From: Watersipora subatra
Lineage: Eukaryota > Bryozoa > Gymnolaemata > Cheilostomatida > Watersiporidae
Direction of reading: 5' to 3'
NCBI RefSeq assembly: GCF_963576615.1
Contig: NC_088708.1
Coordinates: 54,609,196-54,673,195, forward strand
DNA: 64,000 bases
In this document: positions 1-64,000 of the stretch, piece after piece
Layout: every line of letters begins with the position of its first letter
Numbering within the stretch: the first letter of the stretch is position 1
Position numbers and translations under genes: made by a program
Notes under the pieces: model-generated
The model's database searches: none
Told to the model about the DNA's origin: nothing
The model's input: only the letters and a program-made list of their open reading frames with translations

Positions 1-320
1 CTATACAGAAAAGATATTTTAGAATCTAAGTAGCTAATTACTAAGATGATAAGGTATTTGGGTAAAGGAGCTACCTACTAAGGTGAAAAAGGATATAAGC
101 CAGGTGCCTAATTACATGTACATAGATTATGTTTCTAATTGTTAAGGGAATGTATATAGGTTACAAGATGAATTATTAAGTTGGCAAAGTATTATAGATA
201 AGATAGCTGATTGCCGAGGTTAGACACCATATGCATAAGTAAGTCAACTTCTGAGACGAAAAGGTAAGTAGGTCGAATGAATAATTATTAGGAGAAAAAG
301 TACATGAAGTAGATACTTAC

Positions 321-3300
321 AGATCCATAAATAGGAAGAGCATTGGCTCTGTATCAACAACATGAACGACTTTGATTATGCAGGGCTGAAAACAAGGTGA
401 TTGAGAGTTACAAACAGCAAATCAAATCAGATTGATTTGGTCTACTAAAACTATTTGAGTATTCAATGACTATGTGAATATTGTAGATATATTGTAGACA
501 TCAAACAACATAAGCAAGTGCAATTTCAATGTACACTTGCATTAACTGCCTAAAGAAACCCTGAAAGAATCTTATTGGTTTCACACTTATCACAGCAAAC
601 AAATATAAACATATTCAATTATAAAATCACATAATCAAATATCCGCATGATCAAATATACACATAATCAGATATAAAATCACATACCCAAATATAAACAT
701 ATTCAAATACACACATAATCAGATATAAACAGACTGTAAAACCTCTATTTGAATGCCACATTTAATTGAATGCCACCTCTAATAGAACGTCACTATAGAA
801 GGGTTGAAAAATACAGCGCCACCCTTTAATTGACCGTCACCTTGACATTATTTGATCTTCACGAACCAGTAATAGTAAGTGACCAGTAGAAAAATGTCCA
901 CAGTAATACTAATAAAGACTCAGTTACATCAATAACAGGTAACTCTTTTGTTTTTGCTGTAGTGGTCACCATGGTTTTAATAACAGCGTACCTCCTGAGA
1001 AGATCTATTGTCACAATCATCAGAACCACATGTACATGCTGATTTGAAGTCAATAAGGTCGAAATCCTATCCATTATTTTCAGATTCGTGGATAATGTGG
1101 TTTTTAATCGTACCTGAAGATTTTAAAGCGTTTGATCATTAAATGAAAATACTCGACAGGAACATTTTACGACGTAATATGAGCCATTGTTATGGCGTAT
1201 TCTAACTTTAAAATGTTAAAAAAATCTTTAAAATTTAAAAACGATATGACCATTTTCTAACTCCAAAGCTTTTCTCATTTATTTTGAAAGTGACGCCATC
1301 AAAATAATTAATAACTGTATCGCAATAATATTTGATAACCAAAGTAGGCCCTTGTTTATCTCGTTCTGATAATTCCACGACGTATATGAAAAATGGTTCA
1401 GCAAAAATGCTGAGGCCGATGGCATTAATGTCGATCCACCTGAAGGAGAGTGCAAAATAGAAGCGACATTAGCATCGCTTCACCAGTGAAAGAATTTAAT
1501 TTATCTTCCCAAAATTCTGACGAACTAATCAAATAATACTTGAACGCCATCCCTAACAAAACGCCACTATAAGGAAAGGGTTGAAAAATAGAGCGCCATG
1601 GCATTTAAATAGAGGTTTTATGGTATTCAAATTCATGCATATATAATTATACATATATTCAAATGTACACAAACATAAATATACATGTCAAATATACGCA
1701 TACGTACATACATACGCTTGCACTAAAATATACACATATGCAGTATATGGGAGCATACATATCATGCCTAGAGCAAGCCATAAACAGACTTACTATAACA
1801 CTTACATGGTCTAGTTTTTTCATGATTTCTACCTCCTTCATCAGATCCTACAGAATTAACAAGACAGAAATAGACTAGGAGTTAATATTTGAGTTGCTCA
1901 CATGGTCATAACGAGCATGATATGAGACCATGCAATGTAAATACTTAACAAAGTTTAAAAGCTACTCTACAAACTGGATTCAAGGAGCCAGGCAATCTTT
2001 TTAAAATTCTTGCTACAACAAATCTTGACTGATTTGTTGACCGCAGCACTGTGTACTGATATTAATGGACCTGATCAAAATCACAGACGCATTAACTTCT
2101 AACTTTTACTTCAAAATCTACTAAAGGAATAGAGCATCATTATTTTACATAGAGACTAGCGACAGTACCGCAGCTCTTGCAGCAAGATCGCAAAGGTGAA
2201 TGAAGAGAAAAATTGGTATCATTGGCCAACATGTGATTATTAAGTAGAGAATGTGTCTGGAAGGTTTGAACTCATGCCCCTTATTCTGTAAAGAAAATCC
2301 TGCTAACCTGTGAGTTCTGCGTGCTGGCCAATTTGTCTGTCTTAGGGATACACTTACAGGCAACCCTCAGCTTGTCAGAGCGACGAATTGCCAACTTCAC
2401 TGTACCAAATGCACCTCTATAGGAAGAAAGAGAATTGAACAAGTTCATAAATTGAACAAACAAATTACATTGTCAACTGGCTAGTGAACAACCACAAGCT
2501 ATATTCATTACAAAATAGGGTTCTAAGGCTAGATCCATGCGTATAACAATAGATGTGACCTTGGGGCCTACACACCACATTTAACACACATGAAAATCAT
2601 CAAACAACATTACAACTTGCTCTGTAATGCAGGAAATGTTTCAAAGGTAGAACAACTCTAAATATTACCATAGCACCCAACTTCTAGTAAGTTTTATGGA
2701 GCACTGTGTGTACCTGCCAACATTACATAAAATGATATGATTTGCCAGAATTAGAAACAATATTACAAATAATTTTGTACCTGAATGTAAACTCTATATA
2801 AATAGAAAACAGTGCACAAGCAATCTAATTCATATGTTTACTCACTTTCCCAAATCCTCTATGAACATATACTTGGATCGGACTTCCAAAGGAAACCCAT
2901 CGTTTTTCTCCTTCGCGTTGCACTCAGTGAAGAGGAAGGCTGCAGAGAAATAAACCAGTTACTGTAGCAGAACACTCGATTAACAGAAGGAGAATGCGAG
3001 TTAGAGTTACCAGCCAAAGAATATCTGTACACTACCTTGTTTTACCAGTAAACTTTTTTTGTAGGACAAATTAGTGATTACACAAATAAGTAAATAAATA
3101 AATAAATGATTTTTTAGCTAAAGACTACCATGAGAATATGTGAGTTAACAAACAAGTTAAACATAACATGAACACAAGTCAAACACAGAAGTCTAACGCA
3201 AGCTGAACACAAGTTGAAGGTCCTATCGGCCATGTTAAAATAAAACAACCTGCTAACACCAAGCTATTAAGCAGAGTCTTTGACGTAAAACCATCCAATT

Positions 3301-6300
3301 TCAGATTGTTTGTTGCATCAGTGTTCTTGTAACTGACCAAAAATGTACACGTATATTAGGCCACAGCTTGAATAACAGCTCCCGTCTTGTACAACTAGGT
3401 ATTCAATGCCAAAAAACCTTGCGTCGCTGCTTAGAGCCTTCGACCAATGAATTGGCAGCGTTCTGACCTCGTGTATAAAACTATTGTGTAAAATAGGATA
3501 GTTGTTCTCAGTTAACTTAGCGAATAAAGCTGAATCATAGATGAGAGTTAAAAAGAACTAGTTTCACTATTCTCCTTCGATCCCTTCTAATAATATCACT
3601 CCTTCAATTTGTAAACTTCTAAAATTACATTCGAATGATGTGTGAGCAGAGTCATACCAGGTCAATTTCCATGCTAGTTTCACTAGACATTATCGGTACA
3701 CTTACTAGTGCACCAAATAAAGAAATATTCTACAATGTGTTTACACTTCTGCTTTACACTTCTACACATTCTTTACAGCTAGCAAAAGATCTTTACTCCA
3801 AAAATAGAAAAATACGGTTCGAAGAATAAAAAACTCGGACTTGCATGTTAAAAAATAATGCTTAATTCTATATATACTTCAGGAAGAACTACTATACTCT
3901 AGGCTAGTCATTAAAAAAAACTAGCTGAGAACGTAGTAGTTTTTCAGGCCCTGGACCAATCTGCGTGTACATTTTAATTTTAGCCAGTTACAAAATGCTG
4001 GAGTTTCAAATTTCCTGAACTATGGTGAATCTACACAAAAGCCTGTGCTTAATAGAATGGTGTTAACAGGCTGTCTACACTGAGCACAGCCCAGCAAGAA
4101 CTTCAAGTATAGGTGTACAACAGAATTTACACACACATCAAGTACATAAGTTAAACACACAAGCACATGAGTTAAACACACACATAGCTTTATAGGTTAT
4201 TCATAAAGGTTCTATTGAAGAAAAACTGGAATTCTTTATTGTATTTATCTTTATTGTTCAATAAGTTGAATGATGATCAGAACACCAGCATTTTCGATAA
4301 CATATTTAAATACATACTACCTTTTTTTGATGAGACAACTCTCTAATCCTGAAAAACCAGTAGGTCTATTTTAGAATTTATTAACTACATGTATTGACCC
4401 ATGATAATAACATACAAGTAACACCATACTACTATACACAGAAACCTGAACAGTTTTAACAAAAGAAGAGAGTGAGCGTTTCTAATCTTGTTAGCCTGTG
4501 CTTCTTCAACTAAGCACCAAATTTAAACTGGCCATGATTAACAATCATACTTCGACATGCGAGCTAAATGCGTTGCGGGACCGAGCTTGTATGTCAATTT
4601 TCTCGTGTCTCAAAGCAATAGTTCCTGTATGAAATAACTAAATACAAATTAATCTGTGCCTATCCTTTTAGAAAACATATAAAAACAGGATATTACAACG
4701 GAAAACATGTTTTTAATTGTTGCAATTCCCTATCGACTCTCACAAAATAACAAATACCTATTTAGTGGTTATGATCTGCAATAAAATGTAACATTAATAT
4801 GGACATTCTTACTGTATGGAGTTCTTACTTTCGAGACAGACGAAGTGGCTAACGGCGGCGTCTGAGACTTGACGGCAACATGATCGGTACGCTACACATT
4901 TGTGACGCTTCGTAACATAACATAAACTTGAAGTTTAGCTCAAATGAATTTAGCTTACTATACAAACACTTAAAAATGTTATCATACGCTAAACTTGATT
5001 CTAATTTTGTCTTCATTTTCATTTTTTATTATCGTCTTCCGGCTTAGCGCTTTTTGCCTCTCTTTCACTATGGCTTTTAGCCAGCCATTTTAAAACTGTT
5101 TCAAACTGATCCGATGAGAAAGACCGAACGACGCTGTTCTCGAAAGCAGCATACTTGCCTACTTGGCCACCTGACAGCTGCATTGAGAAGCAGCTTGTAC
5201 GCTCGTATCTAGAATTTATCTTGTATCTCAAGGCAAAAATTTGCTCAAAATTCAGCTTGTATCTCATATGTTGGAGCACTCGTATCTTGAGGTGTGACTG
5301 TACTGCAAAGGGAATGTTTGTTTTGTTAGTCGTAGCAACAAGTTTATAGTTGCTACTAGTTGTTGACCAAGACATCTTTAAAGCAAGCAGGAAGTTCTTA
5401 CAGTAACATATTTATGCTTTCCTCTGGACAATAATACCATGAACTTTAAATGTTTGCGTTTGATGAACTAGAACCAAGACACTACAACGCTCACAACTGG
5501 TTAGCTATAACGATGTTCGTTACCTTTAAATTCTTTCTTCACCAAACTGATTACGTCTCCATTTTTTAGCACCGAAAACTTGCCTTTTCCTACAAAATAC
5601 ACGGTTGTCTACAGATACAGGTGACACCTTCCAACAAGTGTCTGCACAAAAATATATAAATGATTTAATTTATTCCATGAATTATAGGTAATAAATTCGT
5701 CAGACGATGAAGCCCAGAGAGACATCATTTGGAGAACGAATGAGCATAGCTGAACTTGCTGGCTTGAGCCTTCATTGGCTAAACAAACTGAAACAATTGT
5801 AGAGTAGGAAGAAATTGAAACAAGAAGCACAAAGCTTTGCACATATTATAATTCTTTCCATCCAATGAAGTGCATGCCATAAATAAACCTGAAAACCTAC
5901 CCATCATGTCATTGTTGACTATCGTACCATTTGTACTTAAATCTTCAATGAAAATGAAGCTGCCAGCACTTCTAGCTTCCTAAAATATTTTTATAAGAAC
6001 AGCATTCATCACACTGTAAACCAATGTTTGCCTTGTACTAAACTGAAGTCAAGGAACCAGTCAAACCTTACTAGATGCATTTGAAAAAACTAGCAACAGG
6101 TTTTTTAACTGTTAACAGGTTTTTTCTGACATGATGTTATACACGTCTCATATCAGATGGGAGAGTTTAGTGTAGTCAGTCTTAGATAATAGTGCTAGCT
6201 AGTAGTAATCCATAGGTTATTTTAGCCTTTGGATGCACACTTCAATAGTCTAAGTTTACTAAGAATGACCAGTTCAATGAAATTATCACTTCAATAAGCT

Positions 6301-8267
6301 ATAGCTTAGTAAATACCCAAATTTCAAAGTATTAAAGAAAAAAGCGGGCTAATTGCTACTTGTATACTATGCACAAGCACATAATATATAAGCAGACAGA
6401 TTAACGTACTTACAATATAGATTTTAAACTGACTTTTAGAGCAGCTTTTGTACAATGAGTATTTTCTTATCGGCTCCATTTTGGTAGTTAATTGTATATT
6501 GGAACCAGCAGCTCTCCCCACAATGTACAACTTGTCAACCAGATCTGAAACATGTTCAACTACGGTAGTCAAGTGCAGTTGCTGGAATAGAGTGATTTAT
6601 AGCAAACAATAACAAGATACTAGGTCAATAATATAATACAACAACAACAATTCACAATAACTTTACAATAATAAAAGCCGTGTCCTTTCATCAGCCCGAA
6701 GCCTCAATTGGAAAAAGAATTGCATCATTCACGATTTGAACTTATGACATTCAGCTTAGCAACCTGATACATTTACACCTGCACCGGCTATTCTCTGCGC
6801 TTCATTGACGCACCTAATGATTTCTCCCAGCGCAGTAGATTGCCAAGGTACTAGTACCAATAAACTTCAACTAAAAACATTTGCAATTAATGTGAGCCTT
6901 AACTAAAACAACCAGAGGAGTTACGCTGAGCAAGTTCAGCAGGATAGTTTGGGCAGTCCTGTTATGCACAGTTTTATTCATAGATAAATGTCTATATCAG
7001 CCCGAAAAGTGCCTAAATCTCCTTCCAGGAAGAGTTACAGAGTTCCTAATTATGTCTCAAGCCAACAGTCAAAGCGCATCCAACTACCTCTTCAAGTCAG
7101 TGGATAAGTGAATTTTTTGTGATACATCGTGACAATTTGGTTAAAAAATGATGAAGCTCGGGTGGGCAGACAACAGTGTTTGATACTACCCACCCCCACC
7201 CTTATCAGTTGCTCGTGTATTGCGGTATTACTCATCCATTTTTACGCTATTGAGAAGATGAATGTTACGAGTTTGGATTTGCTTTTTTCTACAAAAGGCT
7301 TTTGTAGCTTTATTCTTGCAAAGGTTGATCTCTCACAGATAGTAAAATTAATCATTTTATTTCAATCTAATAAACATTTGGAAATGAAATCTACTTATCA
7401 GAGAACTTTAGGCAATTTCGCTTAAAAATACATAGTGCTATTTCCAAACGCCGAAAAGATTGTGATTAACAAACAAGTAGACAAGGAAAAACCAGCACTT
7501 TAATATCTAAAATACTAGTGATTGATCAAACAATGACAAAGAAAGCCAACAACTTATGTTCTTAAAACTGACAAGAATATTTTTGTCAAAAATGAAAGTT
7601 GTTTATAGTCTTAAAACACCACCGTTATCCACTTACAAACGTTTTAATTTCTAAAAACTTTTTTCTAATTTTAATGATATTATTTTCAGAAAACCACAAT
7701 AATGGCAATATGTTAAACTCTATAATTTGTTATTCTATGGCATCAAAGTATGTATTCAAAATGGTGGTTCTAGAATGCTTGCTCAAATCTAGTTTCATTT
7801 GCGTAAAGAAGGGAATTAGCAAACTCAAAACAAACAATTCCAGACGTCGTTCAAGACACTTAGTGAGCCATAATTATGGTACAGAGCTATACTTAAAACA
7901 CTTGAACAGGCACTTGAGAAACAGGTTTTAAAATCATTGAACAAGCTCACGCCTGAACCTCTACTTGTATAAACACGTTCTTCATGTATGCAGCGGAGTT
8001 GAACTTCTATATCCAGCATGTAAAAATAAACTGAAAAACATCAGAAATTTGAGTTTGTGCGTAGTGTCACTCACCATAAGTAATGCCCCCGATAACGGAC
8101 AGCTGACCCCAAGCATCCCCGGGTATGTCAAGGTCTTCCTGAGTTGAAAGTGGCTGTGTATCGAATGTTGATGACTGACTTTGCACAGAGTCAGGGGTAG
8201 GGTCATTGGAGCTCTTAGAAGAAACGTTTGAAGATGGTAGAGTACTGGCTGTGTCTGCTGACGACAT
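321..8267 (-). CDS. CHEK2: CHEK2 checkpoint kinase (5' part; 3' end outside window)
   Basis: Effector kinase of the ATM DNA-damage checkpoint, acting in the nucleus. Eight exons join in phase: 8267-8075, 6544-6414, 5979-5901, 5589-5524, 2939-2846, 2416-2308, 1847-1806 and 385-321, all with GT-AG borders, giving about 259 residues. The start ATG lies six bases after an AG acceptor (TTTTAG), so a 5' UTR intron is likely. Residues 1-65 are an SQ/TQ cluster (S30-Q31, T37-Q38, T42-Q43). STQEDLDIP...W around T42 resembles human STQELYSIP at T68. An FHA domain follows (GR, EDLSTNGTIVN, GKGK). The kinase domain starts with GKGAFG, then VACK (ATP lysine), EVEIMKKLDH (helix C) and PCIIKVVHVVD. The FHA SxxH motif reads SKSQ, so its His is missing. 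The activation loop and C-terminus lie beyond base 1. Introns hold a MITE, a Tigger-like fragment, a possible solo LTR and a SINE-like piece. Assignment is firm; exact exon ends are my reading of splice sites. Confidence 0.92.
600..735. repeat. Degenerate AT-rich tandem repeat in CHEK2 intron
   Basis: Variants of ATAAACATATTCAAATA and CACATAATCAGATATA alternate several times. Similar ATACACATA-type sequence resumes at about 1633-1745, on the far side of the 739-1618 element, so that element probably inserted into one low-complexity tract. Confidence 0.5.
739..1618. mobile_element. TA-flanked MITE-like element in CHEK2 intron 7
   Basis: The left end AAACCTCTATTTGAATGCCA is matched in inverted orientation at the right end, where AAATAGAGGTTT precedes TA. 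Both ends are flanked by TA, as in Tc1/mariner/pogo target sites. Short motifs of the GAACGCCAC/GAATGCCAC type recur next to both ends, along with GGGTTGAAAAATA. No transposase-like reading frame was recognised inside, so it appears non-autonomous. The superfamily is inferred from the TA duplication only. Confidence 0.6.
3234..3598. repeat. Possible solo LTR in CHEK2 intron 4
   Basis: The stretch starts TGTTAAAA and contains TATAAA (around 3475) and AATAAA (around 3523) in LTR-like order, ending near a TATCA. No target duplication is visible and no second copy occurs in the window. It could equally be unique intron sequence. Confidence 0.22.
5160..5300. mobile_element. Tigger/mariner-like terminal fragment in CHEK2 intron 4
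   Basis: The block ends CTTGAGGTGTGACTG followed by TA, so its outward-read terminus is CAGTCACACCTCAAG, the CAGT start typical of pogo/Tigger elements. The inner part repeats CTTGTATCTCA and CTCGTATCTTGAG motifs. Similar CTCGTGTCTCAAAG sequence near 4600 may belong to the other end. A 118-codon minus-strand frame (5375-5019) crosses it but does not belong to the kinase. Confidence 0.45.
6690..6800 (-). repeat. tRNA-derived SINE-like fragment
   Basis: On the minus strand a B-box-like AAGTTCAAATC lies downstream of a weak A-box-like stretch at tRNA-like spacing. It sits in CHEK2 intron 1. There is no clear tail or target duplication. Confidence 0.35.
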
Positions 8268-10604
8268 GATCTACCTAAAAGGAAACACTCAGTCACTTGA
8301 TCAAACTGTCAGCAGCTGCAGCCAAAGCTCTCTTCAGCTGTGGTCAAGTTTCTGCTCTCATCAAGATATTCAGGGAACCACAAAAATCTTCACATTCAAA
8401 CCAAAGATTCAAAGCTCCATTTGTTTTCAATTGCTCATGCCAACAACTTATTAAACACGGCTTGCTAATGACAAAGCTTTCTAAGCAAACGAGATGCCAG
8501 CAAAAGTCCTTCAAACATAAGACATTTATATATATATTATTGCTATATTTACTCGTAAATTGATTTATTTTGAAGAAACATGATATTTTGACTGAAAATC
8601 TAGGGTTGCTAGAAAACATCCTCACATTTCATTCAAGTTAGGTGGATTCGTTGATGTGTTACAAGTTTGATTTTTATTGGAGGCACACCTTTCAGAATGG
8701 GCCAATAGAACAATGTTGATCTACTTATGGCCTTGATATGCTTTCTTAATTTATTAAAATCAAACTATATACATAAAATATTTCATGGCCACACTTTTAA
8801 TAGTGGCATTCATGTTTGTAAAGATTTAAAGATGTAGGCAACTGGCAAGTCACATTACCACTAGCAATAGCAACCCTTCCGCGATTAGACTTGAGGGTTC
8901 AACTGAAGCGTGTTACAGTATGACAATCTTTTAATACCATGTTATGCAGGAGTCTTTTTTACAGCCATCAAATGCGAGGTCATTTGAAGCATTAGTCCTA
9001 ATGTTATTGGCTAAAAAATATCGTGGACGATTGGCCACAACTTGAAAAATATTTATGGTCTCAACCAATAATTTGACGTTATATGTATGGCCCTATGTGA
9101 TGAGGACTGTAACATCACCACCATTGTTGCAGCAAACAAATAAACAGATTGACAACCCTTAGCTAACCCTTGATGAGCCTTCATTTAAAATGAAACTAGA
9201 AAGTTAATTTTCGATACAGAACTTTTAATTAAGCGCATGAGCACATGTGGAAAATTTTCCTTTGCTTGAAGAATGTCCTTTGCTTGAAAAAGCTTAAACA
9301 TTGTACTCTATATTACACTACTGCGTGTAACATGGAGTACAATGTTCTAATCATAGGCGTCATTAACACCTATTAATATAAATGTTAATGATGTCTACGC
9401 ATGTCGTTAACATCCATATTGATATACACCACTAGTTCATTATGTGTGTATGTGAGTGCGTTGGTCTGCGTAAATATGCGTTTCCTTTTATTTGCCAATT
9501 TCATCCAAATTTCTAACGTATATGCTCTGTGCCTTCCACGAGAACGCAAAAACTATTTGGCTGCAAAACGGTGTCTGATTCTTGAGAATTCTGATTCTTT
9601 TTCAAATTTCTAAAAATATTTGATTTTAAAACTCCATCTAGTTCCTGAGAACCAGCCTCTTAAACACCCATCTATCTGATTAAAAATGAACGAAATCTTG
9701 GACTTTCCGCAAGTAAAGTTCAAAGCTGTACCAAAACATTGCTTCATGAGAGACCTTTGAATTATTGTTAATACAAACTGCTATCGGCCCTCTTAATAAT
9801 TATTCATCTGGTGAATGAGATAAAATAGAAATTGATAGAATAGAATTTATATAATTTTTGATACAATTATTTAGAAATATCTGCCACAGAGCGAACCTTT
9901 GAACAGCTTGAAGGTAGAAGCACCGGATAGGAAGAGCGTCTATGTTTATCTGCGTTGAGATGTTTTGCTAGAGAGAACAAAATATTTTCAAAAGGTTGTA
10001 GTTATGTTTTTCATAAGTTTGCGACAAAAGCCATACAAGAATGTGAAATAACATTGTCAATTATCGCAGGAGTAATATGAAGTATAAAAAAGGTCTCAGC
10101 ACACTTGCGGACTCGCAATATACGCGCAAGTGTTTAATATATGACTGGAGGCTTGTTGGAGTAAAAATAACAAAAATAAACCAGGCATCTATGATGTCAA
10201 CAAATACAGCTAGACCTCAAATTATGATCACCTTAGCATACTCATTTTCAACATAAAATGCACACAATAAGTAATTTTTTGGTACTACATCCAAAGTAAT
10301 TCATGACAAACAATGCCCGAAGTTTCTTGAGACCTTGCTGTCTTGTAAATTATAACAAAGGTATGCAGTTCTGCTTCTCCTTGGTTCCACAGTGTTCAAT
10401 AGAATTAAACAGTGCTCCATACTTTCTCTTTTCAGATTTGAAAGTCTTAAAATGTTGAACCACACAAAAACTAGCCTTTGTAGTAGTGGCAGTAAAATAA
10501 AGAAAAGCAACAGTACCTTTTGTAGGACTAAAGCAAAAAGCTATAGAAAAGATTGAGCAAATGTGTGCAGATCAATTCTTTAAAAAGCATATCAAATCGT
10601 TTAG
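8268..10604. other. Intergenic, upstream of CHEK2 to the Gypsy LTR
   Basis: AT-rich DNA without recognisable coding homology. It must contain the CHEK2 promoter and 5' UTR exon, but I cannot place them. The only structure I see is the hairpin at 9297-9346. Confidence 0.5.
9297..9346. repeat. Imperfect hairpin
   Basis: AACATTGTACTC at the left pairs with GAGTACAATGTT at the right, and inner TTACAC pairs with GTGTAA, around a short loop. A second small inverted repeat (CATTAACA/TGTTAATG) follows directly. Confidence 0.6.
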
Positions 10605-10849
10605 TGTTCAGGACTTGAGTTATCCTCCCATCATTTGTTTCTATATAAATCATATGTGGGCGTACATCCAGTTTCTTGTGAATTATTCTTTTGGTAATCA
10701 TGTGCAGAAAATCGTTAAATTTGAGAAGCAAGCGGAATCACTTTTACCTCTCTGGTTTGAAGTCTATGACAGAAGTTGAGGAATAAACTGACAGTCTCAC
10801 TAATTATTAAGCCCATCAACTTCCATACTCCGTGAACCTAACACAAACA
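10605..10849 (+). repeat. 5' LTR of the Gypsy element
   Basis: Starts TGTTCAGGACTTGAGTTAT and ends CTAACACAAACA, the canonical TG...CA form. It aligns end to end with 16391-16635 with scattered substitutions, so the insertion is old. An AATAAA lies near 10782. Confidence 0.92.
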
Positions 10850-10999
10850 TGGTGCCGCAAGTGAGGAAAGAGGACTATCAGTAACTGCAGCTAGATGCCC
10901 GACACCAGGTGACCGTCGAACAGCTAGATGAGCACGACAGTGACTCAGCTGAGTCATTGCTGTTCATACACGTAATATGTAGAGGCAAAAAGCTTACTT

Positions 11000-12206
11000 C
11001 CATCATCCAAACTGATAGGAGTCAGAGCGATAGAATATCAATTGGACACAGGAGCTTTTTGTAATGTGCTAAGCATCAAAAACTATGATTTACTGGGGGG
11101 ACCGCCCGTGTCTAATAAGAAGCTGCCCAGTCTACAGCTGTACGATGGCATAAAAACAAAGCCGGGTGGAAGATGTGAGGCAATGATTTCAACTTTTCAA
11201 ATTGTAACTAATGGGTCAACTTTTCAAATTCTTTGTAGTAAGGTCATCTAACATGAGCCTGTTTTCATTGGATGCCTACCTGAACCTGGGACTACTATTG
11301 GCAAACAAAAAATGGGTTAAGGTCATTAGTCACGATGAGTTTACAGACATCAACCGCCTTCTCCAGAAACACAAACCGTATTCAGTGGAATAGGTTGCCT
11401 ACCAGGCGAATACCGCATAGAGATAGGCCCAAAGGTCACCCTAACACAGTGTCAAAGCAAAAAAATAGCCCTATCAATGAGAAGCAATCTGAAAGGTCAA
11501 CTCCAGCCACTCACTGATGCAAATATGATCGCAAAGGTGCAAAAGCTTACGCCGTAGATCAGCAATGCCTTAGCAATGAGAAAACCAAACGGTAAACAAA
11601 GACTTTGCATTGACCCAGCGAACTTAAATAAGGCTATTCGAAAAAACCATTTTCCTATGCCTACACTATGGATGTTCTACCATAACTGGATGGTGCCAAA
11701 GTTTTCTCTCTTTGTGACGCCAAAGAGGGTTTCCTTCAATTCAAACTGGACGAGAAGTCAAGTGCCCTAACAACTTTCTGAACACCCTTCAAGAAATATA
11801 AATGGCTCAGAATGATTTTTGGACTGTCATCCAGTCTAGAAGAATGTTAAAGCAGGCTGATGGATGTCCTTGCTAGCCTCAAAGGTGTTATAATTGTAGC
11901 TGATGACATTCTAGTATCGAGAAAAGGAGATACTACTGAAGATGCCACTGCAGATCACAATCAAAATCTACTTACATTGGTCACATAATCTCAAAAGACG
12001 GTGTTTAGAAAGGTATAGACAAGAGCAATCGAGAATATTGAGACTCACCAGGATAGCAATGCCGTTTGGTGATTTTTAGGACATATAAACTATCTCTTAA
12101 AGTTTATACATAACTGCTTAGCCGAGACCGAACCTTTGAGAAGGCTACTTGGAGCAGCTAAAGAAGATTTTCGCCTTGCAAGAAGATCAGGGGAAGGCAT
12201 TCCATA
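11000..12206 (+). pseudogene. Gypsy pol fragment: protease and reverse transcriptase
   Basis: An aspartic protease motif (LDTGA) occurs near 11040. Reverse transcriptase pieces follow: RKPNGKQRLCIDPANLNKAI near 11580, then fingers/palm sequence, and VADDILV (the YxDD-equivalent box) near 11900. GKAFHTLK at 12190-12214 marks the connection to RNase H. Stops and frame changes interrupt it throughout. It continues at 14111 after the inserted element; one copy of the duplicated CCCTCAAG codes for the T-L-K of that motif. Confidence 0.88.
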
Positions 12207-12476
12207 CCCTCAAGCATAGAGTTATCTCCCCCCTAGAGTGATAACTGTGCCTTCAACAACACGAGCGTTTCCGATGCCAACAAGGAGCGTTTAGGCCACG
12301 CCCCTTTTTTGTGCTCCACAGTTAAGATAGTAATTATTGCTCATATTAAAGAAATGATGATTATAGTTTATTACTCTAATATATGCTTACTATTTAAAAC
12401 AATTCAATACCTACATGCCTTGCAAAGGCACTGAGTAGATAGCGTTAAGTAAGTGAGTTAATGCAATCAGTTACTC

Positions 12477-12519
12477 CAATGATATACAGCCCCCACACAT
12501 GGGGGGCTGTATATCATTG
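12477..12519. mobile_element. 43-bp perfect hairpin insertion with 7-bp duplication
   Basis: Left stem CAATGATATACAGCCCCC (18 nt), loop of 7 nt, and an exactly complementary right stem. GTTACTC occurs immediately before (12470-12476) and after (12520-12526). The opposite arm of the host element (13290-13325) has a single GTTACTC and no hairpin, so it serves as the empty site. Confidence 0.85.
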
Positions 12520-12719
12520 GTTACTCATAAATAAGATAGATAGTCATACTGGGGTTGTATTACATTGGTGTGATGGGAAGCTAATCGACTGCCATCAACT
12601 GAAAGTATTGACATTGTATGATGATAGAGTGATTCATTGACACCACAGTTCACAAACAGCCCTTGCATATAATATTAGATTTCAATACATATCAATCAAA
12701 TACATACACTAGCTTGATC

Positions 12720-12749
12720 AAAGATGTCCACTGCTTAGTGGACATCTTT
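12720..12749. repeat. Perfect 13-bp-stem hairpin
   Basis: AAAGATGTCCACT, loop GCTT, AGTGGACATCTTT. It lies in the spacer of the long-inverted-repeat element. Confidence 0.75.
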
Positions 12750-13360
12750 GCTTGATGTAAGCAAGCAAAAATTTCAAAAGTTAGAGTGGCAAATGTTGTT
12801 ATATGTTAGATAGAAATAAATTATACTTAATTATACTAAATTATAATTATTTAAAAATAAAATAGACTTTTTTATTACTTTATTTATTAAATAATTTTTT
12901 ATTGTAATCATAGCTAAACAGATTATATTTAGCCATTACTTGCTAATTATTTTACATTTAAACACATTTACAATTTTATTTTTTTCCTAATTTATTTCAA
13001 CAAAATACTTCTTTCATGATATGAAATTTAAAAGTTGCAGTTGTTTGAAAAAGCTTGAAAACCTTTACAGTTTTCTTTTTCCTCTTAATTCCTTTGAACT
13101 GCTTAAAAATATTTTCTCATGATATGAAGTTTAAAAGTTAGAATGGTAAATGTTATATAAAAATAAATTTTCTGTCCAAAGACTTGTTTATTACTTGGGC
13201 AGCTCGGGTAGTACAGCTCATAGTTGATGGCAGTCGATAGCTTCCCATCACACTAATGTAATACAACCCCAGTATGACTATCTTATCTATGAGTAACTGA
13301 TTGCATTAACTCACTTACTTAACACTATCTATTCAGTGCCTCTGCAAGTCATGTAGGTAT

Positions 13361-13855
13361 CAGGGATTATGTGTATGTCACAATTTCCATTTCCATAATC
13401 CATTTTCATATTATTTCCATTTCCATAACATTTCCCTACTTCAATTCCATATTATTTCCATTTCCATAACATTTCCATAATTCGTTTCCATATTATTTCC
13501 ATTTCCATAATTCATTTCCATATTATTTCTATTTTCATAACATTTCCATAATTCATTTCCATATTATTTCCGTTTCCATAACATTTCCCTACTTCATTTC
13601 TATATTACTTCCAGTTCCATAAAGTTTCCATAATTCATTTCCATATTATTTCCATTTCCATAACATTTCCCTACTTCATTTCCATATTATTTCCATTTCC
13701 ATAGCTTTTCTATAAATCATTTCCATATTATTTCCATTTCCATATTTCTAAAATAAAATTTCCATATCCATTTCCCTAAAATTATGGAAATATTTATGTT
13801 TATGGAAATGGATATGGCAAAGTAAACATTTCCATAATATGTTTAGCGATCCCTG
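13361..13855. mobile_element. hAT-like element made of TTTCCATA minisatellite
   Basis: It starts CAGGGAT and ends ATCCCTG, flanked by the exact 8-bp duplication GTAGGTAT (13353-13360 and 13856-13863). The body is almost wholly a tandem array built from ATTTCCATATTATTTCC and ATTTCCATAAC modules; the last 80 bp switch to the opposite orientation (TATGGAAA). There is no coding capacity. CAGGG termini with 8-bp duplications fit non-autonomous hAT. The left arm of the host element (12400-12420) lacks it and so is the empty site. Confidence 0.85.
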
Positions 13856-14118
13856 GTAGGTATTGAATTGCTTTAAATAATAAGCATATATTAAAGTAAT
13901 AAACTATAATCATTATTTCTTTAATATGACCAATAATTACTATCTTAACTGGAAATTCATGATCCTTGTTTAACCCTTCTCATGGCTGATGTTATTGATC
14001 TAGTCAATTACTACGACTGACTAGCACAAAAAAGGGGCGTGGCCTAAACGTTCCTTGTTGGCACCGGAAATGCTCGTGTAGTTATCACTTTAGGGAGAGA
14101 TAACTCTATGCCCTCAAG

Positions 14119-16285
14119 CAACTAGCAATTGCAAATGGCTAGTTGAGATGGGATGTTATTCCAGAACTTTGAAGTAAATCATCTAGTTACCATGCAACGT
14201 GATGCTAGTACTCATGGACTAGGAGCTGCTCTAATTCAGTACAACAAATCTGTGGCACTTACATCCTGCAGTCTGACAGAGTAAGAAAAACTATGCATTA
14301 ATTGAGCTGGAATTGCTGGCAATAATGTTCGCAATGCAGCGCTTCGATCAATATGCCTTTGATAACCCAGATTTTCACATACATATTGATCATACACCGG
14401 TTACACCTATCTGGAACAAATCTCTGCTCAAAGCTCCTAAGAAGTTCCAATCCTTGTTATTAGCAAGCAGAGATATCCATCAAAGTTGGTTCACGGCCGC
14501 AGTAACCAGCAGATTGCTGCCGACATGCTCTCCAGATGGCCCACAGATATCCTGATGACTAACGCTGTGCCAGTCGGACAGATCTTCCAAATACAGAATC
14601 TCCTTTCTGATCCAAATATAGCTAATCCTCAACAAGATATACCAATCAGCATAGAAACTCATAAGCAAATCCAGACAGCAACACAAACTGAGGTCGAACT
14701 CAAAGAAGTCTAGGAACTAATAGTTGGTGGATGGCACAGGTAGGATCAGATTTCTACAGCCATTGAACACTATTTCCATCTCAGAGACCAGTTAGATGGG
14801 ATAATCTACAAAGGGCCCCTATTAGTTTTCCCAAAATCATACAGGCTCAAAATTCTACAGAAGCTGCACACTAGTCATCAAGGTACAGCTGTAACTCTAA
14901 AAAGAACCAGGTCATGTGCATATTGGCCAAGCATGGCAATAGACATCACATCCCACATAAATTATTGTGTAAGCTTTGTAATGGATGGTCCAGCTCAGGG
15001 CAAAAAAACCATGACATACCGGCAGCTTTATAGGTCAAAGTAGGCATGGACCTGCTCACTCATAAAGGAAAAGACTACATCATAGTTGTGATGTGAATAT
15101 TTAGTGGGAGATGCCCTGAGATTGCAAGTGCATATTGGTTAGGAATAGCCATCGGTATGTAACCACAGATGCTGTTTTATGTCTTATGTCTGTTTTATGT
15201 CTTATGTCTGTTTTATGTCTTCTTGCTGTAACCACATATCTTATCTATGTTGTTAGTGCTGATGAATAACTGGGCAGTCAGTTGTAAATTCCTTTGAGTA
15301 GTGTATGGTAATGTTATTGAATCTTAATAGTAAATAAAGAGCTGAGTTTAATACTCTGACAAACAAGCTACAATCTTGGCGATTACTTCAGTTTATTTTT
15401 TGAGTATGATTCTCAAAAAGATACCAGGACAAAAGCTGTCATAAAGGTGTGCAAGAGAATATTTGGTAGTTATGGTATTCCCATGATTGTGCAATCAGAT
15501 AACGGACCTCAGTTCACAGTCGTGGAATTGGCTAACTTCAGCAACAGTCGGGGATTCGAGCATGCAACGAGCTCTCTAGAGAATGGCCAATCAAATTGGA
15601 AAGCAGAAGTAGCAGTGAAGATATTCAAATGGTTCTTGAGATGAGCAGAAGACCCATTCGTGACAATACTTGAATACAGGAAAACACCCACCGTTGGCAT
15701 GTCCACATCTCGTACCCAAAGAATGATGGGTAGATCCAGCAGATCAATACTTCCTATCAGTGCCTCGACGCATAGCCAGAACAAGAAAATGGTACTCTAA
15801 GAAAAGGAAAGAAAAAGTTAGTGACACAACGATACTGACAAAACGGCAACTGATCTACCTGAATTGAAGATCGGGTCGCCAGTACTGATACGGAGACTCA
15901 AGGTATTAAAGCCGAGTAGAGTAAAGGGAAGGTGCTGGAAGCCATGTCTGACAAATTATATGCAGAGCTCAACAAGGACAGTGGCAACATTTTCCGACGC
16001 AACAGAGTAGACCTCAGAAAAGCCACCATACAACTCGATGAGCCTCTGAACATTGAACAGCACGATATGGATTCCCCAGGCAAGATGCACAAAATCACAG
16101 TTCCAGTAGTAGTTTCTGAGACAGCAGAAGCTGCAACATCAAGTGCCTCTCACTACAGCAAAATCCCACCAACCGAAACAACCACACCTCTAGGTGACAC
16201 AGCCAACAATCCAGGTCACCGATCTCAACGCAATACCCGTATGCCAGCGAAGTGCAATGACTATGATAAGGGAAGATAGATATGA
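14119..16285 (+). pseudogene. Gypsy pol fragment: RNase H and integrase
   Basis: RNase H remnants begin with RDASTHGLGAALIQYN near 14200, then FAMQRFDQYAF and IDHTPVTPIWNKSLLKAPK. The integrase zinc-finger/core region follows (LHTSHQGTAVTLKRTR near 14860; QSDNGPQF near 15495 holds the second catalytic Asp). The last piece (15932-16279) has FRRNRVDLRKA, typical of the integrase C-terminal region, then a basic tail. Stops, frameshifts and the insertion at about 15140-15405 break it. Confidence 0.85.
15140..15405. mobile_element. Insertion inside the integrase remnant
   Basis: Integrase similarity stops after PEIASAY (near 15140) and resumes at TKAVIKVCKR (near 15430). The intervening DNA has three copies of an 18-bp CTGTTTTATGTCTTATGT unit (about 15170-15222) and an AATAAA near 15334. 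It might be a solo LTR or a small MITE. Its exact ends and target duplication are not resolved. Confidence 0.45.
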
Positions 16286-16390
16286 TCCGATAGCACTTGA
16301 ACATACATGTGTTACTCTTTGTTGAATACTAGACAACTTAAAACATTTCAACCGTTTAATCTGTTTATTTCAATTTTATTTGAAAGGAGA

Positions 16391-16635
16391 TGTTCAGGAC
16401 TTGAGTTATTCTCCCATCATTCGTTTTTATACAAACCATATGTGGGCTCACATCTGGTTTCTTGTGAATTATTATTTTGGTAATCATGCACAGATAATCG
16501 TTATATCTGAGTAGTAATCACAATCACGTTTAACTCTCTGGCTTAATGTGTACAACAGAAGTAAAAGAATAAACTGACAGTCCCAATAATTATTCAGTCT
16601 ATCAACTTCCATACTCTGTGAACTTAACACAAACA
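16391..16635 (+). repeat. 3' LTR of the Gypsy element
   Basis: Direct copy of 10605-10849, preceded by the purine tract GAAAGGAGA. It ends CTTAACACAAACA followed by TAGTACC. Confidence 0.92.
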
Positions 16636-18099
16636 TAGTACCTAATGTGAAGATGATGAGAAGAAAAACGAGTGCCTGAAACAAGCGATAGTGGAGAAGC
16701 AGGTATATGATAGTTAAAGTTAAAATGTAGGAAATATAAAATATAAAAACCCAAAAAATGAATACAGATTTTTCAATGCTATATATTACATGTTACATAT
16801 ACATCTCAAATATGTATACATCACAAATATATATCACACATACATCGAACTTCTATTCTTCACTCAGGTACGTAGGCCTGAGTAAGCTACGTTTACCCTA
16901 TTTTTCAAATAGAAAAATTATAGAACTGTGTCTCCAGTAAATGGGTTTACAACCTTCAGGAAACAAATCCAATTATGGGTTATCTGGTCTCACAAGGTGA
17001 CAATTTACTCACAAAAACCGTTGTGTGACCATTGAGCGGCTTCAAAACTTTTTTTCAATAGTCACTGATTTCTTTCCAGCAACTACACATTGTAATATTT
17101 CTCATATTTTGTATTCATGCAACAAAATAGGCTTATGTTATATAGAAATAGGGTTTTAAACATCATTATTTTGCTATTTGTATTTTGTATCCTTAAAGTC
17201 TAATGATGACATGATGCTCTGAACAATGCTATGCTGGCATTGATTTTGTTGCAATGCAGCCAATTTTTAGGGTAAGGATCAAATACATATAATATTTTAA
17301 TCAGCCCAAAACTTGTATTTGATTGGCATAATGTTAAATCTGACTGCACCAATGAAACTGCATTTAACAACTAAACTCATTCACAGAAAGCAGGCAAGCT
17401 CACAACAACCAGGTGTGCAATTGCTGAAATTAAAGTGTTTCATGACCATGACCACAAAAACTAGCTGTATTTTAACAATGTTATTAGTGTGTTTGTGCAA
17501 CATGAATTTTGTATAAGCATAACTTTTGTCATAAACGGTGTTTATATTTTACTAGTACATGCATACTTCCCAAGGAGGCCTAGAACATTTGATATTAACT
17601 TCACTGTTCAAATCTGTACTTGCAGTTTTTGTCTGTGAAAACCATAGAGTACATCAAAACCAGTCACACCAAAGCTATATATGCAGACGGTATGGAAAAA
17701 CGGTGAGCCACAAAAAAAAACTTGAAATTTGATGTGAGTATTCGCAAGAATGCTAAATTACAAACTTCCTATTACGATTGCCTAGCGTGAAAAATGTTGG
17801 CTCCGACCAAACAGCATGTTGTCAATCATTTTACTCTCTTCTTTGCCTCTTCATTAGGGCCCGTTGAGACTAATTTCTATACCGTCCCTTTTGCCACTTG
17901 TGCAAAAAAACAGTGACGAGTGGTTAACAATCATTTTTGTTTTTAGTTCCCTTCTCACAGCCCATTCTTTTGCATTTTTTCGCACCCTCATCTTTTTTCA
18001 GGGCTACCAACTCTAAGATAAATTAATGTGTGGCCGAAAGGTTCAACCATTTTAATTTGGCGTGAAATAGTGCACTAAACAGATTGGGTAGCTATAAAG
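16636..18099. other. Unassigned AT-rich DNA
   Basis: Only short chance reading frames. There is TATATATCACA-type low complexity near 16790-16850. No gene or element termini recognised. Confidence 0.5.
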
Positions 18100-19074
18100 C
18101 AGGGTTCAGCAACCTGCGGCTTTGGAGCCGCATGCGGCTCTTTTATCTTTGCACTGCGGCTCCACGTGGCTTATGAAAATATATTACTTTTAACCTTTTG
18201 AACTTTGCCGGGCGATATTCTGGCATTGAGTAGGGTGTGTCAAAAACACTAACGAAATACCAGCATCCACATAGAATATCATGCATCCACATAAATACCA
18301 GGAATACCAGCGTCCACATGGCTCAATATTCAAATGCTGTTTCTAAGTAACAGCATAAACCAAACAAATTAATTTTTGCACAGGGCTTTAAACTAAAAAT
18401 TATACCTTCATTTTTAACCATTTTAAAATATCTTTATTTACTTCTTTCTTTGTAATAACAATTTAACTAGGACAAAATTGTAAAAAAAATTGATACAACT
18501 CGTTTGTTGGTAAGGCATAGCTGATTGTGACGTAGATGAAGAATTATATGATACTAACCATAGTTTTGCAGATTATTGTGACTCATAAAACGATGATGAA
18601 CGTGTGCTCGATAGATATAATGCTGCTGTGAAGATTTTAGAAGTTTTTAAAATCGTACGAATTTTTATGGTTTTAGTCCGAAGAACTGTGAAACACATCG
18701 GTTTATATTTGGTGACAATTTGCTGTGTATTGCAGGACTCTTTTTACCAGTGTATCATAATCCAAATATCATTAGATTATGTGCGTATTTAGATATATTT
18801 AATGAAGTTTCAAAACCTGTTGGACAAATTGCCCAGGAATACTGACACACATTGACAAGAACAGCCAGGGTTCAAAGGATTAAAAAAGTATTTCTGTGTA
18901 TTTTAGTTGTGTTAGTTATTTTTTACCACTTTAGATCTAAATTGGAAAGTTATTAAGACCTTGAAATATTAATAATGCAAGTACATTTTATTGTTTTTCA
19001 TCGTTCAAAATAAATGTCATACTCGTAAAACTCGATACTCCTGCCAGAACGCCATCCATTTGCTGCAACTTTTA

Positions 19075-19500
19075 ACCTTAACAAGGCCAAATATAGAGAA
19101 ATGTAAGAAAAGAAAAATATCTGAAGAAAATATAACATTCAATAAAGCTTGGGCGGATTCACTTGCATTTATCTCTAACGAGAGTGGCTTACCAGTATGC
19201 CTAATATGTGGAAAAAACTAGTCAACAATAAATGATCAAAAGTCGCAAGACATTTCAATAATAGTCTTTGCTGAAAATTATCCTGAAAAAAAGAACAAAA
19301 TCTGTTAAGGAACTAATACAAAAGGCTAATCTGACATAAAATAAATTCAAAAAGCGAGTGATGTCTGCAAATTCAACGACATATGCAGGTTTTGTGACCG
19401 CTCAGGAAATAACCAGGATTGGGAAACAGTTCACAGATGAAGAATATGTGAAGGAATCATTCTTTAAGATTTCAGAATACCTATTCGCGGAGTTTAAAAA
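19075..19500 (+). pseudogene. hAT transposase, N-terminal fragment
   Basis: Contains KKRKISEENITFNKAWADSL and GLPVCLICGK, the BED-type zinc-finger start of SCAND3/GTF2IRD2-like hAT transposases, then MSANSTTYAGFVTAQEI and GKQFTDEEYVKESFFKISEY near 19360-19490. A stop and frameshifts occur between 19221 and 19358. Similarity ends near 19500, where a repeat takes over. The DDE catalytic core is absent. Confidence 0.82.
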
Positions 19501-19519
19501 ACCAGTAAGAGATTGTGAA

Positions 19520-19966
19520 AAAAACGCTGCAGAAATTGTTCGCGCCATTTGGCAGGAAGTATGGGTCACATGATCAGATTACGACTAGATGATTAGACCA
19601 GACTGAAATGAAGCTGTAAGCTAGCGAGCATCTATATTTGGTAAGGGCTCTTAGGTAAAACCCGAAGTGTTTGTCATAAACTAGTGCTACGAGAAGTTTT
19701 ATATTGAGCCTTTCATTGGCCTTTCAATTCACGTGAGAACAACCCGTGTCAGAACAATAACCAAATCGTTTGACTACGCCAGATAAATAAATTGGTCATA
19801 ATCTACGGCGGTTTCATGATGGCGGCAATTAACTGTTAGTTTTTGCGCTTTTAGGAGCTTGTAATCACATTTGTACATATTTTGCACCTACAACACAGCA
19901 GAGTAAGACATGGTGAATCTTTTGATACCAAATAACTATAATGTGAATTTTGTTGCAAGTCAACCT
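19520..19966 (+). mobile_element. Truncated copy of TTAA element A
   Basis: Closely similar to the right half of the full element at 48453-49328: shared stretches include GGGTCACATGATCAGATTACGA, AAAACCCGAAGTGTTTGT and the terminal TGTTGCAAGTCAACCT. The left arm is missing. It ends at a TTAA (19967-19970) that is also the left flank of element B. Confidence 0.75.
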
Positions 19967-19970
19967 TTAA

Positions 19971-20908
19971 AGCACATAAATTACATAATTTTTTTATTAT
20001 ATATTTCAATACATCAGAGTCTTGGCTTTTGAATGAGCCTATATGCAATACAAAAAGAATAATACAACTATGAAAAACAGGATGTCAAAAGTATGTCCTG
20101 CAAAAAAAACACTTGGTTCAGGTTCTCAAAATGTGATGTCACAATTATTATTTAGCTTTAGGTAGTCGATCGTTTTCGCTGCCATTGAGGCTGCGCTTTT
20201 CTGTGACAATCGGTGCTATTAAACCCAGAGAGCGCTAATAACAAACTAGAATTCTAGATAATCAACAATGCCCGAGATCGTGCTATCGCCCGACCAATAC
20301 AAACACATGTCCTGGGTTAATTAATTATGCTTCAATAAATATACTGTCGTTGAGAAAGGTAATGAAATCACATCGATTAAATTGTGACCTGCGGTGGCGT
20401 AGCCCTAGGACTACATGTCAATCGCGCTTTCGCGAGATCACGCAATGCTTGAAACTAATTAGTCTCAGTCGCGACCCTCAACATCACAATAAAATGATAG
20501 GGCTAGTGCATAATATCATCGGGAAAATATAGTATGGTGCTTGGAATCTGAGTTATTTATCATAGAAATAATCTGTACATGGAGAACTAATGACACTGAT
20601 TCCTTTGTCATTTTCATTGGCTCTCTGGAGTTGTCCTATCTTCGCCTGACACTAGCGTCATTATCGTAGTTGATAAATATAAGCGGTAAGCAATTAAATA
20701 GGCGGTAAGAGCACACAACACCGCATAAAAAAATTGTGACATCACAATTTCCCAGCCTATGCCAGTAAACATTTTTGTGGTAGGGCTCTGGGGAAATCCT
20801 ATAAACACCAACCAATGTCTGTCTCACCATGGCAAACAATAGCTCATTGGAAAGCCAAGACTGTGATGTTTTGAAATATACAATAAAAAAATATGTAATT
20901 CATGTGCT
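19971..20908. mobile_element. TTAA-flanked inverted-repeat element B
   Basis: Left end AGCACATAAATTACATA and right end TATGTAATTCATGTGCT form inverted repeats extending about 70 bp to TCTTGGCTTT. TTAA flanks both sides (19967-19970, 20909-20912), as for piggyBac or Kolobok insertions. No transposase inside. It sits exactly on the TTAA at the end of element A. Confidence 0.75.
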
Positions 20909-20939
20909 TTAAGGGTTTTCAAACAAGATCACAAGCTGA

Positions 20940-21440
20940 TCAATTCAGAGTATTTGCAGTCTGCAATAACTGCAATGCAAGCATCGTTTGAGAAACGATT
21001 CCGTGAGTTCAGAAAGGAAAAAACCACATTGGCCTCTGCCATCACTCCCCTGAACATCGATCCATCTCTGCTGAATGTGACTGCATTTGCAGGTGTAAGT
21101 CAACCTGATTTAGAGCTAAAGTTGGCTGACATAGCTGCTCACATAAACATGTGGGTATCTAAATTCAAAAGCTTGACAGATGATTTTCAAGATGCAGCCC
21201 ATTAGAAGTCCACTCTTACACAAAATCACAAATGGAGTGATATTAAGAACCTTCCAAGACCGGACAAACTCTTGTTTGAAACCTGGAATGCCATCCCCAA
21301 CATCTACATGAATATGAAGAAATGTACCTTTGGAGTCCTGCCTATCTTTGGACCCACATATGCATGTGAGCAGCTATTTTCCATCATGAACTACATTAAA
21401 ACAAACACCATTCACACCTCACAGATGACAGCTTAGTCTT
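20940..21440 (+). pseudogene. hAT transposase, C-terminal fragment
   Basis: The reading frame resumes with LQSAITAMQASFEKRFREF and runs to VSKFKSLTDDFQDAA; after a stop it continues with HKWSDIKNLPRPDKLLFETW, then GPTYACEQLFSIMNYIK. The last motif is the hAT C-terminal dimerisation signature. Same strand and family as the N-terminal fragment. Confidence 0.82.
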
Positions 21441-21983
21441 GTGTAAAGATAAAAGTGACTTTGCACAGCCCCAATTTTCAGACGCTGTGCGCAGAGGTTC
21501 AGGAGCAGAAGTCCCAATAACCAGGTAAAATAAACATTTATGCAAATATTTGACAAATATTCATTTTTTATTGTTTTTTCTTAATTTTTATTTTCTCGTG
21601 AGCACTTCGTGGATTTCATAAGCAACACATAGTTGTTTATATTGTAAATGTTTATATGTAAGGGTGGGTTAAGAAAAAGCAATACACAGTATTATTTTTA
21701 TAGCCCATTTCCAAAAGTAGTCAAAAGCACTAATAAATGTATGTATAGTTCTCCTTTTTAAATGCGTTTTTTCACCATTTTAGATATTGTAGTGTCTAGC
21801 GAATATGTTTTGTATTTGTGTTAGCTTTCATTTTTACATTTTGCTAGTAGCAAGTCGCCGGCTTTTTTTAGTGATAACTTCTGGTTGCTAACAGCATGTT
21901 TAGTTTTTAGAGTGTTACTATGCGATATGAATTATCAATAAACAAGCTAACAAAATAAATCTTAATCCATCTAGTAGACGGAT

Positions 21984-23400
21984 GTGGTAGACGGATGTCA
22001 TCGCCAGTCATCTGGCGATGACTGGATGACTGGTTTCCTGAAGAAGCATCAGAATATTTCATGCCGAAAGCCAGAGGCTACTACATGTAGTTTAAGCCGT
22101 GGAAAAAGCTTTAGGAAAAAAAATGCCAGTGATTTTTATGACAACTTTGAGACAGTGATGGTTTCCAGGCTAGTGATATTTGGAACATGGACGGAACAGG
22201 ATTGACTACAGTACGTAAGCTTTCAAAGGTTTTAGCTGACCGAAAAGCTCACCAAGTTGGCCAAATAATGGAAGCGGAGCGTGGAATGCTGGTGACTATG
22301 ATCGGAGCAGTAAATGCTTCTGGAGGATTTATTCCACCATTTCTAATCTTTCCCGGGGTAAATTTTAAAAGCCACATGCTTTCAAGAGCATCAACCGGCA
22401 CTATTGGTGCGGCGAACCCTTCAGGGTGGAGAAAATAAAGGTTTAAGAAATGATTAAGAAAAGCATGCCCAGTAGCAATGACTATCTCAAATATAACATC
22501 AGGGTTCAGACGCCCAGGAATTTCCCTGTCCAAATCCAGATGCAGCATCATGTGAGATCTCTCTCATTTCTGGAACAGCCAATACCATCAGATCAATCTA
22601 GTTGCTCATACAGTGAGAGTGAAGTTGTTACAAGTGACATCATGGTGGCCCCAGAGCAGATATGTCCATTTCTCAAGATTGGTCCATGGAAAACAAATGG
22701 TGGAAGGAATAGAAGAAAAACAGCAATCCTGACTGACACACCTACAAAGAGGCAGCTAGAATAGGAGGCTAGGATTAGACATGGAAAAAAGGGGAGAGAC
22801 CAAACAGAAAAGGTAGGCAATAATAACTGATCAATTGTGGGCGATCAGAGACTTGCGACAGTGATGTTCTAACAAAAAATTGCTGACGACTAGTTTTCTC
22901 TAAACACAAAACTTGCTACTTTGTTTTCTTCAGTTCAAGGACTAAAAATTTCAACTAATTTACTAATTGAAATTGAATCTAGCAGTGAAGAGGAGCAAAT
23001 GCCAGTTACTCTCTCTCTGACAGTGATGAGCCAACAAGTGAAGCAGATCTACCTCCTAATTCAACAATCATCCAGAGCAGCGATTTGGTCATATCAAACT
23101 ATGTGGTGGTCGCGGTACACAGTAAGAAAAATGCTAAACATTTTGCAGCATCAATTTTAGATGTTGATGCTGATGAAGATACAGCCACTGTTTCCTTCTT
23201 GGCAAGACACGGTAGTAATTTCGTAGCGCCAGACCCAGCTGATGTGGCTACGGTAGACGTCAAGGACATTGATATGCTGATACCTAAGCCAACTATAGTG
23301 GGTGGCACAGCCGGAACCTGCAAGCAGATTTCATTTGATATTGTTATATCAAATTATTTCAAATTATTGATAAAAAATGACAGTGATTCGTGGACTATTG
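21984..23400 (+). pseudogene. pogo/Tigger transposase pseudogene
   Basis: Starts within the DNA-binding region (WMTGFLKKHQNISCRKPEAT), then MDGTGLTTVRK with the first catalytic Asp (usual form is DETG), VTMIGAVNASGGFIPPFLIF and TIGAANPSGW. It then jumps at about 22440 directly to NITSGFRRPGI, so the stretch carrying the second and third catalytic acids is gone. The C-terminal part persists: RRKTAILTDTPTK near 22720, then VVVAVHSKKNAKHFAASIL to IPKPTIVGGTAG. Several frame changes. Termini not identified. Confidence 0.85.
21997..22022. repeat. Perfect hairpin
   Basis: GTCATCGCCAG, loop TCAT, CTGGCGATGAC, at the start of the pogo remnant. Confidence 0.7.
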
Positions 23401-24034
23401 GCTAGCCATTTACATTATTACCCTATTTTGTTACGAAAAACGTCATGTTTTAGTTCAACGAGCCTTATATAATGTTTTAGATACAATAATTAGCTACCTT
23501 GATATGTCTGAATAGTTAGTAAATACAAATATGTAACAGTAACTAAAAAGTCTGAACAGTTCATGGAGTAGCCATTTGTGCCCAAGTGGTGGCCAAAGCT
23601 GCCCCGGTTACGGAGCAGCTTTGGCCAACTTCCTGTATTATATTGGCATACTGCAATCAGGTCCACGTTATCTCTTGGCAGTGAGTAACAACCCAAGAGC
23701 AACTTTTTAAAAGAGCACTGCTTATTCTATCTTCAAAAATTATAGTCGATGAATTTTTGTAACTAATAGCCAGCCAACCCAGCTGTAGAAGTTTTACAAC
23801 AAATAATTTTGCTTCATGCAAATTAATATCTTTTTAGTTTAAAATTGGTAGCAAAAATAGATTTATCATCATTCAGGAACTACATGGTCTCAATTGCAAA
23901 ACATATACAAGAAAAGTTACATAAATTCAGTTGGAGTAACAGGCCTACTGATCTAATGGTAAAGCTTTGTTGGCATTACATTTATGCAGCGTAGTAAACT
24001 ATGCATTTATTTCTAAAAACAAAATTTGCGCTAA

Positions 24035-24067
24035 CTGTTAAGCAATTTGTCATAAATTGCTTAACAG
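24035..24067. repeat. Perfect 14-bp-stem hairpin
   Basis: CTGTTAAGCAATTT, loop GTCAT, AAATTGCTTAACAG. Confidence 0.75.
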
Positions 24068-24414
24068 AATTTCGACAGACAGTCACCGCAAGCGCTCGAG
24101 CAATTTTACTCTACAATCGATTGTAGGGTGATCCAGCCCGTGATCCTAAATACATATATCTATTTTACTATGTGGCTTTGCATGATTCAGTATACTGGAT
24201 ATATTGATTTTTGTTTTTCGCTGTGTGCATGCGTTAAATTTTCTTACTAAAATAAAATTAGAAAGCAGAGCTACTTAGTGCTCACTTAATTCGGAAGTGT
24301 GATGGCAATACACACCGCTGCAACTTTTTAATTTCGAATAGTATTTGTCGAATCGATCAATCGCGGTACAACATAGATACCAGCCTATTAACGAGTCAAC
24401 ATTCTCGAGCCGCA

Positions 24415-24468
24415 TATAAAATGATGGGCCCATACTGGGTCACGTACACAGTTTCTGTGACCGAAGAG
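24415..24468 (+). promoter_or_regulatory. Possible TATA box and noncoding first exon of NCOA4-like gene
   Basis: TATAAA at 24415-24420, then a donor-like GAAGAG|GTAAAG at 24468. A good acceptor (CTGACACAG) lies at about 25700, just before the NCOA4-like start codon. A leader exon spliced to it is plausible but inferred. The LINE fragment would lie in that intron. Confidence 0.25.
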
Positions 24469-25109
24469 GTAAAGTTGTAAGTTAATCGTTATTTTTTACG
24501 CTTGCGAATTGGTTTTTGTGAAACGTTTATCATTAAATGAATACAGTTGAATGAATTCTCAATAGTTGTAATAGAAGTGATCTGCGATTATTTCTTTACA
24601 TTTCATCATCAGTGAACAGTTGCATGCAGTTTTCTCGTAACTACTTGGGCAGTTAACGGACGAGGCAGTAGCAGTTAGTACAGAATGTAATAAACCTTCG
24701 TTTTACAATTTGACTGTTTTGTATGCATTAAGTTCAATCTTAGTTTTGATTACCAGACCCAAGTACATGTACGTGGTCCTATGTATTTGTGCTAACCATG
24801 ACCTACAAAGTTGCTATTTTGCAAAAACGTCTACGTTATTTAGCTGAACGCTATTCTGATCACCAAATCGTAGGGGTTTCTGGGTTATCAATCAATTTTT
24901 GTACTCTCCTGACGGAAGCAGACTGTTTTTGACGAACCTAGCATTAATAATCTTTTTTGATCTAGCCCTAGTTTTGTGTTCCTTCGGTATCGGTATCGGT
25001 ATAAATAGATCCTGCAGATATTCATATGAATATATTGTGCAGGCCTCAAGTTTGTACAATCAAAAGTATAGACTAAAATTACAACCTCAAAAACAAAAAA
25101 TAAAAAAGC

Positions 25110-25680
25110 TTATTGTATGACATATATATCTCCGAGTTTCATATCTCGTATAGTTCTCGGAAGGAAGCTATTATGGTACTTGTTGTTATTTGCGGTTAAA
25201 TTCATGGGCTGCGAGGCACGCTGACTTCTAGTGGTACAATGATCTTCATTTTTATTTTTACTAAAAAGCTCAGGAAACTTGTGTGATATTGCTCCTGGAG
25301 ACTCGGAACAGGCGTCTCTGATCATTTTATATAACAAACATTTACGCAAGTTGGTTCTACGTTCCTCTAACGTCTCCAGGTTCATGTCTTTAATTAAGCC
25401 AGTTATACCAATATCGCGACCTTTAACATTGCAAATAAATCTTACAGCCTTTCTCTGAACCGCCTCAACCTGGTCAACCTCGTATCTCTTGTACGGGTCC
25501 CACACCTGGCATCCATACTCCAAAATAGGTCTAATAAAGGATTTATATGCAAGTAGTTTGAGAGCTTTAGGTGCACTAGATATAGATCTCCTTAACCCTG
25601 TAACTTGCCTTATTTGCTTTTCACAACAATTGTTTATAGACGTTATGCTTTTTGGTTTTTCATTGTAGCGAATTTGTCAT
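25110..25680 (-). pseudogene. LINE reverse-transcriptase C-terminal fragment
   Basis: The minus strand reads KALKLLAYKSFIRPILEYG, CQVWDPYKRYEVDQVEAVQR and KAVRFICN, then LETLEERRTNLRKCLLYKMI and NSFLPRTIRDMK, ending at a stop near 25110. This is the post-RT tail of ORF2 in CR1/Jockey-like LINEs. The catalytic RT region is absent, as expected of a 5'-truncated copy. It is open for 137 codons from its Met at 25523. Confidence 0.85.
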
Positions 25681-25715
25681 AACAACACCGTCTGACACAG
25701 CCTCCTATTAGGGTC

Positions 25716-28700
25716 ATGGAAGATACTGAGACTATTCGTATGATTGTGTGTCAGCGCATTGAGAAAGTGGAAAGTGCGATCAAGTCTTTACAGGGAGTTC
25801 GCCAAAGTTTAGTTCAGAAAGCTTATGAGGTTAGCTACTGTTATTTTGTGTTGAAAATCATTCTTGTATTCATACACTTCAAAGTGTTTAAATTCCAATT
25901 TTTTCGATTTCAAAAGAATGTTTCTTGTATAGCTTTGCTGATTTTGTGGTGCATATTTGGCTGATTACTTCAACACAGGCTAAGCAAAGAATTCTCAATG
26001 CATATGTGATGGAAAGGAACTCGATGCAGTCGGAAGAAGTGCACCTACTGGTTGAAGTGGACAAGCTGTTGCACAGCAAGGATGATGCTTTGGTGACACA
26101 GCTGAGCAAGCTGAGTCAAGTACTCGGCTGTCTCCGGAATTGTCTTCAGAGTCCACATCCTTGTGGTGAATGCCTAGAGAAGTAAGTGACCAGAATATTC
26201 TTTATTATATAGGAGTATGTCCGTGTTTTTACTACTTGAGCTTTACTCTTGCCAAAATGGTCTTGAGTTCGATACTCATTCAGACAAGATTCATTATTTC
26301 CATATTTAAGGTTTGACGATATTGATATGCTGTCAGCGGATGAAGTTAGTCATGAGTTTGCTGCAGCTAATGACCTCCTGACAAAAAACATCAAAAGAAA
26401 CCAGCAACCACTGATGGTCTATACACCGATGACTTCTAACTCGGCACCTAGCGTAAGTAGTCATTGAATGCATTCTGCTGTTTATTGATAAGAATTTAGA
26501 AGCATCCACTCGAGAAACTAGAGCTGACCATGAAGCCGTATTAAATTGAACCGAAGATTATATAGCTATTGATATTCAACTTTATTTGTTTTTATGAAGA
26601 GAGTAAATGCTAAAAAGTCTGCTTCAATAGCTGGATTATTGTGGATTATTACAGAGTGAAACGGACTCTGTTACTAAGTGGCTGCTTACACCGTCTAACA
26701 ACCATTTTGAGAGTTCAAGACCTCCACAGGAATTTATCTCTACTGAGTGGCTGATACATGATAGCATCGAGACTTGTCAAGGTGAGTGCCGTTTGTTGTT
26801 TTCATCTTGTTACGGAGGTAGATTGTGGATGCGTTGGCTATGGAGTGTTTTATTTGATTTATTAAACTTGCATTTGATAGTACTAATTCAGAATATTCAC
26901 TAGCTGTCTTTATCTGGAGCTGCATTATCCATGTTACTGTTTCAAGGGAACTCATGCGTTGAATAATCACAAGTGGCCCTTCAACACGTGTTGGTCTTCC
27001 TCGTGCTAAATTGTTTTTCTAATTGGGTCATTGGGTCATGACCTTTGTAGCACGAAGCAAAAAATGGCTATTACCTCATTAGCCATACCATTTTAGAGTT
27101 AATGATATTCATTTCTTGCGTAACTTATCTTCAAATGTGCCTTTCAATATAAGTTATCTTTCGGAGTGATACATTATTGATATAATTAATTCATTACAGC
27201 CAGCGATTGCTGCTTTATAAACAAAACTTTATATATCGATCTTGCATGTAGCATGATGGCTGTATACAATAAGCTATCGAGTAGTTTAAATAAAACTGGT
27301 ATGTGCAGGAGGTTAATTATGATAACTACATGTGTAGGTTTTCGTATCGCAAATGCTTGATGTTAGTTCAGTGTAGCAATGTACCTACACGCTTCCATTA
27401 CAACCGCACAATGCTGTACAGATGTCATAAATTACTGAGATGGTAGGATACAGGCAACTCAGTTCCACTACTTGATCAGTAGATAACTTTTGAGAAACAT
27501 GACAAAAAGTAAGTGAACAAAATTTACATGCATGATATTTGCATATAATTATGCAAGTTATAAGTTATTTACGCTAAGCTGTTAAGCTAAACCAGCTGGA
27601 GACTGGAGTTCATGTAGATGATTATGCAATTTAGTTCATTGCCTCTCTAATTATGTATTCACTCTCAACTAAAACTTTGGCTATACATACGGACGAAATG
27701 GATAGCTCATGCATATTGTAAATCTTTTCCAAAAGTTGAAAAAGGGTATTAGGAAACAAGTATTTGCCATTTGGTTGAAAAAGAAATTTACCAATTAGAA
27801 TAACGCTCAGTCATATGAATGCCATGATGTCCTTTCTGAATTTTCCACTATGGTTATTGAAGTTCGTCAGCATAATTATCATCTAATATGGATCTGAGCA
27901 ATAACTTAGTGCATGCTCTATTATTACTCAGACCAACATGTTGGTTTGACTTGACTCATTGACCAAAATGTCGCAAATGAATTGACTATGCTCAAGTCAC
28001 ATTCTGTTGGTGGATTCCAGCCATGTAGAGCTTGTGTCAACAAATATCTTCCTTATGCGTCTAACATAAGTTGCATAGTCTCACTCAGAATTTTCACCAT
28101 GAGTGTTATAAAAAGAGTGATATGCTTTTGCAAACGCAAGTACCATTAGCAGACAAAATCTTAGAGTTTGAGAATGTTGATTTGGAAACTTCGCTTCACC
28201 GTTGATACATGATTTTTTTGCTAATTTTCATGTCAATTATTACTGGCTTGCATGCTTGGCGGGAAAATACAAAAGATTAGCCTTTTTTGGCTATTCTTGT
28301 GATTGATCAAGTGGTCAGTAGCAATTCGCGAGGATATCTGCAGTTTACTAGTAGATAAGCATACTACTTGATGATTTTTAAGGTTTCATCATATTACAGA
28401 CACCGAGACTCCCAGCATTTTTGCCCATGTTAAGGCTGAGGCAGCGGGACTATGGCTGAGGAAGGAGACAACTCCAAGTAGTCTCGTCTGCCCACGTCCC
28501 TATCATTCAGTGCAGAGTCTTTCTGCGCGGGATGCGGACGAGTGGCTGGAGAAGGTCAGTGTGAGCGACCTCAGTAACTCACTGCTGTGGTTTGGTGGAT
28601 ATAGCTCATGAATTCATTAACAGATTGTTATGCTTGTTATAGACTGCATCAAGTCTAAAGTATGAAGGCCTTATCACCAGCTTTGCTGTGCAGGGTCAGG

Positions 28701-30914
28701 GTCGCTTTGTAGCAGTCCCAGGGGGTTCACTCTCTTCAATTCTTCCCCAAGGCTAGTCTGAGATGTGATAAAATGCACCCTTTCCACTGATTTACACATT
28801 AATAAAAAAACTACTCCTTCATCACTACAGACTAATTACCCTTTTTTTGCTCATGAATACCCCTTTCCACTGTGTAGAAAAGGGCTATTCATGTACCAAG
28901 CTATAAAACATACCCTTTTTTTGAAAACACTAGTGTCAGACCAACAAAAAAATACCCCTAAAAACGTGTTTTTTTTTCGCCTAGCCCTTTGGGGATGAAA
29001 GCTGAGAGTGAACCCCCTGCTGTAGCAGTGATCAAATCTGCTGCTAGTTGATGTAGTATTTGCGCGAGTTTTTAGTTGGAGTCATCATACTTTGATACTA
29101 TGCTGATTACATCATAATGATGCTCGCTAATAAGCTTTTCTTGGGAGGATACACATTAAGTCCAATCATTTTCTTCGTGAACATGAAACAAATCTGTTTA
29201 CCAACCACATCTGCACTAGTTTATTGGTATTGTGATGAAACCTTGACCTCTCCCACATCGCTATATGGCAACTTCAGAAGGAAGATGTATGTAAAGATTG
29301 CTGATATTAAATATGCAAATGCTCTTCACATTGTTCATAAAGCCATTGTCCATGCAAATCTATCCGACAATAAATTGAAAGAAAGTTGATCGATGCAGTT
29401 GAATTGATAGCTTGAAAAATCTCTCTTGTCAAGAACATTATAAATTCATTAAAGAAAGTTTGTCATGAAAGATTGACTCAATTGTGTCAAAAAGTAGTCC
29501 TAACGTATCAAAACAATAATTATGGTTGCCAGTACAGACTAACGAGGCAGAGTTATTTTTTGTTGCTACTGACTCTGACACAGAAATTTGGGAATTTGGT
29601 TAATAAGGTTGATCGTTTCAGGTGCCATGAAGCAACTGGTGATTATCACAGCTTTAGATTTTATCGAAAGTTAGTCATAGATAATCTGTTAGAATGCATG
29701 ATCAGGAAAATAATAGAGTATATACTATTGCTAGTTGCCTGGAGGATATAATCAGCTAATTAATGGAAATGAGCCATTTTGGATTACATTTAAACGAGAT
29801 CAGTCTTGTGAAGTAGTACTGGTCAACTGACACATATCATTGCTTTACATTCTACCAATATTGATCACTTAGAGAGGTTTGGCCATGTACATGACTGATC
29901 AAAGCGCATTATTCATGCTATCTTGCTTTTCTTTTAAACACCTCACAGGTCTGAACATTTCCTTTGTCTATGTAAGTTTATTGAGCGATTGTTTTGTCGA
30001 TCGCGGTAGATCTCCTTTATTTCTAGACTTACATCCTGTAGCATATATTTTAGGGGTACCGGAGGAGACAACCTTCTGGTAGCGATGACGGCACAATGAT
30101 ATCTGATGTCACATCTTCTCTACATAGCTCTTGCGTCATTCTATCAGGCAGCACATCTGAGGACAGCAGCATGAGTATAGTATCTGCCGATAGATCAGTA
30201 GGGAAGGAGTCTATATTCCAGCATGATTCACCGCATAATGTGTCACAGTGGGTAGCCACTTGCAAAAGTGATGACGCTGAGGAGCTTAATCATCACCATC
30301 GACGAAGGTCTGTCGAGTCGATTGTGTCGTGCGCATCGGAAGAGCCGATGGAAGCTTTTGCTGCCGAGTCATTTGGTTACCATTATGCCGCTGCTGGATG
30401 CCCCACAGATCTGAAGACTCAAGGAATCTTTGGAACTTCTAACTGTCATGCAGTAACTGATGATTGGTTAATTCCGGGTAACACAAATGTAACATCAGTT
30501 TCTGCAAACTCTGTTCAGTTGGACACTGAGATGAGTGAGTGGCATGAGAAAAGATCTGGCATGAATTCTTCTACTAACGACTCGAATGACAGTTGGGTAC
30601 GGTCTTCCTGGCAAGGCTTCCAAACTGACGATAACAGTTGGCTGCAGCTTGGGTTGATATCAGAAAGCGCTAAAGTTGGAGTTAAACTGCCAAGGGACAC
30701 ATTCAGTTGGCTTACAGGAGAGGAAAAATGTGATGAACCAAGACAAAAGGATGACAGAATTGTTACATCAAAGCTGGACCGTGATTGGCTGCTTGTGAAA
30801 AATGAATTGCATAAAATTGCTATGAGCAACAACTCAGAGTGGCTGATAGGTGATGCCCAGGAAGATTGTTTAGTCAAAGATAATAGATTTGGTGCTGCAG
30901 TTTTCCAAGATTAG
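25716..30914 (+). CDS. NCOA4: NCOA4-like ferritinophagy receptor
   Basis: In vertebrates NCOA4 is the autophagy receptor that brings ferritin to lysosomes and is also a nuclear coactivator (ARA70). Six exons join in phase: 25716-25829, 25979-26181, 26311-26452, 26655-26781, 28400-28554 and 30054-30914, giving 533 aa (human about 614). Residues 1-150 are helical and ARA70-like (RIEKVESAIKSLQGVRQSL...LLVEVDKLLHSK...LGCLRNCLQ). The rest is a low-complexity acidic/Ser-rich tail with many WL-type motifs: KWLLTP, TEWLIHD, DEWLEKV, DDWLIPG, NSWLQLG, FSWLTGE, RDWLLVK, SEWLIGD. Near the C-terminus I502-x7-W510 within IAMSNNSEWLI matches human IKNSPLSEWLI, where I489 and W497 are needed for ferritin binding. 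The 1.5-kb last intron carries a hAT MITE. Low overall similarity to vertebrates makes the call strong but not certain; an extra exon between 28554 and 30054 is possible. Confidence 0.87.
28719..29019. mobile_element. hAT-type MITE in NCOA4 intron 5
   Basis: 301 bp with inverted ends CAGGGGGTTCACTCTC. The 8-bp GTAGCAGT lies on both sides (28709-28716 and 29022-29029), though two extra bases separate each copy from the terminus. Inside are tracts of CCCTTTTTTTG. There is no coding region. Confidence 0.7.
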
Positions 30915-31203
30915 TATTCCTTAAAATTTTAGTACATTCTCTTTAGTAAACTAAAAGTATGTTTTCTTTTTCAAACAAATCCATTACTGCCACTTAGTTG
31001 ATCAACTGAAGTAGGTTGTAGATCAAGGCAAATTTTATTGCATATTATATTATTGTACAATCACTATTAGTGATTAATGTTAGTGGGCACCCTAAAAATA
31101 CACGGTTGTAGGAAATTGTCTGTAAAACTCTTCATTGATACACCTGCTTGTTCTCGCTGACGCAGGTCATTGTCAGTTCATCTTCTAGTCTGAAAACCCA
31201 TAG
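30915..31203. other. Tail-to-tail intergenic gap
   Basis: Separates the stop codons of the NCOA4-like gene (+) and the membrane-protein gene (-). It must hold both 3' UTR ends. On the minus strand AATAAA is visible; none is obvious on the plus strand. Confidence 0.6.
31034..31039 (-). terminator. Poly(A) signal AATAAA of membrane-protein gene
   Basis: AATAAA on the minus strand, about 165 bp beyond the stop codon at 31204. Confidence 0.5.
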
Positions 31204-34200
31204 CTATGCCAGCCCGGAGTATGTTGTGTATGTTTGGCTCTTTGATCTGTTAATTGAATGTATCCATTGACCCATACTATTCGTATTTGAAAACATCCCC
31301 GGTCCCATGCCACCTGGTCCCATCCCACCTGGCCCCATCCCGCCAGGGCTTTGTGCCATACCTGGCCCCATCCCTCCAGGGCCTTGTGCCATACCTCTCA
31401 TTTGCATTTCTGGCCAGTATGGACCTGTATTAAGTCCTAATTGATTACAAATAATAGAGTTTCTTTGTCCACCAGGATTTGTGTTATATACTGGCACTGG
31501 CATGGGGATAGTATAGACAGGTAGTGCAGTTGATCCGTAGTGAATTAATGCCCGTCGGGTAGCATAATGAGCTGGTATCATAATTTGCGCTGCAGGATTT
31601 GCTTGTATCAAGTAGGATCCTACAAGAGCAGCATTATGAGCAGTTACTTTGTTGTATAATCAGAGTTTTTGACTAATCTTGCATGTAAATGTGTTGGCTA
31701 TAATAAGTGAGGTTGTTAAAAAGCTATTATTGAAAGATTTTGTTTCATATACAAGACTACAAATATACTTGATCAGAGCAACTACAAATAAACACGACAA
31801 AGTTGAAAAGTGCAAAATTTACGTGTCTGACTAAAGTTTCTATTTAAGCTATAGTTGAACTATCAGGTTTTGCTCTAAATTGAAATAGAAGTGCAGAAAA
31901 ATGGTACGAAACAGGTTGGTAAGATAGATGCAACTATTTGGAACCTTCCCTACAGTCGACCTTTGCACAGCATTCTAAATTGGTTAAGATATATTGCTGC
32001 CTAAAATAACATGAGCATTGCTTTCAGCGGTAGAATCTTTGAATAAGTGTTCATTGTTCAAATTCAAAATTATTGTCTCCATGTATAACATCACCATATA
32101 TAACATGAGCATACCTGATGGCATGGGAACATCTGTTGTAGTATTTTCATTGTATGGAATGTTAGGCATTCCACCAGGATCTGGGTTGACTACGGATATA
32201 ACATCTTGAATTGTCTCATCGCCCAAGTCTAAATCCTCTACCCATTTTCCCAGAACCCTGAAAAAAACGAGTGCAACAGGAAATTCATAACAAAAAACTA
32301 CAATTGCACTCCTTTTTCACAATTTTTAGATATGTTAGTTGAATAAGTAATGACTGACTATTTTGTAGTTGATAAATTATTCAGGTTTTAAAGCTCGAAA
32401 ATTGGTTTCCGCACCATGGTAAGTGAAATCAAGAAAGGCCTAGGCACCCCTACAAAGATGTAATAGCTAAGAGGAATTTAATGGAGGTAGTTCAACACAG
32501 AATTATGGCAAAAAACTGCTTGTAATCGAGCTGATTGACGATCTGCCGTCACATACAAACTACAACAATAGACAGTCTTAGCAGCCTTGACTGACTGCGA
32601 GAGAGAGAGAGGGAGGGAGGGAGGGAAAAAGAGAAAAAGGGATGCAATCATTTAGTTGCTAGACTACATTCACTACAACGACTCAATACATTTATTTATT
32701 ATGTTTACTTGTATAAACATTCTCTTATTCATCATTCCAGCTCAAGTCAAAAAGTTTTTATGCCCAGATTATCTCAATGTTTGAAAATGACTTTTTCTCT
32801 GTCAGCTAATCGAGGCACTTCTCTACTTCTACCAATAGCCTTAGATGCATGTGTAGAATGTGCTGTCTTAACATGCATAATAAGCCAGACAATTGTCTAA
32901 ATGTAGTTGTAGAACCGTTGGGCCTCAACACTTGCAGCACACCAGTCAATAGTATGCAAAGCGGCGTATGCCTGTGAAACACTTACAAAAACATCACTAT
33001 CGTACAAATATATTTATAATGAATTTCACTTCTTTTGTACAAGTCAGTCATGAATCAGATGAAAACTTTAATATAGAAAAATTGGCCACATCGAAAGTTT
33101 AATCCAGCTATTGGGGGTCAAGTAATTTGTGTTGGCCAACTGTGAACTTGGGTTATAGCAGCTCTTCAAAGGCAAACAGATTGACAGATTACATAGCATT
33201 TCTATTGCCCATGCATTGTTTTTTTAACTCGCTCATATGGAGCCAAAGTTTTAGGTTTCCAAGTTTTTTGTTCAGATGAAGTTTTCTAATATGGCACATT
33301 TTCAATAGCTTCTTCTTTAACACTCACTTGCTGCTATCTGATAGAAAGTGAAAGAAAACTTGGACTTCATCAGGCTCACTGCTAGCATTAGCTATACTTA
33401 GTATCATTAGATGTTAGGATACACAAGTAGTATCATTTTCAATAAATAGATACTACTATGATCCAAAATTTAGGGTGCAAGTGCCGAATAAATGCTCCAA
33501 GAAAAGACAGTTAGTCACTTTTATCCTACATTGACCAACTTCAACTTTCTGTAGCCTATACAATAACCCACTTGATTTGGTTATTATATAGAATTTTAGG
33601 AACTTGAATGTAGTTTATGTCTATGTGTTTCATTACACTTGTGAATAAAAAATAATCTTTTCTATAATTAGACCCCTGTTTGTTTATCCGAAGACATGCT
33701 TAGATGTAAGGAAAAAAATTAATGAATCGCATGAGAATCAGATTCAAATTTTCGGCTTCATAGACTGACATGCTAACCACTTATAACCACTTGGTTATGC
33801 TGCCACTTTTCCACATACTGGAATAGTTGTGCGCATACTCATTACACCTCACGATGTCTGACGGTGCATAGGACTGCTAGCGTAGATAAGCCAGTAATAG
33901 TGATAAGGTTATAAGGATGAAAAATCCCACTCGAGGTGCATGTTCCGAGTTCAAATCCCCTTCGAGTTGGATTTAAACTCAAAACCTCCATGTTTTCAGA
34001 CAAGCAAGTCTATCCACTACACTAAGCAGCAATAATTGTGGTCATACATATCACAACTACCAATCTTAAATACTAATTGGTTAAAATAGCACACTTCACG
34101 CTTCAGCTAGCATGCTTAAAAATCATGATTGCATGAGAGATCATGTCACAATCCTTTTTCGTAATGCTGGCCCAAGTCATAATAACGTCTATCATTTTAG

Positions 34201-36191
34201 TAAACATTTAGACTAGCTTAAGTTGCTCACATTCATCAGGGAAAGAAACTTAGCCAGTTGAAAATAATGTTTTATGCAAAAACTCTTTTTTCTTACCCGT
34301 TCAAGGCCAGGCATTCATCTAGTAGAGAAATGAATGACAAAGAAAAACTATAAACAGACTATAGCCGGAAATAAAAGAGATTTGTTACAAGCTGTGAGCT
34401 AAAGATTTTGCTCGCATTTCTGTGTGACAACTGACAACATATAGTTTAAGTGCATTTTGGCTTGAGAATATGCTTTTTATACATCATATCTATAAAATTC
34501 TTATGGTAATCTTTACAAACCTGTCATAATATTGTGCGGGTTTTTCTATTTTTGGAAATTTATTTGCATCGTGCTTTGAATTTTTGACTGATTGTATAGG
34601 TGTTTGGCGTCCTGGGGAGCCGCGTCCTGAGTTCATGCTGACAAATGGTTCAACTTTAGATTTCAGGGTTGCACGGAAGCATAGGAGTATGGCAAAGACG
34701 ACCACAGCAACTGACATCACCGCTATCGTTCCTGCAATCCACGTAAAACAGATCAAACACCAACAGTCCTACCTGACAACACACATCAATTGCCTCAACA
34801 CCAGCCCATATAAATATTGCTTGCAATGAGTTTGTGTGCCATTTTTTTGGCTCTAATTGGCACAGAGCAAAAGAGAGCAATTGGCACCGTCCAGCATCCC
34901 GTGATAGGTGCCTACTTTCCTATTTAGTAGAAGATAGAAAGACAACTCCGAAACCTACATCACATACATAGCATGCTATTTAGTTCAAGTTTTTTTTATG
35001 TCTGCCGAATGTTTTAGCCAATAGCCGCTATAATTAACACAGTTCACTAACTACCTGTCGTCTATCTAATTGATGAACTATTGAACTGGTTGGATTGACC
35101 AATCAAAATAGTATCCCATTCTTTTAGCTTATGTAATCCCTTCTGGTTCTAAAAATGTGTTCATGATACTGCATGCTACCATTATTTCAAACATATTACT
35201 TGTTCATATATAGTGCGTGTAAGCAGAAATTATGCAAGATTAAAATGTGTGTAGGTTCAAGATACAGTTATCCAAATGGGAATAAATTAAAAAACTCTCA
35301 TATAGTAGACAAAACATAGTAAATAAGCCTACAAGCATTCAATCAATAAAACATAATTAGTTGTTTTTAATGGTTTTTTAATTGGAAAAAAAGTGTTCTA
35401 CTTCTAAATTACCGGACCAATTTTGATGAAATATTAGAAATCATACTTATTTATAAAAAAAATTGCAGCGTTTTAGAGCCCTCTAAACTGAAACCAGTCA
35501 TATAAGGTGCTACATGACAAGGTCAACCAAATACTCTCTTTGCTAACGGTGTAACAGATGCACTACATTTCACCTAGCGAAGCACAAGTCTGGTCTCTCA
35601 ACTAACTCAAATTTGCTGACAATTTAAAGACCGAGTGTTTGACAGCTTTTGTGATGCCTCCTTAGATACTGCTAGCAATGACTTACCGCCATTCAAATGA
35701 TAATAATTAAAGGTTTATATGTATTTAGTTAATATATCAGCCGTTTTGAAGGTTTAAAAAGCTATGGAATCAGTCAGTTTTTAAACATGAACGATCATGT
35801 ACGCCATTGCAGTCCACTATTGCATAGCATTATTGTAAAACTATCGAAACCAGTTTTAAATGTTCAAGTAAAATGGAACGATTATCATTCTCACAGACAC
35901 CGAGTAAGACTTGCTACCATGTCATGCACTTACCGACTGGCGGAAAACCGCTTTTAATCTTACACGCATCATCTCGCTTGCCTGAACTCTGATCGCAAGA
36001 TAAGCTGGTCTGAAGACCAGGCATCGGTATTACAGGCTTTCTCTTAGCCTGCAGGGTCCATATAGTGTAACTTACATACTCACAAATGTTAACTAACTGT
36101 GACTTCCTAAGCAAAATTTTTACTGTTGAACTAAATTCTTGAGTAGGATTATTGCATTCAATTGTTGCATAAAGCCAGCATAGTTCCACAT
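31204..36191 (-). CDS. Single-pass membrane protein, family unknown (5' incomplete)
   Basis: Four exons join in phase: 36191-35934, 34731-34521, 32257-32115 and 31619-31204, giving at least 342 aa to the stop. The first exon found begins at an acceptor, so the start and signal peptide lie upstream and were not located. Order: about 86 ectodomain residues with five Cys; a transmembrane helix (GTIAVMSVAVVVFAILLCF); a basic juxtamembrane stretch (RATLKSKVEPF); a Ser/Lys-rich cytoplasmic region with AQYYDR and an acidic patch; and a C-terminus rich in Pro, Gly and Met with repeated PGGMGPGM/GPGGM. Domain order (Cys ectodomain, one helix, proline-rich tail) recalls Shisa-like adaptors, but I see no diagnostic Cys pattern and assign no function. 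Consistent splice phases and open frames support a real gene. Confidence 0.72.
32597..32640. repeat. GA/GGGA microsatellite
   Basis: GAGAGAGAGAG followed by GGGAGGGAGGGAGGG and GAAAAAGAG, in an intron of the membrane-protein gene. Confidence 0.85.
33725..33803 (-). repeat. tRNA-derived SINE-like fragment
   Basis: The minus strand has an A-box-like TAACCAAGTGGTTA and a B-box-like TTTGAATCTGATTC at tRNA spacing. In an intron. Confidence 0.45.
33958..34030 (-). repeat. tRNA-derived SINE head
   Basis: The minus strand reads GCTGCTTAGTGTAGTGGAT (A box TAGTGTAGTGG), then about 30 nt further GAGTTTAAATCC (B box). This looks like a decayed tRNA head. It lies near the fragment at 33725-33803, suggesting two SINE insertions. 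Confidence 0.55.
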
Positions 36192-36289
36192 CTGGAATAA
36201 ATTGTTTGCTCGTTGAAAAATGTACATCGACATTTAGGAAAAAAAACGTATTATGAGGCAGTAAACGGTATGAACTGGAAACCTATATT

Positions 36290-36470
36290 TTTGTATTAGC
36301 GTTATAAAAATGTTGGGGCACATAATAACCCCTAGACTGCTGTCTGTAACATATTCTCCATAAAGCTTTCTCAGTTAAATTATTGCCAAATGATATGTGA
36401 AAAGTCGCAGCAACTCCTTTTTCTGCACCACTATTGGCTGATAGAATTGCAGCCAAATCCAATTATGAAC
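36290..36470 (-). other. Open stretch that may be an upstream exon of the membrane-protein gene
   Basis: On the minus strand this reads without stops as ...GAEKGVAATFHISFGNN, LTEKALWRICYRQQSRGYY and VPQHFYNANTKI, then a stop. It sits between the IK 3' end and the first ectodomain exon. I could not match its splice phase, so it stays a candidate only. Confidence 0.2.
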
Positions 36471-36833
36471 AATTTTAATAAAAGAACCAAACTATTACAC
36501 AGAAACAACCACAATTCAAATAGTCATCCTTTTTAAAGTCTGGAGTTAACTTTTTACATATGTTATTACAGACATAGTTGCACAGAAAAATTAAAATTAT
36601 TTACCAACCTTGTCTAAATAAAAAAAACAGAAAAGGAGGTGGAGGACACAATGAAGAGGTTTATATCGCGAACTTGAGCCTGCAAATGAGATTCAGATAG
36701 GAACATTGTACCAGCCCCGACTACTTGATAAAATGACAAAAGGAAGGAGCTCGTTAATCAATATTTGACAAGTAAATTCTGTAGTTACGTGTTGAGGAAT
36801 AAGCAAGATTGGAGCACATTATCAGCAAGCATT

Positions 36834-36839
36834 TTTATT
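36834..36839 (-). terminator. Poly(A) signal AATAAA of IK
   Basis: AATAAA on the minus strand 235 bp beyond the IK stop codon. Confidence 0.55.
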
Positions 36840-37073
36840 GAGCGACTTGTTGAGTATATACAATATTTACAACCATAGTAGCGGTCTACCAGTCCACTGA
36901 GTTACGGATAAGATCACTCTTTGAACCCAACTACATGTATGCTAAATATGCCTGGGCACAATCAGTTGAAATGCAGCATGAGATGGGAATAGCATATACA
37001 ATTGACATTAGGCACTGCCATAAGAATTTAGCATATGGTGCAAAGAGTATTTAATATCTGGTGAACTAAGCAG

Positions 37074-40000
37074 TTAATATTTAGGGCGTTTAGAAGCCGA
37101 CTCTCCAGATCTTTTTGACATGATGTTCTGGATTTTTTGCCACTCCCTATCGAGAGCGGCCTTTTCATCCTTTGGTCCCGCTCGCCTTGTCTTTCTTCCA
37201 TCTGACATCTTAACCCCATACTGGAAGGCAGCTCTACAACGATCCAATTCAATAGTTGCTACTTAGGATTATTGCAGGACTCAACAATTAAGAAAATGGT
37301 AAGAGAATTGTGTGTCTAATACGGCTAGGATGTCGCGTATAGAAAAAGGATTACATACTTATAAAAAATATGCAAAGCTCTTAACAATCATTAGTGAAAA
37401 TATTTAGGTGTATGTAAATATGTATTTATTAGAAAATATTCTATGTAAATATTTACTATTGACCAGATCAGACTAACGTAATTCGGCGAATTATGACGCA
37501 TTTCAGCGACCGAATTAATGCATTTAATGAAAATGATTAAAAGAGAGACGAATTTGTTTTTATTCGAAGTAATGTTGTCATAAAAATAATGTTACATGTG
37601 TTAGTGTACCATACGATTACAGCGCTTTAACCGACCTTGAACTACAAAAATAGCCTGATTGTTAATATTTCATTATATGGTTGTATACGAACTATTGCAT
37701 AACCAGACGTAAAAAGATGAGATGTTGAAATAGGCCGATTGTGCAGAGGTCAAAAACAAAAGAGTCAGCTCCTAATTCAGTTTTAAGACACAAAAAAATG
37801 TAGACCAGAAGATGAAAATCTCTAACATACGATAAATAATGTAAGTCATCATCAGTGCTGAACATTCCAAACATTTGTTTGTTCATATCAAAATATCCCA
37901 CAATTCAGCCTCAATACTGACAAGAAACAGAGTAATACTGAGCTGTGATTCTCATTCATTGAAACAGAAATAAATGCAATCTTTTGCTTTATACTAAAAA
38001 CAAAAGTTAGACAACCTGAATACTTGATGAAGAATCAGAGAATGGCAGAGGAAGAACAGTTGAGCAACTCAAAGACTACTACTACAGTTACAAGCAAGCA
38101 TGCGTGAAAGGATGCTAAGTGTTTATATCTTAGGCAGGTGAATTTATCAATGACTTACTTGGGCAAAGCTTCTTTCTTCGACATGTATTCCTGATACTGT
38201 TCATCATTCTCAAAGTCCCATCTATTTACTGGTCCCTTCTTGTTGCCCATGTCCATCTTGGTATAGTCGGCCTCTTCATCTGAATCATCTATGGCATCTG
38301 CTGCCTCGTCCATTCTACAACATCCACCGCTATGTCTATGACACCACTCCTAACTATGGTATGTATTATAACCTACCTGTCAGCTATGGTATACGCTGTC
38401 ATATCTATGTTATAACTTCCACCCCTATAACTTTATAACGCAACCATCGATGTCACACTGTACTATAATATACATCTAGCCATTCCAGCATAAACAAACA
38501 ACCAGAGACATACCCAGGATAACACTCAGCGTAACTGTCAACCTCCGGTTTTTTCTTCCCGGATTTTTTTGAAGATTTTCCATCTTCCTTTGTCTTTTTT
38601 GAATCTATTTCATTCCATTTCTACAATAATAATAATGACGTGCAAAAGAATATAAAGCTGACAACCTTCACATCAGCCTTACTCTAATAACAATACTCTA
38701 ATAACACAAAAAGCCACTAAATAACTGGCAGCACTGAGCGACAGCACCATGGTTAGCAGGAAGTGCATTCTCGTCCAATACTCAGCAAATCAAAACAACA
38801 TTCCTACAACCTTCATAACACCCACAATTATTAAGTTTCCATAGCGACACAATAATAGCGACAGCGTACTAACATACTTCCATGTGGCACTGCAATACCA
38901 TCATGGAAACAACCGTGATTCAGTGTCGCTGTTTGAAAGTGAAACACCCATACGAAGCGCTATCTTTGTGCCATGGAAACAGCGTTAGCGATCAGTGGCA
39001 ATACATTTGTGCGTGCGCATGTCTTGATCCCCTGTTGCTTCATATGGCGTCGGACAGCCATCGCTCTACTATAGCCCCTATGGAAATGTGATCGGCTTTT
39101 CAGACCAGCTTAGCGCTTCGGCACTGGTACATCCAGGTGTCGCTACACTATTGATGTATAGAAACTAAGTGAATAGCCATATGTCATCATAACCACTAAA
39201 ACGCAGGGCCTAGATATACAGAAGACAACAAGGGCATCAGGCTTGTTGTGTTTAAGGCCTGGATGAATTAGTGTGTGTTTTTGTTCAGATCAAAGACATT
39301 TGTGAACCCATAGTAAGAACCTGTGATCAGTAAATACCGGCCGGCAATATGATTCATAACTTGCCTAAACTATTTAGACTTTGAGGCACAAGTATCTTAA
39401 AGGACCTTTTGTCAACCGGCATACATGTAATTCAGCCTGTTCACAATAGCTTACTTGTTCATACTGTTTGCTCAGTCCTTTGATGAATTGGCTTGTGCTT
39501 TCCTTGCGGTCCTTTTCTGTTGTCATATCCATATCAGACCTCTCAACAGGCTTGTCAAAGTATGACCGCTTTCTGTCATTTTTATCATCCCTGTCATCCC
39601 TCCTGTTGTGAAGTAAAGGAAGATGCACACACTATTTTATTGGATGTTGCGGAAAAAGGCTGAGATGCCCTTTGTGGGAGGGCTCATCTTTTGCCTTGTT
39701 CGCGGTATCATTACGCTGGAGTTATCTACTCATATTATGGTAAGGCTCTACGGAGTGAAGTATAATTGCCTGCGTACACGTTATGATAGTCTTACAAGTA
39801 ATAAGGTAGACAAGAGATTGAAATGCAATGATGTATTTATACTAATGGGTGACTGTTACCATTTTAGCTTTTAAACTTCATACCATGAGAAGTGTTTTTG
39901 TATGGTTCAAATAAATTAGGAAAAAAAACCAATGAGTTCATGGAAGTTTGTGTATAAAAAAAGGTTAATTTTGCAGCAGAAGCTCGTTGTATTCAAAGTT

Positions 40001-43000
40001 TTGATGGACAATACTGGTACCACTCGACACTGATACAAACGTTAAAATGAGATATCGGACTTTCTTTGTTTGACCGAACGAAGAGAGAATGTAGAGGCAA
40101 TTCCTACAAACTTAATTTCTGTATTCCAGAGAATACAACTGCCCACGTGAAAATCATCTAGCTTTTACAGATTTACCAAGCCAGGAAATATGTGTGTAAC
40201 GGCACATTTGAAAATTACCAATTAGAAAAACAGGATGTACATGTAATGGTAAAAAACTAACTTTAAAACACCCCAAAATTAATTTAAATGAATTTAGCTT
40301 ACTAAGCACATACATGTACTTGAAGCTAAGTTTTAGTATGTGTTTTACGAAACTAAAATCCAATTTTTAAATAAAATTTTATGACTTACCTGTTTTCGAA
40401 TTCGTTTTCACTATAACCTATTACGAACAACGCTGAACTGAGATAGCGAGAAACGTATATTACTTTTACAAGTTGTGCGAGGGATTTCGGCGAATATCAT
40501 ATTGACATTTTTGTTATTTCGTTGTAATCAGTACACCAACTGCCAAATTTTAATTCTGAGAGAAACTTTTGTTGATATCGTATGACGGAAAACAAATTTG
40601 CCCTACGAAGAAAATCATTGTTTCATAGAGTGAAGTGAAAAAATCTTATAACAGGACCACGTAATCCATGGGCGCACTGTGTTAATTAATAAACCAGCGT
40701 GCGCAATCGCGAAAAGGATGATCTTCGTGAGTTCAAATCTTCGCATAATTTTCATTACTAGATTCTAATGGCTATAGCTGGACAGACAGCAAACGACAAA
40801 CTAGCCATCAGTTAGTAAACTGGAACTAAGAACTGTTGAAACTGTTATATCAAGTGTATTCATCTGACGGGTCTGTGCTATGTTCTTGCTGATTATTAAT
40901 ATTAACAATCGAAATGCCCCAAAACTATCCAGGTTTGTTCCATATTATCAATAATAATATAGGGATGAAAATAAATATATTGTACTAGTGAAATGCCCGG
41001 GTAGTAAAAAGCAGCTTATAAATAACGAGAGGTAATGTAGTTGCCTGCCACTTGTTATTAGCCGGGCACATTGCCAATGGCTAATTTGAGTAAGCTTACT
41101 AATAAGAGCTAATCACTTGCTCTCACGATTGAGCATGCATAAAATTATGCTACTGCTCTCCATAACGTTGCGCCGTAACGGAGAGTGGTAGCATATTTGC
41201 ACCCATATAACGACATATATCGCCTAATAAATCCATCAAATTCGGGTGGCGTAATTAGTGAGAAATTGGACTGGCGAATAAGAGGGTTCGAGATCAAATG
41301 TTCCGCGATACAGACTCTTCATTCTAAGATTTTAATAGCTATAGTTGGACATACACAGACACACAAACTTAGAGAAATATAGATTATTAACAATGTCAGA
41401 AGCTTTTATGAACTATTTACACTACAGAATGTTTTCAGCATTTTGAAAAGACAAATTTTGACAGTAATTAATATATCCAATTGGTTATATGCTCACAGAA
41501 CCAGTAAACACCATCATAAAAATCCTGTAACTAACATTTTTATATCTCTGTATCTAATTTACTTGCCATTTCGACTTTACTGTTTTTAAAAATATACAGA
41601 CAAAAGAAACATGAATACTGGAGAAAACCTAACATCAAAAGATTTCTCTTTAAGAACTGGTGTCAATAACAGCGAAAATAACAAGAGATTTGACGAACTA
41701 AATGTACTAAACATGAATTTTCAGTGCAACTTTATACTTTAACAGAATTTTACCATAGAGTTTGATAAATAAGAGTTTCACAAAAATACGAATGCATTAA
41801 CTAATCAAAATAACAAGATTTAAATATATCAAATGTATCTCCAATTCTTTTTTATTTCTGTTAATAAATTGTGTAAGAGACATAGCAGCTTACCTATCCC
41901 GACCTCTATCATGTCGATCTCTATTGTCACCGCGATGTCTGTCAGAGGGTCTGTGTTTCTCTTCCCGGGCACTCCGGTCCCTTCCCTTATCAGAGGCACC
42001 AGTGTTAGCTGCAGTATATTTATCTTCAAATATGCTACAACAAGGTTACAACAGAGAATTAACATAGAATGTCAATCACACAGAATGTTGACATAATAAG
42101 ATTGCCTCATACAAATGCAGTCCAAACACACCCAGCATATTTCTGACTGATCAGTCATAGCAGTACCAATTCTACTTTCAGATTCTTGGCTGCAGACTTT
42201 TATGTGTCTATATCAGGGTTGTGACCATAACAAAAAAACATAACTGTGCCTTGATAAATACTTACTGATGACCAAATGTAAAATGCATTACAGTTGCGGC
42301 AAATTTTTGCCTAGATATCTATGTAGTTGTATTAGCAGTGCAATAGCAAGCATGTCACAGCCATGCAGTGTGCATGAATTGATGGATTTCCTGTAATGCG
42401 TCATAGAAATAAATGCGCAGTAGATCACAGCGGGCGATTCGCGGTAAGAACACAGTTACAGTAGCAGTAAATGTTTATTGAGCATTAAAATGTAATACAC
42501 TGCAAAATTACTGCGCACTGCACTGAGATACACAGTGAAGTTCTAATGCGTCATAAGCCTAGTTTATATACCGACAGCCACAACTTTGTATGTGAAAAGA
42601 CTTTCTCATCTCCTTTATAGAAACCATGGCCACCAGAGGAGTGCGTTCACTAAGTGACACCTTGTACAAAATGATAAAACTATTTTAGCAGGTCTACTAG
42701 AAAGTCTTTCCTTCAACATTAAACATTGTTGTAACATAATAGCTGTTAGATACTTATTTTTATAACAAATGTTTTGTTCTATTACATGAAGCTGCATAAT
42801 CACCATTGTAAAATAAATACGTGGGAAACTCCTTTTACGCATGCCATCTACGAAGCAGTAAAAAACTAGATTAAAAGGATACTGCCCAAAGTACTACACA
42901 GCATGATAATATACCACCATAGGAATTGATTTTATAATAACAACACCTTCTTCAACCCACGTCAAATAAACCACGCAAACATTTACAGAGCACAAAGCCA

Positions 43001-46000
43001 TATTCAGCGAGCCTTTATTATTTTTCCGATTTTCACAAACCACTTTTCAAAGTGCACTGTTAACGCTTGCGGCTATGAAAGTCGATACTATTTCAATAAC
43101 TTGAAGAACGACACCTGTGAGGTCACGAGTGCTCATACAGCTAGCAGCAGTTGCTGCCAGTGTGAATTTGAATGAAATACAATACTGGTAGCAGCGCCAT
43201 ACTTCACCAACAAGTCACAGTTTTCAGAGAATCACAGAACAGCAATGGCGAGCCAGTCTTGCTAGCCGATACATGAGATAAACAAATACATTCTCCCACA
43301 ACCCTTCCTAATACATTCTCCCTTCAAACCCTTCCTAAATATTATAAAAGCTAAAGGTAATCTACTGACATACACATACAGTCAAACATGGATAACTCGC
43401 CCACGGATACCTCAAACACATGGTTAATTCGAACGGTTTCTTTGGTCCGTTCCCACGTAATGATAAATTGCTATAGATAACTCGAACTCAACACTGTTAA
43501 CTCGAACTGTTTTTTGCCCAACGGCTACCGAAACGGTTGTTATCGCTTTAGAAAATCACTTTATTCCAAGCCATAGAGGTAAACCTCAAATTTTCGTAAT
43601 TCATAAGCGTCGTTATTACCACCATCGGCAAAATATTTTTGTCAACGACTTTTCTAAAGGTTTGGTGAAATTTGATTTATACCAAACATCCGCTTAGCAA
43701 TCGCCCTTCGGAAGCAAGGTAAAGTGAGGTAATCTTTGCATAAACTTCAAAAAAAATCGGCAAAATTGATCGTGGGTAAAACGCTCAAAAGAAAAAGATG
43801 TCTTTTCTTTTGAGCATTTCAACAACGATCAAGTTTTGCCAATCTACTATATAAACGGCAATCGTTGTGTATCTGTCTGTCCGCTTTATAGAGTACCGTA
43901 CTTTTCCGACTATTAGCCACTACTTTTATATAAGGGCGTGTCTATTCTGTGGTTTTTAACCGCTCTAACCTCTATTATAATACGTAACCTGCTATTCATC
44001 GTAGGGATGGACGATAAATACTGATATGCTAATAGTATGAGTTGTCTTCTCGATATATTGAGTCACCGATAACTCCCAAATATGAGCAGTATAAATAAAT
44101 TATATGGCGGTCTTTTTTTTCGATTCGATCGTTAGTTAGTAATCTTTTATTTTGCTGATAACAAAATAACAAAAAGCCTCTATTTGCAGGCATATTATCC
44201 AATAAAACGGAAACTGTAGAAGAATCCTGAATGCAAGATAGTAGTGAACAATTCATATTTAGTTTGAGATTATTTGTGTAAAAGTTAAAAGAAAATTTAC
44301 ATGAGAGGATGACTTCAAATAAGTAATGCAGGATAGCTTATACAAAGATAAATTGATTGATATGTACTATATACAAGGGTTCAGGGCTGAAGAATAGATC
44401 CTCTATGAGTATTGATTGTGGCAAGATTGTAACAGATTCGATCGTACGAAGCAAACTTAATTAATATGAGTAAGTAGTAAAATTAAATTAGTAGTAAATA
44501 TTAGTAGTGAATTAAATAAAATTTACTACTCTTTAAATAAATTAATGAGTAGTAAATTACATCTAATTAATATTTACTGCCAACGTGTACCGGGAAGGTC
44601 ATGTGAACATTTGTTTCTTGCAACCACTAGAAAAACGCTGTTCTCTATCTACTATATAAACGGCAATCGTTGTCTGTCTGTTTAATTGAGTGTCCGCCTT
44701 ATAGAGCGGTCTTTCCTTTTATCGTCGTACGAATTTCGGTCGTACGAAGCGAACTGAATTAATATGTGTAGTAACAGTAAATAAATTATAGAGCGGTCTT
44801 TCTTTTTCCATTCGGTCGAACGAAACCAACTGAACTAATATGAATACTAAATATCGTAACTTCGTAATATGGACTATTAGCCGCTACTTTTCTCTGACGA
44901 TTTGAGCCAAGCGGCTTATATAAAGGTGTGGCGATTCTGTTGTTTTTCTTTCACCGCTCGGGCGCATTAACCGAAATCCCCGGTTAGCACGCTTTTTAAA
45001 CAGCAAATTTTCTGCCGTGTTAAAAAGCGCCTTCCTGAGTTCTGCGGCCTATACAAAGGTGTCTATACAGCTATACAAATGTACTATTTATTAAATAAAA
45101 TAAATTAACGAGTAGTTATTTACATGCAATTAATATTTACTGCCAACGTGTACCGAGAAGGTCACGTAAACGTTTGTTTCTTGGAGCCACTAGAAAAACG
45201 CATTTCTCACCTACTAAATTTCCACATCAAAAAGGTAAGTGTTTCTTATACGATGTTGTATTGTATATGAATTGCCACATCTCCACTACTTAATAACGTT
45301 GGATTTGCCGCTGTTCGTGATAGTGGGTCATGTTCATTTCCTTCGGCAGCCGAGTTACTAATTTTTTTCCAGCTACGAGTAGGCCTAATGTAACTTACTA
45401 TTACAGAACTTTCACGAGTACTCCGAGGGTTGCGATACGCTATTGTGAAAAGAAAGAGTGCAGCTGCTATCGACTTACTGTCACCCTGCATCAGCCATGA
45501 CCAGCTATACGTCGCCTGCTCAAAAGTAGGCACACGCCGAAAACTGTTTCTTCATACGCCCGACAGAAAAACCAAAAATGTTGTCTATCCGCAAGTGTTG
45601 CGTTGAACTAAGGGAGAGAGAGGGGGGGGAGAGAAAGGGAGAGAGGGGGGGGGGAGAGAAAGGGAGAGAGAGGAGGGGGGAGAAAGGGAGAGAGAGAGGG
45701 AGAGGGGGGAGAGAGGGAGAGAGAGAAGGGGAGAGAGAGGGAGAGAGCGAGGAGGAGAGGGGGAGAGAGAGAGGAAGAGAGAGGGACGAGAGAGGGAGAG
45801 AGAAAGGGGGGAGAGAGGGAAAGAGAGAGGGAGAGAAGGGGAGAGAGAGGGAGAGCGAGGAGGAGAGGGGGGAGAGAGAGAGGGAGAGAAAGAGGGAGAG
45901 AGAGGGGGAGAGAGGGGGAAGGAGGAGGGAGAGAGAGGGGAGAGAGAGAGGGGAGAGACGGAGAGAAGGAGAGAGGCAGATGTAACTGCATATTTGGAGT

Positions 46001-49000
46001 TGTTTTACAGTATGAAATCCAACTCTCAATAAACCTTATGCTGCCCGTGAATCTGTTACTGTAGGCGGGTAATGCAGCTAGTGTCAATCTAAAAACGTCC
46101 TGGCAATTACATCACCTCAAACAACAAACCAATCTCAAGTGATAGAAAAATCTCTATACTTTTTGATAAAAACGTTTTAAACTTTACATTAGAAGGATTT
46201 AATTTGAAACAAGCCATTTGTGCTTTTGATTTATATTATAGTTTATATATGTACATGTATCTACTAATAAATAAGTAAATACATGGACTTGTGACAGTGC
46301 TCTGATAACTTGAACGCTCTAATAATTCGAACACTTTCGCTCGGTCCCGTGAAGTTCGAGTTATTCATGTTTGACTGTATATGCTTCCCAAACCCACTAA
46401 AAAAAAGACAAATTACACTGCTTTTTTCGTTCTAATGCTGTCCAAAACACAATTACTGACAGTATCATCATGATTGTTGCTGCGCGAATAAAATAGGCTT
46501 AACCTTGAACTTGCTAAGTTAACATATGTATAGTTCAATTTAACAAATATGCATATTAAAAGTTCATAAATACCATATTTTGCCACAAACTCAATTTACT
46601 TCACAAACTGTGTGGAAATCTAACCATTATCTAACCAGAATAGCAGGGATACTGTTGTAAACTTACAAAAGGGATTAAATGCTAATTGACTTTGGTCTAA
46701 CAAGCATAATGATTGCTGTAAAATTTCAACAAAACTGTATTATATGCACTGAAAATGTGAGTTATAGATTTTTTATCATACCATTAAAGCTAGAGTTCAC
46801 AATAAGTATTTAATGAACTAATTGTGAACAAAATCTTTTAAAGTCAGATTTCCAAGGTACTATAATAGTCATGAGTAAGTAAGACTCCTACAAAGCAAAA
46901 TCCTTCTGAAACGTTTTGTTTCCGTTACATGCTGGTATCAGAAACATATCAAGTTAGACTTGCTTTACGACAAACACAAGTGATCAATAAAGCAGGTAAA
47001 TAAATGTACTTTTGCTTACACAGAAACTGGTCATACACCTATGTGAACTTGAGCTATAGTGTTTGTTGCAGTAACCAATCAGAATGAAGAGAAGCACCTA
47101 ATAAGCCCTATGTCATTTCACAAGGCGGAAGAACGGCGCAATGTGTTGGACAGAATTATAGAAAGCTATAACAAACGAAAACACCGGCAGCTGATGACCT
47201 AGTGGAATAAAAAAGAAGATAAGCATAAAGCTTGTCAGTAACGTGTTAAATGAGGAGATGAATTGACACAAAACCCACTGGAACCTTCTGGAAAACCCAC
47301 TGGAACCTAAATTTTCTAAACTAAAACAAATGTTTTGTGAAACACACTGGGGGTATTAAACACAAATGAAATTCTTTGTACTTGACATTTACAGGGTCAA
47401 TTTTTCTTTGAAATTTGCAACATGGATTGATACTTTTTAGAATTCATTTTTACTAATCTCACTTGAAAAATATTTTTGGTGTATCTGAGTTTCGTTTAAA
47501 AGCATATTCTCACACGAAATGCTCGGCAACCACAACGAATGAGAAGGGGAAAATTTCATGTAATCCTAATACACAGACATTTGCTAACGTCTACTGCTGC
47601 CATCTGCAGCAATATCAATGCTGACGAATCTGCTCAATAGTGTTTTAAGTGTGCTTTTGCCTTTGGATGTTTAAGAATTCTACAACCATAGAGATATTAG
47701 ATATTCCACAACCATAAAGATATTAATAATTCCACAAACATTGAGATATTAATAATTCCACAACCATAAAGATATTAATAATTACACAACCATAAAGATA
47801 TGAATAACTCCACAACCATAGAGATATTAATAATTCCACAACCATAGAGATATTAATAACTCCACAACCATAGAGATATTAATAATCACACAACCATAGA
47901 GATATTAATAATCACACAACCATAGAGATATTAATAATTCCACAACCATAGAGATATTAATAACTCCACAACCATAGAGATATTAATAATCACACAACCA
48001 TAGAGATATTAATAATTCCACAATCATAGAGATACTAAGAATTCCACAACCAAAGAGATACTAAGAATTCCACAGCCATAGAGATATCAATAATTACACA
48101 ACCACCACAAAGATACTCACTCAATATCATCCTTTGGTTTCATCAACTCCTTTGTTGCAGCCTCATTTGCTTTTTCTAAAAAAGAAAACATTCCAAACTT
48201 TAACGATATAGGCTATGATTTGGTAAGTAAATATACAACCGTGTACAAATTAGTTTCTTTGCTTGCCCGCTGTTTTGTTGTATTTTTGCAAACATAAATA
48301 TATGCATTCACAAAAATATTCAAATCGACAATATCCACTGTTCCATAGCCAAAGGGTTCGCCTGCAGTATTGTTCTGTCTATTTGCTTTGTTCCATCTTT
48401 AATTCATTTTAGGTCAACAAGAAAGTCTCTGTTCATCCATAAATTTCCTTAAAGGCTGACTTGCAACAAAATTCACATTACAGTTATTTGATATGAAAAG
48501 ATTCACCATGTCTTACTCTGTTGTGTTGTAGGTACCAAATATGTGGGAATGTGATTACAAGCTCTTAAAAGCTCAAAACGAACAGAAAATCGCAGCCACA
48601 CGAGACCGCCATAGTTTGGATTCTCTTTCCAAAACGGCTCATATGTGACGTAGTTGTGAAAGATGGTTTCTGTTTACACTTTCTTGCGACCTTATTCGTC
48701 AAAATATTTTCACAAATATACTTCACGCATTCAATAAAATCATGTCTATTGTTCTTACGCGTCTGTTTTATCGTCATTGAAATTCTGTCACTTTTAGCAG
48801 TGATATCTTGTAACTTACCGTAAAAATTCGCTTAGTTTTTTAGCCTTAGCTTGAAGGAGTACATATCATTGTCTGATAATCATGACGAGCCTGTTGGTCA
48901 CTTGTGATAATCGGAAAGTGCTGCAGAAATTATTTGCTACGTATTGGGTCACATGATCAGATTACGACTTGCCGATTAGATCAAACCGAAACAAAACTGT

Positions 49001-52000
49001 AAAGTAGCGAGCATCTGTATTTGATACGGGGTCTTCGGTAAAACCCGAAGTGTTTGTAATAAACTAGTGCTGCGATAAGTTTTACATTGAGCTTTTTTTT
49101 GGCCTTTCAATTCACGTGAGAACATCACGTGACAAGACGATAACCAAATTTCATGGCTACGTCATCGAAATAAAGAGATTCCAATCTACGACGGCTTTTC
49201 GTTTTTGAGCTTTTAAAAGCTTGTAATCACATTTCCACATATTTGGCACCTACAACACAACAGAGTAAGACATGGTGAATCTTTTGATACCAAATAACTG
49301 TGATGTGAATTTTGTTACAAGTCAACCTTTAATGTACACAGTTGTCTAATCAGGCGTATTATTGGCATCAAACATTAAAAATAGACACAGCCTTCGAGTT
49401 TTTAGATAAGTACACTTCACAATTTCGAAAGCATCCAAATAATACCAGACTAACAAAACTGTACGCGCATACTACACAATAAGAAGACAACTCCTGAAAG
49501 AACAGGTGAACAGCTAATCCTATACAGGAAATTCTTTTACATACAATTTAAATACAATTTATTCTGAGATCTGCTGTGTATGTCCAAACTGTTGTATGTT
49601 AAATTACCATAAAATACACTGTCTTCATTCCTTAACCAGCTACCATCAACTCTTTAATAAATAATAATTTAATAATAATAAATAACGCAGGTAACAACTC
49701 ATAGTATCAAAACGAATGAATTATTTAAAATGTCAAAAAACTAAATTAGATGTAAACAAACTAGAGAAGTAATAAGAAACGATCAATGAAAAAGATTTGT
49801 ATTTCTACTCTATTATTTTTTGAATCCTTTGCACCTTATTGGCTAATGCTGCTAGCGTTATTAACTCTTTGCATACTGGAGAGTTGCTGGAAGCATTGCA
49901 CCAAAATTATAGTGCCAGCTAATATAAATGGAAACTTTGACACCTATGCCAGACAATTTTATTGTCCCATTTGAAATTGCACAGGTGTGATTGGAAAACC
50001 ATGATTTTATCATCTAAATAATCATATATGAATCAGTCTGATTTCATATTCAGTAAAACTTTGACTAGTGCAGCCTGATAATAAAACACCAGCCTGTGTG
50101 TAGTGGGCACCTCACAGAGCCCTCTGATAACAAGTCCTACTGAGTTGAAATTTTGTCTGACCTTCCGCTACGCTTAGGAAGATACATAGACCTTGGACCA
50201 GCATACGTATAGCCTATAGAAGTTGTGTACTCATTGAATTTTCTTTTCAATTTACAGTTTGGTTAAATTTTTACCTACAACGAGGACAGCTCTGCTAATG
50301 GTATGCTTCATAAAATGAAAATAACTAAGCAAAAGCTTATTATCTTGAGTTAGAAAACCATATCTTATTTTGTAAGCGAAGTGAATATGGTAACCTGATT
50401 GATTTCAAATAATTGTTGAGATCTCTACATTTATTCTATATAAAATTTAAAACTAAACAGCAGTAAAAGCAAAATAATTTCCTTAACAAAAACAAACTTT
50501 CCAAAATGCAGGTAATATACTAATTATTCACATAAAATGTCTGGTTGAATTTTTTTTCAACCAGAATTGCAACTTTTTTTCATTAAACATAATATTGAAT
50601 CACTCAAACTGAAACCAGACACAGCCACTGTATTGTATTTTAGACACAGCCCCTGTATTGTATTTTAGACACAGCCCCTGTATTGTATTTTAGACACAGC
50701 CCCTGTATTGTATTTTAGACACAGCCCCTGTATTGTATTTTAGACACAGCCACTGTATTGTATTTTAGACACAGCCCCTGTATTGTATTTTAGACACAGC
50801 CACTGTATTGTATTTTAGACACAGCCCCTGTATTGTATTTTAGACACAGCCACTGTATTGTATTTTAGACACAGCCACTGTATTGTATTTTAGACACAGC
50901 CACTGTATTGTATTTTAGACACAGCCACTGTATTGTATTTTAGACACAGCCCCTGTATTGTATTTTAGACACAGCCACTGTATTGTATTTTAGACACAGC
51001 CACTGTATTGTAGTTTAGACACAGCCCCTGTATTGTATTTTAGACACAGCCCCTGTATTGTATTTTAGACACAGCCACTGTATTTTCAGCTAATGTATTC
51101 TTAAAACTCAACTTATAATAAGAGAAAACATTCGATGAAGTTAGCACTGGAAAGATTAAAATTGGAAATGTCAAAGCTAAGCAAATCAACTATGATCCAT
51201 ATAGGGCTGTGTGGCATCTGCTCTTAATTTCTCCAGCCACTACCATAAATCATATCAAAATAACAGCTTTTTTAAACTTCAAATTTTTTTATAACGTTAG
51301 AACTCAGTAAACTCAACAGTGATAAAATATATACCACTAAATTGAGATCATCAATAACATGCATAAAAAAACTCAAATATGGAGTTGTCAAAACTTGACG
51401 AATCATAGTTATAATTTTTGGCAAATGATACAATACACACATACAAACTAGTTGGCTAACAAAATCAAAATTAAAAAAGATTCTGTGAAAAGAAAACACG
51501 AGAAGGGTACGCAATAGGAAGAAGGTGTTACCTTTCTCTTTCCTTTTCTTCTTATCCCTTCGGCCCTGCCGCAAGTATGAGAGTATCTGAGTGAGTTTAT
51601 TGATAACGATATCATTGGTGGTGAGAGTTGCTGTCTCAGGTGCTGCCGGGCAGTCAGCCTACAAGAGGGAACATATGATATGCTATAGACTTGAAACTGA
51701 AATATAGAAATAATCACCTTAATCTACTAGGGTGCATATGCTGAACACTTTTAGTTCACCTTAAACATAAAATGCAATCATCTTGAGGTATTTTGTTCAT
51801 AATAAAATTTAGATGTTACGTTTTAAGATATTTGTAAAAGTGTAAAAACCAGAATTGATAGTAACAAGTGAAACCAGACTCATAGAATCATCGTAGAAGT
51901 GTCCAAGCTGCTTCTCAGGCAATATAATCATCAATTATAAAAGCGGTATACAAAAATCCAAAGTTTAACATAAAATTCAAGATTTTTAAATGGTTTGAAA

Positions 52001-55000
52001 ATGTAAACACTGTTGAATTAGTACACTCATGATCATCATCAAGAATCGTATAAATTATATATATATATATAGGCATTAAATCATGTGATCATGAAGCAGA
52101 AAAAGTGATATACATAGCCCAAAACCACAAAACAATTTCAAGGAAACTATTCCAGTTTAACTGTCATTGTAAATACTACAGCATCCCCTCACTTTCTGAG
52201 ATAAGCGAAAATTTGTGAAATAAAAACTAAAAACTAATAGTCAGTTTTTTTTTAATTGTAAACACTTTCCTCTTTTTTATGTTCATTAGACTATTTTGAG
52301 AGTCGAGGGTGTTTAAGAGGCCTGATAAAGGATGTCACAAGCACTTTGCACTTTAAACTTTTGCGCTTGATGAAAAGTAACAAGATAAACAGTGAACTAC
52401 GGCCACTGCTATCCCGACGATGTTCCTGGAGGGATCTCACCGGGCCAGAGCAGAAGAGAGATATATAGTATTTTAGTTTTTATATATTTCGAATTTCTAA
52501 AGACTTTTGAATGAATAATTTTTATCGCATGAAGTACTGAAGCCACAAACGCTTTTCTGTAAAGTAGCGAGGGATTACTGTATAATCACAGTTCATTCAG
52601 CAGACAACTCCCTTTATAAAGACAGAAAATGTAATGAGAATCTCCAAATCATGAGCAGACAAATCTAACATACGCAGGTATAGCAAATCATTTATCATCA
52701 TGTAAGTTAGGGTTCTATATAATATTCAGTGATTATACATGATTTTCTTACACAAAGTCCACATTGAACCCAAATTTTTAATTGCAATATCAAATACAAA
52801 AGAAGCAAACAACATCAAATAGTACAACTTTGCTACCAGAGCATGAAGCGTATAGCGACCTTTGACCTAATCGCTGTTGTAGGAATATCACTTTCAGGGA
52901 AATCGTCTTCAAGATCAACAACATAAGCCATCCTGCCTGGTACAAACATGTCATTCTTTTGTGGGAGCTTGTTCTTGAAGAGTACTTTGTACACACTCTT
53001 TGCTGTCAAGACAGCATGAGAAATTTAAAACAGTTGTTCGAGTGGTTTAAAACCTAGCTTCTTACAAATCTCTGATTAAGTCATTCAATGCTTTAACTAC
53101 AAAAAACCTTAAAAAATAATCTGCCGCAAAATATCTGAAAATTACCTACTGCTACTTTTCTTTTATGAACTTGGCAACACTTGTCGTCATGAAACAATAG
53201 AAGAACACCAATCTATATAACAAGCACTTGTTAGTTGAGCGAACTAGCGAGTTAACCACCCTAAACTTTGAATTTAAGGAATAATTTTATACAATAAAGT
53301 GACCAATGACCTGAAGGTTTCCATTTGCGGCTGAATCAAAACAATAATATAATTTCTAAAGTTTATAACAAGAGCATATAACTCACCGAGTCTACCACTC
53401 AGTTCTGCCTCCTCTCCTTCCTCTTCATCCCTAGACACAGAAAGAATATTACTTCTTGAAACAAACTCTTGACAACAGAGTTGCCACCGACATCTCACAG
53501 TTTTTATAATCAAACCAAAAACAATGCGAAACAAATTATTTCAAGAGCTGATACCTCTCCATCATGATATACAAACTTACCAAGCATCAACCATTAAACA
53601 TACACAATTCAGTCTCGAAGTGTGAAATTAAGCCAGTCCGATATTCACTTTATTCGATGATATGTTTATATGTTGATGTAACCATTCATTAAAAGGATAC
53701 ATTATATTTCATTCATTTCTTTTCATAGTAATTACATATCATAATTAAAATAAGTTTATTTTACAAAACTATGGAACTAAATGCAAAATATTAAATTTTA
53801 AATTTGAGAATAAATAAATAAACCTTCTGAGTTAAAGATAAACAAATTGAGGTGCAGCTTTGCTGATACAAGAAAGGGACGGTGCATAGGTGGAGGTTGC
53901 AGTACGGATAGAAAGCTAATATAAATACAACTATAATAACGACTATGACCGATACTACGACTATAATTCTTGTTTATATTATATTTGATATCTATTACAT
54001 TTTATCTTCAGCTCAGCCTCGCAACTGCCACTTGTTTTATACTTTCTTTGCTTCACAAATACTTTTACTCTCTTCCTCATTATAACTACTATACTATCTT
54101 AAAATATTTTAGTTAAATTTTTATGCGAATCGTAGCAAAATTACAGCATATTTACACGCAAACGCAAGACCTACGCATAAAAAGGAACTTTACGAGTGAT
54201 ACTCTAGATTAGGTCCTCAATGCAGCTTTTTTAACAATTAAAAAAATTAACTTCACAGGCAACTTTTCATATTTAAATTTATGCTATTGAACCCCTTGCT
54301 AATGAGTCACCATAAGGACCAGCCATACAAGACATCAACAAAAACTAAACAATATAATGGAAAAACATTTAATCAAACATACAGCTCGACATCCTCCGGG
54401 TTCTCTATTACCGCTTCAAGATCTTCATCATGAGTCTCCTTGCTCGTTATCTCAGCCCTGACCTTGTCGAGCAGAGCATAGTCGAGGCCTTTAACCAAGT
54501 GAGTGTGCTCCATGTCTCCTCCCAAAAACTTTGATTCCTCGATAATCTTCTTCCTCTTCTCCGCCTGTGTTGTACCACTAAGATGAGACATGAGAGAACA
54601 GTAAACCAACGCAGAATATGAGCTCAGAATTCAGACTTGAATGAAGCAGAAAACCAAACTTGTCAATCAAAATGATTGCCCAATAGAATTGTGCTCGAAA
54701 ATGTTTTGATAGAATAATTGATTAAGACATTATATTAATTTTTGATCCTCTATTTTCAAATACTAAGTAGAAAGAGAAAACCTTTTGTTTTGCCACTTTA
54801 ACATGACAATAAACAATAGCTTATTGTATTTGAGTAGCTAGACGTAACCAGTGAGATAGTGGTAGCTGACCTATCTACATAGAATAGACCTAATAGTCCT
54901 AAAATAATTTAGTAGTCCCGAAATAGAGTTTGCAAGTTTAGTTTCAGCCTTCATATATATAAATCTTCATTTTACAACAGAGAGAATAAATCATTTTATT

Positions 55001-57823
55001 TATAGTATTTTACGACAGATAAATTTTTTGCTTTGACCATGACTAAATAGTTTTATGCTTGATGTATTGTATATGCATTCAAATACCTCTGATCCTCACT
55101 GTCATTCTCTCCACAAAAATGGTATCAACTGTTACAGCAAAGTATTCATATGTGGTTAAACGAAATAAAACATTCTATTTTTTGGATGCTAGGCTGTTCT
55201 AACATCAAAGATATAATGATTTTAGAATAGCCTAGCTTATAATAATCCAATATAACCTCAGTATGATATCGTTCACTCATATAAGGATGGACAGCCTAGC
55301 TTATAATAATCCAATCTAACCTCAGTATGATATCGTTCACTCATATAAGGATGGACAGCCTAGCTTATAATAATCCAATATAACCTCAGTATGATATCGT
55401 TCACTCATATAAGGATGGACAGGATAAACCTAGCAAATGAAGGAGCTAGTAAGACATGGCACTTGTTGGGTGAGCTAGATAAGTGTTAATAGTCAAAAAT
55501 CATTAAACTGGTCTGGGCTGTCATACATTTCAATTATACATACAGTAAATCAGGTCATTTGGAAAACATGCTTTTCATCAATATACAGTAAATTTAATCA
55601 AGGATAAATTTCTGTAAGAGTTGCTATCATCAAAAACTAATAGTAACATATTTCATGACAAAAAAAGTTGCCAGAGCACTAATGAACACATGTACATGTA
55701 AATACATTAGCTAATAGTGGAAACAGAGCTGACTACTTACACACCACAGTCAAATGATAGCCTGCAAAGCTTGTTACTTATTTCTACTCACACTTTCACT
55801 TCAGGGGCAACGGCCCTGTAGTCCGCAGTAGTACTAATGTCTTGCGTTGGATCTTCATTTGCTTTTCCTTCTCGCCTCTCCTTTGCCCTGTCTCTGTATT
55901 TACTGTCTAATTCTTTTTTCTTCTCGTCTTCCAGTTTCTTCAGCTTTGCGTAATAACTGTCAATACATCAATGCAGAGAAGTTAGGGACACCTGCCAACA
56001 AGTTGATGAACTCAATCATCGCATTCAATTGTTAAACCGAACCTGGAAAGTTACAAAACTTGGTAACAGGTTGTGATAAGCTACATACAGCTTTCTTTTT
56101 TTCCTCTCATCCGCGGTAGACTTTTGACCTTCTTCTTCGTTCGTTGAACTAAAAACAAAATTATCATGAGTAAAATTCTAAAATAACACAACAGTAATTT
56201 GACATTGCATTAACAATACAAAATAGCTTCATATTGAATGAAAATGCTGTGGGAAGCTGGATACAGTCTAAAAAAATAGCTAGCTGACATGTTACAGTTG
56301 TTCTCTAGGAGGTTTTTGTATTTATAAATGAATTAAAATTCCAAAAAGGCATTTTTGATTTAAACACTCCTGGTCCTACACAGCTAATAGGTAACTATGA
56401 ATATACTTTGAACTAAATATACTTCTGATCTTGGAATGTAACTTTAAAATGTGAAAATTCTCTGCAAACAGACACTTCTGCACCAATTTGTTTACACGCC
56501 ACTCTGTAATGCTAAATTAATAAATCCCATTCTGTTATTGTGTGTATGTCTGTCAGTCTGTGTAAACACTGTACGCTTCCACATTTTTAGGCCGATTTTA
56601 TCCAAACTCTACGTGCGTACGCTCCATACATACCGCCAAATTGCAGAAAATATTTGGTCTCAAATCTCTGTCTGGTTGTGAGAACCAGCACCTCAAACGC
56701 GAATTTGTGGGCTATCTGATTACTAAAGCCTAGTTTCCATATGACAGCGCAAGGCGCGCAACAAGGCGCACGACGTCGTGCGTAGGCCAGCTGTGATATG
56801 GAAACGTATCTCTTAGATCCTTGCGTACGCTGATCGCAAGGATCCAACAGAATGGATCCTTGGGATGGGTGCGTGCGATGATGTATCCCACAATACACCG
56901 CTAGACCTTTTCAACTTATCCCACAATTCAAACGGAGGGCTGTGGCTCCGAAGAAATCGGTCTCCCGTACGAAAGAGTAAGCCTGGTTTTCATATGACAG
57001 CGCAATTTCGCAACGGAGGGCTGTTTTTTCCGAAGAAATATGTCTCTCATATGAAAAAGTAAGGAAATTATCCACCCTGTCCAATGCAAGCATGGCGCCT
57101 ACGCGCGATATGGAAACACTGCATCGCGGCCCAAGAAATGCATTGCGCACGATCACTGGGCCGCGCACGATCATTGCACTGTCATATAGAAACCAGGCTT
57201 AAATATGCTGATTACTAAAATGATGCTAAACACAAGAGCAGTGCCAGCAAAATTATAATAAAAATTCTTAGACAGGTGATGAGGAACAAATCAAGAATAT
57301 CACAAAGTTATTTAAAGAGAGCTGAAATACAGTGAACATTTTTATAGCTGTGCAAGCATAAAAAATATCAACACTGTATCTGTCTAGGCCTGAATTAGCT
57401 GATCATACGGTGCTGCAGGATCTGCAGCAATAATCAACTAGAAAAAAATGAGTACATTTAAAAAAAATTATTTTCCTAATAGCTGACCATAATTACTAAA
57501 AGATTTACTCTGATAAACAGACTAATTATAGTAATAAAGTTCAGTAATAAAGTGAATCAGCAATATGTTCTTCCTGTCCCCAATCCTTATACAGAATCTC
57601 CCTTTTCCAAAACAAATACAAAGAGGAAAAGTTGCTATATGACTGTGATTGCATTAACTAAAGCCCACCTCTGTTTTTGGTAGACACGAGCATTCTGAGC
57701 TGGTCCTCCAACTCGTGGAGTCATCATCAGCTTTCTAAAATCTTCATTAGTCAGCGGCTGAGTTTCATCTTGTGATGTTTGCTGAGTGTAGCTTGTAGGG
57801 GGAAGAGGATTGGAAAACTCCAT
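37074..57823 (-). CDS. IK: IK / RED protein (spliceosome component), complete
   Basis: RED is a nuclear protein that joins the activated spliceosome and supports mitosis. Thirteen exons join without a phase conflict: 57823-57669, 56148-56089, 55956-55792, 54577-54383, 53430-53387, 53002-52860, 51658-51532, 48175-48121, 42034-41894, 39602-39455, 38620-38514, 38314-38159 and 37233-37074. The product is 551 aa (human 557). Landmarks in order: TNEDFRKLMMTPR (exon 1); YYAKLKKLE and KYRDRAKERR (exon 3); ESKFLGGDMEHTHLVKGLD (exon 4); FVPGRMAYVVDLEDD (exon 6); LTTNDIVINKLTQILSYLRQ (exon 7); a short Arg/Asp-rich stretch (exons 9-10) where vertebrates have a longer RE/RD repeat; SYAECYPG (exon 11); ADYTKMDMGNKKGP and EALPK (exon 12); AAFQYGVKMSDGRKTRR to the C-terminal KRPKY (exon 13). 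Introns fill over 90% of the locus and hold most of the satellites and MITEs of this half of the window. Confidence 0.96.
40665..40790 (+). repeat. SINE copy 1 with shared tail
   Basis: A tRNA-like head with B-box-like GAGTTCAAATCTT (near 40730), then the tail TTCATTACTAGATTCTAATG plus GCTATAGCTGGACAGACA. The tail is shared with 41243-41368. IK intron 9. Confidence 0.55.
41243..41368 (+). repeat. SINE copy 2 with shared tail
   Basis: GGCGTAATTAGTGAGAAATTGG (A-box-like) and GGGTTCGAGATCAAAT (B-box-like), then the tail TTCATTCTAAGATTTTAATA plus GCTATAGTTGGACATACA, the same as in copy 1 with substitutions. Confidence 0.6.
43843..45228 (+). repeat. Tandem pair of Helitron-like units
   Basis: TCTACTATATAAACGGCAAT plus CGTTGT begins at 43843 and again at 44648. 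Both units end with TTACTGCCAACGTGTACCG, then CACTAGAAAAACGC (near 44575-44635 and 45140-45200), and share an internal AGCGGCTTATATAAAGG-like stretch. The TC start and TATAAA-rich 5' end recall Helitrons, but no 3' hairpin plus CTRR end was confirmed. The second unit is shorter. Confidence 0.5.
45606..45978. repeat. Purine-only GA-rich tract (about 370 bp)
   Basis: Nearly pure A/G on the plus strand (GGGAGAGAGAGGG variants) with rare C interruptions. It opens long frames on both strands that are low-complexity artefacts. Confidence 0.95.
47680..48108. repeat. 26-bp minisatellite, about 16 copies
   Basis: The unit is built on CCACAACCATAGAGATATTA followed by ATAATT, with small variants (ATCACA, ACTC). 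It ends seven bases before the donor of IK exon 8 (donor at 48115-48120). Confidence 0.93.
48453..49328. mobile_element. TTAA element A, full copy, in IK intron 7
   Basis: Left arm AGGCTGACTTGCAACAAAAT (about 130 bp) is matched in inverted orientation at 49200-49328. TTAA flanks both ends (48449-48452, 49329-49332). No transposase recognised. TTAA plus AGG termini fit a Kolobok-like or piggyBac-like MITE. The right half recurs at 19520-19966. Confidence 0.8.
50617..51083. repeat. 26-bp minisatellite, about 18 copies
   Basis: The unit is TAGACACAGCCMCTG followed by TATTGTATTTT, where M alternates between A and C from copy to copy. Copies are otherwise almost identical, so the array is young. 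IK intron 7. Confidence 0.95.
52054..52071. repeat. (AT)n microsatellite
   Basis: TATATATATATATATATA in IK intron 6. Confidence 0.8.
55231..55422. repeat. 64-bp unit in three tandem copies
   Basis: Copies start CCTAGCTTATAATAATCC at 55231, 55295 and 55359 and differ by about one or two bases. IK intron 3. Confidence 0.93.
56727..57199. mobile_element. PIF/Harbinger-like MITE in IK intron 1
   Basis: Inverted ends AGCCTAGTTTCCATATGACA (left) and AGCCTGGTTTCTATATGACA (right, inverted), flanked by TAA on both sides (56724-56726, 57200-57202). The TAA target and GC-rich interior (GCGCAACAAGGCGCACGACG) fit a Harbinger-type MITE. The terminus motif recurs internally at about 56988, and a block starting ACGGAGGGCTGT is duplicated (about 56930 and 57012). 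Confidence 0.78.
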
Positions 57824-59297
57824 CTAAATTCAGTGAGTGCCAAATGAATTACTCATTATTATTACTCATCCTCATCTTGTTTGGGTATGACCATAACTGC
57901 TATGAATGCCAGGTTCTGTATTTGTATAAATTTACTAAACAAACGCGCAAAAATGAGTTATTCATCCTAGTTTTGCATAGCCTTTCTTTATTAAAACTGT
58001 TATGGTGACTTTTTAATGCACATTTTTCCCTATCAGCACTCACAATGAAGAAAATATAAATAGAATAGATTTTTTGAAATTTTTAGGTTTGTCAAAAGTC
58101 CAATTATTGTTTTTATTTTTAATGTGTTTTACACATTTTATCACAACTAGTAAATTTTATATATATTCGCTATACATTATGTATGCACATATATAATGGA
58201 GAACAACATTCAAAAACGCTCTCTTCACCCAAAGTCCCAGTCAGAATTAACATCAGCCAATAACGCTTTTGTAAACCTACATCAATATCAATATTTGATT
58301 TTTAGTTAGATAACTTCTACATGTCCTTTTTAGAACTATGTATATTTAAAATTTTTTACAGTTTGCCAGTTCTTCGTCTAAAACATATTTGCTTGAAATT
58401 TTATGAGCATAGCACCAGTATGTTTAATCATTCCATTCTAGCTAATTAAAACAGTTTTGAAAAATATTTATAGCCAAGACTTCACAACTTCTAATAACTT
58501 AAAATGAAATATTAGGATGAAACTCCAGTTGTTCTCACCGATGTTGACACTTTTTCGAGATCAAGTAGACATAATACTTCTAAATTGAGTAACTGGGCTA
58601 AGAGTTTTTCAATTCAGGAATTAGCATGGCAGTAAGAAGATTTTTAGACTTACACATAAAATCTTTTGGTAGATTTAAAAAAAGTTTTAAAGAGATGACT
58701 TTCAGCTTTTATTCAAGTAAAACCAATAGCAGATATGGGTTACAAAATCTGGCACATGCTTGAGTATAACCTAGCTCCATCAAATAGGATTAAGACTAGC
58801 ATTCCAAGTTGTACTTTTACCATATTCTTTGCTGATTACCTTGTATTTACAAGTGACTATCTTCTTTTATCAAACTAAACCCACCTTTCCACGACAACAA
58901 TTACAATAATGTATTTCTTGCATTACATATCATATGCAGAATTTTAAAAGGACATGATACTACTGATGTAATACTTAATTTCATATGGGTATGGGTAAAT
59001 GTACATATGGGTACCATAAAACAAACAATAACAAACAACAGTCGAAAATTTATCATATATACAGAATCATATGTGATTAAAATGGGTAAATCATAACAAA
59101 CTGCTCTGCAGGCACAATTCAAAAAATCTGTGTCCACTATTTTAAATATATCAAAGTGAAGACCCAGCAGATGCCTTTTCATTAGTACCAAATCTCAGCT
59201 TCCTCAATTCACTTGGGTAAGAATTAATCAGCCAACCCGTCACCTATTTAAGGTCCATTTACAACTTTTTAAACTGATTAAAAGCTATTAGCACGAC
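57824..59297. other. IK upstream region
   Basis: AT-rich DNA that should contain the IK promoter and 5' UTR. No TATA box, noncoding exon or repeat could be placed with confidence. Confidence 0.5.
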
Positions 59298-60119
59298 CAC
59301 AGGTGTCCTTTAGCGGAGATATTGCCGAAGCCGAGACCGGGCCGTAGTCTACACACACAAAAAACAACAAAGGTCCACGTAGTTCTGAGCAAAAACAAAA
59401 GTATCCATCCAAATATCTCACCAATCCGATGAGCAGCACACACAAAAACTAAACCAATCGACAGCGCCACCCATCATGTCAAAATATTCCAAGTTTCAAG
59501 TCATGTCTTGCACAACTCACCTTATGGTTTGTCAAAACTTGTCCCAAAGTCCTTATTAATTTGAGACTGTGTAATATCCGTTTTAGAAATGGTCGCCGCT
59601 AGCCTAACCTAACGTTCTGATTCAACATCTTAGTAACTATCGGGGCATTGCTGAGTTCTCCCAATCTTTTTGAGTCCCTCTTAAGTTTTGTTTACAATAG
59701 CGTTAATCCGATTTTGATTGGTTCTTGCATGCTTAAGAAAGATTAAAAAAGATCAGGAGCACTCAGCAATGCCCCGATAGTTACTAAGATGTTGAATCAG
59801 AACGTTAGGCTAGGCTAGCGGCAACCATTTCTAAAACGGATATTGGACAGTCTCAAGTTAATAGGGACTTTGGGACAAGTTTTGACAAACCATAAGGTGA
59901 GTTGTGCAAGACATGACTTGAAACTTGGAATATTTTGACATGATGGGTGGCGCTGTCGATTGGTTTAGTTTTTGTGTGTGCTGCTCATCGGATTGGTGAG
60001 ATATTTTGATGGATACTTTTGTTTTTGCTCAGAACTACGTGGACCTTTGTTGTTTTATGTGTGTGTAGACCACGGCCCGGTCTCGGCTTCAGCAATATCC
60101 CCGCTAAAGGACACCTGTG
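59298..60119. mobile_element. Fold-back element with about 380-bp arms
   Basis: CACAGGTGTCCTTTAGCGG opens the left arm and its exact inverse closes the right arm. The arms (59298-59680, 59745-60119) are nearly identical inverted copies around a spacer of about 60 bp. The exact 8-bp duplication AGCACGAC flanks it (59290-59297, 60120-60127). The arms contain no transposase. Eight-bp duplications fit hAT or Mutator-like elements. It lies between the divergent IK and MORN1 genes. Confidence 0.9.
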
Positions 60120-60127
60120 AGCACGAC

Positions 60128-61371
60128 AATCAGAAACTTTATTAATCGTAACTATAGGAACTACGTACTAGCCAGTTTGTAGAACAGACCTTTTTAAATA
60201 GGTAACCAAAAGAATGAGTTTTCTTTTATAAAACCTACAACACATTTTTAGAAAATAAAGCATATATAGTTATATTCCAAAATATGTCACTGAATGAATA
60301 CCTACAAAAATCTTCTTGTTGCTATACACAAAGTAGCCATGAGGTAAAGCAGGGCGACGAGGCTGAGAAAAAACATTATAAAACTAAAAAAGTTGTGCAA
60401 ATGAGTTCCAAAGTGAACTCTCCACAAGGGTCTAATTACCTATGTGATTACCCTTCACGGGTTACAATAAATCAACAAGCTATGGCTATTTAATTTAAAT
60501 AAATGACAGCACAAATCTGTCTAACTTTTTTAATTTATTTTTTAGACAAGTGACTTGTATGAATTACTGTGCTACTTTGCTTTTGCTTAGAGTTTGTCGA
60601 TTATTTAGTGCCAATGACTCATGCTAGTGATTCTTGCATCTGATATTAATGTATCAGACTGGAAGATGTTGTTGGTTTGACAACAAAAAACTCCATTGTT
60701 AGGCTATGCCAAAGACATTCAAACAGTGTGAGCACTTTCCATTAGCTTTCATTTAATTGCTCTGAATTATATATACTTAATAATAACAACCGAATAAAAC
60801 TTAGAGTAAGCTGGAGCAGCTTGAGCATAGCGAATGCCTACATTCACTGCCTGTTAGCATGTCTAAACCAGCCAAACTTAATTGATAAAAAAGCAGAACA
60901 GATGAGCACAAAGAGACTGAATAGATGAAAGCGAGTGAATGTACTTGAGACGACTAAATATTCTTAGCCTGCAAACCAGACACCAGTTTGAATACATGAA
61001 TAAGAGTTATACCAAAGAACCACCAAGGTATTATCAAAATTAACAAAGTGAATACAAAATTACTATAATAATAGATTAGTTCAAAATATTTCGATTTAAT
61101 CATACCTCAAATATCACTAGCAGTTTACGCCAACAAAGTTATTATAAAAAAAAACTTTCATTGATCTCATACAGATTTTGGAGTTTCGCTTCAATTCTAC
61201 AGAAACGGAAACAAGCATGAGCATCCGCTTGGATTTTTTTTCTTACACAAATTTCTAAAAACTGTTGCTAAATTTTTGTGAAAATTTAAAAATTATTTTT
61301 TAAACAAAACAAAATTATTTGCATAAATACACTTGTAAAAAATGCTTCATACCTAACAACATGTCAACAAC
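60128..61371. other. MORN1 upstream region
   Basis: AT-rich. It contains a 69-codon frame at 60284-60493 without recognisable homology. The MORN1 promoter must lie here but cannot be placed. Confidence 0.5.
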
Positions 61372-63967
<2,596 letters not shown>

Positions 63968-64000
63968 GTAAGTGCACCGTCATACATTTTTGTACTTAAA

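Follow-up and report, generated by a model that had tools for sequence, protein, structure and literature searches.

The stretch of DNA that was analysed, here called the window, comprises 64 kb of a 784-Mb genome (C1:54609196-54673195). An old LTR retrotransposon with many stops lies on its + strand (10605..16635), bounded by a 5' LTR (10605..10849, + strand) and a 3' LTR (16391..16635, + strand) with TG...CA termini. Across their 245 bases the two LTRs share 84.5% identity (K2P 0.18). Five pieces of this outer element were compared with domain models, each piece being read separately. RNase H and integrase zinc-binding models were matched above their curated cut-offs, the integrase core model was matched just under its curated cut-off, and two of the five pieces gave no match to any domain model; reverse transcriptase was not matched in the single piece tried. 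RNase H precedes integrase, an order that fits Ty3/gypsy, and together with the TG...CA LTRs this upheld the name Gypsy given to the outer element in the initial annotation. No clean target duplication accompanies the element, whose flanks read CGTTTAG on the left and TAGTACC on the right.

Nested inserts

Within the outer element lies a non-coding element with long inverted arms and the ends CATAGAGTTATCTC (the middle element; 12215..14110). It is flanked by an exact 8-bp target duplication, CCCTCAAG (12207..12214 and 14111..14118), a word with only two occurrences on the + strand of the window. The flanks of the middle element were joined around one CCCTCAAG and aligned to seven relatives of the outer element, namely those fetched among 43 matches (window not counted). 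The site was empty, with a single copy of the word, in six of the seven; the seventh gave no match.

Each arm of the middle element carries one insert. In the left arm lies a 43-bp palindrome, or hairpin (12477..12519), consisting of 19 nt of a transposon end, CACA, and 20 nt of the inverted end. It stands between exact copies of the 7-bp duplication GTTACTC (12470..12476 and 12520..12526), which occurs four times on the + strand of the window. The right arm holds an element of the form CAGGGAT...ATCCCTG filled with a 41-bp tandem repeat (13361..13855), between exact copies of the 8-bp duplication GTAGGTAT (13353..13360 and 13856..13863), again with only two occurrences on the + strand of the window. 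With both inserts set aside, the arms were 94% identical across 318 aligned bases; the right arm presents the empty site of the hairpin and the left arm that of CAGGGAT. The initial annotation had described nested inserts with legible target duplications and had taken the arms as each other's empty sites. All three duplications were exact and in place, and the arms did serve in this way for both inserts.

Copies of the middle element and order of events

Copies of the middle element were sought with its left arm, up to the hairpin, as query. Scores were computed for 40 of 1695 first-look candidates, and the 30 top-scoring ones, window included, were fetched; they are the most window-like copies, and older ones may differ. 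The hairpin end lay at the identical site in all 30, and CAGGGAT was at its site in the other arm in at least 22 of the 30. The latter count is a lower bound: the site test missed two loci (L028 and L043) that aligned across the site as filled, and in six further loci the site fell outside the fetched stretch. Because all fetched copies share the hairpin and at least 22 also CAGGGAT, the inner events predate the jump into the LTR element. An order of events legible from the nesting, as first claimed, was not supported by these counts. Judged from these copies, it is a ready-made composite that entered the LTR element, and the nesting does not date the inner events; depth of nesting is not order in time when a composite moves as one unit. 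The copies support an order in which the hairpin and CAGGGAT events would have taken place in an ancestral middle element, either way round, after which the composite would have multiplied and one of its copies been inserted into an LTR element that was already resident.

Forty CAGGGAT hits were scored, and both ends were read in ten. Six of these ten stood in middle elements, at the GTAGGTAT site; the other four lay elsewhere, with no clear 8-bp duplication by eye. A scan of the fetched loci gave exact or near-exact 8-bp pairs around CAGGGAT only at the GTAGGTAT site. CAGGGAT is a passenger here in many middle elements and is known from one insertion site in this sample; its hAT label is a provisional one, for which the CAGGG tip and the length of the duplication, 8 bp, are the only grounds. 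It had been proposed that each element should be found in independent copies with duplications of its own, and that parts always joined as one fixed unit would speak against the nesting. Independent copies were seen for the hairpin, at many sites, and for CAGGGAT at none among the copies inspected; in the fetched middle-element copies the hairpin always, and CAGGGAT in at least 22 of 30, stood at one fixed site, so that the objection is borne out in part for the composite but not for the hairpin, which also occurs at many other sites.

Short palindromes and a full-length element with the same ends

Two exact 17-bp ends of the hairpin type with 0-20 bp between them were found at 577 places in the genome, spanning 34-54 bp, and at 0 places in a backwards control. 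Single ends of this family, referred to as the 7-bp family, were counted 2001 times on one strand and 2015 times on the other. A short class, with 13-bp exact ends and 0-7 bp between, was found at 158 places, some of which lie inside the 577, so that the two counts are not additive. In all, 83 palindromes were fetched (the first 50 listed on C1 and 33 with short centres; not a random sample) and sorted by their flanks. By strict sorting 22 of the 83 were carried as passengers in middle elements, at GTTACTC, and 61 were others, of which 59 were kept after two duplicated loci were dropped. Exact 7-bp duplications flanked 41 of these 59 independent sites; the remainder had 7-bp duplications with one mismatch (7), exact 8-bp (2) or near-exact 8-bp (1) duplications, or no duplication (8). 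When each left flank was paired with the right flanks of other sites, agreement was seen in 2 of 3422 pairs. Fourteen fetched members of the short class (L158, L159 and L171-L182), 29-31 bp long, had exact 7-bp duplications in eight cases, a 6-bp duplication in one and none in five.

The same ends bound an element of about 815 bp with inverted ends of roughly 75 bp. It is common: there were 1424 candidates, and all 40 of those scored matched from base 1 to base 813 or 815. Where both flanks were read, 15 of 17 copies had an exact 7-bp duplication; a 143-bp relative, outside the 17, had one with a single mismatch. The target had T at position 2 in 15/15 and A at position 6 in 14/15, with T three bases upstream in 10/15 and A three bases downstream in 11/15. 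At the same positions, the palindromes had T2 in 35/41, A6 in 39/41, T before in 31/41 and A after in 33/41. The ~815-bp element is thus a full-length element with the ends, duplication and target motif of the palindromes, which argues that one insertion machinery placed both.

For the 43-bp hairpin the most likely reading is that of a scar, healed after a P-type transposon had been excised, and not that of a small element. In this reading the arms are what was left of the transposon ends, and their length was measured against the ends of the ~815-bp element, with runs of 4 to 6 C allowed (three run lengths). Retained length peaked at 19 nt (33/59 on one side and 36/59 on the other) and reached a maximum of 23 nt, though the pattern permitted longer. 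It might be supposed instead that replication slippage or an ordinary internal deletion had reduced a full element, at its insertion site, to little but its two tips, with no transposase cut. The duplications are intact, as such a collapse would leave them, and intermediate sizes of 84 and 143 bp exist. Among the first 100 listed single ends, however, 12 adjacent pairs spanned 39-59 bp and seven spanned 697-843 bp, with only those two between the clusters (16 and 19 kb separated the members of two further pairs). The lengths of retained end are not spread but break off near 19 nt, and the same structure recurs in two other families of this genome. Collapse in place is judged very improbable.

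Joins between the two ends were made with no filler in 36 of 59 palindromes. Fillers of 9 nt or more copied the ends: their longest matches summed to 124, where shuffled fillers averaged 69 and reached 84 at most (17 fetched fillers from two families; 500 composition-only shuffles), and nine of the 17 were individually at P 0.012 or less. Further copies of at least 8 nt of the 13-nt end lay inside 25 of 47 distinct palindromes with complex centres (exact ends separated by at least 13 bases), some of the 47 being passengers. The hairpin class thus combines intact duplications, near-fixed arms with microhomology or filler, and fillers copied from the ends.

Recurring centres were counted at 54 sites, a number that comes from looser flank matching (29 passengers, 54 others). 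The short centre CATG recurred at eight of the 54, and CATGATG and CAATGG were each seen twice. CATG is the centre obtained when two 19-nt ends are joined bluntly; CATGATG is less easily explained. Its 41-bp palindrome stands at L014 and L084 between different duplications, as a mobile palindrome would, and CAATGG likewise at L011 and L062; the recurrence of short centres, with the CATGATG palindrome as its clearest case, counts against the scar reading. These two cases, the perfect 7-bp duplications at many sites and a target motif like that of the large element are what might be expected if the palindromes were themselves mobile, as two-end transposons of 29-52 bp that the larger element mobilises in trans with its transposase. 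Against this, 47 of 50 listed complex centres were distinct, fetched repeats of one complex centre shared their flanks, arm length is near-fixed and fillers are copied from the ends; a rod of 30-40 bp would hardly be able to bring its ends together. We judge movement in trans improbable. In a variant, the palindromes would be living transposons of 29-52 bp that jump intact by way of a folded single strand, the centre being remade at each jump; we know of none so small in any nuclear genome, and this variant appears very improbable. For its movement Drosophila P is reported to require end sequences of 138 and 216 bp (PMC1562414), which also weighs against mobile palindromes.

The complex centre CTGTATATCATTCCTG and its kin were considered as a spreading unit and rejected. 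Six fetched copies share their left-hand flanks, one of them differing on the right, and given the common left flanks these copies were taken as passengers of another repeat. A pair resembling this case lies at C1:76944330 and C3:14631161. Across the complex centres, 27 pairs were within two edits of each other, and passengers explain only some of these; this too counts against reading the palindromes as scars. So does the fact that the full element and the palindrome were never observed as alternative states of one site in different copies.

P elements and the proposed excision scars

P transposases abound in this genome. A search with the P RNase H domain, in which 150 of 342 candidates were scored, gave at least 175 matches. 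One P locus, which encodes both the P RNase H and the GTP-binding domain, has perfect 27-bp ends, CAGTGTCGTATAGGGAG, and an 8-bp duplication, GGTAGGAT, read off the printed flanks. The ends CAATGATATACAG were absent from all four P loci read, of which one (L100) was represented by sequence that lacks its start, and none of the four could be identified as the coding partner that the 7-bp family would need. End-end palindromes built from the first 13 bases of the P-locus ends were found at 30 places, with none in a backwards control; two of the 30, outside the 20 fetched, were identical to each other. The 20 fetched had exact 8-bp duplications in 15 cases, one mismatch in three and more mismatches in two, and mismatched partners reached one mismatch or fewer in 2 of 380 pairs. 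At most sites their arms agreed with the P locus over 16 nt (12/20 and 11/20 on the two sides), and at base 17 most differed from it. The mismatch after base 16 suggests that these palindromes were made by relatives of the element at the P locus.

The ends of the middle element likewise form end-end palindromes, at 17 places in the genome, and both of the two fetched had exact 8-bp duplications. Arm lengths in the 17 were broad (14-36 nt), which speaks against the scar reading. With its 8-bp duplication and its P-like end-end scars, the middle element is probably a derivative of the P superfamily. That P-locus ends and middle-element ends both yield palindromes like those of the 7-bp family argues for scars. 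The hairpin as a nested micro-element was set aside on the near-fixed arms, the end-copied fillers and the occurrence of the same structure with P-element-like ends.

In the mechanism proposed here, a P-superfamily transposon with the ends CAATGATATACAGCCCCC and a 7-bp target duplication would have been excised from an arm of an ancestral middle element. Transposase would make staggered cuts, one strand being opened at the tip of the transposon and its complement some 19 nt further in, and each flank would thereby retain a single-stranded tail of about 19 nt of transposon end. End joining would fill and join the tails. The product would be a palindrome in which an end and its inverted counterpart, with a join or filler between them, stand between the two duplications. 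As the middle element multiplied, the scar would be copied along as a passenger. CAGGGAT would have been inserted in the other arm before or after the scar was formed, and one composite copy would later have entered an LTR element that was already old. We regard it as quite probable that the hairpin is the healed break of such a P-superfamily excision from the ancestral arm, carried on by copying. We infer the transposase cut as the origin of the palindromes, the polarity of the tails, and the membership of the 7-bp family in the P superfamily.

The 7-bp family could also be hAT-like and the palindromes hAT footprints. The CAATG tip and the T...A target motif are reminiscent of hAT. Elements of the hAT type typically make 8-bp duplications and leave short footprints, which tells against that assignment. 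Long retained ends fit P cleavage (PMC7776569) and Drosophila P junctions (PMC2895639), and 7- and 8-bp duplications occur together in Galileo (PMC4168063). The hAT assignment is accordingly the least probable of the readings considered.

If the scar reading is true, an assembly alone records where P-type transposons formerly stood, how deep inside their ends the cut was made and how the break was healed, and such records come without laboratory genetics in the host genome. A perfect target duplication around a short palindrome, the usual proof of a transposon, can then mark an excision scar. No natural genome-wide set of such scars was found among titles and abstracts, in a literature covered in part.

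P transposase is described as making its second-strand cut within the inverted repeat, 17 bp from the tip, so that the stagger is unusually long (PMC7776569). Excision junctions of P in Drosophila melanogaster after alternative end joining are described as two duplications enclosing up to 17 nt of the end and up to 17 nt of the inverted end, which meet in a microhomology, a blunt join or an insertion; they include templated insertions, and some lose most of the ends (PMC2895639). This is the architecture of the palindromes in the present genome. The Drosophila junctions came from laboratory flies and one reporter (PMC2895639), whereas those described here are many standing sites in an assembly. 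The palindromes differ further in having arms of about 19 nt and 7-bp duplications, and in that some are carried as passengers of repeats; the arm peak at 19, against 17 in Drosophila P, counts against the scar reading, as does the leeway of three C-run lengths in the measurement of the arms. Excision by zebrafish THAP9 in fly cells is reported to leave larger deletions, so that neat junctions would not be general (PMC10983969).

Galileo, of the P superfamily, is reported to make 7-bp and sometimes 8-bp duplications with the consensus GTATTAC in a palindromic target motif (PMC4168063; PMC2775673). The 7-bp family resembles it in its 7-bp and rarely 8-bp duplications and its palindromic target motif, and differs from it in that Galileo has long, internally repetitive ends; the passages on Galileo in these sources mention no scars (PMC4168063; PMC2775673). 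Bacterial REP and REPIN sequences are likewise short, dispersed palindromes tied to a transposase. They are bacterial and are described as belonging with tyrosine transposases, whereas the palindromes described here have target duplications of fixed length and are read as products of repair.

P transposase open frames

In the genome search with the P RNase H domain, several P transposase matches on different contigs shared a stop-free open frame of exactly 612 aa (e.g., C6:21268817, C9:9589871 and C9:15052509), which suggests that P elements moved recently in this genome.

Palindromes within other repeats

Two P-type palindromes, of the class with ends like those of one domain-bearing P locus and mostly 8-bp duplications, were found at GCTGTATA, one at L219 (C4:51029109) and one at L222 (C10:7352951), with flanks similar between both places. 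The sequence around GCTGTATA resembles one of the ends typical of the 7-bp family (transposon ends and 34–54-bp palindromes with 7-bp duplications), and the arrangement at both loci looks like a scar within the end of another element. At L163–L168 and L073, a palindrome of the 7-bp class was a passenger in a different repeat family; palindrome centres differed from copy to copy, and the right flank of one copy (L168) was unlike the others.

Tandem repeats and the outer LTR element

Most of the length of the CAGGGAT element was taken up by a TTTCCAT-rich 41-bp tandem repeat (13379–13789). Within TTTCCAT-type repeat sequence, CAATGATATACAG ends in both orientations were grouped 3–6 together; these clusters, located inside or adjoining the tandem-repeat element at L026, L028, L032, L034, L042 and L050, are like palindromes strung in a row. 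The outer LTR element (10605–16635) carried ~16 additional bases at about 14139–14154 relative to the three relatives with printed alignments.

Other open frames in the window

Two further open frames, of 188 aa (25110–25676, minus strand) and 286 aa (30054–30914, plus strand), had no Pfam match. By the impression their sequences give, the former may resemble a non-LTR reverse transcriptase tail and the latter a cellular protein.
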